Assembly: GCF_026393345.1 (NCBI RefSeq) | Contig: NZ_JAPLAI010000035.1 | Coordinates: forward strand, 1 to 64,000 | Reading direction: 5' to 3' | DNA: 64,000 bases | Source of the DNA: Microbacterium sp. | GTDB lineage: Bacteria; Actinomycetota; Actinomycetes; Actinomycetales; Microbacteriaceae | Shown here: positions 1 to 64,000 of the stretch, piece after piece | How positions within the stretch are numbered: position 1 is the first letter of the stretch | Layout: every line of letters begins with the position of its first letter | Notes under the pieces: model-generated | What the model saw: only the letters and a program-made list of their open reading frames with translations | The model's database searches: none | What the model was told of the DNA's origin: nothing | Made by a program: the position numbers and the translations under genes

Positions 1-105
1 GTCAACGACCCGCTGGCCGACTGAGCATCGTCGCGGTCATCGCGCGAGCGGGAAGTCCGTCCCAATACGCCCGACTCCCAGCCACTCGGCGGTCCCCCAC
101 TACGG
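1..105. other. Left window edge, no supported gene
   Basis: No gene can be supported here. Bases 1-24 read as seven codons ending in TGA on the plus strand, which could be the tail of a gene outside the window, but so short a stretch is not evidence. The rest lies just downstream of the shortened binding-protein gene and may be the far side of the rearrangement that shortened it. Confidence 0.3.
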
Positions 106-957
106 CTATAGCGCGAGTTCCAACTCCGCAACATGCCAGTCGGCGGCGTACGCGTCGGCGAACGCATCCCCCTGATAGGTCTCGTTCCCGGCGAGGCCCT
201 CGTCGTAGAGGGTGTGCCAGAAGTCGGCCACGGCCTTGCCGTTCTCGTCGTCGAAGGTGGCCTTGCCGTCTTCGACGAGCTGGGTGCCGCCGCTCTGCGC
301 GGCATACAGCGGATAGAAGTCGAACCAGGGCTGGAAGAACTCGCTGGTGGGGGCCGGGTTGATCGCGTAGGGGGCGACGCCGGCTTCGCTGAGAGTGCGC
401 GCGGTGGCGAGGAACTCGTCGTAGGTCGACAGCGACGGGTTCTCCGGGTCGAGGCCGGCCTGCGCGAAGAGCGTCTTGTTGTAGAAGATCATCACCGGGT
501 TCGATTTCCAGGGCAGCTGGTAGAAGTCGCCGTCCTCCGACCGGTACTGCTCGGCGAGGTCGCCGCTGCGTTCGGTGATGTAGTCATCGCCGTCCTCGAA
601 GTCGGACAGGTCGACGAGACCGCCCTGCTTCTGGAACTGCGGCACCGCCGCCGGCGAGGTGTTGAACACCAGGCACGGGGCGTTCCCCGCGGCGATCGCG
701 GCGCCGATCGTCTCCTCGCTGGAGGCACCGGCGGGGATCTCCTGCGCCGTGATCTTCTCGTCCGGATGGTCGGCGTTCCATGCGTCGACCATCTGGGAGC
801 CCCAGGCGATCTCGGCGTCGTTGTTGGAGTACCAGATCGTGATCTCGCCGTGGGCGTCGAGATCGGCGGATCCGCCGGACCCGCCCCCGGAACAGGAGGT
901 GAGCGCCAGCACACCGGCGGCGGCGAGGGCGGGAAGGGCGAGTATGCGTCGTTGCAT
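106..957 (-). CDS. Sugar ABC transporter substrate-binding lipoprotein, C-terminally truncated
   Basis: This is an extracytoplasmic solute-binding protein of the carbohydrate-uptake ABC family. The first 25 residues form a lipoprotein signal with lipobox LTSC, followed by a Gly/Ser linker and a family-1 type lobe (EITIWYSNN, then QLPWKSNPVMIFYNKTLF around residues 145-165). At 283 aa it is well short of the usual 400-450. Recognisable similarity fades at about DAFADAYAA, and the protein then ends in an unrelated tail. No permease genes follow, so the uptake operon looks broken and the gene may be a pseudogene. The LacI-type regulator lies directly upstream on the same strand, 16 bases away. 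The substrate is inferred only as a sugar. Confidence 0.75.
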   Translation of the reverse strand: MQRRILALPALAAAGVLALTSCSGGGSGGSADLDAHGEITIWYSNNDAEIAWGSQMVDAWNADHPDEKITAQEIPAGASSEETIGAAIAAGNAPCLVFNTSPAAVPQFQKQGGLVDLSDFEDGDDYITERSGDLAEQYRSEDGDFYQLPWKSNPVMIFYNKTLFAQAGLDPENPSLSTYDEFLATARTLSEAGVAPYAINPAPTSEFFQPWFDFYPLYAAQSGGTQLVEDGKATFDDENGKAVADFWHTLYDEGLAGNETYQGDAFADAYAADWHVAELELAL

Positions 958-973
958 GGGTGTTCTCCTTGGA

Positions 974-2014
974 TCAGCCGCGGTCAGCGGCTCGGGGGGA
1001 TGCGGGTCCGGTGGACTCGCGGATGCTCAGCGTGGGCTGAGGAAGATCGATGTGGGTGACCTCGCCGCCGTCGAGCCGGGCGAGGAGGGCGCGGGCGGCG
1101 AGCGTGCCCCACTGCCGGCTGTCGGTCGCGACGCTGGTGAGGGCGGGGTTCAGGTGACGGCCGAGCTCGGTGTCGTCGTACCCGGTCAGCGAGAGGTCCG
1201 TCGGCACGCGCAGGCCCCGGCGCGTCGCGACGCCCATGCCGGCGATGGCCATCTGGTCATTGGCGTAGACGATGCCGGTGGGACGGTCGGCGGTCTCGAT
1301 CAGCTCTGCGGTCGCACGGGCACCGTCCGCGGCCGTGAAGTCCGTCGTGATCACCCGCGCGCGCACCCCGGCCGAGCTCGCGGCCTGCTCGAACGCCTCG
1401 CGGCGGCGGCGGGCGTGCAGCATCCCGTCGGGACCCGCGATGTGCGCAATGTCCCGGTGGCCGAGGGAGACCAGGTGGTCGACGGCGAGCCGGATGCCGA
1501 CGCCGTCGTCGACCGCGACGGAGGAGAACGGGCTGGGGGCATCCGGCACCCCCAGGGTGACGGCTTCCAGTCCCAGCTCCGCGAGCAGGGGGAGACGGTC
1601 ATCGTCGCGGCGGAGGTCGGCGAGCAGGGCACCGTCGATCCGGTTGTCGGCGACGAGGCGTCGATAGGCCGCCGCCTCATCGCCGCCGGGTGAGGCGACC
1701 GCGAGGACGAGCACCTGCCCGGTGACGGCGAACTCGTCTTCAATGCCCGCGATGAAGGACGGAAAGAAAGGGTCGGCGGCGATCACGTCGGCGCTGCGAC
1801 CGAGGACCAGCCCGCAGGCGTAGGAGCGGCCGGTGCTGAGCGCGCGACCCCGCAGGTCGGGCGTCCACCCGAGGGCGTCGGCGGCGGCGAGGATCCGCTC
1901 GCGCGACTCTGCCGACACCCCGGCCCGCCCGTTGAGCGCGAACGACACCAGCCCCTTGCTGACGCCGGCCTCACGGGCGACGTCGGAGATCGTGACGCGA
2001 GCGCGTGGCGGCAT
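974..2014 (-). CDS. LacI-family transcriptional regulator
   Basis: This is a sugar-responsive repressor of 346 aa, normal for the family. The N-terminal helix-turn-helix is clear (VTISDVAREAGVSKGLVSFA, residues 8-27), followed by the hinge helix and a periplasmic-binding-protein-like sensor domain from about residue 65. It is transcribed ahead of the truncated binding-protein gene, so it probably controls that former sugar-uptake operon and itself. Two identical operator-like sites lie in the promoter just upstream. The ligand cannot be read from the sequence. Confidence 0.92.
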   Translation of the reverse strand: MPPRARVTISDVAREAGVSKGLVSFALNGRAGVSAESRERILAAADALGWTPDLRGRALSTGRSYACGLVLGRSADVIAADPFFPSFIAGIEDEFAVTGQVLVLAVASPGGDEAAAYRRLVADNRIDGALLADLRRDDDRLPLLAELGLEAVTLGVPDAPSPFSSVAVDDGVGIRLAVDHLVSLGHRDIAHIAGPDGMLHARRRREAFEQAASSAGVRARVITTDFTAADGARATAELIETADRPTGIVYANDQMAIAGMGVATRRGLRVPTDLSLTGYDDTELGRHLNPALTSVATDSRQWGTLAARALLARLDGGEVTHIDLPQPTLSIRESTGPASPRAADRG

Positions 2015-2048
2015 GTCGACTCCTACGTATGGGCGGCGTCCGTGCCGT

Positions 2049-2095
2049 CCTAAACCGGTTCAGGCAACCTAAACCGGTTCAGACGCATTCGTCAA
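2049..2095 (-). promoter_or_regulatory. LacI-regulator promoter with two identical operators
   Basis: The 15-mer CCTAAACCGGTTCAG occurs twice (2049-2063 and 2068-2082), 19 bases apart start to start, each holding the palindromic core AACCGGTT typical of LacI-type operators. On the minus strand a promoter can be read: -35 TTGACG (2090-2095), a 17-base spacer and -10 TTAGGT (2067-2072). One operator lies between the two boxes and the other just downstream of the -10 box, which suggests autorepression. Confidence 0.7.
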
Positions 2096-2187
2096 GCCCT
2101 TGTTCCCCGACACGCGACCCGGCGCAAGGGCTCGGACCACCGGATGCGGCGGGGCTAGCGTGGCAGCAACGACCCGGAAGGCGGACC

Positions 2188-3612
2188 ATGACCGAACACG
2201 AGTACGACCTCATCGTCATCGGCGCGGGACCCGTCGGGGAGAACGTGGCCGACCGGGCCGTGCAGGGGGGCCTGCGGACCGTCATCGTCGAGAGCGAGCT
2301 CGTCGGCGGCGAGTGCTCCTACTGGGCGTGCATGCCGTCGAAGGGGCTGCTGCGCGCGGGTGCGGTGCTCCGCGCGGCGCGCGACGTGGACGGCGCGCGG
2401 CAGGCGGTCACCGGCGGCGTGGACGTCGCCGGTGTGCTCCGCCGTCGCGATACCCTCACCCACGACTGGAACGACGCGTCACAGGTGGAATGGCTCGAGG
2501 GCGCGGGGATCGAGCTGATCCGCGGCCACGGGCGGCTGAGCGGCCCGAAGCGCGTGGAGGTGACCGCGAGCGATGGCACCGTCACCACCCTCATGGCGAG
2601 GCATGCGGTGGCCGTCTGCACCGGGAGCGCGGCGCTCCTTCCCGACACCCCGGGGCTCGCGGCCATCGAGCCGTGGACGAGCCGCGAGGCCACGAGTGTG
2701 CAGCAGGTCCCGGCCTCGCTCGCGGTCATCGGCGGCGGTGTCGTGGCGAGCGAGATGGCGACGGCGTTCCTCGATCTCGGCACCGAGGTCACCGTGATCG
2801 CCCGCAGCGGCCTCCTCGGCGGACAGGAACCGTTCGCCGGCGAGCGGGTCGCCGCATCCCTGACCGAACGCGGCGCGCGCGTGTTCACCGGCACCGGTGT
2901 CACCGCCGCGCGGCGTACCGACGACGGCGCAGAGCTCGAGCTGTCGGACGGCACCACCGTGACCGCCGAGCGGGTGCTCGTCGCCACCGGCCGCATCCCC
3001 CGCACCACCGACCTCGGGCTCGACACCGTGGGCCTGGCGGCCGGCGACTGGCTGGAGGTCGACGACACCCTGCTCGTCCGCGGAACCGACTGGCTGTACG
3101 CGGTCGGCGACGTGAACCACCGGGCGCTCCTCACGCATCAGGGCAAGTACCAGGCGCGGGCCGCGGGCGACGTGATCGCCGCCCGCGCCGCGGGCACGGC
3201 GGTCGACGACACCCCCTGGGGGATGCACGTCGCCACCGCCGACCACGCCGCGGTTCCCCAGGTGACGTTCACCGATCCGGAGGTCGCGTCGGTGGGACTC
3301 ACCGAGGCGGCCGCCGAGAAGGCCGGCCGCCGCATCCGGGTGATCGACTACGACCTCGGCTGGGTGGCGGGCTCGTCCACCCACGCCGACCACTACGCCG
3401 GCGCCGCGCGGGCGGTCGTCGACGAAGAACGCGGGGTGCTCATCGGCGTGACCTTCGTGGGCCCGGATGTGGCGGAGATGCTGCACGCGGCGACCATCGC
3501 GATCGTCGGCGAGGTGCCGCTGACCCGCCTCTGGCATGCGGTCCCCGCGTACCCGACGATCAGCGAGGTGTGGCTGCGGTTCCTGGAGGAGTACGGGCGC
3601 CCGCCAGCCTGA
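2188..3612 (+). CDS. FAD-dependent pyridine nucleotide-disulfide oxidoreductase
   Basis: This is a 474-aa flavoprotein of the dihydrolipoamide dehydrogenase/mercuric reductase family. It has an FAD-binding GxGxxG (VIGAGPVGENVA, residues 9-20), a redox pair in GGECSYWACMPSK (Cys43 and Cys48), an NAD(P)H Rossmann motif (VIGGGVVASEMA), an ATGRIPRT segment and a C-terminal dimerisation domain. The usual catalytic HPT-x-SE motif near the C terminus reads AYPTISE, so the His is replaced by Tyr and a true dihydrolipoamide dehydrogenase is unlikely. A quinone or other NAD(P)H-dependent reductase fits better. The ATG at 2188 follows GGAAGG; the longer ORF-track start at 2005 has no support. The gene stands alone, with no lipoyl-complex genes nearby. 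Confidence 0.85.
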   Translation: MTEHEYDLIVIGAGPVGENVADRAVQGGLRTVIVESELVGGECSYWACMPSKGLLRAGAVLRAARDVDGARQAVTGGVDVAGVLRRRDTLTHDWNDASQVEWLEGAGIELIRGHGRLSGPKRVEVTASDGTVTTLMARHAVAVCTGSAALLPDTPGLAAIEPWTSREATSVQQVPASLAVIGGGVVASEMATAFLDLGTEVTVIARSGLLGGQEPFAGERVAASLTERGARVFTGTGVTAARRTDDGAELELSDGTTVTAERVLVATGRIPRTTDLGLDTVGLAAGDWLEVDDTLLVRGTDWLYAVGDVNHRALLTHQGKYQARAAGDVIAARAAGTAVDDTPWGMHVATADHAAVPQVTFTDPEVASVGLTEAAAEKAGRRIRVIDYDLGWVAGSSTHADHYAGAARAVVDEERGVLIGVTFVGPDVAEMLHAATIAIVGEVPLTRLWHAVPAYPTISEVWLRFLEEYGRPPA

Positions 3613-3621
3613 CGGGCGCCC
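3595..3621. terminator. Hairpin between convergent genes
   Basis: GGGCGCCCG and CGGGCGCCC form a 9-bp stem around a 9-base loop, overlapping the 3' end of the flavoprotein gene and lying just before the purH stop. No T-tract follows, so it is only a candidate terminator, possibly bidirectional. Confidence 0.45.
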
Positions 3622-3630
3622 CGCGCGACT

Positions 3631-5235
3631 TCAGTGGTAGAAGTGGCGGTCGCCGGTGAAGTACATCGTCACGCCGGCCTCGCGGGCGGCCGCGATGACC
3701 TCGTCGTCGCGCACCGATCCCCCGGGCTGGATGATCGCGGAGACCCCGGCATCCAGCAGCACCTGGGGTCCGTCGGCGAACGGGAAGAACGCGTCGGATG
3801 CGGCGACCGATCCGGCCGCGCGATCCCCGGCGCGCTCCACCGCCAGGCGGCACGAGTCGACCCGGTTCACCTGGCCCATACCGATCCCCACCGTGGCGGA
3901 GTTCTTGGCGAGGACGATGGCGTTCGACTTCACGGCGCGGCAGGTCTTCCACGCGAACGAGAGGTTCGAGAGTTGCTCGTCGGACGGGCGTTCGCCGGCG
4001 ACGAGCTGCCAGGTGTCCACGAGCGATTCGATCTCGTTGGGGAACCGGTCGGCGTCCTGCAGCAGCAGGCCACCCGAGACGAGGCGCACGTCCATGGGCT
4101 CCTGCTGCCAGTCGGTCGGTAGCTGCAGCACGCGCAGGTTCTTCTTCAGCCGGAAGACCTCCAGCGCCTCCGGCTCGAAGTCGGGGGCGACGATGACCTC
4201 GGTGAAGATGTCGCGGAGGTTCTCCGCCATCTTCAGGGTCACGGTCCGGTTCGCCGCGATCACGCCGCCGAACGCCGACACCGGGTCGCATTCGTGCGCA
4301 CGCAGGTGCGCGCTGGCAATCGGATCGAGCGCGTTCGGGGCACCGACGGCGATCCCGCACGGGTTGGCGTGCTTGATGATCGCCACGGCCGGCTTCACCA
4401 GGTCGAACGCCGCACGCAGCGCGGCATCCGCATCCACGTAGTTGTTGTACGACATCTCCTTGCCCTGCAGTTGCGTGGCCTGGGCGATGCCGTGCCCGCC
4501 GGAGCGGGTGTAGATGGCGGCGCGCTGGTGCGAGTTCTCGCCGTAGCGGAGCGTGGCGAGACGCTCCGCGTTGATCGTGAGATGCGCGGGGAGGTCCTCT
4601 TCCACGAGGGTGCCCTCGGCGAACCAGGTGGCGACCGCGCGGTCGTACTGGGCGGTGTGCGCGAAGGCGCGAGCGGCGAGTTCCTTGCGCTGCGTCAGGG
4701 TGGTGCCGTCGGCGCCGAGCGCGTCGATGATCGCCGGGTAGCTCTCCGGCGAAACGACGATCGCGACGTTGGCGTAGTTCTTCGCCGAGGCGCGCACCAT
4801 CGCGGGACCGCCGATGTCGATCTGCTCGACCACCGCGTCGCCCTCGGCGCCGGAGGCGACGGTCTCGACGAACGGGTACAGGTTCACGATCACGAGCTCG
4901 AACGGCTGGATCGACAGTTCGGCGAGCTGACGCTCGTGGTCCTCGAGCCGCAGGTCGGCGAGGAGGCCCGCGTGCACGCTCGGATGCAGCGTCTTCACCC
5001 GGCCGTCGAGCGACTCCGGGAAACCGGTGACCGTGGCGACATCGGTGACGGCGTGACCGGCCGCACGAATGGTCGCCGCGGTCGAGCCGGTCGAAACGAT
5101 CTCGACGCCGGCGCCTGCCAGCGCCTCGGCGAGACGCAACAGGTCGGTCTTATCGCTCACGGAGACCAGCGCGCGCCGGATCGGCACGACGTCGCGGTCG
5201 CGGTACAGGGACGGATCGTGGCTGGGCCCGGCCAT
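3631..5235 (-). CDS. purH: Bifunctional AICAR formyltransferase/IMP cyclohydrolase
   Basis: PurH carries out the last two steps of de novo IMP synthesis in the cytoplasm: formylation of AICAR with 10-formyl-THF, then ring closure. At 534 aa it has the usual length. The N-terminal MGS-like cyclohydrolase domain (about residues 18-165) contains SVSDKTDLL and [12 protein letters not shown]. The C-terminal AICARFT domain has RYGENSHQ and the catalytic KHANPCG. It lies 26 bases downstream of purN on the same strand, and both probably share a transcript with the perM-like gene. Confidence 0.97.
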
Positions 5236-5261
5236 GGGGACCTCCTCGGATGGGGTGCGGA

Positions 5262-5855
5262 TCAGGATGCGGCGGCTGCCGTCAGGTCGAGCTCACCGGT
5301 CGCGATTCGTCGCACGACGTCGATGAGCAGACGACGTTCGACCGGCTTGATGCGATCGTGCAGGCGCGTTTCGTCGTCGCCGGGCTCGATCGGGACGCGT
5401 TCCTGCGCAAGCAGCGGACCGGAGTCGACGCCGTCGTCGACGACGATGACGCTGGCACCGGTCTGCGGTACCCCGGCGGCGAGCGCGTCGCGCACCGCAT
5501 GGGCACCGGGGAATTCGGGCAGGTACGCGGGGTGGGTGTTCACGAGGTGAGGCGACCATGCGGCGACCACGGCGGGAGGCACGAGCCGCATGAGTCCGCT
5601 GAGCACCACGAGGTCGGGCTGCCAGACGGCGAGTTGCGCGTTCAGTTCATCGCCCCACGCCTCGCGCTCGGCGGCCCCCCGCCACGGCACGACGAAACTC
5701 GGGATACCGAACTCCTCGGCGTGGGCGAGACCGGACGCCTCGCGATCCGACCCGACGACGATCACCCGCGCGGGGTATCCGGGGTCCGCGGCGGCCTCCA
5801 GCAGAGCCCGCAGATTGGAGCCGGCGCCGGAGATCAGAACGGCGACCGTAAGCAC
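5262..5855 (-). CDS. purN: Phosphoribosylglycinamide formyltransferase
   Basis: PurN transfers a formyl group from 10-formyl-THF to GAR, the third step of purine synthesis. The 197-aa protein has the [13 protein letters not shown] phosphate-binding loop at residues 9-21, the catalytic Asn/His pair in [14 protein letters not shown] and the Asp-containing [13 protein letters not shown]. It follows the perM-like gene by 4 bases and precedes purH, an arrangement also known from mycobacteria. Confidence 0.96.
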
Positions 5856-5859
5856 CCGG

Positions 5860-7089
5860 TCAGTCTAGCTGCGACCGGCCCACCGCATCCGTCCCTGTGC
5901 GGGACCGGGGCGCGAGCAGCAGGATGCCGGCGCCCAGGGCAACCTCGATCCCCACCGCGAGCGCGACAGCCCCCGGGGCGGGACCGACCTCGGCGAGCCG
6001 ACCGGGGCCGAGGGAGCCGGAACCGAGGATGCACAGCAGCGCGACGATGCCGGCGGCCGCGGCCGCGATGCCGAGGGTGAGGGTGACCTGCACGCCGGCG
6101 GACTCGGCCTGGCGGGGTAGCCGCGAGCGGACGATCCAGCCGGCGAGCGCACCGGCGGCGACCGGGAGCAGCACGAGCACGTACAGCCACGGCGACGTCG
6201 ATTCCGGGAGGGCGCCGAGCAGCGGGATGCCGGGCACCACGCCGAGCTGCGTCCCGGCGGCGGAGACCGCGGTGCCGGTACCGAGGGCGAAGCCGGGGCC
6301 GGCGACGAACGCGACCGCCCAGATGACGAGGACCGGCAGGTAGAGCAGTTGTGTGATCCCGAGGAGGACGACGCCCGCGAAGTCGAGGTTCGCTGCCTGC
6401 GAGAGGGCGACGATCTGCCCGCCGCGGAGCACTACGGCGAGCGTGGCGACGAGCGCGCCGGCAGCGACCACCCCGGTGACGGCGACCGCGGCGCCGCGCG
6501 CCAGCAGACCGGGCACCTCGGGCCACGCCCCGCGGGCACGGTCCAGCCTCCGGGCGAGCGCGTCGAGGGGGCCGTCGTCGCCGTCGCTCCACGCCGTCGT
6601 CACGGCGCCGGCGAGCAGGCCTACCGCGTAGAACAGCGCCGGAAACAGTACCGCCTGCCACAGATGCACGGCGGCGATCCCGCTCCGGCCGGTGACACCC
6701 ACGGCCACCGCGAGAAGGGCGAACACGAGGGCGCCGGAGACGACGCCCGACACCCAGGCGCCGGCGCGCGCTGCGCGCACACCGGAGCGCGACGCGAACA
6801 ACGCCGTGAACGCGCCGAACGCCAGCGGGGCGAGCGAGACGACGAACTGCGCCAGCGACGGGTCGATGCCGGTGGCGGCGAGGTACGCATCGGGGAGCGT
6901 CAGATGCAGCGGCACCGCATGGCCGAGCTGCCAGACCGCGGCGGCGGTCGGCCACAGTCCCGACCAGTCATCAGCTCCGAAGGCAACGAACCAGAGCACC
7001 ATGAGCGGCGCGAACGCGGCGGCGACACCGACGGCCGCGGCGACGAGTGCGTCGAGCGCGGAGAGGAGGAGGACGAGGACGCGTTGCAT
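5860..7089 (-). CDS. PerM-like multi-pass membrane protein (DUF6350)
   Basis: This 409-aa integral membrane protein has roughly ten hydrophobic segments and fits the actinobacterial DUF6350 family that includes mycobacterial PerM, linked to cell division and persistence. The assignment rests on the opening ([19 protein letters not shown]) and on the perM-purN-purH order. It ends 4 bases before purN and is probably co-transcribed with it. No catalytic motif is visible, and its function here is inferred from family and neighbours only. Confidence 0.75.
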
Positions 7090-7139
7090 GCCCCATCGAC
7101 CCTACCCACGCTCACGGCGCCCCCTGGACGGCGCGCGGG

Positions 7140-8705
7140 TCAGCGGGCGCTCCGCCAGGTGCCCTGGGTCGGCAGCGTGCCGTCGAAGAGCTGCTCGAGG
7201 TTGACCAGGGTGAAGCCGCGGTCGGCGAGGCCGTCGTAGACCGTGCCGACGGTGCGCACAGTGTTCGGCTGGATGTCGTGCTGCAGCACGATCGATCCCG
7301 GTCTCGGCCGGTCGACGGCGCGGCGGACGAGCTCGTCGTCGGCGGAACCCTGCCAGTCGAACGTGTCGACGTCCCACAGGATCGCCGCCATCCCCGCCGC
7401 GGACAGCACCTGGGGGGTGGAGTCACCGTACGGCGGACGGAACACGGTGGGCGCCTGCCCGGTCGCGAGTCCGATCGCCGAGGTCGTGTCGCCCACCTGC
7501 TTCGCAACCTCCGCGCGGGTCAGCTCCGACAGATGGGGGTGGCTCCAGGTGTGATTCTCCACGAGGTTCCCCTCGGCGAGGGCCCGGGTCATCACGGCGG
7601 CATAGCCCGCGGCCTTCTGCCCCATGGCGAAGAAGGTGACGGATGCGTGGTGCGCCGCGGCCGCGTCGAGGATCGCGGGGGTGCCGTCGCTCGGGCCGTC
7701 GTCGTAGGTCATCGCCACGCACGGCAGCAGGTCGCAGTCGACGGTCTCGAAGCCGGCCGCGACCGGAGCGGGTGCCTGGAAGGGGGCGGATGCGGATGCC
7801 ACCAGCTGCGCGCCGAACTCGGTGAGCAGCGGCGCCGACACCGCGGGCGGCACCGCGATCGTCATCGGCTCGTTCGTCGCGGGGATGCCCAGCTGCTCGA
7901 GCTCCGGCGCCGTGAACCCCGCGGGGAGGGTGACCCGGAGCGACCCGTCGGCGGCCGGCACGGTCTCCGCGAGTGCCGCCGTGACCAGAGCGAGCTCTTC
8001 GGGGCTTGGCGGCCGGACGGCGACGAGGCTCAGCGCGCCCGCCGAGCGGCGGATCGCCTCAACGGTGTCGTCCCACAGCGTCGCGGATGCCGCATCCGTC
8101 CACAGCTGGGTCGCCGTCACCGTCCGCCCGGAGGCAGTGTCGGCGTAGAGCAAAGTCTGCGTGTCGGCGCCGACGGCCTCGGGCGTGCCCGTGACCACCC
8201 GGATCCGCTCGCCGACGACAGTGCCCGCCGCCGACACGATGTCGCAGGCGACGGCAGTGCCGGTGCCGGCGGCCGGTCCGATCGCGGGGTCGGCGAGGAT
8301 CTCACTCGCCGGTCGCAGGGTCGAGCCGCGCACGCAGGAGCGGGCGCCGAGCCCGGCACCCTGCGGGAACACCGCCGGCGCGTATGCGACGCCGATCGCC
8401 GCACCGCGCGCGGCGACCGCGTCACGGACGATCCGGGCGGTCGCCTCACCGAGCGCGGAGTCGCCGGGCAGCCGCATCCATCGCGCCTGGACCCCGACGG
8501 TGTCGTTGCGGATCCGCTCGCCCACGAGGTTCGTGGCGACCGTGGCATTGAGGGGTTCGGGCGCGGGGACGACCGTCACGGGCGCGTCCTCCCAGGCCGG
8601 CGGCGTCCAGCCGGGATCGAGCTCGGGCGCGCAGCCGGTGAGCAGGGCGAGGCCCACGATCGCCCCGGCGACGACGTGCAGCCTGCGGGTGCCGGGGGAC
8701 GTCAC
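7140..8705 (-). CDS. PdaC-like polysaccharide deacetylase lipoprotein
   Basis: This predicted cell-wall or polysaccharide N-deacetylase is 521 aa long. An N-terminal lipoprotein signal (lipobox LLTGC around residues 21-25) is followed by about 290 residues resembling the DUF4163/RsiV-type region found in PdaC proteins, then a C-terminal NodB domain from about residue 315. NodB metal and catalytic motifs are present: TYDDGPSDGT and HTWSHPHLSEL, with PPYGD downstream. It acts outside the membrane, probably on peptidoglycan or another glycan. Its start overlaps the stop of the upstream membrane-protein gene by 4 bases, so the two are translationally coupled. Confidence 0.85.
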   Translation of the reverse strand: MTSPGTRRLHVVAGAIVGLALLTGCAPELDPGWTPPAWEDAPVTVVPAPEPLNATVATNLVGERIRNDTVGVQARWMRLPGDSALGEATARIVRDAVAARGAAIGVAYAPAVFPQGAGLGARSCVRGSTLRPASEILADPAIGPAAGTGTAVACDIVSAAGTVVGERIRVVTGTPEAVGADTQTLLYADTASGRTVTATQLWTDAASATLWDDTVEAIRRSAGALSLVAVRPPSPEELALVTAALAETVPAADGSLRVTLPAGFTAPELEQLGIPATNEPMTIAVPPAVSAPLLTEFGAQLVASASAPFQAPAPVAAGFETVDCDLLPCVAMTYDDGPSDGTPAILDAAAAHHASVTFFAMGQKAAGYAAVMTRALAEGNLVENHTWSHPHLSELTRAEVAKQVGDTTSAIGLATGQAPTVFRPPYGDSTPQVLSAAGMAAILWDVDTFDWQGSADDELVRRAVDRPRPGSIVLQHDIQPNTVRTVGTVYDGLADRGFTLVNLEQLFDGTLPTQGTWRSAR

Positions 8706-9262
8706 GGCACGACCGGCGGCAGCGCGGTGCCGTTGATGAGCTGCGCGAGCACGCGTGTGTACGGCCGTACATCGCCGTCCTCCGCGTGCGCGGTGAAGAC
8801 GACGGCGGGGGACGAGCCGGCGTCACCGACGGCCACGGTGAGGGTATCCCCGATCGTCCGCAGATGCACCGCTTCCAGACCGCTGCCGAGCGTCTCGGTG
8901 GCACGGACGCCCCTCGGCTCCCGCGCCGCCAGCGCCGCATCCGGAGTGAGCCGTTCCAGGCTGATCGTCACGGCGAGTCCGCCGTCGGGGCTGAGGAGCA
9001 CCACCGCGGTGTCGTCGAACGGCGGGTGCTGCACCGCCCATCCTGCCGGAACCGTAACCGCCGCCTCCCCCACCGCGACGACCTGGTCGCGGGTGGCGAC
9101 GTCGGTCGTCAGGTTCGCCGCGACCCGCGGGATCACGGTGAACCATGCCACCGCTGCGATGACGGCGATCACCGCCACCGCCACCGCGGTGATCGCCAGC
9201 GCCGTGCGCCACCGGGTCTTCGCCCGCGTGACGGAAATGACCGTCTGTCCCACGTGTCCCAC
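8702..9262 (-). CDS. Hypothetical single-pass membrane protein
   Basis: The 186-aa protein has one strongly hydrophobic segment near residues 18-48 (ALAITAVAVAVIAVIAAVAWF) and an extracytoplasmic C-terminal part of about 140 residues. No known catalytic motif was recognised. It overlaps the deacetylase start by ATGA and is the first gene of that pair, so it probably assists or anchors the deacetylase. This partnership is an inference from coupling. Confidence 0.7.
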   Translation of the reverse strand: MGHVGQTVISVTRAKTRWRTALAITAVAVAVIAVIAAVAWFTVIPRVAANLTTDVATRDQVVAVGEAAVTVPAGWAVQHPPFDDTAVVLLSPDGGLAVTISLERLTPDAALAAREPRGVRATETLGSGLEAVHLRTIGDTLTVAVGDAGSSPAVVFTAHAEDGDVRPYTRVLAQLINGTALPPVVP

Positions 9263-9403
9263 TCCCCCGGGCCTCGCCCCCTCGCAGGACCCGTCGGGAG
9301 TCTAGGCGCGCCTCGGCCTGTCGCCGCTGACCGCGGGCCGGAGATAACCCGCGTGTCGGGGCGCCCTCGGGAGCAGGTACCGTTTTCTGAGGGGAGGAGA
9401 ACC

Positions 9404-10840
9404 ATGCACCCTGATACATCCGTCCGACCGGGCGCCATCGACCGCTTCTTCGAGATCAGCCGCCGCGGGTCCACCGTCGGGGCGGAGGTCCGGGGAGGCC
9501 TGGTGACCTTCGTCGCGATGGCCTACATCGTGGTGCTGAACCCGATCATCCTCTCCGGCACCGCAGACATCGCCGGGGGCGAACTCGGGTTCGGCCAGGT
9601 CGCCGCGACGACCGCCCTGACCGCGGGCGTCATGACGATCCTCTTCGGCCTGGTCACCCGCCTCCCGTTCGCGTTCGCGGCGGGGCTCGGCATCAACTCG
9701 TTCCTCGCGGTCAGCGTGATCGGCGAGGTCACCTGGCCCGAGGCGATGGGCCTCGTCGTCGTCAACGGCCTGCTGATCGTGCTGCTGGCGGCGACGGGCC
9801 TGCGCCGCCTCATCTTCGATGCCGTGCCGATGGCACTGAAGACCGCGATCTCGGTCGGGATCGGCCTGTTCATCGCGTTCATCGGCTTCGTCGACGGCGG
9901 GTTCGTCACCTCCACCGGGTCTTCCTCCCCGCCGGTCGGGCTCGGCGTGGCCGGCTCCATCGCAACCGTCCCGACGCTGCTGTTCACCCTCACGCTGCTG
10001 CTCATCGCCGTCCTCATGGCGCTCCGGGTCCGCGGCGGCATCCTGATCGGCCTGGTGGTCGGGACGATCGCCGCGATCGTGGTCGAGGCGATCTGGCGCC
10101 TGGGCGCCCAGGCCGGTGACGACGGGAACCCGCAGGGATGGAGCCTCACGGTGCCCGCGTTGCCGAGCCAGTGGATCAGCATCCCCGATCTGAGCCTCGT
10201 CGGGCAGGTGAGCTTCGGTTCGTTCGAGCGGATCGGCGTGCTCGCGGCGACCATGCTCGTCTTCACGCTGCTGTTCACGAACTTCTTCGACGCGATGGGC
10301 ACCATGACCGGGCTCTCCCGTGAGGCGGATCTCGCGGATGCGGAGGGCAACTTCCCGCGGCTGCGCTCGGCGCTGATCGTCGAGGGGGTCGGCGCGGTCG
10401 TCGGTGGCGCCACCTCCTCCTCCTCCAACACCGTGTTCGTGGAGTCCGGGGCGGGCATCGGCGAGGGCGCGCGCACGGGTCTCGCAAACGTCGTCACGGG
10501 CGTGCTGTTCCTCGCGGCGATGTTCCTGTCGCCGCTGACCACCATCGTCCCCACCGAGATCGCCGCGGCGGCCCTGGTGATCGTGGGCGCGCTGATGATG
10601 GCACAGATCCGTCACATCGATCTGACCGACCTGCCGACCCTCATCCCGGTGTTCCTCACGATCACCGTGATGCCGATGACCTACTCGATCGCCAATGGCA
10701 TCGGCGCGGGGTTCATCAGCTGGGTGCTGGTGCGGGCCTTCACCGGCGACATCCGCAAGATCAGCCCGCTGCTGTGGATCGTCGCGGCCGGTTTTGTGGT
10801 GTTCTTCGCCCGCGGCCCGCTGGAGCTGCTCTTCAGCTGA
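9404..10840 (+). CDS. NCS2-family purine permease (AzgA-like)
   Basis: This is a 478-aa multi-pass permease that imports purine bases such as hypoxanthine, guanine or adenine with protons. The opening DRFFEISRRGSTVGAEVRGG and TFVAMAYIVVLNPIIL are typical of the AzgA branch, and TNFFDAMGTM matches the conserved substrate-binding region. The ATG at 9404 follows a strong GGGGAGGAGA ribosome-binding site. The longer reading frame from 8786 runs antisense over the neighbouring gene and is not real. It is divergent from the deacetylase pair. Confidence 0.93.
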   Translation: MHPDTSVRPGAIDRFFEISRRGSTVGAEVRGGLVTFVAMAYIVVLNPIILSGTADIAGGELGFGQVAATTALTAGVMTILFGLVTRLPFAFAAGLGINSFLAVSVIGEVTWPEAMGLVVVNGLLIVLLAATGLRRLIFDAVPMALKTAISVGIGLFIAFIGFVDGGFVTSTGSSSPPVGLGVAGSIATVPTLLFTLTLLLIAVLMALRVRGGILIGLVVGTIAAIVVEAIWRLGAQAGDDGNPQGWSLTVPALPSQWISIPDLSLVGQVSFGSFERIGVLAATMLVFTLLFTNFFDAMGTMTGLSREADLADAEGNFPRLRSALIVEGVGAVVGGATSSSSNTVFVESGAGIGEGARTGLANVVTGVLFLAAMFLSPLTTIVPTEIAAAALVIVGALMMAQIRHIDLTDLPTLIPVFLTITVMPMTYSIANGIGAGFISWVLVRAFTGDIRKISPLLWIVAAGFVVFFARGPLELLFS

Positions 10841-10855
10841 GCCGGCAGCGGCGGG

Positions 10856-11296
10856 TCAGGCGTCCTGCGGCTCCAGCAGGAAGACGGCGATCTGCCGGTC
10901 GGTGCGGGTCTGGTAGTCCGCGTAGGACGGCCAGACGGCGACGGCACGGTCCCACCACAGCGTGCGCTCCTCGCCGCTCAGCTCACGGGCGGTGTAGTCG
11001 CGCCTGACGTCGCGGTCTTGCAGCTCGACCTGCGGGTGGCGGCGGATGTTGGCGCCCCAGGCGGGTTCGTCCGGCGACCCGCCCTTGGAGGCCAGCACGG
11101 CGTAGCGGCCGTCGTGCTCGACGCGCATCAGCGCGGTCTTCCGCAGCGCCCCGGTCTTGGCGCCGACCGTGGTCAGCACGATGATCGGCACCCCGTGGAA
11201 CGTGTTCGCCTCGGTCCCGCCCGACGCCTCGAAAGCATCGGCCTGGGTGCGGGCCCATTCGGCGGTGGACGGCAGATACTCCCCTGACAGCGGCAT
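10856..11296 (-). CDS. Deazaflavin (F420)-dependent nitroreductase-family protein
   Basis: The 146-aa protein belongs to the Ddn/DUF385 split-barrel family that uses cofactor F420 or related deazaflavins. Family hallmarks are [39 protein letters not shown] and [14 protein letters not shown]. The substrate is unknown; relatives reduce quinones or nitro compounds. It is a single gene converging on the purine permease gene with a 15-base gap. Two further family members occur in this window. Confidence 0.9.
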
Positions 11297-11322
11297 CCCG
11301 CCACGCTACCGCGCCGGGGACG

Positions 11323-11370
11323 ACGACGGCGGATGCCGGAGCTCACGAGGAGCCCGGCATCCGCCGTCGT
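11323..11370 (-). terminator. Strong hairpin downstream of sucCD
   Basis: A perfect 17-bp inverted repeat (arms 11323-11339 and 11354-11370, beginning ACGACGGCGGATGCCGG) with a 14-base loop ends 9 bases past the sucD stop. No T-tract follows, as is common for actinobacterial terminators. Confidence 0.7.
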
Positions 11371-11379
11371 GGGGGTGCG

Positions 11380-12294
<915 letters not shown>

Positions 12295-12317
12295 TTACCG
12301 AATCCGGATGCGGCGAG

Positions 12318-15120
<2,803 letters not shown>

Positions 15121-15214
15121 GGCGGCAGTCAAGCGGTGACCGCCCACCCCCGCCCGGGGCTTGACAGCTCGGCGGCATCGGAGCAGCCCGGCGGATGAGT
15201 AGGCTGCTGTCGTC

Positions 15215-15883
15215 ATGAGCGAGACACCGTCCCCGTCCGCCGCGCGCACCGGCATCGTCGCCGCGGCGCTCGATCTGTTCGCCCGCCAGGGGTTCGAGGC
15301 GACGACAGTCGACCAGATCGCGCAGGCCGCGGGCATCTCCCGGTCGACCTTCTTCCGCCAGTCCGGCGGCAAAGACGACGTCGTCTTCGCCGATCACGAG
15401 CTGCTGCTCGAGCAGCTGCGCGAGTTTCTCGACGCCCCGCATCCGAACCCGTGGGAGGCGGTGTGCGAGGCGTCGCTGCAGGTGTTCCGGCACTTCGCCG
15501 CCGACCCCGAGCTGGCCCGCCGCCGTTACGCCGTGGTGCGCCAGGTACCGGCGCTCCGTGAACGCGAGATCGTCACCGTGTTCCGCTACGAGCGCCTGTT
15601 CGACGAGTATCTGCGTCGCGCGCTGCCGGGTCTGGATCCGCTGGATGCGGTCGGATTCGCCGCCCTCGTCACCGCCGTGCACAACCACGTGCTGCGCCAG
15701 CTCCTGCGCAGCCCCAAGCGCGTACCGGTGTCGGTCCTGCGCAAGGCTCTCGACCAGGTGAGGGACCGGTTCGGCGTGGGCACCGCCTCTGCGCCCGCGG
15801 CGGACGACATCGTCGTCGCCGTGTTCCCCCGCCGCATGCCGCCCGCCGAGATCGCCCGGCGGCTCCAGGACGAGCTCGACTGA
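15215..15883 (+). CDS. TetR-family transcriptional regulator
   Basis: This is a 222-aa one-component regulator. The N-terminal helix-turn-helix spans about residues 15-55 (GFEATTVDQIAQAAGISRST), followed by the variable helical ligand domain. It is divergent from the Rieske flavoprotein gene with a 94-base gap, so that gene is the most likely target along with its own promoter. The acyl-CoA dehydrogenase gene starts about 100 bases downstream and could share its control. Confidence 0.9.
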   Translation: MSETPSPSAARTGIVAAALDLFARQGFEATTVDQIAQAAGISRSTFFRQSGGKDDVVFADHELLLEQLREFLDAPHPNPWEAVCEASLQVFRHFAADPELARRRYAVVRQVPALREREIVTVFRYERLFDEYLRRALPGLDPLDAVGFAALVTAVHNHVLRQLLRSPKRVPVSVLRKALDQVRDRFGVGTASAPAADDIVVAVFPRRMPPAEIARRLQDELD

Positions 15884-15989
15884 GCCTTCACCCCCGCTGG
15901 GACGCGGTGTCACAAGTGGCGGCACCGGATGCCGCGGAGATACCCTGAGCACGGCGCACGGTTGCGCCGATCCCCGACACAGGAGCGAC

Positions 15990-17222
15990 ATGAGCGACGA
16001 GGCGACGTATCCCGGTGAGCGCGTGAAGGCGTATGACGTCACGACGCGCCGCGACACGGACTACTACGCCGTCTTCGCCGACATCCCGGATGCGGACCGC
16101 GCCGTGTGGGAGCGCGCCAAGGGCTACGTCGACGAGGTCGGCGACCGGATGGTCGCGGCCTGGGATGCGGCCGAATACCCGCTGGATCTCGCCACGCGCC
16201 TCGGCGAACTGGATCTGCTCAACGACGGCATCGACCACCCCGACCTCACCCTGTTTTCGCCGCTGGCCGCGGGCCTGGTGAACATGGAGGTCTCCCGCGG
16301 CGATGGCTCGCTCGGGACCGTTATCGCGGTGCAGGGGGGCCTGGCACTTCGCACCCTCGCGCTGTTCGGTAGCCCGGAGCAGCAGGCACAGTGGCTGCGG
16401 CCGCTGGCTCGCGCCGAGGTGCTCGGTTCCTTCGCCCTCACCGAACCCGACCACGGCTCCGACTCGGTGTCGCTCGAGACCGTCGCCCGCCGCGAGGGCG
16501 ACGAGTGGGTGATCCGCGGCACCAAGAAGTGGATCGGCAACGGCGCCTCCGGTGGCATCACCTTCGTGTGGGCCCGGGTCGACGACCCGGATGCCCCGGA
16601 GCACGGCGCCGTGCGGTGCTTCCTGGTCGAGCAGTCCACCCCGGGGTACACCGGCACGGTCATCACCGGGAAGGCGTCGCTGCGCGGCATCTTCCAGGCG
16701 CACATCGTGTTCGACGACGTGCGTGTGCCCGCGGATGCGGTCCTCCCGGGGACCCGCAGTTTCAAGGACGCGTCGACCGTGCTTTACTCCACCCGATCCG
16801 GCGTGGCGTGGTCAGCGCTCGGGCACGCGACCGCCTGCTACGAGGCGTCGCTGGCGTATTCCCAGCAGCGCATACAGTTCGGCAAGCCGCTCGCGCGGTT
16901 CCAGATGGTGCAGGAGCGCCTGACCCAGATGCTCGAGGAGCTGACGGCGATGCAGCTGTACTGCCGTTGGATGGCCGATCTGGAATCGGCGGGTGCGCTG
17001 AAGCCCACACAGGCATCACTCGCGAAGTATCACAACACCCGCGCCGCCCGCCGGATCGCGGCGGCCGCGCGGGATCTCCTCGGCGGCAACGGCATCCTGC
17101 TCGAGAACCGGGTCATGCAGCACATGGCCGACATCGAGGCGATCCACACCTACGAGGGCACGGAGAGCGTGCAGGCCCTGCTCATCGGCCGGGACATCAC
17201 CGGCATGAGCGCCTTCGCCTGA
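15990..17222 (+). CDS. Acyl-CoA dehydrogenase, glutaryl-CoA dehydrogenase-like
   Basis: This 410-aa flavoenzyme oxidises an acyl-CoA to the enoyl-CoA. Family signatures are FALTEPDHGSDS (flavin-binding region), RGTKKWIGNG and the C-terminal HTYEGTESVQALLIGRDITG, where the Glu of YEGT corresponds to the catalytic base of the glutaryl-CoA/isovaleryl-CoA group. A glutaryl-CoA-dehydrogenase-like role is the best guess; decarboxylation cannot be judged from sequence alone. ACAGGAG precedes the ATG. No partner beta-oxidation genes are adjacent. Confidence 0.9.
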   Translation: MSDEATYPGERVKAYDVTTRRDTDYYAVFADIPDADRAVWERAKGYVDEVGDRMVAAWDAAEYPLDLATRLGELDLLNDGIDHPDLTLFSPLAAGLVNMEVSRGDGSLGTVIAVQGGLALRTLALFGSPEQQAQWLRPLARAEVLGSFALTEPDHGSDSVSLETVARREGDEWVIRGTKKWIGNGASGGITFVWARVDDPDAPEHGAVRCFLVEQSTPGYTGTVITGKASLRGIFQAHIVFDDVRVPADAVLPGTRSFKDASTVLYSTRSGVAWSALGHATACYEASLAYSQQRIQFGKPLARFQMVQERLTQMLEELTAMQLYCRWMADLESAGALKPTQASLAKYHNTRAARRIAAAARDLLGGNGILLENRVMQHMADIEAIHTYEGTESVQALLIGRDITGMSAFA

Positions 17223-17313
17223 GCCCGCGCAGGCGGTGCGCGATGCGGCTACCCCGGGGCCACCGCATCCGCAACCCTGGCCCGGTGTGCCCGCGCGGCA
17301 GTACGGTCGCAGC

Positions 17314-18465
17314 ATGGGATTGTTCCGCCGCGGGCCACAGCAGATCGAGCTGACCACCAAAGACGTCGAGCTCACGGCCAAACGGGCGCCGTGGAGCCTG
17401 TGGTCCGATACGTTCGGACAGCTCGCCATCCGCGCCGTGCAGCTGATCGTCGTCGTCGCGGTGGCCGGGGCGATCATCTTCGCGATCCAGTCGCTCACGC
17501 TCGTGACCATCCCGCTCGTGATCGCGCTGATCCTCGCCTCCGCGTTCGCCCCTGTCATGCGCTGGATGCGGCGGCACGGGGTGCCGTCGGTTGTCGCGAC
17601 GCTGCTCACTCTGCTCGCCGTCGTGGTGCTGCTGGGCGCTGCCTCGTGGCTCATCGTGTGGGCGGTCGAGAATCAGTGGGACGACCTTTACGCGCAGGCG
17701 GAGGACGGCGTCACGGAACTGCTCGCCTGGCTGCAATCGCTCGGTTTCTCCCCTGACCAGAAGCAGATCGACGAGTGGATCGCGTCCGCGCAGGAGTTCG
17801 TGACCAGTTCGCAGTTCGGTTCCGGGGCGCTGGCCGGAGTCAGCGCGGTGGCGAACTTCGTGACCGGGTTCGTGCTGCTCGTGACGATCCTCTTCTTCTT
17901 CCTCAAGGACGGTCCGCAGATGTGGGAGTTCCTGCTGCGCCCGTTCCGCGGCTCCCACTACCGCCGTGGCCGGCGGATCGGCGACAAGACGGTCACGGTG
18001 CTCGGCTCCTACGTCCGCGGCACCGCGACCGTCGCATTCGTCGACGCGGTCGGTATCCTCATCGGTCTGCTCATCCTGCAGGTGCCGCTCGCCATCCCGC
18101 TGGCCGTCCTGGTGTTCGTGCTCGCGTTCATCCCCATCGTCGGTGCGACCCTCGCCGGCATCCTGGCGGCCCTGGTCGCCCTCGTCGCCAACGGCTGGGT
18201 CAATGCCCTGTTCGTCGTCGGCGTCGTAGTGCTCGTGAATCAGCTGGAGGGCAACTTCCTGCAGCCCGTCCTCATGGGCCGGTCGATGAAGCTGCACCCG
18301 TTCGTCATCCTCGTCGCGTTGACGGTGGGGACGGTTCTCGGCGGCATCATCGGTGCGATCCTGGCGGTGCCGATCACGGCGGCCGCGTGGGGTGTGGTGC
18401 AGGTGTGGGACGGTACCGACACCCCCGCCCGCTGGGCACGCCAGAAGCGCCCCGAGCACGTCTAG
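17314..18465 (+). CDS. AI-2E family transporter
   Basis: The 383-aa multi-pass membrane protein belongs to the AI-2E/PerM (TqsA/YdiK) exporter family. It has about eight hydrophobic segments, including two clusters near residues 50-110 and 190-340, and the family stretch FVLAFIPIVGATLAG. The C-terminal NQLEGNFLQPVLMGRSMKLHP motif is diagnostic. The substrate is not known; members include autoinducer exporters and ion antiporters. The start is taken at ATG 17314. The ligC-like gene begins 8 bases downstream of the stop, with its ribosome-binding site overlapping the TAG, so the two are probably co-transcribed. Confidence 0.88.
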   Translation: MGLFRRGPQQIELTTKDVELTAKRAPWSLWSDTFGQLAIRAVQLIVVVAVAGAIIFAIQSLTLVTIPLVIALILASAFAPVMRWMRRHGVPSVVATLLTLLAVVVLLGAASWLIVWAVENQWDDLYAQAEDGVTELLAWLQSLGFSPDQKQIDEWIASAQEFVTSSQFGSGALAGVSAVANFVTGFVLLVTILFFFLKDGPQMWEFLLRPFRGSHYRRGRRIGDKTVTVLGSYVRGTATVAFVDAVGILIGLLILQVPLAIPLAVLVFVLAFIPIVGATLAGILAALVALVANGWVNALFVVGVVVLVNQLEGNFLQPVLMGRSMKLHPFVILVALTVGTVLGGIIGAILAVPITAAAWGVVQVWDGTDTPARWARQKRPEHV

Positions 18466-18473
18466 GAGCGCAG

Positions 18474-19505
18474 ATGCGTTACGAGATCCCCGCGCCGATG
18501 CTGGCGAAGTCCGTACCCGCCGTACCGACCGAAGCCGGTTACCTGTACGAGCCGAAGTGGGACGGTTTCCGGGTGCTGGCCGCGTGGGACGGCGACAGCG
18601 TGGAGCTCGGCTCGCGCGGCGCGAAGCCGTTGACCCGCTACTTTCCGGAACTCGTCGCGGCGCTCCCGGAGGTCCTCCCCGGCCCGTGCCTCATCGACGG
18701 TGAGATCGTCGTGGCCCGCGGCGAGCCGGGGGCGGAGCGCCTGGATTGGGAGGCGCTGAGTTCCCGCATCCACCCCGCCGCATCTCGGGTCGCGCTCCTC
18801 GCGGCCGAGACGCCGGCGATGCTCATCGCCTTCGACCTGCTCGCCGAGGGCGACGACCTGCTGCAGGACGTGCCGTTCGGCGAGCGCCGGGCCCGGCTGG
18901 AACGGCTTCTGGCAGGCGTGCCGCATCCGGTGCACCTGACCCGCACGACGGCGGACGCAACTCTCGCCGAGCGGTGGCTCGCGGAGTTCGAGGGGGCGGG
19001 ACTCGACGGCGTCGTCACGAAGCGGACGGATGCGGTCTACTCCCCCGGCGCGCGCACGATGCTGAAGATCAAGCACGTGCGCACGGCCGATGTGGTGCTG
19101 CTCGGCTATCGGGTTCACAAGAGCGGGCAGGGGGTCGGCTCGCTGCTGCTGGGCCTCTACGACGCGCAGGGTGTGCTGCGGAATGTGGGCGGGGTGTCGG
19201 CGTTCAGCAACGCCCGGCGGCTGTCGCTCGTGGAGGAGCTCGACCCGTGGGTGGAACGGGATGCGGCGGGGGTGGCGGTGACCGGTGAGACCGACCGGTC
19301 GCGCTTCTCGGGCTCGAAGGACGTGTCGTTCGTCCGGCTGCGGCCGGAGCGGGTGCTCGAGGTGCGGTACGACCAGCTCGAGGGCAGCCGGTTCCGCCAC
19401 ACCGTCCAGTTCGAGCGGTGGCGGCCCGACCGCGAGCCGCAGTCCTGCACCTTCGCGCAGCTGGAGCAGCCGGTCGCGTACGACCTGGGCGACGTGTTGG
19501 GCTGA
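18474..19505 (+). CDS. ligC: ATP-dependent DNA ligase (LigC-like)
   Basis: This is a 343-aa minimal DNA ligase that seals nicks using ATP. The adenylation motif is YEPKWDGFRV (nucleophilic Lys near residue 25), followed by motif III/IIIa-like LIDGEIVVARG and a second lysine pair in KIKHVRTADV. An OB-fold domain occupies the last 110 residues, ending with VRLRPERVLEVRYDQLEG. It lacks the nuclease and polymerase domains of LigD, which places it with actinobacterial LigC. A stand-alone primase-polymerase gene converges on it 11 bases away; in mycobacteria LigC and Prim-PolC are linked to excision of ribonucleotides and to end joining. Confidence 0.9.
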   Translation: MRYEIPAPMLAKSVPAVPTEAGYLYEPKWDGFRVLAAWDGDSVELGSRGAKPLTRYFPELVAALPEVLPGPCLIDGEIVVARGEPGAERLDWEALSSRIHPAASRVALLAAETPAMLIAFDLLAEGDDLLQDVPFGERRARLERLLAGVPHPVHLTRTTADATLAERWLAEFEGAGLDGVVTKRTDAVYSPGARTMLKIKHVRTADVVLLGYRVHKSGQGVGSLLLGLYDAQGVLRNVGGVSAFSNARRLSLVEELDPWVERDAAGVAVTGETDRSRFSGSKDVSFVRLRPERVLEVRYDQLEGSRFRHTVQFERWRPDREPQSCTFAQLEQPVAYDLGDVLG

Positions 19506-19516
19506 GGCGGGCGGGG

Positions 19517-20536
19517 TCAGTCGTGCCGGCCCCGGCTTGGCTGCACCCGCGGCGGTTCGCCGGGCATCTTCGGGAATTCCGGTGGGAACGGCATCTCACC
19601 GAGGCCGTTCGAAAGGTCCCGTTCCCACCACTCCAGCAGGGTGCCGATGCGACCCGGTTCGGCGCCGAAGGTCTCCCACGGGTCGCCGACCGCATCCAGT
19701 CGTTCCGGGATCGACCGCACCGTGAAGGCGGTGGGGTCGACCTCGGGCAGTTCATCCCAGGTGATCGGTGTCGACACGGTCGCGGTCGGGAGGGCGCGCG
19801 GGCTGTAGGCGCCGGCCATGGTGCGGTCACGGTTCGTCTGGTTGAAGTCGACGAAGATGCGCTCGCCCCGCTCCTCCTTCCACCACGCGGTGGTGACCTT
19901 GTCGGGCAGGCGCCGCTCGAGTTCACGGCCCGCGGCGATAGCCGCGTGGCGGACGTCGAGGAACTCGTGCGTCGGCTCGATCGGGCAGAACAGATGGATG
20001 CCGCGGTTGCCGCTCGTCTTGATCCACGAGGTGAGGCCGGCCTCGGCGAGCACGTCGCGCATCACCGGTGCGACCGCGGCGGCCTCGGCGAACGCGGTGC
20101 CGGGCTGCGGGTCGAGGTCGATGCGCAGTTCCACCGGGTTGTCGGTGTCGGCGGTGCGGGAGGCCCAGGGGTGGAACACGATCGTGTTCATCTGCACCGC
20201 CCAGACCGCGGAGCCCGGCTCGGTGAGGACGAGTTGCGGATGCCGCCGCCCACTGTTGTAGGTGACCGTCACCGCCTCGACGAAGTCCGGGGCGCCCTTC
20301 GGCGGGTTCTTGGAGAAGAAGCTCTCACCGCCGACGCCGTCGGGGAACCGCTCGAGTGACACCGGTCGGTCGCCGTTGGCGCGCAGGAACGGCTCGGACA
20401 CGGCGATCATGTACTCGGCCAGCTCGCGCTTGGTGATCCCGAGTTCGGGCCACAGCACCCGGCTCGGACTCGACAGGCCGATCTCGCGATCGCCGTGTGG
20501 GCCGGGGACGGTGAGGGTGATGCGCTCGGACGCCAT
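19517..20536 (-). CDS. LigD-type primase-polymerase (Prim-PolC-like)
   Basis: The 339-aa protein is a stand-alone version of the LigD polymerase domain, of the archaeo-eukaryotic primase superfamily. Key segments are KRELAEYM, FFSKNPPKGAP, the double-Asp catalytic motif LRIDLDPQPG and TSGNRGIHLFCPI, with a further DFNQTNRDRTMAGAYS motif. It makes short gap-filling or primer products with ribo- or deoxyribonucleotides in repair. It converges with the LigC-like ligase gene. No Ku gene is in the window. Confidence 0.9.
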   Translation of the reverse strand: MASERITLTVPGPHGDREIGLSSPSRVLWPELGITKRELAEYMIAVSEPFLRANGDRPVSLERFPDGVGGESFFSKNPPKGAPDFVEAVTVTYNSGRRHPQLVLTEPGSAVWAVQMNTIVFHPWASRTADTDNPVELRIDLDPQPGTAFAEAAAVAPVMRDVLAEAGLTSWIKTSGNRGIHLFCPIEPTHEFLDVRHAAIAAGRELERRLPDKVTTAWWKEERGERIFVDFNQTNRDRTMAGAYSPRALPTATVSTPITWDELPEVDPTAFTVRSIPERLDAVGDPWETFGAEPGRIGTLLEWWERDLSNGLGEMPFPPEFPKMPGEPPRVQPSRGRHD

Positions 20537-20602
20537 GGCCTCACCCTAGGGTCGGCGCCGCCGCATCCTCCACCCCTTGCGCTGAGGGCAGGCGCCGCGA
20601 GC

Positions 20603-21592
20603 TCAGGCGAGGGCGATGAGCGGGGCGAGGTCCTCGCGGGAGAGCCGCATCCACGGGCCACGCGGGTTGACGATCAGGCCGAGGAGTCCCTCGTCCCCCG
20701 CGAGCGCCTTGGCGAGCTGGTCGGGACCGATGCGGACCGACTGGTCACCGCGGCCGAGGACGTGCAGTTCGAGCGGGTGCGAGAAGACCTCGAGCATCCG
20801 GTCGCCCTCGGGGGTGCGGACCTCGGAGACCCCGATCTTTCCGTCCTCGTTACGGCGCGCGGCCACCCACACCGGCGAGGTGGTGAGTGCCTGCACGAGC
20901 GCGGTGATCGCCGCATCCGACCGCTCCCCCACGAGCGCGGACTTCACGGCCTGCGTCTCGTCGAGGTCGGTAAGCGCCTTCTCGAGCAGGGCGCGCGGGA
21001 GCACGGCCGCCGCCGGTCCCGACGCATGGTCGAGCGCCAGGCCGCCGAAATCGCCGTCGACGACGTGTCGCAGCACCTGCAGGACGGGCAGCGCGACGGC
21101 CGAGGTCGCCGCGTCGCCGTCGGCGCGGACCGCGGCCTGGATCGCTTCGCCGCCGGAAAAGGCGAGCACGTACTTCTTGTCGGCGATCGTCGCGACAGCC
21201 ATCGGCAGCCCCTGGTTCGCGGCGAGGAGCTCCCGCGCATCACCGCGTACCCGCACATACACGCGGCCCTGCAGCAACTGCCGGGCGACGTTGAGGATCT
21301 CGGCCGGTTCCGGCTTCGGGGGCAGCACGCCCAGCGCATCGGCGAGCAGCGTGTTCTCGGGCAGCCCGGGAACCTGCCGACGCGGCGTCGGCGTGGCCGC
21401 GGGAGACGGCGACGGGGTCGGTGCCGGCTCCTCCGCCAGGGATGCGGGCTTGTCGGGCGAGCCGTAGGTGGTCACCGAGATGGCGACGTCGGGAACACTC
21501 TCCGCGGGGGCTTCCGGCCCCGGAGACTCCTCGACCGGCGCCTCGACGGCGGGCTCGGCGGACTTCTTCGGGCGACGCGAGAACAAAGCCAT
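20603..21592 (-). CDS. SseB-domain protein
   Basis: The 329-aa protein starts with a charged Pro/Ala/Glu-rich, probably disordered region (residues 1-95), then one clear SseB-like domain (LLQGRVYVRVRGDARELLAANQGLPMAV about 110-140) and a related second half containing VWVAARRNEDGKIGVSEVRTPEG. SseB domains in actinobacteria are of uncertain function. It sits between repair genes on the minus strand, 51 bases from the helicase stop. No enzymatic motif is visible. Confidence 0.75.
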   Translation of the reverse strand: MALFSRRPKKSAEPAVEAPVEESPGPEAPAESVPDVAISVTTYGSPDKPASLAEEPAPTPSPSPAATPTPRRQVPGLPENTLLADALGVLPPKPEPAEILNVARQLLQGRVYVRVRGDARELLAANQGLPMAVATIADKKYVLAFSGGEAIQAAVRADGDAATSAVALPVLQVLRHVVDGDFGGLALDHASGPAAAVLPRALLEKALTDLDETQAVKSALVGERSDAAITALVQALTTSPVWVAARRNEDGKIGVSEVRTPEGDRMLEVFSHPLELHVLGRGDQSVRIGPDQLAKALAGDEGLLGLIVNPRGPWMRLSREDLAPLIALA

Positions 21593-21643
21593 CGGTCCAG
21601 CCTACGCGGGACCCCGCGCACCGAAAGTCGAGTCGGCGTCGCG

Positions 21644-30273: not shown

Positions 30274-31571
30274 ACGCCGCAGACCTCGTCGCCACCGGCG
30301 TCTCGAACACACTGCGGGCGCGCGCTCGGACAACCCTGACGGTCCTCGCGATCTTCGTCGGCGCGTTCACCCTCACCCTCACGAGCGGACTCGGCACCGG
30401 CATCAACCGCTACATCGACGACACCGTCTCCGCCCTCGGCGCGAGCGATGTGATCACGGTCACGAAGGTCAGCGATGTCGACGCCGGCGCCACCGCATCC
30501 GGCCCACGCGAATACGACCCGGATGCCGTCGTCACCGGCCAGGGTCTGGCCCGCAACGCCGTCACCCTCATGACGGCATCCGACCTCGATGACATCGGTG
30601 CAATCGACGGCGTCCTCGACGTTGCACCGGTCACCTCGGTGCAGCTCGACTACGTCCAGTACGCCGAGGGCGCACCCTATGTCGCGGGCCTCACCGCACT
30701 GGTGGCCGGCCAGACGGTGCAGCTCGCCGCCGGGACCGCGCCGGACGTGGATGCGGCCGAGCTCGAGGTCACGATCCCGGTGAGCTACGTCGAGCCGCTC
30801 GGCTTCGACGACGCGGACGAGGCGATCGGCGAGACCCTCGACCTCACACTGACGGATGCGGCGTTCACCGCGCACACGGTTCCCGCGGTCATCGTGGCGG
30901 TCGCCGAGGAAGGGCTCACCGGCCCGGGAGGCTCGAGCCTCATCGCGAACACCGCCCTGCAGGATGAGCTCGCGACGCTGCAGAGTGCGGGACTACCGGC
31001 CGACCAGCTCGACCGATGGTCGTCGGCCACCGCGTGGTTCGACCCGGGCCTCACGACAACGCAGATCGACAACCTGAAGGCGCGCCTCGCCGACGCCGGA
31101 TACACCGGCACGACGACCGCCGATCAGCTCGGCGCCTTCACCACGGTCATCGACACCATCGTGCTCGTCCTCAACGTCTTCGCCGCGATCGCCCTGCTCG
31201 CCGCGGGATTCGGGATCGTGAACACCCTGCTCATGTCGGTGCAGGAACGCACCCGCGAGATCGGCCTGATGAAGGCACTCGGCATGAGCAGTGCCCGGGT
31301 GTTCACCCTCTTCAGCATCGAAGCCGTGTTCATCGGGTTCCTCGGCAGCGCCATCGGCGTCGCGGCGGCGATGGTCGTCGGGACCGCTGCCAGCAGCATC
31401 CTCGCCGGTGCGCTGCTCTCCGCCCTGCCGGGACTCACGATCATCGCCTTCGACCCGGTGACGATCGCGCTCACGATCCTGCTCATCATGTTCGTCGCAT
31501 TCCTCGCCGGCACTCTGCCCGCAGCCCGCGCCGCCGGGAAGGACCCGGTCGAGGCGCTCCGTTACGAGTAA
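30270..31571 (+). CDS. ABC transporter permease (FtsX/MacB type)
   Basis: The 433-aa permease has one N-terminal membrane helix (about residues 18-42), an extracytoplasmic MacB-like domain of about 240 residues and three C-terminal helices from about 285 onward, with the conserved cytoplasmic VQERTREIGLMKALGMS and the closing PAARAAGKDPVEALRYE. It works with the ATPase encoded just upstream, with which it overlaps by 4 bases. The substrate is unknown; relatives move peptides, lipids or antibiotics out of the membrane. Confidence 0.92.
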   Translation: MNAADLVATGVSNTLRARARTTLTVLAIFVGAFTLTLTSGLGTGINRYIDDTVSALGASDVITVTKVSDVDAGATASGPREYDPDAVVTGQGLARNAVTLMTASDLDDIGAIDGVLDVAPVTSVQLDYVQYAEGAPYVAGLTALVAGQTVQLAAGTAPDVDAAELEVTIPVSYVEPLGFDDADEAIGETLDLTLTDAAFTAHTVPAVIVAVAEEGLTGPGGSSLIANTALQDELATLQSAGLPADQLDRWSSATAWFDPGLTTTQIDNLKARLADAGYTGTTTADQLGAFTTVIDTIVLVLNVFAAIALLAAGFGIVNTLLMSVQERTREIGLMKALGMSSARVFTLFSIEAVFIGFLGSAIGVAAAMVVGTAASSILAGALLSALPGLTIIAFDPVTIALTILLIMFVAFLAGTLPAARAAGKDPVEALRYE

Positions 31572-31607
31572 GCCGCTCCACCCCATCGGAAATCACAGGA
31601 GGAAGAC

Positions 31608-32048
31608 ATGACCGTATCGACTCTCGGCTACCCGGCCCGCGTCGGCATCCCGCTCAGCGCGCTCATCGTCGCCGTCATCGGGAGCGCCGTGAACGCATTG
31701 ATCGCGTGGGGCGGCGTGTCGCTCGGGGCGGCAGCCACCGGCGGACTGCTGCCCGCGGCCTACATCCCGGCCACCGTTGTCGCCGCGATCGGCGGCGCGA
31801 TCGGCTGGCACCTGATCAACCGGTACGCGCGCGATCCGCGACGGGTGATGCGGTGGCTCGTTCCCGCGTTCCTGGTGCTGTCGTTCATCCCCGACGTCAT
31901 CGTGGGTCTCAGTCTCGGCTGGCTTGTCACGGTGACGCTGATGGCGATGCACGTGGCCACGATCACGGTCGGGGTGACCACGTACTCCCGGCTCATGCCG
32001 CTCCACCCCGCCGGTGTTCCGGCACCGCCGGAAGGCTCACCGGCCTGA
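31608..32048 (+). CDS. DUF6069-type small membrane protein
   Basis: The 146-aa protein has four hydrophobic segments (for example GIPLSALIVAVIGSAVNALIA, YIPATVVAAIGGAIGW, WLVPAFLVLSFIPDVIVGL and VTVTLMAMHVATITVGV) and matches the general look of the actinobacterial DUF6069 family. The ATG at 31608 follows a good ACAGGAGGA site. It is probably the third gene of the ABC exporter operon, 36 bases after the permease. Its function is unknown. Confidence 0.75.
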   Translation: MTVSTLGYPARVGIPLSALIVAVIGSAVNALIAWGGVSLGAAATGGLLPAAYIPATVVAAIGGAIGWHLINRYARDPRRVMRWLVPAFLVLSFIPDVIVGLSLGWLVTVTLMAMHVATITVGVTTYSRLMPLHPAGVPAPPEGSPA

Positions 32049-32056
32049 TCGGCGGG

Positions 32057-32326
32057 TCAGTCCATCGCGAGCGCGGCGGCGCGGAGTATCTGGTCCATCG
32101 TCGGCACACCGCTCGCCCGGACGACCTCGCGCCCCTCACCGTTCCGGACGATGACGGTCGGGGTGGCGGCGATGTCGAGCTCCTCGGCCAGGTCCGGCTC
32201 GAAGGCGACATCATGCTCGGTGAGGCGGCTTTCGGGGATCACTCCCGCGGCCGTTTCGAGCAGCATCCGGGTCTGTGCGCATGCGCCGCAGAACGAGGAT
32301 GAGAACAGCTCGAAGTGGACACTCAC
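32057..32326 (-). CDS. Thioredoxin-like small protein
   Basis: This 89-aa protein has the thioredoxin fold with the active-site pair in SSFCGACAQTRML (CxxC near residues 12-15) and the cis-proline region ATPTVIV. It probably reduces or senses disulfides in the cytoplasm. The GTG at 32326 is chosen since the fold begins at once with SVHFELFSS; the longer ORF-track start enters the azoreductase gene. It follows that gene by 22 bases on the same strand and may be its co-transcribed partner. Confidence 0.82.
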   Translation of the reverse strand: MSVHFELFSSSFCGACAQTRMLLETAAGVIPESRLTEHDVAFEPDLAEELDIAATPTVIVRNGEGREVVRASGVPTMDQILRAAALAMD

Positions 32327-32348
32327 CCGGGTCACGCTACGCCCATGG

Positions 32349-33008
32349 TCAGGCCGCGGTCTGGGTGTGCCGCAGCGCCGCGAGCTCACGGCCGGACCGG
32401 ACCGCCGCGGCCTCGGCGCCGGCCTTGATCTCGGCCGCCATATCGGTGAAGGCGTCGAGCGCCGGGTTGACCCCGACGAGGGTGAACTCACGCTGGACGA
32501 CGCGCAGGTCGAGGCCCCAGACGTCTTCGAGTACCCGGCGAAGCCACGACGTGGAGTGGTCCCAGCCCTCCTTCGGGGTTCCGGGGCTGTAGTTGCCGCC
32601 GAGGACCGTGACGAGCGTGGCCGGCTTGCCACGGAGGGCGGTGCCCTCGGGGTTGATGCGGGGGTCGGTATAGGCGAGGTCGAACCAGGCCTTGAAGTGC
32701 TGGGACACCCCGAAGTTGTAGAGCGGGACGGTGAACAGCAGCGCGTCCGCGGTCACGAGCTCGTCGGCCAGGGTCGTGGCGAGGGCGATCGCGTCCCGCT
32801 GCGCCTCGGAGCGGTCGGCCTCGGGGGTGAAACCGCCGGTTACGGCGTTCGGCCACGCGGTGGCGGGGATCGGGTCGGCGGCGAGGTCGCGCCGGACAAC
32901 GGTCGAATCCGGATGTGCGGCGACCCATTGTTCTTCGACGAGGTCCCCCAGCGCTCGGCTCGAGGACGTGGCGGGAAGGATGCTGGCATCCAGGCGGAAC
33001 AGCGTCAC
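32349..33008 (-). CDS. azoR: FMN-dependent NADH-azoreductase
   Basis: The 219-aa flavodoxin-fold enzyme reduces azo compounds and quinones with NADH and FMN. Features are the FMN phosphate loop LDASILPATSSSRAL near residues 6-20, FTVPLYNFGVSQHFKAWFD and VTVLGGNYSPG. The start is GTG at 33008. The gene is divergent from an HxlR-type regulator gene; the shared 79-base gap holds an inverted repeat that is a likely operator. Confidence 0.9.
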   Translation of the reverse strand: MTLFRLDASILPATSSSRALGDLVEEQWVAAHPDSTVVRRDLAADPIPATAWPNAVTGGFTPEADRSEAQRDAIALATTLADELVTADALLFTVPLYNFGVSQHFKAWFDLAYTDPRINPEGTALRGKPATLVTVLGGNYSPGTPKEGWDHSTSWLRRVLEDVWGLDLRVVQREFTLVGVNPALDAFTDMAAEIKAGAEAAAVRSGRELAALRHTQTAA

Positions 33009-33032
33009 GATGACTCCAATCGCATTTTGACT

Positions 33033-33057
33033 AGTCGCTCTGCTTTTCAAAGCGACT
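33033..33057. promoter_or_regulatory. Inverted repeat between azoR and the HxlR regulator gene
   Basis: AGTCGCT (33033-33039) and AGCGACT (33051-33057) are exact reverse complements separated by 11 bases, centred in the short gap between two divergent genes. The A/T-rich surroundings (TTTTGACT, TTTTCAAAG) fit overlapping promoters. It is the likely binding site of the HxlR-type protein encoded next to it. Confidence 0.55.
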
Positions 33058-33087
33058 TTGGTGACACTAGCACGATAGACTCCCGCC

Positions 33088-33429
33088 ATGGACGTGAACG
33101 AGGAGGGGCGGCACCAGTGCGACGCCACGGTGACCCTCGCGTTCTCGATCCTCGGCAAGCGGTGGAACGGCATGATCATCGACTCCCTCGGCGCAGGCCC
33201 GATGTCGTTCGTCGCGCTGCGCCGCGCCGTCACGGGGATCAGCGATGCCGTGCTCTCCGACCGGCTCGCCGAACTCGCCGACGCGACGCTTCTGACGCGC
33301 AGCGTCGACCCCGGCCCCCCGGTCGCCGTGACCTATGAGCTCACCCCGGGCGGCGAGCAGCTCATCCCCGTGCTCCGACAACTCGGTCAGTGGGCCGAGG
33401 CGAACCTCGTGGTGGGCCCGAAGGCCTGA
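33088..33429 (+). CDS. HxlR-family transcriptional regulator
   Basis: The 113-aa winged-helix regulator shows the HxlR pattern: CDATVTLAFSILGKRWNGMII, then LRRAVTGISDAVLSDRLAEL and VTYELTPGGEQLIPVLRQLGQWAE. A Cys near residue 11 matches the redox-sensing position of relatives such as YodB, which react to quinones or electrophiles. It is divergent from azoR, so regulation of that detoxifying enzyme is the natural reading. Confidence 0.92.
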   Translation: MDVNEEGRHQCDATVTLAFSILGKRWNGMIIDSLGAGPMSFVALRRAVTGISDAVLSDRLAELADATLLTRSVDPGPPVAVTYELTPGGEQLIPVLRQLGQWAEANLVVGPKA

Positions 33430-33516
33430 CCCCACCGCAGGCCGCTGCTGCGGTCCGTCCTCGGCGACGGTAGCGTGGCGCGCGCGGGCACCGCGTCCGC
33501 AGGCGGTCGAGACGTG

Positions 33517-34107
33517 ATGCCGGAAGATCGAATCGAACTGTGGTGGCTGCCGGTCGGCGCGGGCGGTCATGTGGTGATCCACACGAGTGCGTGGTGGGAA
33601 CACCTGCAGGCGCGGCGCGAGCGACGATCCCCGCAGCCGCTGTACCACGCGGCGCTCGAGGTGTTCCAGGGCGGGCACCGGCACCTCATCGAGATGACGC
33701 CGGCGTGGAGCGCGCCGGTGCACGAGCGGGGGGTCGTGGCCACCGGGCCGGTGGGGGCTCGATGGCTCGGGTTCAGCCGCTTCTTCCGCTACGAGGTGCG
33801 CTGCTGGGCGGACGGCATCCTGCCCGACCGGGAGTGGGCGGTGGCGTCGCCCGCGACGTTCCCGCTGGCGTCCGGGACGGCCGAGGCACTGATCGCGCGC
33901 GTCGGCCGGATCCCGGCGTACACCTGGGGGCGAGACGCACTCGGATGCGGGGACATGTGGAATTCGAACTCCCTCGCGTCGTGGCTGCTGCTCACGGCCG
34001 GCATCGATGCCGAACGCGTCGTGCCTCCGTCCGGGGGCCGGGCTCCGGGGTGGCGGGCCGGGCTCGTGGCCGGGCGTGAGGAGCGGGATCGGACGGCGGC
34101 GACCTGA
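33517..34107 (+). CDS. Hypothetical protein, function unknown
   Basis: The gene is not recognised. The protein is about 196 aa from the ATG at 33517; a GTG one codon upstream is equally possible. It has no signal peptide or membrane segment. It is rich in Trp and Arg, with conserved-looking stretches HLIEMTPAWSAPVHERGVV, WLGFSRFFRYEVRCW and GCGDMWNSNSLASWLL. The last may be an active-site or binding motif, since the Cys-Gly-Asp-x-Trp-Asn-Ser pattern is unusual. It lies alone between the HxlR gene and a convergent reductase gene. Confidence 0.65.
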   Translation: MPEDRIELWWLPVGAGGHVVIHTSAWWEHLQARRERRSPQPLYHAALEVFQGGHRHLIEMTPAWSAPVHERGVVATGPVGARWLGFSRFFRYEVRCWADGILPDREWAVASPATFPLASGTAEALIARVGRIPAYTWGRDALGCGDMWNSNSLASWLLLTAGIDAERVVPPSGGRAPGWRAGLVAGREERDRTAAT

Positions 34108-34114
34108 CCGTCGT

Positions 34115-34516
34115 TCAGCGACGTCGCAGCGCCAGCACCGGGATCACCCGGTCAGTCTTCTCCTCATAGGCCTTGAAGCCGGGGCTCGCGGTCGTGAACC
34201 GCGCCCAGGCGGCGTCGCGCTCCTCGCCCTCGAGGCGGGTGGCGCGCACCGGCACCACACCCTCCGGTGTCTCGATGTCGACGTCCGGGTGGGCGAGCAG
34301 ATTGTGGAACCAGGCGGGATTGTCCGGGGCGCCGGCCTTGGATGCGGCGATGAGCCAGGTGTCCGTATCCTCGCGGATGGCCATCACCGGGGTGAGGCGT
34401 TCGACACCGCTGCGGGCACCGATGTGATGCAACAGCACCAGCTTGTCGCCGAATCTGTCGACCGTACCGCCGTTCGCACGGAACTGTTCGATGATCTGCT
34501 GGTTCCAGTCGCTCAC
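34115..34516 (-). CDS. Deazaflavin (F420)-dependent nitroreductase-family protein
   Basis: This 133-aa member of the Ddn/DUF385 family shows the hallmarks LVLLHHIGARSGVERLTPVMA, WLIAASKAGAPDNPAWFHNLLAHPDVDI and a C-terminal PGFKAYEEKTDRVIPVLAL. It probably reduces a quinone or nitro-type substrate with F420. The GTG at 34516 is preferred because GGAGGA lies just upstream and the family fold starts there; the ORF-track start adds 25 unrelated residues. It is divergent from the iron-containing oxidase gene. Confidence 0.88.
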   Translation of the reverse strand: MSDWNQQIIEQFRANGGTVDRFGDKLVLLHHIGARSGVERLTPVMAIREDTDTWLIAASKAGAPDNPAWFHNLLAHPDVDIETPEGVVPVRATRLEGEERDAAWARFTTASPGFKAYEEKTDRVIPVLALRRR

Positions 34517-34641
34517 GCGTCGCTCCTCCGTAGACCCGGCCGCGGCGTGGAAGCCTGTGGCGGGCACACCATGGGTAGCACTTCCCGTCACCGCACGGCA
34601 AGCCCGTCGCTCCGCGGTGGGCGGTGGGATGGACTGAGGAC

Positions 34642-35700
34642 ATGTCGTTGACTGCTGTGCCTCCGGCCGCCTGGTTTTCCGTGCCGTTCCGCGACCGCGG
34701 CCCGCTCAGTGCGCTCATCATGGCGGCGATCGACTCTCCCGAAGCCGCCTTCGACGCCATCCCGGAGGCGGCGGCCGAGGCCGCGTCGCGGACGCCCGAT
34801 GCGATCCACGACGGTGACCTGCAGCTGGCACTGTTCGTCCTCTACGGTCTCGCGTACGGATCGTTCGGCCCGCTCGGCGCCGACGTGGAGTGGCATCCCG
34901 ATCTGCTCCGCGCCCGCGCGATCCTCGAGGCGGTGTTCGAGCAGCACCTCCGCGACCGGGTCTCCCCGCCTGCACTCCCCTCGCAGGTGACGGCGGGCAC
35001 GATGGCATCGACCCTGTTCGATCTGACGGCGCCGACGCCCGGACCGAGCCTCGCCCGCTTCGTCGAGAAGAAGGCCACGCCCGAGCAGATCCGCGAGATG
35101 CTCATCCTCCGGAGCATCTACACGCTGCGGGAAGCCGACCCGCACTCCTGGGCCATCCCGCGGCTCACCGGTCGCGCGAAGGCGGCGCTGGTCGAGATCC
35201 AGTCCGACGAATACGGCGGCGGACGACCCGAGCGCATGCACGCCGTGCTCTACGCCGACGCGATGCGGGGCGCCGGACTCGATGACGGTTACGGCACCTA
35301 CCTGGACCGGGTCCCGGCCGTCATCCTGGCGCACCAGAACGTGATGTCGATGTTCGGCCTGAACCGGCGCCTGCTCGGCGCCGTGGTCGGGCACCTGGCG
35401 GCGTTCGAGATGACCTCGTCCCTTCCCAACCGGCGGTACGCCGACGGCCTCCGGCGGGCCGGTTTCGGGACGGATGTCACGGCGTACTTCGACGAGCACG
35501 TCGAGGCCGACGCCGTCCACGAGCAGATCGCCGGACGGGATCTCGCCGGCGGCCTGGCCGAGGATCAGCCCGCCCTCGCGGCGGACATCCTCTTCGGCGC
35601 CGCCGCGTGCCTGCTCATGGACGATCTCGTCGCCGAGCACGCGCTGCGGGCGTGGGAGTCGGGCGCGAGCGCGCTCCGGCCTGCCGCGGAGGCGTCATGA
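34642..35700 (+). CDS. Iron-containing redox enzyme (haem-oxygenase-like diiron family)
   Basis: The 352-aa protein is helical and matches the haem-oxygenase-like diiron oxidase/oxygenase family. Likely metal-binding segments are EWHPDLLRAR, EIQSDEYGGG, GHLAAFEM and FDEHVEADAVHE, with DILFGAAACLLMDD near the end. The reaction is unknown; relatives oxidise or cleave small amines and fatty acids. The ATG at 34642 is used (TGAGGAC upstream). Its stop overlaps the start of the CDGSH gene (ATGA), so the two are coupled and the iron-sulfur protein is probably an electron donor. Confidence 0.85.
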   Translation: MSLTAVPPAAWFSVPFRDRGPLSALIMAAIDSPEAAFDAIPEAAAEAASRTPDAIHDGDLQLALFVLYGLAYGSFGPLGADVEWHPDLLRARAILEAVFEQHLRDRVSPPALPSQVTAGTMASTLFDLTAPTPGPSLARFVEKKATPEQIREMLILRSIYTLREADPHSWAIPRLTGRAKAALVEIQSDEYGGGRPERMHAVLYADAMRGAGLDDGYGTYLDRVPAVILAHQNVMSMFGLNRRLLGAVVGHLAAFEMTSSLPNRRYADGLRRAGFGTDVTAYFDEHVEADAVHEQIAGRDLAGGLAEDQPALAADILFGAAACLLMDDLVAEHALRAWESGASALRPAAEAS

Positions 35701-35942
35701 CCGGATCGCGCGAACGAGACCGAGAGGATGCGACCATGACGGATCCCGAGGTACAGCTCGTCGTGTGCCCCGACGGGCCGCTGCTCGTCCGCGGAGCGAT
35801 CGATCTCCGCGACGACGAGGGGAACCCGATCGTCTCCCGCCGCCGCACGGTCGCGCTGTGCCGCTGCGGGAACTCCGCGATCAAGCCATGGTGCGACGGC
35901 ACGCACAAGCTCCTGCGGCCGCACGGCGGCCCGGCGTCCTGA
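35697..35942 (+). CDS. CDGSH-type iron-sulfur protein
   Basis: The small protein (81 aa from 35697, or 68 aa from ATG 35736) has one mitoNEET-like CDGSH domain. The 2Fe-2S ligands are seen in ALCRCGNSAIKPWCDGTH (three Cys and one His, CDGTH instead of CDGSH). Both starts have ribosome-binding sites: GGAGG before 35697, which also overlaps the upstream stop, and GAGAGG before 35736. It is coupled to the haem-oxygenase-like oxidase gene and probably serves it. Confidence 0.88.
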   Translation: MTGSRERDREDATMTDPEVQLVVCPDGPLLVRGAIDLRDDEGNPIVSRRRTVALCRCGNSAIKPWCDGTHKLLRPHGGPAS

Positions 35943-35946
35943 CCCG

Positions 35947-36570
35947 CTACCCGGCCGGGTACGGGTTCGAGCGCAGCAACTCCGCGAGGGCTGCCGCGTT
36001 GCGCGCGAGCGTGCGGGTCGCCGAGGCCACCGCTTCGGGCGTCTCGTCGAGGTCCTTGTAGTCGACCGACTGCATGGCCTCGCCGTTCCAGTACGTACCG
36101 CCCTGCGCCGGGATCGTGTACCCCACGTCGTTGAGCCCCTGGAAGAGGTCGGCGGTGATCTTGTGGGCGCCGTCCTCGTTGCCGACGACAGCGGTGACCG
36201 CGACCTTGCCGAACAGGTGTGGCCGCCCTTCCGCATCCGTCTCCGACAGCTCCGCATCCAGGCGTTCCAGCACGCGCTGCGCGACGGAGGACATGTGTCC
36301 CATCCACGTCGGGGTGCCGATCACGAGGATGTCGGCGGCGAGCACCTGCTCACGAAGCGTCGGCCACGCGTCCCCCTCTCCCATATCGGCGTCGACGCCG
36401 GGCTTCACATCGTGGTCGACGACGCGCAGCTGCGAGCCGACAACGCCGTGCAGGGCGAGTTCGCCCAGCACCTGCGACAGCAGGAGCTCGGTGCTCGAGG
36501 GCTCATCGCCCGGCTTCAGGGTGCAGTTGAGGGCGACGGCGCGCAGCGGGGTCTGTTCGGGGGAATCCAT
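35947..36570 (-). CDS. Flavodoxin-fold NAD(P)H-dependent oxidoreductase
   Basis: The 207-aa protein is of the flavodoxin/NADPH-dependent FMN reductase family. It opens with a phosphate-binding loop region (ALNCTLKPGDEPSSTELLL near residues 13-31) and has ILVIGTPTWMGHMSSVAQRVLERLD and VVGNEDGAHKITADLFQGLNDVGY. It probably shuttles electrons or reduces quinones with FMN. It converges on the CDGSH gene with a 4-base gap. Confidence 0.85.
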   Translation of the reverse strand: MDSPEQTPLRAVALNCTLKPGDEPSSTELLLSQVLGELALHGVVGSQLRVVDHDVKPGVDADMGEGDAWPTLREQVLAADILVIGTPTWMGHMSSVAQRVLERLDAELSETDAEGRPHLFGKVAVTAVVGNEDGAHKITADLFQGLNDVGYTIPAQGGTYWNGEAMQSVDYKDLDETPEAVASATRTLARNAAALAELLRSNPYPAG

Positions 36571-36628
36571 GCCGACACGCTAGACGTGGCATGCGGTGCC
36601 CCGGCCCGGGGTTGACAGGGCACCCGGA

Positions 36629-37711
36629 TCAGGCGACGCGGGTGCCCGGCGGCAGGGTGCGAGCCGGGGTCCGGGTGCGCGCCCAGGCCCCCCACATCAG
36701 CAAGGCCGCGACGATCAGCTGCACCGCGAGGCCGACGAACCAGCTCGGCGTCGTGCCCTCGATCCTTTCCTGGGTCGACGGGTACTCGACGGATCCGGTA
36801 TCGGTGCACCCGTCGGTGACGATCTCCGTCTTCGGCGGGATCTGCGCGAACCGCACGCTCGCGCGGATCTGCCCGAACAGATCCTCCGGCTCGCCCCGAC
36901 GGTCGAACGTCGCGGGGGTCGCGTCGGCGAGGACGACGAACGGATTGGCGGCGAGAATCCACCACACCTGGTCGAACCGGGGCATGTCGTAACGGGAGGT
37001 CTGCCACTCGCTGCACACGTACTCCGGCTCGGTCATGTCACCGCAGCTCGGGTCGCCGGTACCCGGACCGCAATCGTAGACAGTGGTGTCCTCCAGCCAC
37101 CGCGACTGCGACACCACCTCGGTGCGGACGGCCGAGCCACCGAGGAGGAAGGCGATGAGCGTGCCGATCACGAACGCCGCGACCACGAGATAGGTCGCGG
37201 CGACGGAGAAGAGCGGACGGGCGATGAGCGCCGACAGACCCACCCCGATCGCGGCGAACACGCCGATCTCGATCACCAGGATGAGCAGCGAGACTGCGAG
37301 GACCGGGACCGTCACCCCGCCACCCACCATGGCGATCACCATGAACGGCACCGCGACCACGACGAACGCGAGACCCGTGATCCACGCGGCGAGGAGCTTG
37401 CCGAACACGATGTCAGCGGTGGAGGCGAGGGTGACCTGGACGGGGGCGAGGGTCGCCGCATCCCGGTCGCCGTTGACGGCGTTACCGGACACGGTGGGCG
37501 ACACCAGCACGACGAGCAGCAGCACGACGTACACGATCGTGGAATAGATGGCGCCGCCCGGCTCCGGACTCCACGACCAGGCGAGGAACGAGAGCCCGGT
37601 CACCGCGATGAGGATGACGGCGAAGACACCGAGCAGCACGTACCAGGCGACCGACCGCACCCGCTGGGCGAGTTCGAGCTGGACGATGGCCCACAGTCGT
37701 GCCGCGTTCAC
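36629..37711 (-). CDS. ABC-2 type transporter permease
   Basis: This is a 360-aa permease with about six hydrophobic segments (first near residues 18-40, last near the C terminus) and a large extracytoplasmic loop containing several Cys residues (TVYDCGPGTGDPSCGDM). The start is GTG at 37711, overlapping the stop of the ATPase gene by GTGA. The SPTVSGNAVNGDRDAATLAPVQVT segment is typical of ABC-2 permeases. It forms an exporter with the upstream ATPase; the substrate is unknown. Confidence 0.88.
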   Translation of the reverse strand: MNAARLWAIVQLELAQRVRSVAWYVLLGVFAVILIAVTGLSFLAWSWSPEPGGAIYSTIVYVVLLLVVLVSPTVSGNAVNGDRDAATLAPVQVTLASTADIVFGKLLAAWITGLAFVVVAVPFMVIAMVGGGVTVPVLAVSLLILVIEIGVFAAIGVGLSALIARPLFSVAATYLVVAAFVIGTLIAFLLGGSAVRTEVVSQSRWLEDTTVYDCGPGTGDPSCGDMTEPEYVCSEWQTSRYDMPRFDQVWWILAANPFVVLADATPATFDRRGEPEDLFGQIRASVRFAQIPPKTEIVTDGCTDTGSVEYPSTQERIEGTTPSWFVGLAVQLIVAALLMWGAWARTRTPARTLPPGTRVA

Positions 37712-38622
37712 GAGGCGTCTCCGAGATCGAGGAACGCCTGTTCGAGCCTGCCGACCGCCGGCGCGAACTCGATGACCGGCACCCCTCCCGCCACGAGCGT
37801 GCCCAGCCCGTGTGCCGCGTCGGCGTCGGACGCGAACGGCACGGTGAGAGCGTCGCGGTCCGATCCCACGTCCTCGGGGGCGAGCCCGAGGAGCGCGGCC
37901 ACGCCGGCCGCGGTCGGACGCTCGCCGGTCGCCCGGACCCGCCACCGCCGCATCCGCGTGCCCACGCCCGGCTCGTCGACCGATCGGCCCGCGAGGACGA
38001 AGGCGGCATCATCGACGAGTTCGTCGAGTTCGCTCAGCACATGGCTGGAGATGAGCACGGTGCGGCCGGCCGCGGCGAAGGAGCGAAGCAGCTCACGCAG
38101 GTCGATCCGCGCCTGCGGGTCGAGACCGGATGCGGGTTCGTCCAGCAGCAGCACCTCCGGGTCGTGCACGAGTGCCCGGGCAAGTCCCAGGCGCTGCTTC
38201 TGCCCGCGGGACAGCACGCGCGCGGGCGCATCGGCAAGATCGGCGAGCCCGACGCGCGTCAGCAGTGAGGCGGCGCGGTCGCGAGCGGCAGCGCGGGTCA
38301 TGCCGTAGAGGCGCCCGGTGTACACCAGCGTCTCGCGAGCGGTCAGCGAGGCCCAGGCGCCGAGGGCGTCCGGCATCCAGCCGATGCGGGCGCGGGCGCC
38401 GGCGGGGTCGTCCACCGGGTCGATGCCCGCGACCCGGATGCTGCCCGCATCCGGTCGGAGGAGCGATGCCAGCATGAGCAGCAGCGTGGTCTTGCCGGCC
38501 CCGTTGGGTCCCACGAGACCGGTGATCCGGCCGGGGAGGGCGGTGAGGGTGATGCTGCGGACGGCCTCGACGCGGCCGAAGGACCGCCGTACGTCGATCG
38601 CTTCGATTCCTGCGGAGGTCAC
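37708..38622 (-). CDS. ABC transporter ATP-binding protein
   Basis: The 304-aa ATPase has Walker A (VGPNGAGKTTLL), a signature variant LSRGQKQRLGLARAL, Walker B (VLLLDEPASGLDP) and the switch His (LISSHVLSEL). The C-terminal 80 residues form an accessory domain typical of ABC-2 drug or polymer exporters. It is the first gene of a two-gene operon with the permease, sharing a GTGA overlap. Confidence 0.93.
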   Translation of the reverse strand: MTSAGIEAIDVRRSFGRVEAVRSITLTALPGRITGLVGPNGAGKTTLLLMLASLLRPDAGSIRVAGIDPVDDPAGARARIGWMPDALGAWASLTARETLVYTGRLYGMTRAAARDRAASLLTRVGLADLADAPARVLSRGQKQRLGLARALVHDPEVLLLDEPASGLDPQARIDLRELLRSFAAAGRTVLISSHVLSELDELVDDAAFVLAGRSVDEPGVGTRMRRWRVRATGERPTAAGVAALLGLAPEDVGSDRDALTVPFASDADAAHGLGTLVAGGVPVIEFAPAVGRLEQAFLDLGDAS

Positions 38623-38677
38623 GCGTCCACCGTATGGGCACGCCCGGGCCGATGGGAAGAGCCGAGGTCGGGGCGGC

Positions 38678-40405
38678 TCAGTGGCCGGCGCCGCCCGGAC
38701 GACGCTGCAGCCGGGTCTCCTCCTGGTCGAGCATCACCTGGGCCTCGGCGAGGATGCGGGAGGGGTACGTGCCCGCGGCCCGCAGCTCCAGCATCTTCTC
38801 GCGCTCGGCCGCGACGATCGCCAGCCGCAGCTCGCGGAAGATGCGGTGCGGGGTCTCGCTCTCCTCGCCGCCCCGGCCGGCGCGCTCCCACGCGGCCTCG
38901 GTGGCGAGGAATGAGGACTGTCGTGCGCGTTCGGCGACCTCGGGGTCGAGCTCGTCACCGCGATTGGTGACCTCGTCATGCAGGGCATCGAGGCCCGCGG
39001 CGCTGAGCGTCTCGAGCAGCTGCGCGAGTTCCTTGCGGTCCTCTTTGACGTCGATGCCCTGCACGCCGAGGATCTTGATGAGCCATGGCAGCGTGCCGCC
39101 CTGGAGCAGGATGCTGACGACGGCGACGGTGAACGCGATGAGGATGAGCTGCGGCCGGTAGGGCGTCTCGTCCGGCAGCGACTGCGCGGCGGCGAGCGTC
39201 ACCACCCCGCGCATGCCGGACCAGCCGAGGACCACGCCACCGCGCCAGTCGATGTGCTCCTGTCGCAGCGTCTCGAGGTCGGCCCGGCGCCGCTCGTAAT
39301 CGCGCTCCAGCCGGTTGCGGATCCGCGCTTCGCGCTTGGTCGAGACCGGATGCGTGCGGTAGTAGTACAGCGCGAGCAGGTTCCGGTAGGTCAGCTTCTC
39401 CGCCTGCCGGGACCGGCGTCCCAGGCCGTACACGAGCGGACCGATCCACAGGTACCGGATGAGGATGAGGGCGAGGGTCGCGAGCAGCCCGATGCCGATC
39501 GACTCGCCCGCGCCGAGCACGGTCGGGTCGACGTCGTCGATGAGGGTGCGGATCTCGAGCCCGATGAGGAGGAAGACACCGTTCTCCAGCAGGAACTGGA
39601 TCGTGCGCCAGTTGATGCGGTCGCTGATCCGGGACTGCGGCGAGAATTTCGCCGGCGCCGCATGACCCGTGTAGAGCCCGGCGACGACGACCGCCAGCAC
39701 CCCGGAACCGTGCAGCGCTTCGGCCGGCATGAAGGCGACGAACGGCACGGCCAGCGAGATCGCGGTGTCGAGCACGGGGTCGGAGAGCTTGGAGCGCACC
39801 CACACGGTGAGGTATCCCGCGATGAGACCGATGACGACCGCGATGGCGACCGCGTAGAGGAAGTCCGCGACGCCGGCCCAGGGCGACGCGAGCCCGCCCG
39901 CGGCGGCGGCGACCGCCGAGCGGAGGAGCACCAGGGCGGTGGCGTCGTTGACGAGCCCCTCCCCCTCAAGGAGGGTCAGCAGGCGTGGGGGTAGCCCCAG
40001 CCGGCGACCGATGGAGGTGGCGGCGACCGCATCCGGCGGGGCGATGATCGCGCCGAGCGCGACGGCCGCCGCGAAGTTGAGGTCGGGCAGCAGCGTGTAC
40101 AGCAGGATGCCCGTGGCGAAGGCCGTGACGATCACGAGGACGACCGAGAGGCTTGCGATCGGCGCAAGGTTCCGCCGGAAGTCGACGATGGGGACGCTGA
40201 TCGCGGCGGCGTACAGGATCGGCGGCAGGAGCCCGTCGAGGATGATCTCGTGATCGACCTCGATCTCGGGGACCCCCGGGAGGTACGACAGGCCGACGCC
40301 GACGACGACGAGGAGGAGAGGGGCGGCGATGCCGAGCTTCTTTGCGAAGGCGGCCACACCGACGATCACGGCCACAGCCACGATCCCGTATACGCCCAGT
40401 TCCAT
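38678..40405 (-). CDS. Na+/H+ antiporter (CPA1 family)
   Basis: The 575-aa cation/proton antiporter has about twelve hydrophobic segments and a long C-terminal cytoplasmic tail (after residue 460) rich in charged residues. Key family segments are ALGAIIAPPDAVAATSIGRRLGLP, LLEGEGLVNDATALVLL and WRGGVVLGWSGMRGVVTLAAA. The acidic residues for ion binding are in the PPDA and ND pairs. The ATG at 40405 is chosen; the ORF-track start adds an Arg/Pro-rich stretch. It probably keeps pH and Na+ balance. It is a single gene. Confidence 0.93.
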   Translation of the reverse strand: MELGVYGIVAVAVIVGVAAFAKKLGIAAPLLLVVVGVGLSYLPGVPEIEVDHEIILDGLLPPILYAAAISVPIVDFRRNLAPIASLSVVLVIVTAFATGILLYTLLPDLNFAAAVALGAIIAPPDAVAATSIGRRLGLPPRLLTLLEGEGLVNDATALVLLRSAVAAAAGGLASPWAGVADFLYAVAIAVVIGLIAGYLTVWVRSKLSDPVLDTAISLAVPFVAFMPAEALHGSGVLAVVVAGLYTGHAAPAKFSPQSRISDRINWRTIQFLLENGVFLLIGLEIRTLIDDVDPTVLGAGESIGIGLLATLALILIRYLWIGPLVYGLGRRSRQAEKLTYRNLLALYYYRTHPVSTKREARIRNRLERDYERRRADLETLRQEHIDWRGGVVLGWSGMRGVVTLAAAQSLPDETPYRPQLILIAFTVAVVSILLQGGTLPWLIKILGVQGIDVKEDRKELAQLLETLSAAGLDALHDEVTNRGDELDPEVAERARQSSFLATEAAWERAGRGGEESETPHRIFRELRLAIVAAEREKMLELRAAGTYPSRILAEAQVMLDQEETRLQRRPGGAGH

Positions 40406-40491
40406 CGGGACCAGCTTATCCGGGGCTGCTGCGCCCCCGGACGGGCAGCCTGCGCGTGCGCCCGCGGGTGGGCGGGCCGGCAGGTCGCGGG

Positions 40492-41478
40492 TCAGCGGAA
40501 GAACGCCACCCCGAGGTCGGGATGGTCGACGAAGACCCCGTCGATGCCGGCGTCGCGGAGCACGGCCCACTCCGCCTGATAGTCGCCGAACCGCGACGGC
40601 TCGCTCCCCTCACGGAACTGCCGCACCAGGAACTTGTTCTCCGGTCGCGCGGTCCAGGCGAAGACCTCGAGACCGCGATCGTGCGCGTCGGCGACCACGC
40701 GTGACGGGCCGGTCACGCGGCCGAGTTTGTTCGGCTCGAGGATGACCTTCTTGTCCAGGCTGATCCCGTCGACGTGACCGACGAGGGCGTCGAGGCCCGC
40801 GGGCGACATCTCGTCCCGGTACGTGGGGGCGCCGGCACCCCGCGCCAGCAGGAGGTCGGCGGGCGATCCCTCGGCCTCCATCAGGTAGATGTACGCGGCG
40901 GGCAGCCCGCGTTCCTGAAGCGCCGCCAGCACGGTGGGCTCGAAGGACTCCACGATCAGCCGTTCCCCGTCGCCCCACCAGCCGGCCGCATGGAGGTCTC
41001 GTTCGATCAACGGCACGAGGTCGAGCCCGATCGCGGCGAAGTAGGCGGCGTGCTTGACCTCGAGCACCAGGCGCACCGGCCGGTCGGCCGCATCCAGCAG
41101 GGCCAGCAGGTCGAGCAGCCGGAGCATCGGCTCCTGATCGTCATACGCGGCGGAGTCGGGGCGCAGCTGCGGGATCCGCTCCCGGCACCGGAGCGTCGAC
41201 AGCTCCGCCCAGGTGAAGTCCTCGGTGAACCACCCCGTGAGCTCATGCCCGGCGAACGCCTTGGTGCGCTTGCGATCGGCGAACTCGGGGTGGTCGGCGA
41301 TGTTCGTCGTCGTGGAGATCTCGTTCTCGTGCCGGATGACGAGCACCCCATCGCGGGTGGCGACGATGTCGGGTTCGACCGCATCCACCCCCATGGCCAG
41401 GGCGAGCTCGTAGGAGGAGCGGGTGTGTTCGGGGCGGTATCCGGGAGCGCCGCGGTGCCCGACGACGAGGGGAGACAT
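40492..41478 (-). CDS. Glycerophosphodiester phosphodiesterase
   Basis: The 328-aa GDPD-family TIM-barrel enzyme hydrolyses glycerophosphodiesters to glycerol-3-phosphate and an alcohol. Catalytic motifs are VVGHRGAPGYRPEHTRSSYELAL (His-Arg and Glu, residues 6-28), VEPDIVATRDGVLVIRHE and LEVKH. The start at 41478 (MSPLVVGHRG) puts the barrel at the N terminus, so no signal peptide is present and the enzyme appears cytoplasmic. Confidence 0.94.
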   Translation of the reverse strand: MSPLVVGHRGAPGYRPEHTRSSYELALAMGVDAVEPDIVATRDGVLVIRHENEISTTTNIADHPEFADRKRTKAFAGHELTGWFTEDFTWAELSTLRCRERIPQLRPDSAAYDDQEPMLRLLDLLALLDAADRPVRLVLEVKHAAYFAAIGLDLVPLIERDLHAAGWWGDGERLIVESFEPTVLAALQERGLPAAYIYLMEAEGSPADLLLARGAGAPTYRDEMSPAGLDALVGHVDGISLDKKVILEPNKLGRVTGPSRVVADAHDRGLEVFAWTARPENKFLVRQFREGSEPSRFGDYQAEWAVLRDAGIDGVFVDHPDLGVAFFR

Positions 41479-41639
41479 CGCTGCCACGCTACCCGAGCGG
41501 CGGCGGCGGATGCGGGGGTTGCGGCCGGCGCCACCGTCCCTCAAAGCCCACTCACAGCGATACACCGCGATCCCTTGCGGTCCCTCGGATAACCTGAAGG
41601 TGCAGCACCGTGCTGCCACCCGAGACCTGGAGCTGAGCG

Positions 41640-42524
41640 ATGGCCTCTTCCAATCCTGCATTCAACAATCCCGCCTTCCAAGAGCGACGCGGCGGAGGCG
41701 TGGGGCTGACCCCGCCCGCAGCCCACGCGCCCGTCGACGCCGCCGCACAGGCGACCCTCGAGGGGGCCTACGCCGCGCCGTCCGCCGGCGCCGTCGACAC
41801 CGGCCGGATGACGGTCGAGGACACCGTCCACAAGACCCTCGCCCTCTTCGGCATCCTGCTGGTCGGCGCCGTCGCCGGCTGGCTGTGGACGATGTCCCCC
41901 GTCACCGCCACCAACCCGGCGCCGTCGATGGCGCCGTGGCTGATCGGTGCACTCGGCGGCTTCGTGCTGTCGCTGGTCGTCATCTTCACCTCGCGCAAGA
42001 CCGTGCGTCCGGCGCTGATCTTCGCCTACGCGGCCTTCGAGGGACTCTTCGTCGGCGGCATCTCGGCCTACTTCGAATACATCTGGCCCGGCATCGTGCT
42101 GCAGGCCACGCTCGCGACCGTCGCGGTCGTCGGGGTGACCCTGGCGCTGTTCGCCAGCGGTAAGGTGCGCGCGTCGGCCAAGGCCACGAAGATCTTCATG
42201 ATCGCGATGTTCGGCTACCTCGCCTTCTCGCTGATCAACGTGGTGCTGATGATGTTCGGTGTGTTCAACGACCAGAACGGCGGCGCCTTCGGCATCTACA
42301 GCATGCAGGTCGCCGGCATCCCGCTGGGCCTCATCATCGGCGTCGTCGTCGTCATCATGGCGGCGTACTCCCTGGTGCTCGACTTCGACCAGATCCAGCA
42401 GGGCGTCCGCAACGGCGCCCCGCGGAAGTTCGGCTGGCTCGGCGGCTTCGGCATCATGGTGACCGTCGTGTGGCTGTACCTCGAGATCCTGCGGATGCTC
42501 GCCATCCTGCGCGGCAACAACTAG
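41640..42524 (+). CDS. Bax inhibitor-1/YccA-family membrane protein
   Basis: The 294-aa protein has a soluble N-terminal 60 residues (NPAFNNPAFQERRGGG) and then seven hydrophobic segments. It fits the actinobacterial Bax-inhibitor-1 (YccA/YbhL) family, with FEGLFVGGISAYFE and SLVLDFDQIQQGVRNGAPRKFGW as family landmarks. Its role is probably ion or stress related and is not established. A strong hairpin follows the stop. Confidence 0.9.
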   Translation: MASSNPAFNNPAFQERRGGGVGLTPPAAHAPVDAAAQATLEGAYAAPSAGAVDTGRMTVEDTVHKTLALFGILLVGAVAGWLWTMSPVTATNPAPSMAPWLIGALGGFVLSLVVIFTSRKTVRPALIFAYAAFEGLFVGGISAYFEYIWPGIVLQATLATVAVVGVTLALFASGKVRASAKATKIFMIAMFGYLAFSLINVVLMMFGVFNDQNGGAFGIYSMQVAGIPLGLIIGVVVVIMAAYSLVLDFDQIQQGVRNGAPRKFGWLGGFGIMVTVVWLYLEILRMLAILRGNN

Positions 42525-42537
42525 TACTCGCTGAATC

Positions 42538-42568
42538 GAAGGGGCCGTCTCACCGAGGCGGCCCCTTC
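42538..42568. terminator. Bidirectional terminator hairpin
   Basis: GAAGGGGCCG and CGGCCCCTTC form a perfect 10-bp stem with an 11-base loop between two convergent genes (the Bax-inhibitor-like gene and the glycosyltransferase). The A/T pairs at the base of the stem give a short T-run in both directions. Confidence 0.75.
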
Positions 42569-42595
42569 GTCGTTCCCGATGTCGGACGCCGCGGG

Positions 42596-44017
42596 TCAGA
42601 GGGCGGCGGTGACCGCGGCGCCCAGCGCACGCATCGACGCCGCCGCATCCTTCTTGGCCGCGGCGGCACGACCCTCCGCCGACAGCCGGTTACGACGGTC
42701 GCGGTCGGTGACCACCGCAGCGAGGGCGGCCGCGAGCGCGTCCACGTCGCCGGAGGGCACCAGCATCCCGCCGCCGTCGGCGAGCGTATCGCGCGGTCCG
42801 TAGGGCATGTCGTACGACACCACCGGCACGCCGTGGGCGAGCGCTTCGAGCACGACGAGGGGTTGCCCCTCCGACTCGCTCGTGAGCAGCAGCACGTCGG
42901 CGCCACGCCAGCCGTCCTCGGGGTCGTCGACGTGTCCGGCGAGGTCGAGGTCAACGCCGAGGCTCGTGGCGAGGGCGGCGATCGCGTCCCGTTCCGCGCC
43001 GGTGCCGAACACCACGAGCCGCGCCTCCGGCACGCGGGCGACGGCGTGCACGGCGTGGTCGACGCGCTTGCGCGGAATGAGCGAGTTCAGCATCACGACG
43101 CGACCGGGCTCGGGACTCGCATCCCTGGGCGCGGGGGCGGGATGCGGCACGACGAAGGACCGGATGCGGTCGTAGCCGCGCCGCACCACGTCGTCGCGCT
43201 GCGTGGGGGTGAGCCAGAGGACGCCCTCGAACCGCTCGGCGACCGCGAGCCACCGCTCCCACGCCGCGTCCATCGGCGCATCCCAGGTGAAGGGGGCACG
43301 CACGTGGCAGGCGTGGGTGGTGTGCAGGATCCGCACGTCGGGGCGGCCGCGACCGGGGCCGTCGTCGACGAGGACTTCGCCGATCTGCCGCGACTCGCAC
43401 AGCAGCACGACGGGGCGGTCGAGGCGAGCACGGGACTGTGCCGCGAGGTGGTCGACCCAGGCGCGGTAGAGCTCGCGGTAGCCGTGGAGCTCGCCCGCCA
43501 CGGCGCCGTCGCGGGCGAAGACCCGCACCGGCGCGTCGAGGAGGTGCCATTCGGAGCCTCCGACGCCCCAGGGGATCTCGAGCACCGGCGCACCGTCGGC
43601 GTCCGTGATGACCCGCGTCTGCGGTCGTAATTCACGCTGATCCGGGGTCTCGCCCGCCGTGGGAGCGGTCTCGGGCCGATGCAGCCTGAATTCCGACCCG
43701 CCACCAGGCGGATCGGCCACGTCCCGGACCGCGGCGAGCAGCCAGGACCGGTCGGCGCGGGCGTCGTCGAAGAGGTTCCGCAGGTGCTCGGGCGCACCGA
43801 GCATCCCACGGCGCACCCATTCCGCGCGGTGCGCGTCATGTACGGCGGTGTCGGCGACGTCGACGGTGAGGAGCAGCGGCCACTCCCCCGTCGCCTCGGC
43901 GATGTCTCGCGCGCGGCGCATGACCGACACCGCGAAGCCGCCGTCGAGGCCCGGGATGAGCCGGCTCGCCAGCAGCAGATACGACGCGTCGGGCAGCAGT
44001 GGGGCGCCCGCGGTCAC
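42596..44017 (-). CDS. GT4-family glycosyltransferase
   Basis: The 473-aa enzyme transfers sugars from a nucleotide donor. The C-terminal GT-B donor domain is clear: VVMLNSLIPRKRVDHAVHAV, LAGHVDDPEDGWRGADVLLLTSESEGQPLVVLEALAHGVPVV (E-x7-E motif) and PYGPRDTLADGGGMLV. The N-terminal 250 residues form an unusually long acceptor side and resemble poly(glycerol-phosphate) glucosyltransferase-like proteins. The start is GTG at 44017, overlapping the upstream stop by GTGA. It is the last gene after guaA and a reductase remnant; the acceptor is unknown. Confidence 0.85.
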   Translation of the reverse strand: MTAGAPLLPDASYLLLASRLIPGLDGGFAVSVMRRARDIAEATGEWPLLLTVDVADTAVHDAHRAEWVRRGMLGAPEHLRNLFDDARADRSWLLAAVRDVADPPGGGSEFRLHRPETAPTAGETPDQRELRPQTRVITDADGAPVLEIPWGVGGSEWHLLDAPVRVFARDGAVAGELHGYRELYRAWVDHLAAQSRARLDRPVVLLCESRQIGEVLVDDGPGRGRPDVRILHTTHACHVRAPFTWDAPMDAAWERWLAVAERFEGVLWLTPTQRDDVVRRGYDRIRSFVVPHPAPAPRDASPEPGRVVMLNSLIPRKRVDHAVHAVARVPEARLVVFGTGAERDAIAALATSLGVDLDLAGHVDDPEDGWRGADVLLLTSESEGQPLVVLEALAHGVPVVSYDMPYGPRDTLADGGGMLVPSGDVDALAAALAAVVTDRDRRNRLSAEGRAAAAKKDAAASMRALGAAVTAAL

Positions 44018-44295
44018 GACCGGGTCTCGATCCGGAACACCGGGAACCCCGGTGCGATCTCCCGCAGCCTCGCCTCGGACGAATCGGCAGAGACGCCCTC
44101 GAAGAAGCGGCCGACCTCCCATGCCCACACCGGGGTGGTGCGCATCTCGCCGCTGGCGCGACCGCGCACGGCGAGCACACGGCTGCCGGCGAGCGGCAGA
44201 CCGAGACGGGTGAGCGTTCCGACGACACGGTTGAAGACGGCATCCGTCTTCGTGGGACGGATGAACCGTCCCTCACCGTCTGCTTCGGGGCTCAC
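44014..44295 (-). CDS. Deazaflavin nitroreductase-family protein with internal deletion
   Basis: The 93-aa product begins like a Ddn/DUF385-type reductase ([35 protein letters not shown]) and ends like one ([31 protein letters not shown]). The middle, where relatives have about 50-60 residues with the G-x-R-Y-L-V-A...W-x-R-N cofactor segment, is absent. The frame is kept, so it looks like an in-frame deletion leaving a short and probably inactive protein. It starts with GTG on the guaA stop codon (GTGA) and overlaps the next gene the same way. Confidence 0.7.
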
Positions 44296-45872
44296 TCCCA
44301 CTCGATCGTCCCCGGGGGCTTGGAGGTGACGTCGAGCACCACGCGGTTGATGTCGCGGACCTCGTTCGTGATCCGGTTGGAGATCTTCGACAGCACGTCG
44401 TAGGGCAGCCGGGTCCAGTCGGCCGTCATGGCGTCCTCGCTGGAGACGGGACGCAGCACGATGGGGTGACCGTAGGTGCGGCCGTCGCCCTGGACGCCGA
44501 CCGAGCGGACGTCGGCCAGCAGCACGACGGGGCACTGCCAGATCTCGCCGTCGAGGCCAGCCTTCGTGAGCTCGGCGCGAGCGATCGCGTCGGCGTCCCG
44601 CAGGATCTCGAGTCGATCGGCGGTGACCTCACCGACGATGCGGATGCCGAGGCCCGGGCCCGGGAACGGCTGGCGCGAGACGATCTCCTCGGGAAGCCCC
44701 AGCTCGCGGCCGATCGCTCGCACCTCGTCCTTGAAGAGGGTGCGCAGCGGCTCGACGAGCTCGAACTGCAGGTCCTCCGGGAGCCCGCCCACGTTGTGGT
44801 GGCTCTTGATGTTCGCGGTACCGGCGCCGCCGCCGGACTCCACCACATCCGGGTACAGGGTGCCCTGCACGAGGAACCGGATGGGGTCGCCCTCGGCGGC
44901 GGCCTCCGCAATGAGATCCGACTGCACCTTCTCGAACGCGCGGATGAACTCGCGGCCGATGATCTTGCGCTTCTGTTCCGGGTCGCTGACCCCCGCGAGG
45001 GCGTTCAGGAACGTCTCCCGGGCATCGACCGTGATGAGGCGCACACCGGTCGAGGCGACGTAGTCGTTCTCGACCTGCTCGCGCTCACCCTTGCGCAGCA
45101 GCCCGTGATCGATGAACACGGCGGTCAGCTGGTCGCCGACGGCCTCGTGCACGAGCGCGGTGGACACGGCGGAGTCGACGCCGCCGGAGAGCGCGGAGAT
45201 GACCCGGCCGGTGCCGATCTGAGCCCGGATTCGGTCGACCTGCTCCGCGATGACGTTGCCGCTGTTCCAGTCGGCGGGAAGACCCGCGGCCTTGTGCAGG
45301 AAGTTTTCGAGCACGCGCTGGCCGAAGTCGGAGTGCTTCACCTCGGGATGCCACTGCACGCCGTAGAGCTTGCGGGCATCGCTGCCGAACGCGGCGACCG
45401 GGGTCGCGGCGGTGCGGGCGAGCACCTCGAAGCCGGCCGGCGCGGTCTGCACCTGGTCGCCGTGACTCATCCACACGTTCTGCTCCGCGGGCTGGCCGGC
45501 CAGCAGCGTCCCCTCGGTGACGATGGTGGCGTCGGTGGCGCCGTATTCGCGCAGTCCGGTGTTGGCGACCTGGCCGCCGAGCGCCTGCGCCATCACCTGG
45601 AAGCCGTAGCAGATGCCGAGCGTCGGGACGCCGAGGTCGAACACGCCCTCGTCGATCGTCGGTGCCCCGGCCTCGTACACCGACGACGGACCGCCGGAGA
45701 GGATGAGACCCACCGGGTTCCGCGCCGCGATCTCGGTGGCGGTGGCGGTGTGCGGCACGATCTCGCTGTACACGCCCGCCTCGCGGACGCGCCGCGCGAT
45801 CAGCTGCGCGTACTGCGCGCCGAAGTCGACCACGAGGACGGGTCGCTGGGAGGTTTCGGTTTGCTCTGTCAC
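44292..45872 (-). CDS. guaA: GMP synthase (glutamine-hydrolysing)
   Basis: GuaA converts XMP to GMP using glutamine and ATP. At 526 aa it has the normal length. The N-terminal class I amidotransferase domain has [12 protein letters not shown] and the catalytic Cys in [12 protein letters not shown]. The ATP-pyrophosphatase P-loop is [12 protein letters not shown] near residue 225, and the C-terminal dimerisation domain ends GTIEWE. The start is GTG at 45872. It lies downstream of the DUF3817 gene and is followed by two genes with 4-bp overlaps. guaB and guaB3 lie further along. Confidence 0.97.
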
Positions 45873-45894
45873 CGGGTGCTCTCTGTGGGACGGG

Positions 45895-46371
45895 TCAGGA
45901 AAGGTCGGAGGTCTGCGGCTGCGCGGCCGCCACGGCGTCGGCCGCTTCACGCTCGGCGAGGTAGGCGCGCACCTTCTTGGCGGTGGCGACCTCGAGGAAG
46001 AAGGAGAGGAGCGGGATCACGCCGCCGAGGGCCAGCAGCAGGAAGCGGGGGAACTCCCAACGCATCAGGCTCCACACCCGGAAGCAGGAGAACAGGTACA
46101 CGACGTAGAACCAGCCGTGCGCGATGAGGATGAACATCGAGATGTTGAAGCCGTCACCGGTCGACTCGCCGAGGGCGGTGACCTCGGCCCACCACAGGAA
46201 CCCACCGGACCCGCCGGCGAACAGTTCGTGGTGGAAAGCGTATTTGACGAGCATCTCTGCGACCAGGAGCAGGAGCATCGTTCCCGTGACGACGGAGCAG
46301 ATCTGATAGAACCGCAACGCGCCGCGGATCGCCGGGAAGGTGGCGAGTTTGGGCTGCGGCATGGTCTCCAT
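45895..46371 (-). CDS. DUF3817-family membrane protein
   Basis: The 158-aa protein (155 aa if the second ATG at 46362 is used) has three or four hydrophobic segments and shows the DUF3817 opening [28 protein letters not shown], then [21 protein letters not shown]. The function is unknown. In actinobacteria it often lies next to guaA, as here (22-base gap), and shares the transcript. Confidence 0.85.
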
Positions 46372-46414
46372 CCTACCGTGGGGGTGGCTGCGACTTCCCC
46401 GGGGAAGCAGCCCG

Positions 46415-47251
46415 TCAGGCCGCGGCGTCCTCGTCGAGTTCTTCGATCTCCTTCTCCAGCGCATCCTTCGCCAGCCGGTACCAGAGGTAGAACGCGAAGC
46501 CGGCGAACACTGCCCACTCCGCGGCGTAAAAGATGTTGAGCCAGTTGACGCCGGAGCCGGTCTGCGGCGCGGGCGACGAGATCTCGACGAGATCGCCGAC
46601 CGCCGCATCGCTGACGAGGTATGGCCGATACACGTCGAGCGCCTCGATGTCGTGCCAGCGGCCGAGCAGGGCCGCGGGCGACATGCGGGTGAGTTCCATC
46701 GGATGCTGCGCGTCCGGTGCGATCGGGCCCTCATCGGACACGAGCCGGCCGGTGAGGCGTACGACGGCATCCGGGTCGGCCGTGGCCTGTTCGTCCAGGG
46801 CGGCTGCGGCGTCCTGCGCCTCCGCCTCGGTCTTCGCCCAGCCGAGCGCGACGGCGACGGAGGTCGGTTCCGTCGTGTCGTCGCGGCGGAACTGCGCGGT
46901 CACCCAGTAGCCGAGCGCCCCATCGTTGTACCGCGCGGCGACGACGATGAAGTCGCCCGGGACGAACGTCCCGGTGACCTCGACGCGCTGGCCGACGAGC
47001 GGGTCGTTCAGGTACTCGCCGGGCTGGACGACCTCGTCGATGGGCAGCACCTGCTCGGTGGCACCCTCGACGACCTCGTCCGTCTGCACCGCGCGGCCCA
47101 GCTGCCACTGTCCGAGCCAGGCGAACACGCCAGCGACCACGAGGCACAGCGCGAGCATGGCGAGCCAGCGCGGTCGCAGCATGACCTCGCGCAGCGTCGG
47201 CGGGAAGACCTCGGGATCGGCCGCGGCAGGAGTGACGGGGTCGCTGGTCAC
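46415..47251 (-). CDS. SURF1-family protein
   Basis: The 278-aa protein has one membrane helix near residues 28-48 (WLAMLALCLVVAGVFAWLGQWQLGRA) and one near the C terminus (IFYAAEWAVFAGFAFYLWYRL), with an extracytoplasmic domain between them. This two-helix pattern and GQWQLGRAVQ are SURF1 marks; SURF1 helps assemble cytochrome c oxidase and haem A insertion. Its start overlaps the guaB3 stop by ATGA. Other oxidase genes are not in the window. Confidence 0.9.
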   Translation of the reverse strand: MTSDPVTPAAADPEVFPPTLREVMLRPRWLAMLALCLVVAGVFAWLGQWQLGRAVQTDEVVEGATEQVLPIDEVVQPGEYLNDPLVGQRVEVTGTFVPGDFIVVAARYNDGALGYWVTAQFRRDDTTEPTSVAVALGWAKTEAEAQDAAAALDEQATADPDAVVRLTGRLVSDEGPIAPDAQHPMELTRMSPAALLGRWHDIEALDVYRPYLVSDAAVGDLVEISSPAPQTGSGVNWLNIFYAAEWAVFAGFAFYLWYRLAKDALEKEIEELDEDAAA

Positions 47252-48369
47252 GAGCCGTACGGCGCGACGACGACCTCGACGCGCTGGAACTCCTTGAGGT
47301 CGGAGTAGCCGGTGGTCGCCATGGATTTGCGCAACGCCCCGATGAGGTTCGCGGTGCCGTCCGCGACGGGGGCCGGGCCGTAGAGGATCTCCTCGAGCGG
47401 CGCGACCTGTCCGATCTTCGCTCGGCGGCCGCGCGGCAGCTTCGGGTGATGGGCCTCGGGGCCCCAGTGGTATCCCTGACCGGGCGCATCGGTGGCACGG
47501 GCGAGCGCGACACCGAGCATCACCGCATCCGCACCCATGGCGAGCGCCTTGACGATGTCGCCCGAGGTTCCGACGCCTCCATCGGCGATGACGTGCACAT
47601 AGCGTCCGCCGGACTCGTCGAGGTAGTCGCGGCGGGCGCCGGCGACGTCGGCCAGCGCCGTGGCCATCGGGGCGTGGATGCCGAGGGTCGCCCGGGTGGT
47701 CGAGGTGGCGCCGCCGCCGAAGCCGACGAGCACGCCCGCAGCCCCGGTGCGCATGAGGTGGAGCGCGGCGGTGTACGTGGCCGCACCGCCGACGATGACG
47801 GGCACGTCGAGGTCGTAGATGAACTTCTTGAGGTTCAGCGGCTCGGCGACCGACGAGACGTGCTCGGCGGAGACCGTCGTGCCGCGGATGACGAATAGGT
47901 CGACGCCGGCGGCGACCACGGTCTCGTACAGTTCCTGCGTGCGCTGCGGCGTGAGCGAGCCCGCGACGGTGATACCCGCGGCACGGATCTCGGCGAGGCG
48001 GTCACGCACCAGTTCCGGCTTGATCGGCTCGGCGTAGAGCTCCTGCATCCGGCGGGTCGCGCCGTCGTCGGGCAGCGCCGCGATCTCGGCGAGGATCGGC
48101 TCCGGGTCCTCGTACCGGGTCCACAGGCCCTCGAGGTCGAGGACGCCGAGCCCACCGAGCTGGCCGAGCGTGATCGCGGTGTGCGGGGACACCACCGAGT
48201 CCATCGGCGCAGCGAGCACCGGGATGTCGAAGTGGAAGGCGTCGATCGACCATCCGGTCGAGACGTCTTCCGGATTGCGCGTGCGCCGCGACGGTACCAC
48301 TGCGATGTCGTCGAAGGTGTACGCACGGCGGGCCCGCTTGGCGCGGCCGATCTCGATGTCCATGCTCAC
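47248..48369 (-). CDS. guaB3: GuaB3-family IMP dehydrogenase-related protein
   Basis: The 373-aa protein belongs to the IMPDH-related GuaB3 family found in actinobacteria and lacks CBS domains. It opens IEIGRAKRARRAYTFDDIAVVPSRRTR, and has the IMPDH-like barrel with VLAAPMDSVVSP, the nucleotide loop ADGGVGTSGDIVKAL and MLGVALARA. Whether it acts on IMP or GMP is unsettled in this family. It precedes the SURF1 gene with a 4-base overlap. guaB itself is 4 kb further on. Confidence 0.93.
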   Translation of the reverse strand: MSMDIEIGRAKRARRAYTFDDIAVVPSRRTRNPEDVSTGWSIDAFHFDIPVLAAPMDSVVSPHTAITLGQLGGLGVLDLEGLWTRYEDPEPILAEIAALPDDGATRRMQELYAEPIKPELVRDRLAEIRAAGITVAGSLTPQRTQELYETVVAAGVDLFVIRGTTVSAEHVSSVAEPLNLKKFIYDLDVPVIVGGAATYTAALHLMRTGAAGVLVGFGGGATSTTRATLGIHAPMATALADVAGARRDYLDESGGRYVHVIADGGVGTSGDIVKALAMGADAVMLGVALARATDAPGQGYHWGPEAHHPKLPRGRRAKIGQVAPLEEILYGPAPVADGTANLIGALRKSMATTGYSDLKEFQRVEVVVAPYGS

Positions 48370-48400
48370 TGTCCCAGCCTACCCGGGGGCGCCACCGGGC

Positions 48401-49030
48401 TCACCACGGCTCGTCGACGCGGGGCGCCAGGCGCAGGACCGCGGCTTTCTCCGTCGGGAAGCAGGCGGTGAACAGCTCCGCGATCCGGGGGTCGGTGTCG
48501 TTGTCGTCGGCCAGGCGCAGGCCGATGACCGTGTTCAGCATCATCCCCTCGGCGAGGAAGGCGTGGGCGCGCTCCGGGGTGAACCCGTGCTCGCGGAGGT
48601 ACTGCCACACCCGGGCGTAGCCGTCGCGGGCGCGGGGCCCGATGACGGGATGGGCGCCGAGGAGGAACGCGTGCGACAGAGTCTGGTGGAGCCCGCGCAC
48701 CTGCAGCAGATCGATGTAGCTGCGGCCGATACGGTGCTCGAGGCGCTCATCCTCGCCCGCGTCGAGCGGCGCCTCGAGCGCGGTGTCGAAGGCGGCCAGC
48801 ATGCGGGCGAGCGCCTCCTCGATGGCCGCGAGGAACAGATTCTCCTTCGAGCCGAACAGTCGGACGACGTACGGCTGCGACACCTCGGCGGCACGGGCGA
48901 CATCGTCGGTGGTCGTGCCGACGTAGCCCTTCGCTCCGAACACGGAGAGGGCTGCGAGCACGATCTGCGCGCGTCGCTCCTCGGAGCTCAGCCGGGCCTT
49001 CGGAGTCGCTGTCGTGGTCACGCTTGACAT
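48401..49030 (-). CDS. TetR-family repressor of the adjacent MFS pump
   Basis: This is a 209-aa one-component repressor. The HTH lies near residues 38-58 (GTTTDDVARAAEVSQPYVVRLFG) after a helix with RRAQIVLAALSVFGAKGYV. The rest is the ligand-binding helical domain. It is divergent from the MFS efflux gene. The ATG at 49030 directly abuts an operator copy and has no ribosome-binding site, so the message could be leaderless; a GTG at 49021 is an alternative start. The ligand is probably a pump substrate. Confidence 0.92.
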   Translation of the reverse strand: MSSVTTTATPKARLSSEERRAQIVLAALSVFGAKGYVGTTTDDVARAAEVSQPYVVRLFGSKENLFLAAIEEALARMLAAFDTALEAPLDAGEDERLEHRIGRSYIDLLQVRGLHQTLSHAFLLGAHPVIGPRARDGYARVWQYLREHGFTPERAHAFLAEGMMLNTVIGLRLADDNDTDPRIAELFTACFPTEKAAVLRLAPRVDEPW

Positions 49031-49081
49031 GTTATCAGTCGATTACTACAGTGTCGGGAGACTTAGTAATCATTCGATTAC
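49024..49081 (+). promoter_or_regulatory. MFS promoter with two TetR-type operators
   Basis: A near-consensus promoter reads TTGACA (49024-49029), a 17-base spacer, then TACAGT (49047-49052), toward the MFS gene. GTTATC-AGTC-GATTAC (49031-49046) fills the spacer and GTAATC-ATTC-GATTAC (49066-49081), a perfect 6-bp inverted repeat with a 4-base spacer, lies just past the expected start of transcription. The two sites are 35 bases apart. Repressor binding at both would block transcription. Confidence 0.78.
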
Positions 49082-49096
49082 AACGAAGGAGCATCG

Positions 49097-50548
49097 GTGT
49101 CCCTCTCCCCCACTACCCGCAGGCCGTTCGGCCTCGTGGTGGCCGCCGCATCCGTCCCGATGTTCATGGCGACCCTCGACAACCTCGTCATGACCAACGC
49201 CCTGCCCGTGCTGCACGCCGACCTCGGCGCATCCGTGGCCGAGCTGCAGTGGTTCGTCAACGCGTACACGCTGGCGTTCGCCTCGACGATCCTCATCGCC
49301 GCCGCTCTCGGCGACCGCTTCGGGCGCCGGACGGTGTTCCTCATCGGCATCGCCGTGTTCGGGCTCGGGTCCGTCCTCGCCGCCCTCAGCACCGACCCGA
49401 CGCAGCTGATCATCGCCCGCGCCGTGCAGGGCTTCGGGGGCGCCGGGGTCATGCCGCTGTCGCTCGCACTCATCTCCGGCCAGGTGGCGCCCGAGCGACG
49501 CCCCGTCGCCATCGGCCTGTGGGGCGGGATCTCCGGCCTCGGCGTCGCAGTGGGTCCGCTCGTCGGCGGCGCGGTCATGGAGGGCTGGAACTGGCAGGCC
49601 ATCTTCTGGATCAACGTGCCGGTCGCGATCCTCGCGATCCCGCTGGCCCTCTTCGCCCTGTCCAACGACCGGGGCGCCCGTGGCCGGATCGACGTGCTGG
49701 GCGCGGCACTCGCGGGGCTCGGCGTCCTCACCCTGGTGCACGCGATCGTCCGCGGTAACGACGACGGCTGGGGATCTGTCGGTGTCATCGCCGAGATCGC
49801 CGCGGGGGTGGTGCTCGTGGCCGCGTTCCTCGTCCGCCAGGCGCGCGGTCGCTCGCCGCTCATGCCGCTGCGCCTCTTCCGTGATCGCTCCTTCACGCTG
49901 ACCAACGTCGTGGGCTTCGCGTTCAGCTTCGGCACGTTCGGATCGATCTTCCTGCTCATCCAGTACATGCAGGTCGTGCAGGGATCGACGCCGCTCGAGG
50001 CCGCGCTGCAGACGACGCCGTGGACGATCGCGCCCATGTTCGTCGCCCCGCTCGCCGGACTCCTCGCCGGTCGCGTCGGGACCCGCGCACTCATGGTGAC
50101 GGGACTGCTGCTGCAGGGCGTCGCCCTCGGCTGGATCGCGGTGATCATGTCGGTGACGCTCGACTACGCCGCGCTCGTCGCGCCGTTCCTCATGGCGGGC
50201 GTCGGCATGGGTCTCGTGTTCGCGCCCTCCGCGACCGCGCTGCTCGCCACGCTCGGGATGATCGACCACGCGAAGGCATCCGGCGTCAACTCGACGCTGC
50301 GGGAGATCGGCATCGCCCTCGGCACCGCCGTCATGACCGCCGTGTTCCTCGGCGCCGGTGGCGAGCTGCTGCCGGACCGGTACGTGGATGCGGCCCGCCC
50401 CGCGGTCCTCGTGGGAGCAGCGGTGCTGATCGTCGCCGCAGTCGCTGCGCTGTGGCTGCCCGCGGGGCGATCACCCCGTGCGGCTACGACGCCTCCGGCT
50501 GCTGACGCCCGAGCCGACGCCGAGCCCGAGCCCGCAGCAACCGTGTGA
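49097..50548 (+). CDS. MFS multidrug efflux transporter (DHA2/EmrB-QacA type)
   Basis: The 483-aa transporter of the 14-helix drug:proton antiporter group has motif A as ALGDRFGRRTVFLIG, motif C-like ISGLGVAVGPLVGGAVMEGWNWQAIFWINVPVAI and motif D1-like FMATLDNLVMTNALPVL. Start GTG 49097 with a GAAGGAG site. It probably exports toxic small molecules and is induced when the TetR protein binds ligand. Its 3' end overlaps the convergent TMEM175 gene by 65 bases. Confidence 0.93.
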   Translation: MSLSPTTRRPFGLVVAAASVPMFMATLDNLVMTNALPVLHADLGASVAELQWFVNAYTLAFASTILIAAALGDRFGRRTVFLIGIAVFGLGSVLAALSTDPTQLIIARAVQGFGGAGVMPLSLALISGQVAPERRPVAIGLWGGISGLGVAVGPLVGGAVMEGWNWQAIFWINVPVAILAIPLALFALSNDRGARGRIDVLGAALAGLGVLTLVHAIVRGNDDGWGSVGVIAEIAAGVVLVAAFLVRQARGRSPLMPLRLFRDRSFTLTNVVGFAFSFGTFGSIFLLIQYMQVVQGSTPLEAALQTTPWTIAPMFVAPLAGLLAGRVGTRALMVTGLLLQGVALGWIAVIMSVTLDYAALVAPFLMAGVGMGLVFAPSATALLATLGMIDHAKASGVNSTLREIGIALGTAVMTAVFLGAGGELLPDRYVDAARPAVLVGAAVLIVAAVAALWLPAGRSPRAATTPPAADARADAEPEPAATV

Positions 50549-51134
50549 GCGGCCCGTTCAAGACGAACGCGACGAAGCCCCACGACCCCACCCAGGGCGA
50601 GGCGATCATGGCGAGCGCGGCGCAGATGATCGCGGCGAGCCCGTCCATCCCCTCGATCGAGCGCTCGCCCTGGTCGCCCTCGCGCATGAGGTGGCCGTTC
50701 CCGGACGCCGCCCATCGCCAGGACAGGTGCCCCGCGAGCGCCGCGAGGAAGAAGTTGATGGGCATCAGCATCCGTCCCGCGGAGAAGTCGGAGTACTCCG
50801 CGGTGAGGATGGTCGTGAACGGCATGAGCACGATGAACAGCAACCGCAGGTTGTTCAGCCACAGCAGGACGGCGTCGACCCGGACGATCTCGCGGAACTG
50901 CCGCAGGTGGATCACCCACAGGCCGCTCAGCAGCACGAAGCTCACCGCGAACGCGATGAGGTTGTCGCCGAGCGCCGCCAGCGCGTGCCACATCTCGGCG
51001 TCGGTCCGGATGCGGCCGATCCCGCTGGCCGTGAGATCGAGGACGAGCAGGGTCGCCGCGATCGCGAAGACGCCGTCGGTGTACGCCTCGGTGCGGGACA
51101 CACCCAGCGTCGCGTCGGGCTTCGGCGAGCGCAT
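50484..51134 (-). CDS. TMEM175-family potassium channel (DUF1211)
   Basis: The 216-aa membrane protein has about six helices and the diagnostic R-T-E-A-Y-T-DGVFAIAATLLVLDL near residues 13-34, the filter-like motif of prokaryotic TMEM175 channels. It should let K+ pass. The ATG at 51134 (MRSPKPDATLG) is chosen; the ORF-track start reads through the CGG repeat as a poly-Ala run and is unlikely. It is convergent and overlapping with the MFS gene. Confidence 0.88.
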   Translation of the reverse strand: MRSPKPDATLGVSRTEAYTDGVFAIAATLLVLDLTASGIGRIRTDAEMWHALAALGDNLIAFAVSFVLLSGLWVIHLRQFREIVRVDAVLLWLNNLRLLFIVLMPFTTILTAEYSDFSAGRMLMPINFFLAALAGHLSWRWAASGNGHLMREGDQGERSIEGMDGLAAIICAALAMIASPWVGSWGFVAFVLNGPLTRLLRARARRRLGRQQPEAS

Positions 51135-51214
51135 CACACGCTCACTGTAGCGACGCGCGCCCCGCGTCCGCAGGGTCGGCGGCGAAGCCAGCGCGCTGCC
51201 GCGCACGGCAGCAG

Positions 51215-51242
51215 CGGCGGCGGCGGCGGCGGCGGCGGCGGC
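51215..51242. repeat. CGG trinucleotide repeat
   Basis: About nine uninterrupted CGG units lie 80 bases upstream of the TMEM175 start. Such tracts can slip and change length. It directly adjoins the first palindromic repeat cluster. Confidence 0.85.
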
Positions 51243-51244
51243 AT

Positions 51245-51313
51245 GAAGTTCGCAGAATCGCTCGAACTTCGCAGCATCCACCCGAAATCCTGCGAACTTC
51301 GCGCGATTCTGCG
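51245..51313. repeat. Palindromic repeat cluster A (REP-like)
   Basis: Two inverted copies of a motif lie here: GAAGTTCGCAGAATCGCTCGAACTTCGCAG split across 51245-51274, and TGCGAACTTCGCGCGATTC at 51291 onward. The second copy is identical, reverse-complemented, to a copy in cluster B 1.1 kb away. They flank the DUF559 gene on its 3' side and look like a small interspersed palindromic element. Confidence 0.7.
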
Positions 51314-51341
51314 GAGATGATGCCGCACCGCCGAGCGTGCT

Positions 51342-52205
51342 TTACCGTGCGAGGTGGAGGCCGGCGGCAACGGCCCGGCGGATCACCGCCGCCACTGCGG
51401 GCCAGTCATGCACCACCTGGGCATAGCTGAAACGCAGCACCGTGTACCCCCGCAACCGGAGCTCGGCGTCATGGGCGATGTCTCTGGTGCGTTGGGCGCT
51501 GTCCGAGTGGAATTCGTAGCCGTCGATCTGGACCACGAGCCGATCACCGATCACGAGGTCAACGGGCCGGCCGGCGAGTGTGACCTGCTGGCGCACCTGC
51601 AGCCCCCAGCGCCGCAGCGGTACCACGACCAACGTCTCGAGGCCGGAGTCGGACAGACCGCCGACGGCCTGGGCGAGCTCGCGGGCCGCGCGCGTACCCC
51701 AGCGCACGGAGCGGAGGTACTCGGCAGCAAGCCGTTCGACCCTCGCGGCGGACTCCCACAGCACCAGGGCGGTGTCGAAGGGCTCACACACCGCGATGTG
51801 CGCGAGCGCATCCTCGATGCTCGCCAGGAGCGATCCGAGAGGTACCGGAGCCACCGGCTTCGTCCAGTGGAGCGCGCCGTCCCAGCCGGCGGGCGTCCGC
51901 GCCGAACCGGATCCGGGGGTCATATGCAGATGCACGGCCCCGAGCGCGGATGCGGGGATCCACCAGGCCCGCCGGCGCGCGAGCGTCGTGCACGAGACCC
52001 TGCCGCCCGCCCGGGCTGCGGCGACCAGGTCCGGCGCCGCCGCGGGGAGGGCGACCCAGGCGCGACGGATCATCTCGGCCGGACCGTCGCGCACGAAGGA
52101 CCGCAGCAGCGAGGTCCCGAATCCCGCCTGCCGTACCTCGTCCCGGTGGGCGATGGACCCGTGCGACACGAGCCAGTCGTAGAGTTCCGCTCCGCTGCGT
52201 TGCAT
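51342..52205 (-). CDS. AbiEi-like HTH / DUF559 nuclease-fold protein
   Basis: The 287-aa protein has an N-terminal winged-helix-like part (AELYDWLVSHGSIAHRDEVRQAGFG) resembling AbiEi-type antitoxin domains, and a C-terminal DUF559/Vsr-like PD-(D/E)XK part (VDLVIGDRLVVQIDGYEFHSD, then ELRLRGYTVLRFSYAQVVHDW). Such proteins are frequent in actinobacteria and their role is not settled. The start is ATG 52205. No partner toxin gene is adjacent. It lies alone between two palindromic repeat clusters, so it may be in a mobile or exchangeable spot. Confidence 0.8.
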   Translation of the reverse strand: MQRSGAELYDWLVSHGSIAHRDEVRQAGFGTSLLRSFVRDGPAEMIRRAWVALPAAAPDLVAAARAGGRVSCTTLARRRAWWIPASALGAVHLHMTPGSGSARTPAGWDGALHWTKPVAPVPLGSLLASIEDALAHIAVCEPFDTALVLWESAARVERLAAEYLRSVRWGTRAARELAQAVGGLSDSGLETLVVVPLRRWGLQVRQQVTLAGRPVDLVIGDRLVVQIDGYEFHSDSAQRTRDIAHDAELRLRGYTVLRFSYAQVVHDWPAVAAVIRRAVAAGLHLAR

Positions 52206-52413
52206 TCCGGAATCGTGCTGCCATCGCCGACCGCTGCGAGCCGGCGACCATGAATCGGTGCGCAACGGCGCCCGACCGCATCCCTGGGGAGGAACGAACG
52301 CATCCGTCCGCCCCGATGCGTCACGCCCGAAGCTCTGAGCCGTCCGGCGCATGAACCGCGCGGACGCGGACACGAACCGCGGAATGCAACCGCGGGATGC
52401 GGGTCACAAACGT

Positions 52414-52482
52414 CGCAGAATCGCGCGAAGTTCGCAGAGATCAGCCCACATAGTGCGAAGTTCGCGCGATTCTGCGAAGTTC
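52414..52482. repeat. Palindromic repeat cluster B (REP-like)
   Basis: Two inverted copies of the same motif as cluster A: CGCAGAATCGCGCGAAGTTCGCAG (52414-52437) and TGCGAAGTTCGCGCGATTCT followed by GCGAAGTTC (52454-52482). It lies 19 bases before the guaB stop codon and may also serve as its terminator. The rest of the 295-base gap (52206-52500) holds no gene. Confidence 0.72.
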
Positions 52483-52500
52483 AGGAACCGCCGCCCGGGC

Positions 52501-54072
<1,572 letters not shown>

Positions 54073-54222
54073 TTATCGTAATTCGTTGCGAAGCGGAATC
54101 ATTCCCGCCGAGGTGTCCCGGGAGTTGCGCGGTGGTAACACAGGGGCAACAATCGCTGGGTACCGTGCAGTGTCGCCGAACCCACCCGGATTTTTGGCGC
54201 TCGTCCCTAGTTGGAGGTGTCA

Positions 54223-55542
54223 GTGGCGATCACTCGGATATCGCACGCCGACAGGTTGCCGTCCCGCGCTCTTGCGTCTGTGCTCACCGGATTGTTCGCC
54301 ATCGCGCTGGTGTTCGGCATGGCCAGTCCCGCCGCGGCCGACACCGATGACGGCGAGGATTATCCCTTCGCCATCTCGGGGAACGTCCGCGCCGCCGGCG
54401 AGCCCATCGCGGGTGCGACCATCACCGTGACGGGTGAGGATTTCACCAACGAGACCGAGACCGAGAAGAACGGCAGCTTCCGGGTGGGCGTACCCACCAA
54501 GGAGGGCACCTGGACCATCGAGCTCGACAAGGACAGCCTCCCGAAGGACGTGACCGTCCCGGATGACTTCGTCTTCGAAGAGGAGGTGGAGTTCGGCGCG
54601 ACGAGCACGGTCACCCGGAACTTCACCCTCGGCGCCGCGGAGCGCACCACGACGAGCTTCTGGGATCAGTTGCTCTCGCGGTCGGTGAACGGCCTCAACT
54701 TCGGCCTCATGCTCGCCCTCGCCGCGATCGGCCTGTCGCTCGTGTTCGGTACGACCGGGCTCTCCAACTTCGCCCACGGCGAGATGGTGACCTTCGGGGC
54801 CCTCACCGCCCTGCTCTTCTCCGCCGGCCTCGGGCTGCCGATCTGGATCGCGATCCCCCTCGCGGTGATCCTGTCGGCCCTGTTCGGGCTCGGCATGGAT
54901 GCGGGCATCTGGCGCCCGCTCCGACGAAAAGGCATCGGCACGGTCCAGCTGATGATCGTCTCGATCGGTCTGTCGCTGGCCCTCCGGTACGTCTTCCAGA
55001 TGATCATCGGCGGCGGGACCCAGCAGCTCCCGGGCGGGTCGACCACCATCATCCCGGGGCTCGGCCCCATCCGGCTCACCGTCACCGATGTCGTGTCGAT
55101 GGCGATCTCGATCGTGGTGATCGCCGCCTTCGCCTGGTGGCTGATGCGCACCCGGATCGGTCGCGCCACCCGCGCGGTCTCCGACAACCCGTCGCTCGCC
55201 GCGGCCAGCGGAATCGACGTCGACGCGGTGGTCCGGGTCGTGTGGGTGGTCGCCGCAGCCCTCGCCGGGCTCTCCGGGGTGCTGTGGGCGTACTTCCGCC
55301 CCGGTATCAAGTGGGACATGGGTACCAGCGTCCTGCTGCTCATGTTCGCCGCGGTCACCCTGGGTGGCCTCGGCACCGCCTTCGGCGCCCTCGTCGGGTC
55401 GATCATCGTGGGCATGCTCGTCGAGGTGTCGACGCTCTGGATCCCCTCCGACCTCAAGTACGTCGGCGCGCTGGTCGTGCTGATCGTCATCCTCCTGTTC
55501 CGTCCGCAGGGCATCCTCGGACGCCGAGAGAGAATCGGATAG
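54223..55542 (+). CDS. livH: Branched-chain amino acid ABC permease (LivH type) with N-terminal extracytoplasmic domain
   Basis: This 439-aa protein has an unusual fusion. Residues 1-41 form a signal peptide ending in ASPAAAD. Residues about 45-130 look like a carboxypeptidase-regulatory/CnaB-type beta-sandwich (ISGNVRAAGEPIAGATITVTGE). From about residue 150 it is a typical LivH permease with NFGLMLALAAIGLSLVFGTTGLSNFAHGEM and the C-terminal FRPQGILGRRERIG. The start is GTG 54223, preceded by GGAGG; a TTG at 54211 is less likely. It is the first gene of livHMGF. No LivK-type binding protein is in the window. Confidence 0.9.
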   Translation: MAITRISHADRLPSRALASVLTGLFAIALVFGMASPAAADTDDGEDYPFAISGNVRAAGEPIAGATITVTGEDFTNETETEKNGSFRVGVPTKEGTWTIELDKDSLPKDVTVPDDFVFEEEVEFGATSTVTRNFTLGAAERTTTSFWDQLLSRSVNGLNFGLMLALAAIGLSLVFGTTGLSNFAHGEMVTFGALTALLFSAGLGLPIWIAIPLAVILSALFGLGMDAGIWRPLRRKGIGTVQLMIVSIGLSLALRYVFQMIIGGGTQQLPGGSTTIIPGLGPIRLTVTDVVSMAISIVVIAAFAWWLMRTRIGRATRAVSDNPSLAAASGIDVDAVVRVVWVVAAALAGLSGVLWAYFRPGIKWDMGTSVLLLMFAAVTLGGLGTAFGALVGSIIVGMLVEVSTLWIPSDLKYVGALVVLIVILLFRPQGILGRRERIG

Positions 55543-55546
55543 CCAC

Positions 55547-56527
55547 GTGAACATCGTTCAGATCCTCTCCAACACACTGGCGCAGATCCTCGCGCCGGCC
55601 ACGCTCGGCTACGTCCTCGCGGCGATCGGCCTGTCGGTGCACTTCGGCTTCGCGGGCCTGCTCAACATGGGTGTCGCGGGCTTCATGGCCATCGGCGCCT
55701 ACGGCTTCGCGATCTCGATCCTGACCTTCGGGCTGCCCTGGCCGTTGGCGGCACTGCTCGGCCTGGTGGCCGCGGTGATCTTCGCGCTGATCATGGGCAT
55801 CCCGACGCTGCGGCTGCGCGGCGACTACCTGGCGATCGTCACGATCGCCGCCGCCGAGGTGCTGCGCCTGCTGTTCCTCACCTCCGCGTTCCGCAACTAC
55901 ACCGGCTCGGCCGACGGCCTCTCCGGGTTCCAGGCCGGCTTCCGTGCCAGCAACCCGCTGCCGCCCGGGAAGTTCGGGTTCGGACCGTGGACCTACCAGT
56001 CCGACCAGTGGTGGGTCATCATCGTCGGCGCGATCACGATCGCCATCGCGGTCACCATCGTGTGGCTGCTGATGCGAAGCCCGTGGGGTCGCGTCATCCG
56101 CGGCATCCGCGAGGACGAGGATGCGGTGCGCTCCCTCGGCAAGAACGTCTTCGCCTTCAAGATGCAGGCGCTGATCTTCGGCGGCGTGCTCATCGCCGCC
56201 GGTGGCATCGTCACCGCGATGGGCACCAACGTGAACCCGAACGTGTACGTCACCTCGCAGACGTTCTACGTGTGGACGGCGCTCCTCCTCGGCGGGGCGG
56301 CGACCATCTTCGGCCCCGTGCTGGGCGCTGTACTGTTCTGGGTCGTCCGCGCCTTCCTGTCCAACCTCCTGCCGGCGCTCGTCAGCATCGGATGGTTGCC
56401 GTTCCTCACCACCGAGCAGAGCCAGATGCTCGTGTTCGTGCTCGTGGGTGTCGCCCTGATGCTCCTGGTGATCTTCCGCCCGCAGGGCATCCTCGGCAGC
56501 AAGAAGGAGTTGACCTTTGTCCGCTGA
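55547..56527 (+). CDS. livM: Branched-chain amino acid ABC permease (LivM type)
   Basis: The 326-aa permease has the LivM pattern: IGLSVHFGFAGLLNMGVAGFMAIGAY, PTLRLRGDYLAIVTIAAAEVLRLLFL and the cytoplasmic SPWGRVIRGIREDEDAVRSLGKNVFAFK. The start is GTG at 55547, 5 bases after livH. Its stop lies inside the livG start region. It forms the membrane channel with LivH for branched-chain amino acids or related amides. Confidence 0.94.
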   Translation: MNIVQILSNTLAQILAPATLGYVLAAIGLSVHFGFAGLLNMGVAGFMAIGAYGFAISILTFGLPWPLAALLGLVAAVIFALIMGIPTLRLRGDYLAIVTIAAAEVLRLLFLTSAFRNYTGSADGLSGFQAGFRASNPLPPGKFGFGPWTYQSDQWWVIIVGAITIAIAVTIVWLLMRSPWGRVIRGIREDEDAVRSLGKNVFAFKMQALIFGGVLIAAGGIVTAMGTNVNPNVYVTSQTFYVWTALLLGGAATIFGPVLGAVLFWVVRAFLSNLLPALVSIGWLPFLTTEQSQMLVFVLVGVALMLLVIFRPQGILGSKKELTFVR

Positions 56528-57509
56528 CGTCTCTCCCCCCACCCCACGCCCGAAGACCACCGGCCTGCACAAGGGCGAGATCCGCCCCGGTGTGGAGAAG
56601 GTGGACCCGGTCATCGTCGTCGACGGTGTGCGGCGCGTCTTCGGCGGCCTCACCGCCGTCGACGTCGAGCACCTGGAGATCCCCCGCAACGCCATCACGG
56701 CGCTCATCGGACCGAACGGTGCCGGCAAGACCACGCTGTTCAACCTGCTCACCGGGTTCGACAAGCCGAACGAGGGGTCCTGGTCGTTCGACGGCACCAA
56801 CCTCGCCGGCATCCCCGCGTACAAGGCCGCCCGGATGGGTCAGGTGCGCACGTTCCAGCTGACCAAGTCCCTGGGCCTGCTGACGGTGCTCGAGAACATG
56901 AAGCTCGGTGCGACCGGGCAGACCGGCGAGGGCTTCTGGGCCGGGGCGTTCCCGTTCCTCTGGCGCAAGCAGGAGACCCGCATCGAGGCGAAGGCGCGGG
57001 AGCTGCTCGCGCGCTTCAAGCTCGACACCAAGGAGAAGGACTTCGCGGCCTCCCTCTCCGGCGGTCAGCGGAAGCTCCTCGAGATGGCTCGCGCCCTGAT
57101 GAGCGACCCCACGCTGGTCATGCTCGACGAGCCGATGGCCGGGGTCAACCCGGCGCTGACGCAGTCGCTCCTCGACCACATCCTCGACCTCAAGGACCTC
57201 GGCATGACGGTCCTGTTCGTCGAGCACGACATGCACATGGTCCGCCACATCGCGGACTGGGTGATCGTGATGGCGGAGGGCAAAGTCGTCGCCGAGGGAC
57301 CGCCCGCATCCGTCATGCAGGACCCCGCCGTCATCGACGCGTACCTGGGTGCGCATCAGGACGTCGACCTCGGGGTGGTCACCGGCCGCCACCAGGGCAC
57401 CCTGACCGCCGAGGCCGAGGAGCTCGTCGCCACGGCGCGGGAGCTCGACGAGGCCATCGACGCGGATATCGCGGCCGAGGCCCACACCGACAGGGAGGCC
57501 GACAAATGA
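56517..57509 (+). CDS. livG: Branched-chain amino acid ABC transporter ATP-binding protein (LivG type)
   Basis: The 330-aa ATPase has Walker A (IGPNGAGKTTLFN), signature LSGGQRKLLEMARAL, Walker B (LVMLDEPMAGVNP) and the switch His (LFVEHDMHMV). The start is a TTG at 56517 overlapping the end of livM, with AAGGAG upstream. N- and C-terminal extensions (first 30 and last 60 residues, the latter Glu/Ala-rich) make it longer than the usual 250-260 aa. Confidence 0.94.
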   Translation: MSADVSPPTPRPKTTGLHKGEIRPGVEKVDPVIVVDGVRRVFGGLTAVDVEHLEIPRNAITALIGPNGAGKTTLFNLLTGFDKPNEGSWSFDGTNLAGIPAYKAARMGQVRTFQLTKSLGLLTVLENMKLGATGQTGEGFWAGAFPFLWRKQETRIEAKARELLARFKLDTKEKDFAASLSGGQRKLLEMARALMSDPTLVMLDEPMAGVNPALTQSLLDHILDLKDLGMTVLFVEHDMHMVRHIADWVIVMAEGKVVAEGPPASVMQDPAVIDAYLGAHQDVDLGVVTGRHQGTLTAEAEELVATARELDEAIDADIAAEAHTDREADK

Positions 57510-58276
57510 GCGACACGGTCCAGTCCGCCGCATCCCCCGCCGCCACCGCGCCGGCCCCGCAGAACGTCGTCGAGGTGCGGAACATCACCGCCGGGTATCT
57601 GCCCGGCGTGAACATCCTCACCGACGCGAACCTCACGGCCGCCAAGGGTGAGCTGATCGGCATCATCGGCCCGAACGGTGCCGGCAAGTCGACGATGCTG
57701 AAGGCGATCTTCGGTCAGGTGAAGGTGCGGTCGGGCGAGGTCATCCTGAACGGCGAGGACATCACGGGCCTACGCGCCAACAAGCTCGTCGCCAAGGGCG
57801 TCGGGTTTGTGCCGCAGACGAACAACGTGTTCCCGAGCCTCACGATCGCCGAGAACCTGCAGATGGGCGCCTACCAGCGTCCGAAGTCGTACGCGGAGCG
57901 GGTCGATTTCATCACCTCGATCTTCCCCGACCTGGGCAAGCGCCTCGGTCAGCGGGCCGGTTCGCTTTCCGGCGGCGAGCGGCAGATGGTCGCCATGGGC
58001 CGCGCGCTCATGATGGACCCGCACGTGCTGCTGCTCGACGAGCCGAGCGCGGGCCTCTCCCCCTCACGGCAGGATGAGGCCTTCCTCCGCGTCTCGGAGA
58101 TCAACAAGGCGGGTGTGACCACGATCATGGTGGAGCAGAACGCCCGCCGCTGCCTGCAGATCTGCGACCGCGGCTACGTGCTCGACCAGGGTCACGACGC
58201 CTACACCGGCACGGGACGCGAGCTCCTGAACGACCCCAAGGTCATCGGTCTCTACCTCGGCACGCTCGGCACCTGA
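57506..58276 (+). CDS. livF: Branched-chain amino acid ABC transporter ATP-binding protein (LivF type)
   Basis: The 256-aa ATPase has Walker A (IGPNGAGKSTMLK), signature LSGGERQMVAMGRAL, Walker B (VLLLDEPSAGLSP) and the switch region TIMVEQNARR typical of LivF. It overlaps livG by ATGA and ends the operon before a strong terminator hairpin. Confidence 0.95.
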   Translation: MSDTVQSAASPAATAPAPQNVVEVRNITAGYLPGVNILTDANLTAAKGELIGIIGPNGAGKSTMLKAIFGQVKVRSGEVILNGEDITGLRANKLVAKGVGFVPQTNNVFPSLTIAENLQMGAYQRPKSYAERVDFITSIFPDLGKRLGQRAGSLSGGERQMVAMGRALMMDPHVLLLDEPSAGLSPSRQDEAFLRVSEINKAGVTTIMVEQNARRCLQICDRGYVLDQGHDAYTGTGRELLNDPKVIGLYLGTLGT

Positions 58277-58286
58277 GAGGTGACGG

Positions 58287-58324
58287 GAAAGGGCCCCGCA
58301 GCGTGTGCTGTCGGGGCCCCTTTC
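58287..58324 (+). terminator. livHMGF terminator
   Basis: GAAAGGGCCCCG pairs with CGGGGCCCCTTTC over 12 bp with one bulged C, ending in TTTC just 11 bases past the livF stop. It fits a rho-independent terminator. Confidence 0.8.
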
Positions 58325-58457
58325 GCGTGTCTGCATCCCTGGGGGTGCCGGATGCGGGGTAGCGCAGCCGCATCCGGGGATAACGTCCGTCCGCTCTCGG
58401 TTCCGCCCGAACCCGCCCCTACACGGGCGACGACCGCGGGAGGGAACCCTGCACACG

Positions 58458-58494
58458 CACGAACGCCCCGACAGGACCTGTCGGGGCGTTCGTG
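58458..58494 (-). terminator. Terminator of the hydrolase operon
   Basis: CACGAACGCCCCGACAG and CTGTCGGGGCGTTCGTG form a perfect 17-bp stem with a 3-base loop, 9 bases beyond the stop of the last hydrolase gene on the minus strand. It is the strongest hairpin seen in the window. Confidence 0.82.
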
Positions 58495-58502
58495 TGGAAG
58501 CG

Positions 58503-60215
58503 TCAGTCCACCACGAAGGGAAGCAGCAGGCGCGAGGGATGCTGAGCATCCCGGTACACCTTGTGCGTCACCGCACGCCCCACCGGCAGGTGGAAGGCGT
58601 CGGGCGGCAGCAGCGCGTTGTGCTCGTCGGCCATCGGCTCGTTGTTCGACAGCTCCACCGTGAGCTTGTGCCCGGGCAGGAGCGTCGCCGCGAACGGATA
58701 GATCCGCAGCACGTACTCCTCGATCTTCCCGGGCTCCACCGGCACCGCGCGGGTGTGCGGGTGGTAAGGGTTGCCCTCGGTCGTGCGCTCGTCGAGCTCA
58801 CGGTGGGATGCCTTGAGGTAGGCCGTGGTCAGCAGCTGACGCTTGCCGCCCGGCGCCTCGTCCCAGAACCGGAGGATGAGGTTCGTGTCGGGCTGGTCGA
58901 TCTCCACGAACAGGTGCGCCGCACCGGTGCCCATGATCTCGACCGGCTCCTCGAACACGGGCGTGGACCAGCTGATGATCTCGACGGTGTCGGTGACGGT
59001 GAGCGGGGCCTGGTAGAAGCCATCGGGGGCCGAGTACTCCGGCCCCATGGGCTCCGGCTCGGTCGAGAGCTTCCGGCGCGTGCGCAGGTACAGCGGGCGG
59101 TGTTCGGTCCGCTTGGGCGGGAACTGGTCGCCGTGCACGTACTCCCGCGTGCCCTCGACGAACACGCTCACCGGCGGCTCGTCCATCACACCGTTCTCGA
59201 TGCCCTTGATCCAGTAGTCGTACCAGCGGAACATCTTGTCGTGCTCCTCGACCCAGGGGCGCGACTGCATGGGCGGGTAGGGGCCGATCGTCAGCTTCTT
59301 CGGGCCGCCGAGTGCCTCGTAGGCCTCGATCGTGCCGTCCATGGTCCAGCCGCGGCCCTGGTCGATCTGCAGCCAGACCGGCACCTCCACCTGCGGGGCG
59401 AGGGTGATGGGGTTCCGCTCCTCGTACCAGGGGCCGTCGAGCTCGTTCGTGATGATGTCGAACCATGCCTCGTGGTGCACCGGGTAATGCAGGGTGTGCA
59501 CCAGGTTCGGCCACGCCTGCACGTCGGGGTCGGCGAGGCGCTCCACCACGCGCGCTTTGAGCTCGTCGTCGGAGAGGGTCTCCAGCATCCGGCTCTTGAT
59601 GCGGTCGGTGAACGCCCAGCCGGAGTCGCCGCCGCGTCCCTCACGGGCGGCGCGCGGCATGAGCCACATGATGCCGCCGTGGTAGGTGGTCTCGTAGAAG
59701 TCGTAGTGCCCGCCGGAGATGAAGCAGGCCTTCAGGGACGGCGGACGCTCCGCCGCCGCGAGCAGCTGCATCGAGCCGAAGTAGGAGATGCCGATCATGC
59801 CGACTCGGCCATCGCACCACGGCTGCGCAGCAACCCACTCGATGAAGTCGTAGGCGTCCTCGCCGAGCGAGACGCCGCCGGCGTTGTAGTTGCCGATGTG
59901 CTCGCCCTCGCTGCCGCCGGAGCCGCGGAGGTCGCCGATGACGTGCACGTAGCCCTCGTCGACCACGCGGGCGATGTCCCCCGCCTCGATGCAGCCGTCC
60001 CACATGGGCGAGGGGCGCCGCTGCGGCGGCATCGTCAGCGCGAGCGCCTGCAGCTCCTTGCCGTAGGGGCTCAGGGCGACGAGGGCCGGGCGGGGCTCGT
60101 CGCCGATGCCGTACGCGTCGCCGACGAGGACGACGCCGTCGCGCATCGGGATGCGGAGGTCCTTGGACACGGTGATCTCACGCGTGCCGGCGGTAATGGT
60201 GGTGGTGTTCGTCAT
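58503..60215 (-). CDS. CocE/NonD-family (X-Pro dipeptidyl-peptidase-like) hydrolase
   Basis: The 570-aa serine hydrolase of the S15/CocE type cleaves ester or amide bonds. The alpha/beta-hydrolase part begins with IPMRDGVVLVGDAYG; the nucleophile Ser is in MIGISYFGSMQLLAA near residue 145, after GRVGM. The oxyanion Tyr lies at SPYGK. The C-terminal part (from about residue 370) is the jelly-roll beta domain seen in CocE. It is the last gene of the hydrolase operon, overlapping the MBL-fold gene by ATGA. The substrate is unknown. Confidence 0.88.
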   Translation of the reverse strand: MTNTTTITAGTREITVSKDLRIPMRDGVVLVGDAYGIGDEPRPALVALSPYGKELQALALTMPPQRRPSPMWDGCIEAGDIARVVDEGYVHVIGDLRGSGGSEGEHIGNYNAGGVSLGEDAYDFIEWVAAQPWCDGRVGMIGISYFGSMQLLAAAERPPSLKACFISGGHYDFYETTYHGGIMWLMPRAAREGRGGDSGWAFTDRIKSRMLETLSDDELKARVVERLADPDVQAWPNLVHTLHYPVHHEAWFDIITNELDGPWYEERNPITLAPQVEVPVWLQIDQGRGWTMDGTIEAYEALGGPKKLTIGPYPPMQSRPWVEEHDKMFRWYDYWIKGIENGVMDEPPVSVFVEGTREYVHGDQFPPKRTEHRPLYLRTRRKLSTEPEPMGPEYSAPDGFYQAPLTVTDTVEIISWSTPVFEEPVEIMGTGAAHLFVEIDQPDTNLILRFWDEAPGGKRQLLTTAYLKASHRELDERTTEGNPYHPHTRAVPVEPGKIEEYVLRIYPFAATLLPGHKLTVELSNNEPMADEHNALLPPDAFHLPVGRAVTHKVYRDAQHPSRLLLPFVVD

Positions 60216-61156
60216 CGGGTGCTCTCCTGCTCGGCCGCGGGGCCGACGTGGGTGACGTAGCCGTTCATCGTCGTGAAGAACGGCGCGGGTTCGAGGGTGG
60301 GGTCACCGGTGTAGCCGAGTTGCGCGGCCACCGGCTCGAAGGGCGAGGACGGTGCCTCGGATGCGGCAAGGCCCACCGCGAGGTGCGGCAGCACGGCCGC
60401 GCGGATCTGTGCTTCCCGCTCGAGGCTTCCCTCGATCGCGGCGCGCGCATCCACGGCGTCGAGCACTTCGGGGAAGGCGGTGCCGTCGGCGCGGCGATAC
60501 GGATGGCCGAGATACAGGCGCTCCGGGCGGATGACGTCCCGCAGGTATTCGAGGCTCGCGCGGTAGCGATCCGGGTCCTCGTAGCCGGGGAAGCCGCTCG
60601 CCGCACCGTAGGCCTGCACGGCGTCGCCGACGAAGACGTCGCGGGTCTCGTCGAGCACGTACGCGACGGCGCCCTCGGTGTGGCCCGGGATGGCGTGGAC
60701 GCTGAGCGGCACGCCGCCGAGGTCGAAGGTCTCGCCGCCGGAGACCGCGATGGTCGGTTCCATCTCGCCGCCGATCGCGGCGGCGAGCAGGGCACGTTCG
60801 TGCGCCTCACCCTCGGGGTCGGGCAGCCAGCGCCCGCGGCCGTCGCGCCACTCCTGCACGTGCGCCTCCCGGGAGCGGAGGAACGGCGCGTCGGCGCGGT
60901 GGATGACGACCTCGGCCTTGCGGCCGGTGAGTTCCCACAGACCGTAGGCGCCACCCAGGTGATCGATGTGACCGTGGGTCAGCAGGATCCAGCGGACGTC
61001 CTCGATGCGGCGTCCAAGCGATTCCAGCTGCGCCCGCATCGCCTCCGGCGATTCGGTCACGCCGGCATCGACGATCGCGGGCTCGGGCGCATCGATGAAG
61101 AAGCTGCGGAGGCTGAAGCGTCCCCACGGCGCGACGAGCGGATAGACGAGACTCAT
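60212..61156 (-). CDS. MBL-fold metallo-hydrolase
   Basis: The 314-aa protein of the metallo-beta-lactamase fold has the metal motif HGHIDH, with other ligand candidates in HAIPGHTEGAVAYV and VFVGDAVQ. It opens with VYPLVAPWGRFSLRSFFID. Such enzymes hydrolyse lactones, thioesters or sulfates. It overlaps both neighbours by ATGA, so it is translated together with them. The substrate is unknown. Confidence 0.88.
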   Translation of the reverse strand: MSLVYPLVAPWGRFSLRSFFIDAPEPAIVDAGVTESPEAMRAQLESLGRRIEDVRWILLTHGHIDHLGGAYGLWELTGRKAEVVIHRADAPFLRSREAHVQEWRDGRGRWLPDPEGEAHERALLAAAIGGEMEPTIAVSGGETFDLGGVPLSVHAIPGHTEGAVAYVLDETRDVFVGDAVQAYGAASGFPGYEDPDRYRASLEYLRDVIRPERLYLGHPYRRADGTAFPEVLDAVDARAAIEGSLEREAQIRAAVLPHLAVGLAASEAPSSPFEPVAAQLGYTGDPTLEPAPFFTTMNGYVTHVGPAAEQESTR

Positions 61157-62067
61157 CGGCCCAGGAACTCCGCGGTCTGCGTGAACGCGCGCCCGTACTC
61201 CGGCAGCCAGGAGAAGTGCTGCACGAACCCGTGGCCGGCGCCGAGGTAGCGCGTGAGCGTGACGGGCACGCCCGCCTCCTCGAGGCGGCGCGCGTACAGC
61301 TCACCCTCGTCACGCATCGGGTCGAACTCCCCGGTGAGGACGAGCGCCGGCGGCAGGCCGGTCAGATCCTCCCGCTTGACCGGGGAGACGCGCGGGTCCT
61401 GCGGGTCGGCGGTCTGCATGTAGAACGCGTTGAACGGGGCGATGCCCGCGGTCTCCAGCCCGTAGCCGACCGCGTTCTCGGTCATCGACGGGTAACGGCC
61501 GGGGTCGAGGTCCAGGTCTACCGATGGGTAGAACATCACCTGGTGGGTGACGGCGTCCACGCCCGCATCGTGCAGCGTGGCCGCGATCGCCGCGACCATG
61601 GTGCCGCCGGAGCTGTCGCCCGCCAGGGCGAGCGTGGAGCCGTCCCAGCCCGCATCCTCGCCCTGCGCGATGACCCACCCGACGACGGCCTGGCCGTCCT
61701 CCAGCGCCGCCGGGAACGCGTTCTCAGGGGCGAGCCGGTACCCGACCGAGATGACCCGGAGGCCGGTCGCGGTGGCGAGCTGGCGCGCGATGTGGTCGTG
61801 CGTGTTCAGGCTCCCGAGGAACCAGGCACCGCCGTGGAAATACACGATGACCCCGGAGGCGTCCGCATCCGTGTCCGCGTAGACCCGGATGGGCACGTCG
61901 CTGACGGCGGTGTGCGCCACGGTGTCGACGACCTCGCGCACCGGGTGCCGGTCCGCGAGCGGGGGAACCTGCGCCTCCTCCCCCGCGCGCATGGCGACGG
62001 GATCGAGCGGGCCATCCTCGTGCGGGAGGGTCGCGAGGATGCGGGCGATCTCTGGATGCAGCGGCAT
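61153..62067 (-). CDS. Alpha/beta hydrolase of the hormone-sensitive-lipase family
   Basis: The 304-aa esterase has the HGG oxyanion motif in VYFHGGAWFLGS, nucleophile Ser in LALAGDSSGGTMV, catalytic Asp in GEFDPMRDEG and His in GAGHGFV. Short-chain esters are typical substrates. It lies 9 bases after the phosphotriesterase-like gene and overlaps the MBL gene by 4 bases. Confidence 0.92.
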   Translation of the reverse strand: MPLHPEIARILATLPHEDGPLDPVAMRAGEEAQVPPLADRHPVREVVDTVAHTAVSDVPIRVYADTDADASGVIVYFHGGAWFLGSLNTHDHIARQLATATGLRVISVGYRLAPENAFPAALEDGQAVVGWVIAQGEDAGWDGSTLALAGDSSGGTMVAAIAATLHDAGVDAVTHQVMFYPSVDLDLDPGRYPSMTENAVGYGLETAGIAPFNAFYMQTADPQDPRVSPVKREDLTGLPPALVLTGEFDPMRDEGELYARRLEEAGVPVTLTRYLGAGHGFVQHFSWLPEYGRAFTQTAEFLGR

Positions 62068-62076
62068 GTCGGCCTT

Positions 62077-63033
62077 TCAGGACGCCGGAGGAGTGAAGAA
62101 GTCGGCCACGTTGTCGACGAAGATCGTGCGGATCATCGCGTCGTCGACACCGGCTTCGTGCAGGCTCGGGATCAGCACTTCGAACAGGTAGTTGATGGTG
62201 TGGCCCTTGACGCCCGGCCAGCCGAGCGGGCTGCAGTTGGCGTCCGCGGCGGCGAGCACCTGGTCGGCGTGACCCTCGTTCAGGACCCGCAGGAAGTGAT
62301 CCAGGCGCTCCTGGCGTGGGCGGCCCCAGAACGGCGGGTCGGGCAGTTCGAGGTCGTACCCGAACGTGTCGAAGCCGAGGCGTCCCCCGCCGGCGAGGAT
62401 GCCCTGCTCGTCGACCTTGCCCTGGCTCACGCCATCGTCGACGTGACCGAACAGCACGCGCGAGAGCGGGAGACCCTCGTCGGCGAAGATGTCGATCGCG
62501 GGCTGCGCGTCGACGGCGAGGTGGGTGAGGATCGGCGCTCCGGTGGCTTTCGAGGCGCGGGCCGCGGCACGGTAGATGGTCATGTCCAGGGGCAGCATCT
62601 TGAAGCCCCGGCTCACGCCGACCTTGATGATGCCGGCCTTCGCGCCGCTCTGGCCGATCCCCACCGTCAGCTCGTGGATGAACTGGTCGGCGAGGTATTC
62701 GACGCTCGCGTCGGCGAAGAACTTCAGCGCGGTGTCGCCGCCGACGAAGCCGGTCGAGGCGATGAGGTGCACGCCCGTCTTCTCGGAGATCGACTTGTAG
62801 TAGTCGAGGTCGCGGCCGTTGCAGATGTCGGTGGCGTCGACGAAGGTCTCGCCACCGTACTCGCGGAACTTCCGGAGCTTGGGGATGGTCTCCTCGTAGC
62901 GCTGCTCCGGGGTCTTCCACCATTTCGTGTCGAGCTCGCTGCCGGGCATGCCGTAGCCGATGTGCTCGTGGATGGAGGTGAAGCCGAGTTCTTCGACGGC
63001 GACGGGGCCGAGGACGGTGTTGACGCGGGTCAT
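62077..63033 (-). CDS. Phosphotriesterase-family hydrolase, metal ligands intact
   Basis: The 318-aa amidohydrolase-superfamily protein has all expected binuclear-metal ligands: IHEH near residues 21-24, the carboxylated Lys in AGIIKVG, His in ILTHLAVD, His in LFGHVDDG and Asp in AAADANC. Members of this family are often lactonases or esterases more than true phosphotriesterases. It is separated from the paralogous gene upstream by one base and shares its opening TVLGPV. Confidence 0.9.
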   Translation of the reverse strand: MTRVNTVLGPVAVEELGFTSIHEHIGYGMPGSELDTKWWKTPEQRYEETIPKLRKFREYGGETFVDATDICNGRDLDYYKSISEKTGVHLIASTGFVGGDTALKFFADASVEYLADQFIHELTVGIGQSGAKAGIIKVGVSRGFKMLPLDMTIYRAAARASKATGAPILTHLAVDAQPAIDIFADEGLPLSRVLFGHVDDGVSQGKVDEQGILAGGGRLGFDTFGYDLELPDPPFWGRPRQERLDHFLRVLNEGHADQVLAAADANCSPLGWPGVKGHTINYLFEVLIPSLHEAGVDDAMIRTIFVDNVADFFTPPAS

Positions 63034-63034
63034 G

Positions 63035-64000
63035 TCAGTTCTCCTGTCCGGCGAGCACGGTCTGGGGGTTCGTGGCGAGGATCCGCGTGAGATCCTGCTC
63101 GCTCACCCCACGCTCCCGCAGCCGCGGGGCGAAGTCGGCGAGGACCGCGGTGAGAGCGGCGGGTGCCGGGGCGTGGCCGAACGCAGCGCCGGTGGACGAC
63201 GACGACAGCAGGATGCGGTCGGTCAAGCCCGCGTCGATGAGCGCGGCGACGAGGTCGGCCCGGGCGTCGTCGGCGAGGTGGCCGGATGCGGCATCCCACC
63301 CGACGTGGTCGATCGCCACGTACGCACCGCGCTCGGCGGCGGCGCGCGCGACGCCGTCCGCGTCGGCACGGTCGACGTCGGCGACGATGATGCGGGAGGC
63401 GGCGAGTCCCTCGCCGAGCGCGATCTCCAGTGCGGCGATCGGATCGGCGGTCGCACCGAACGACAGTGCGACGCCGGTGGTGGCGGCGGCACGCGCCGCG
63501 CCGCGCAGGAGGCTCTCATCGGTCGGCGTGGCGCCGGCGGCGGTGGCGTCGGTGACGATGAGGCCCGCGCCGCCCCGACGCTCGACCCGCGGCACGACCA
63601 TGCCTTCGGACACCTCGGCGGCGAAGAGGTCAGCGAACCGTTCGGCGGGCCACGGGGTCGGCGGGTTGGTCTGGGGCGTGAGGAAGTACCCGCCGAGGTT
63701 CTCCTCCGGACCCATCCCGGTCGAGGCCACGATGTGCACGCCCGTAGCCCGGGCGAGCTTCTCGTAGAGGCGCACGTCGCGCCCGTGGAACATACCCGTG
63801 CGGTCGACGACGGTGCCGCCGCCGGCGGCCTTGAACGCGTCCAGGTGCGCGCGCAGGCCCTCGAAGACCTCGGCGCGGTCGATCGTGATGTCGAAGGCGT
63901 ACTGGGCACCCGGGACGACCGAGAGCAGTGCTTCGTGGATTGCGACGACGCCGAGGTCGGCCGCATCCACGGGTCCGAGGACCGTGGTGACGGTGGTGCT
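63035..64000 (-). CDS. Phosphotriesterase-family paralogue lacking metal ligands (5' end outside window)
   Basis: The gene runs off the right edge. The visible 321 codons align with the neighbour from TVLGPVDAADLG to the C terminus, but each metal-ligand position is changed: IHEA for IHEH, GLIVTDA for GIIKVG, LSFGATAD for LTHLAVD, IVADVDR for LFGHVDD and LSSSSTG for AAADANC. It is therefore probably a non-catalytic pseudoenzyme, perhaps a partner of the intact paralogue. The ORF-track start (GTG 63970) is an internal Val codon. It is the first visible gene of the hydrolase operon. Confidence 0.82.
   Translation of the reverse strand, partial: STTVTTVLGPVDAADLGVVAIHEALLSVVPGAQYAFDITIDRAEVFEGLRAHLDAFKAAGGGTVVDRTGMFHGRDVRLYEKLARATGVHIVASTGMGPEENLGGYFLTPQTNPPTPWPAERFADLFAAEVSEGMVVPRVERRGGAGLIVTDATAAGATPTDESLLRGAARAAATTGVALSFGATADPIAALEIALGEGLAASRIIVADVDRADADGVARAAAERGAYVAIDHVGWDAASGHLADDARADLVAALIDAGLTDRILLSSSSTGAAFGHAPAPAALTAVLADFAPRLRERGVSEQDLTRILATNPQTVLAGQEN

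Follow-up and report, generated by a model that had tools for sequence, protein, structure and literature searches.

What does a phosphotriesterase (PTE) paralogue that lacks the metal ligands of its family do when its gene lies immediately in front of an intact, catalytic family member? The question is raised by two genes at one end of the window, the 64,000-nucleotide stretch of Microbacterium sp. DNA that was analysed. We call the ligand-poor product pseudo-PTE and its intact neighbour PTE.

Gene pair, junction and metal ligands

The pair and the junction between its members are arranged as follows:

63035-64003, reverse strand: pseudo-PTE gene, 322 aa, complete open reading frame; its ATG (64001-64003) is just outside the window, which holds 63035..64000
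62077-63033, reverse strand: catalytic PTE gene, 318 aa, complete open reading frame, downstream member of the pair
63034..63045, reverse strand: gene junction, with AGGAG at 63041-63045, the stop codon TGA at 63035-63037, a gap at 63034 and the start codon ATG at 63031-63033

Both proteins are full-length matches to the PF02126 family (cut-off 22.4 bits): pseudo-PTE scores 123.8 bits over profile positions 1-297 of 298, and PTE scores 160.7 bits over positions 3-298. They share 27% identity in a pairwise alignment, and no further PTE gene was found in this genome. The initial annotation, which had described adjoining tandem paralogues aligning along their length, is thus confirmed, as is the one-base spacing that it reported (TGA-C-ATG). 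The same 1-nt gap (TGA-C/G-ATG) occurs in most Microbacterium-type loci and suggests that translation of the two reading frames may be coupled. The further claim of equal expression does not follow from the spacing, because the catalytic gene is preceded by an AGGAG of its own, within the 3′ end of the pseudo-PTE gene.

The downstream protein retains all six ligands of the binuclear metal site (H22, H24, K137, H171, H197 and D264), as had been proposed from the sequence, and the complete set (HxH, Lys/Glu, His, His, Asp) is invariant in 33 of 33 catalytic orthologues. In its fold, its family and its HxH-K-H-H-D site it resembles the lactonases SsoPox, SisLac and VmoLac and the PTE of Brevundimonas diminuta. 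At the corresponding columns pseudo-PTE carries H23, A25, V150, G183, D209 and S269, i.e., five of six ligands are lost. The upstream protein had been described as lacking every ligand; the loss is not complete, since the first His of HxH stays in the window protein and in 28 of 30 orthologues, H23 being R or S in the other two. Each of the 30 pseudo-PTE orthologues has zero or one ligand left (one in the window copy). Judged by the binuclear-metal ligands, the upstream protein is therefore not a catalytic phosphotriesterase/lactonase, and the database label of its gene is misleading. As regards the substrate class (phosphotriesterase-like lactonase), none of the curated NCBIfam equivalogs scored at or above its cut-off.

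Distribution, gene cluster and further tandem pairs

Orthologues of pseudo-PTE with 57-68% identity were found in Microbacterium, Microterricola, Leucobacter, Streptomyces, Geodermatophilus, Blastococcus, Nocardiopsis, Actinomadura, Promicromonospora, Propionibacteriaceae and Nocardioides. Plasmid p2 of the betaproteobacterium Caballeronia insecticola bears the whole P450-PTE-hydrolase cluster (L105:10434-20650), with the pseudo-PTE and PTE genes overlapping by 4 nt, which suggests transfer between phyla. Wherever a locus extends far enough to judge, the pseudo-PTE gene is located immediately 5′ of the catalytic gene (locus L065 stops within the pseudo-PTE gene, and adjacency cannot be read there). 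In intact pairs the spacing ranges from a 4-nt overlap to 88 nt.

Matches counted as orthologue-level had E values of up to 1e-50 (catalytic gene) and of about 1e-84 or better (pseudo-PTE gene). On these, co-occurrence was scored in two genome samples, both of which include the genome of the window itself. In the family sample, 11 of 400 genomes contain the pseudo-PTE gene and the same 11 contain the catalytic gene, so the adjacent pair that was to be sought in other Microbacteriaceae is indeed there. In the class sample, both genes are present in the same 5 of 395 genomes. Neither gene was found without the other among these 400 family and 395 class genomes. Genetic pairing is thus obligate in the samples (11/11 and 5/5), with the two genes adjoining in every complete locus.

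The pair belongs to a conserved, apparently catabolic cluster, which in the window (58503-64000) continues downstream with three hydrolase genes:

61153..62067, reverse strand: alpha/beta hydrolase (Abhydrolase_3, Pfam, 223.7 bits), next gene of the operon, 9 nt downstream of the PTE gene; conserved in the cluster
60212..61156, reverse strand: metallo-beta-lactamase (MBL)-fold hydrolase (PF00753, 82.8 bits), overlapping the previous gene by 4 nt; conserved in the cluster
58503..60215, reverse strand: CocE/NonD-family hydrolase (TIGR00976, NCBIfam, 207 bits, above the cut-off), overlapping the previous gene by 4 nt

The CocE/NonD-family hydrolase is 76-87% identical across clusters, another of which is L004:32-3944. 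The usual gene order is pseudo-PTE, PTE, monooxygenase, alpha/beta hydrolase, MBL-fold hydrolase and CocE; P450, ferredoxin, ferredoxin reductase, MFS and TetR genes often lie close by. The window departs from this order in that its monooxygenase gene is relocated upstream; other clusters have an inverted MBL gene or are interrupted by an additional gene. Throughout, the pair stays together.

The cluster P450 is nearest to CYP199 enzymes, which act on aromatic acids. The monooxygenase is nearest to 6-hydroxynicotinate 3-monooxygenase, tropone 2-monooxygenase and decarboxylative vanillate hydroxylase, and several clusters adjoin either CoA transferase and thiolase genes or cupin, fumarylacetoacetate-hydrolase-type and second flavin-monooxygenase genes. 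These similarities and neighbours make an aromatic-acid-like compound the likely substrate, and the cluster probably acts on a molecule derived from an aromatic acid. Two specific pathways were considered. The riboflavin/lumichrome cluster is likewise a catabolic cluster of a soil bacterium with a P450 and hydrolytic ring degradation, but its xanthine oxidase, Rieske dioxygenase, catechol dioxygenase and thiamin-dependent decarboxylase (PMC12746152) are all absent from the conserved cluster, and this pathway was ruled out. Tropone catabolism, considered on account of the similarity to tropone 2-monooxygenase, yielded no match to the cluster in a literature search.

Next to the cluster, at 54211-58276 of the window, lie convergent genes resembling an ABC transporter of the branched-chain amino acid type (two ATPases and membrane proteins), and a substrate-binding protein gene of this type is found at L004:6531-7877. 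The transporter is a possible uptake system for the substrate.

The pairing is repeated in two further settings. Microbacterium allomyrinae carries a second, divergent pair (L046:6080-8288), which lies about 1.7 kb upstream of the first. Its two genes are again separated by one base, and none of the six ligands is left in the second pseudo-PTE. In the phylogenetic tree the pseudo-PTE and PTE groups are each set apart by a branch (100/100 and 100/99); the second PTE branches with PTE (100/98) and the second pseudo-PTE with pseudo-PTE (100/100), the latter placement being less sure owing to its long branch. This branching is consistent with a pair passed on as a unit. In another PTE clade, an independent tandem is present in three genomes, G272, G063 and G129 (L089:1836-4306 and L090:2141-5469 for the first two). 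Here, too, a degenerate gene lies upstream of an intact one; in the two degenerate copies that were examined, the ligand columns read HHRTDG and SHRADG. The degenerate gene is 84-87% conserved between species and, with the first GTG as start codon, the two genes overlap by 4 nt.

The pseudo-PTE N-terminal half and a proposed hetero-oligomer

Conservation within pseudo-PTE is strongly uneven. Of its 67 invariant positions, 56 lie in residues 1-150 and 11 in residues 151-322 (Fisher p = 6e-12, a descriptive value only, as the sequences are not independent). The catalytic family, which controls for shared ancestry, has 65 invariant positions in its N-terminal and 63 in its C-terminal half. In addition, two pseudo-PTE copies (L067 and L098) have lost in-frame segments from their second half, while the first half is intact.

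The most conserved stretch of the family, residues 106-120 (99% mean pairwise identity), lies in loop 3 and holds a 12-residue motif:

63644..63679, reverse strand: codons of TPQTNPPTPWPA, residues 109-120 of pseudo-PTE, loop 3

The motif is exact in 29 of 30 orthologues, the remaining copy having a single N-to-D change. In alignments the stretch includes eight family-specific residues that are absent from the catalytic paralogue and from SisLac; relative to SisLac, this insertion comes immediately behind the segment DLPFYFLNRS (loop 3, around F104). Block means of 70-81 in the AF2 model correspond to moderate model confidence in this region.

The relatives described in the literature form homodimers, with residue 34, F104 and W263 of the active-site loop 8 among the interface residues (PMC3468530, PMC3781021, PMC4323659). 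Position 34 is a dimer pivot residue in SisLac (PMC3468530), and in SsoPox F104 contacts W263 of the other subunit, a residue that starts loop 8 and touches the substrate (PMC3781021). The catalytic family studied here has an invariant loop 8 Trp (W272 in LGWPGVKGHT). Given the SsoPox contact and this invariant residue, loop 3 of pseudo-PTE probably packs against loop 8 of PTE. That the insertion sits at a dimer contact is what we infer from a low-identity alignment and the lactonase homodimer structures.

Taken together, these observations can be accommodated by a model in which the products of the two genes are subunits of a single hetero-oligomeric hydrolase. Hydrolysis would be carried out by the downstream protein, with its binuclear metal site, and the upstream protein would be a paralogous pseudo-subunit replacing one subunit of an ancestral homodimer. 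The pseudo-subunit would retain the half-barrel β1-β4 with loops 1-4, including segments that PTE-family proteins use for dimerising. Its lengthened invariant loop 3 (GPEExLGGYFLTPQTNPPTPWPAE) would probably lie against the catalytic loop 8, which lines the active site, and would stabilise, shape or gate that site. The pair would work within the conserved cluster, alongside a P450-ferredoxin-reductase system, a flavin monooxygenase and the alpha/beta, MBL-fold and CocE hydrolases. The most likely form of the system is an obligately hetero-oligomeric hydrolase, one of whose subunits is non-catalytic, acting in a catabolic cluster, and we hold it to be reasonably probable. The model is supported indirectly by the obligate pairing, by the conservation of the segment corresponding to the homodimer contact of related proteins, by the second pair with the same phylogenetic pattern and by the independent pair in another clade; a physical complex, the contact between subunits and the need for a partner in catalysis are what we infer from them.

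Adjacency, co-occurrence and conservation would be expected, too, if pseudo-PTE had an independent job in the pathway, either as a binder of an intermediate or metabolite (a carrier or sensor) or as a metal-free enzyme derived from the conserved N-terminal half. The gene does lie within a pathway of several hydrolytic steps, and the N-terminal half contains family-specific invariant polar residues, such as E100, R139, R142 and R143. However, the pseudo-PTE gene is never apart from the catalytic gene, whereas further genes of the pathway change place or orientation or are absent; the second pair repeats the branching of pseudo-PTE with pseudo-PTE and PTE with PTE; and a poorly conserved second half-barrel that tolerates deletions is unusual for an enzyme. 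We therefore regard an independent function as rather unlikely.

Pseudoenzymes often serve as regulators or helpers, and pseudo-PTE could likewise inhibit or tune PTE, or assist its folding or metal loading, rather than form a structural half. The genomic evidence in favour of such a role is the same as that for the hetero-oligomer, but the tight coupling of the reading frames suggests stoichiometric, subunit-like synthesis. While this point is not decisive, we consider a purely regulatory or helper role improbable.

Selection on pseudo-PTE and comparison with known systems

Pairwise dN/dS (NG86) is 0.11-0.35 for the pseudo-PTE gene and 0.04-0.44 for the catalytic gene in the same genome pairs, the former being usually somewhat less constrained. 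Frameshifted pseudo-PTE copies, the sign of decay that had been suggested for a search among relatives, do exist at two loci, L044 (reverse strand; single-base deletion) and L066:9983-11045 (where more matching sequence is present in the second half). One frameshifted copy, with a single-base deletion, is 96% identical to an intact copy. Both loci were inspected, and the frameshifts may reflect sequencing error or recent loss. They are isolated exceptions and do not amount to simple decay, although, together with the in-frame deletions, they may mean that the gene is dispensable in some genomes. That pseudo-PTE is a decaying, functionless duplicate is thus extremely improbable: the frameshifted and shortened copies favour it, but 30 intact orthologues over two phyla, the low dN/dS, the near-invariant loop 3 motif and the lack of any catalytic gene without its partner in the whole-genome samples stand against it, and simple decay was ruled out on dN/dS and on ligand and motif conservation.

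It is equally hard to believe that the ligands are merely shifted in the sequence and that pseudo-PTE is still a metalloenzyme, since, despite the retained first His and a nearly invariant H73, H23 is replaced in two copies, no His/Lys/Asp set is conserved at the ligand positions of the barrel and the predicted structure superposes on PTE structures. AF2 yields a confident single PTE barrel for either protein (pLDDT 86.9 for pseudo-PTE and 87.8 for PTE), with TM about 0.85 and 0.87, respectively, to PTE structures in fold searches. The barrel of pseudo-PTE being normal and no compensating pattern being conserved in the family, misplaced ligands were ruled out by family alignment, structure prediction and fold search.

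The proposal of the initial annotation that the upstream protein is under selection for a non-catalytic role holds up well. Thirty ligand-poor orthologues are spread over Actinomycetota and a betaproteobacterium, the dN/dS values lie well below 1 and show purifying selection, family-specific motifs are invariant, and co-occurrence with the PTE gene is perfect in the genome samples; such selection is well supported.

The described PTE-like lactonases are homodimeric; in the present system the catalytic gene is always accompanied by an adjoining gene whose product is a ligand-less paralogue. The solved sequence nearest to pseudo-PTE is a PTE-homology protein (PDB 4if2, 5.5e-21), but PTE-homology proteins keep their metal ligands (HEH and GH in 4if2 versus HEA and AD in pseudo-PTE). 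That an active enzyme can depend on a dead chain of the amidohydrolase superfamily is already known as a general principle from the aspartate transcarbamoylase of Pseudomonas aeruginosa, which requires an inactive pseudo-dihydroorotase chain (PMC7053772). There the partner is an unrelated transcarbamoylase, whereas here it would be the catalytic paralogue of the dead protein itself. We found no precedent in the open-licence literature for such a pair within the phosphotriesterase family, for PTE pseudoenzymes or heterodimers, or for this gene set.

PTE-family enzymes serve as models for enzyme evolution and for the breakdown of quorum signals and organophosphates; how much their dimerisation matters biologically has been described as unclear (PMC3468530). 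A pair that soil bacteria from two phyla have kept is a natural test of what a second subunit contributes to catalysis, and the surrounding cluster appears to be a hitherto uncharacterised catabolic pathway. In practical terms, a protein annotated as 'phosphotriesterase' or 'aryldialkylphosphatase' may yield inactive enzyme when expressed alone. More tentatively, the two proteins may form an obligate heteromer whose active site is composite, the invariant proline-rich loop 3 reaching into the catalytic pocket, and such pairing may have evolved at least twice, once for the present pair and its M. allomyrinae sister pair and once for the tandem of the other PTE clade. If true, a heteromer with a composite active site would be a new architecture for the phosphotriesterase family.
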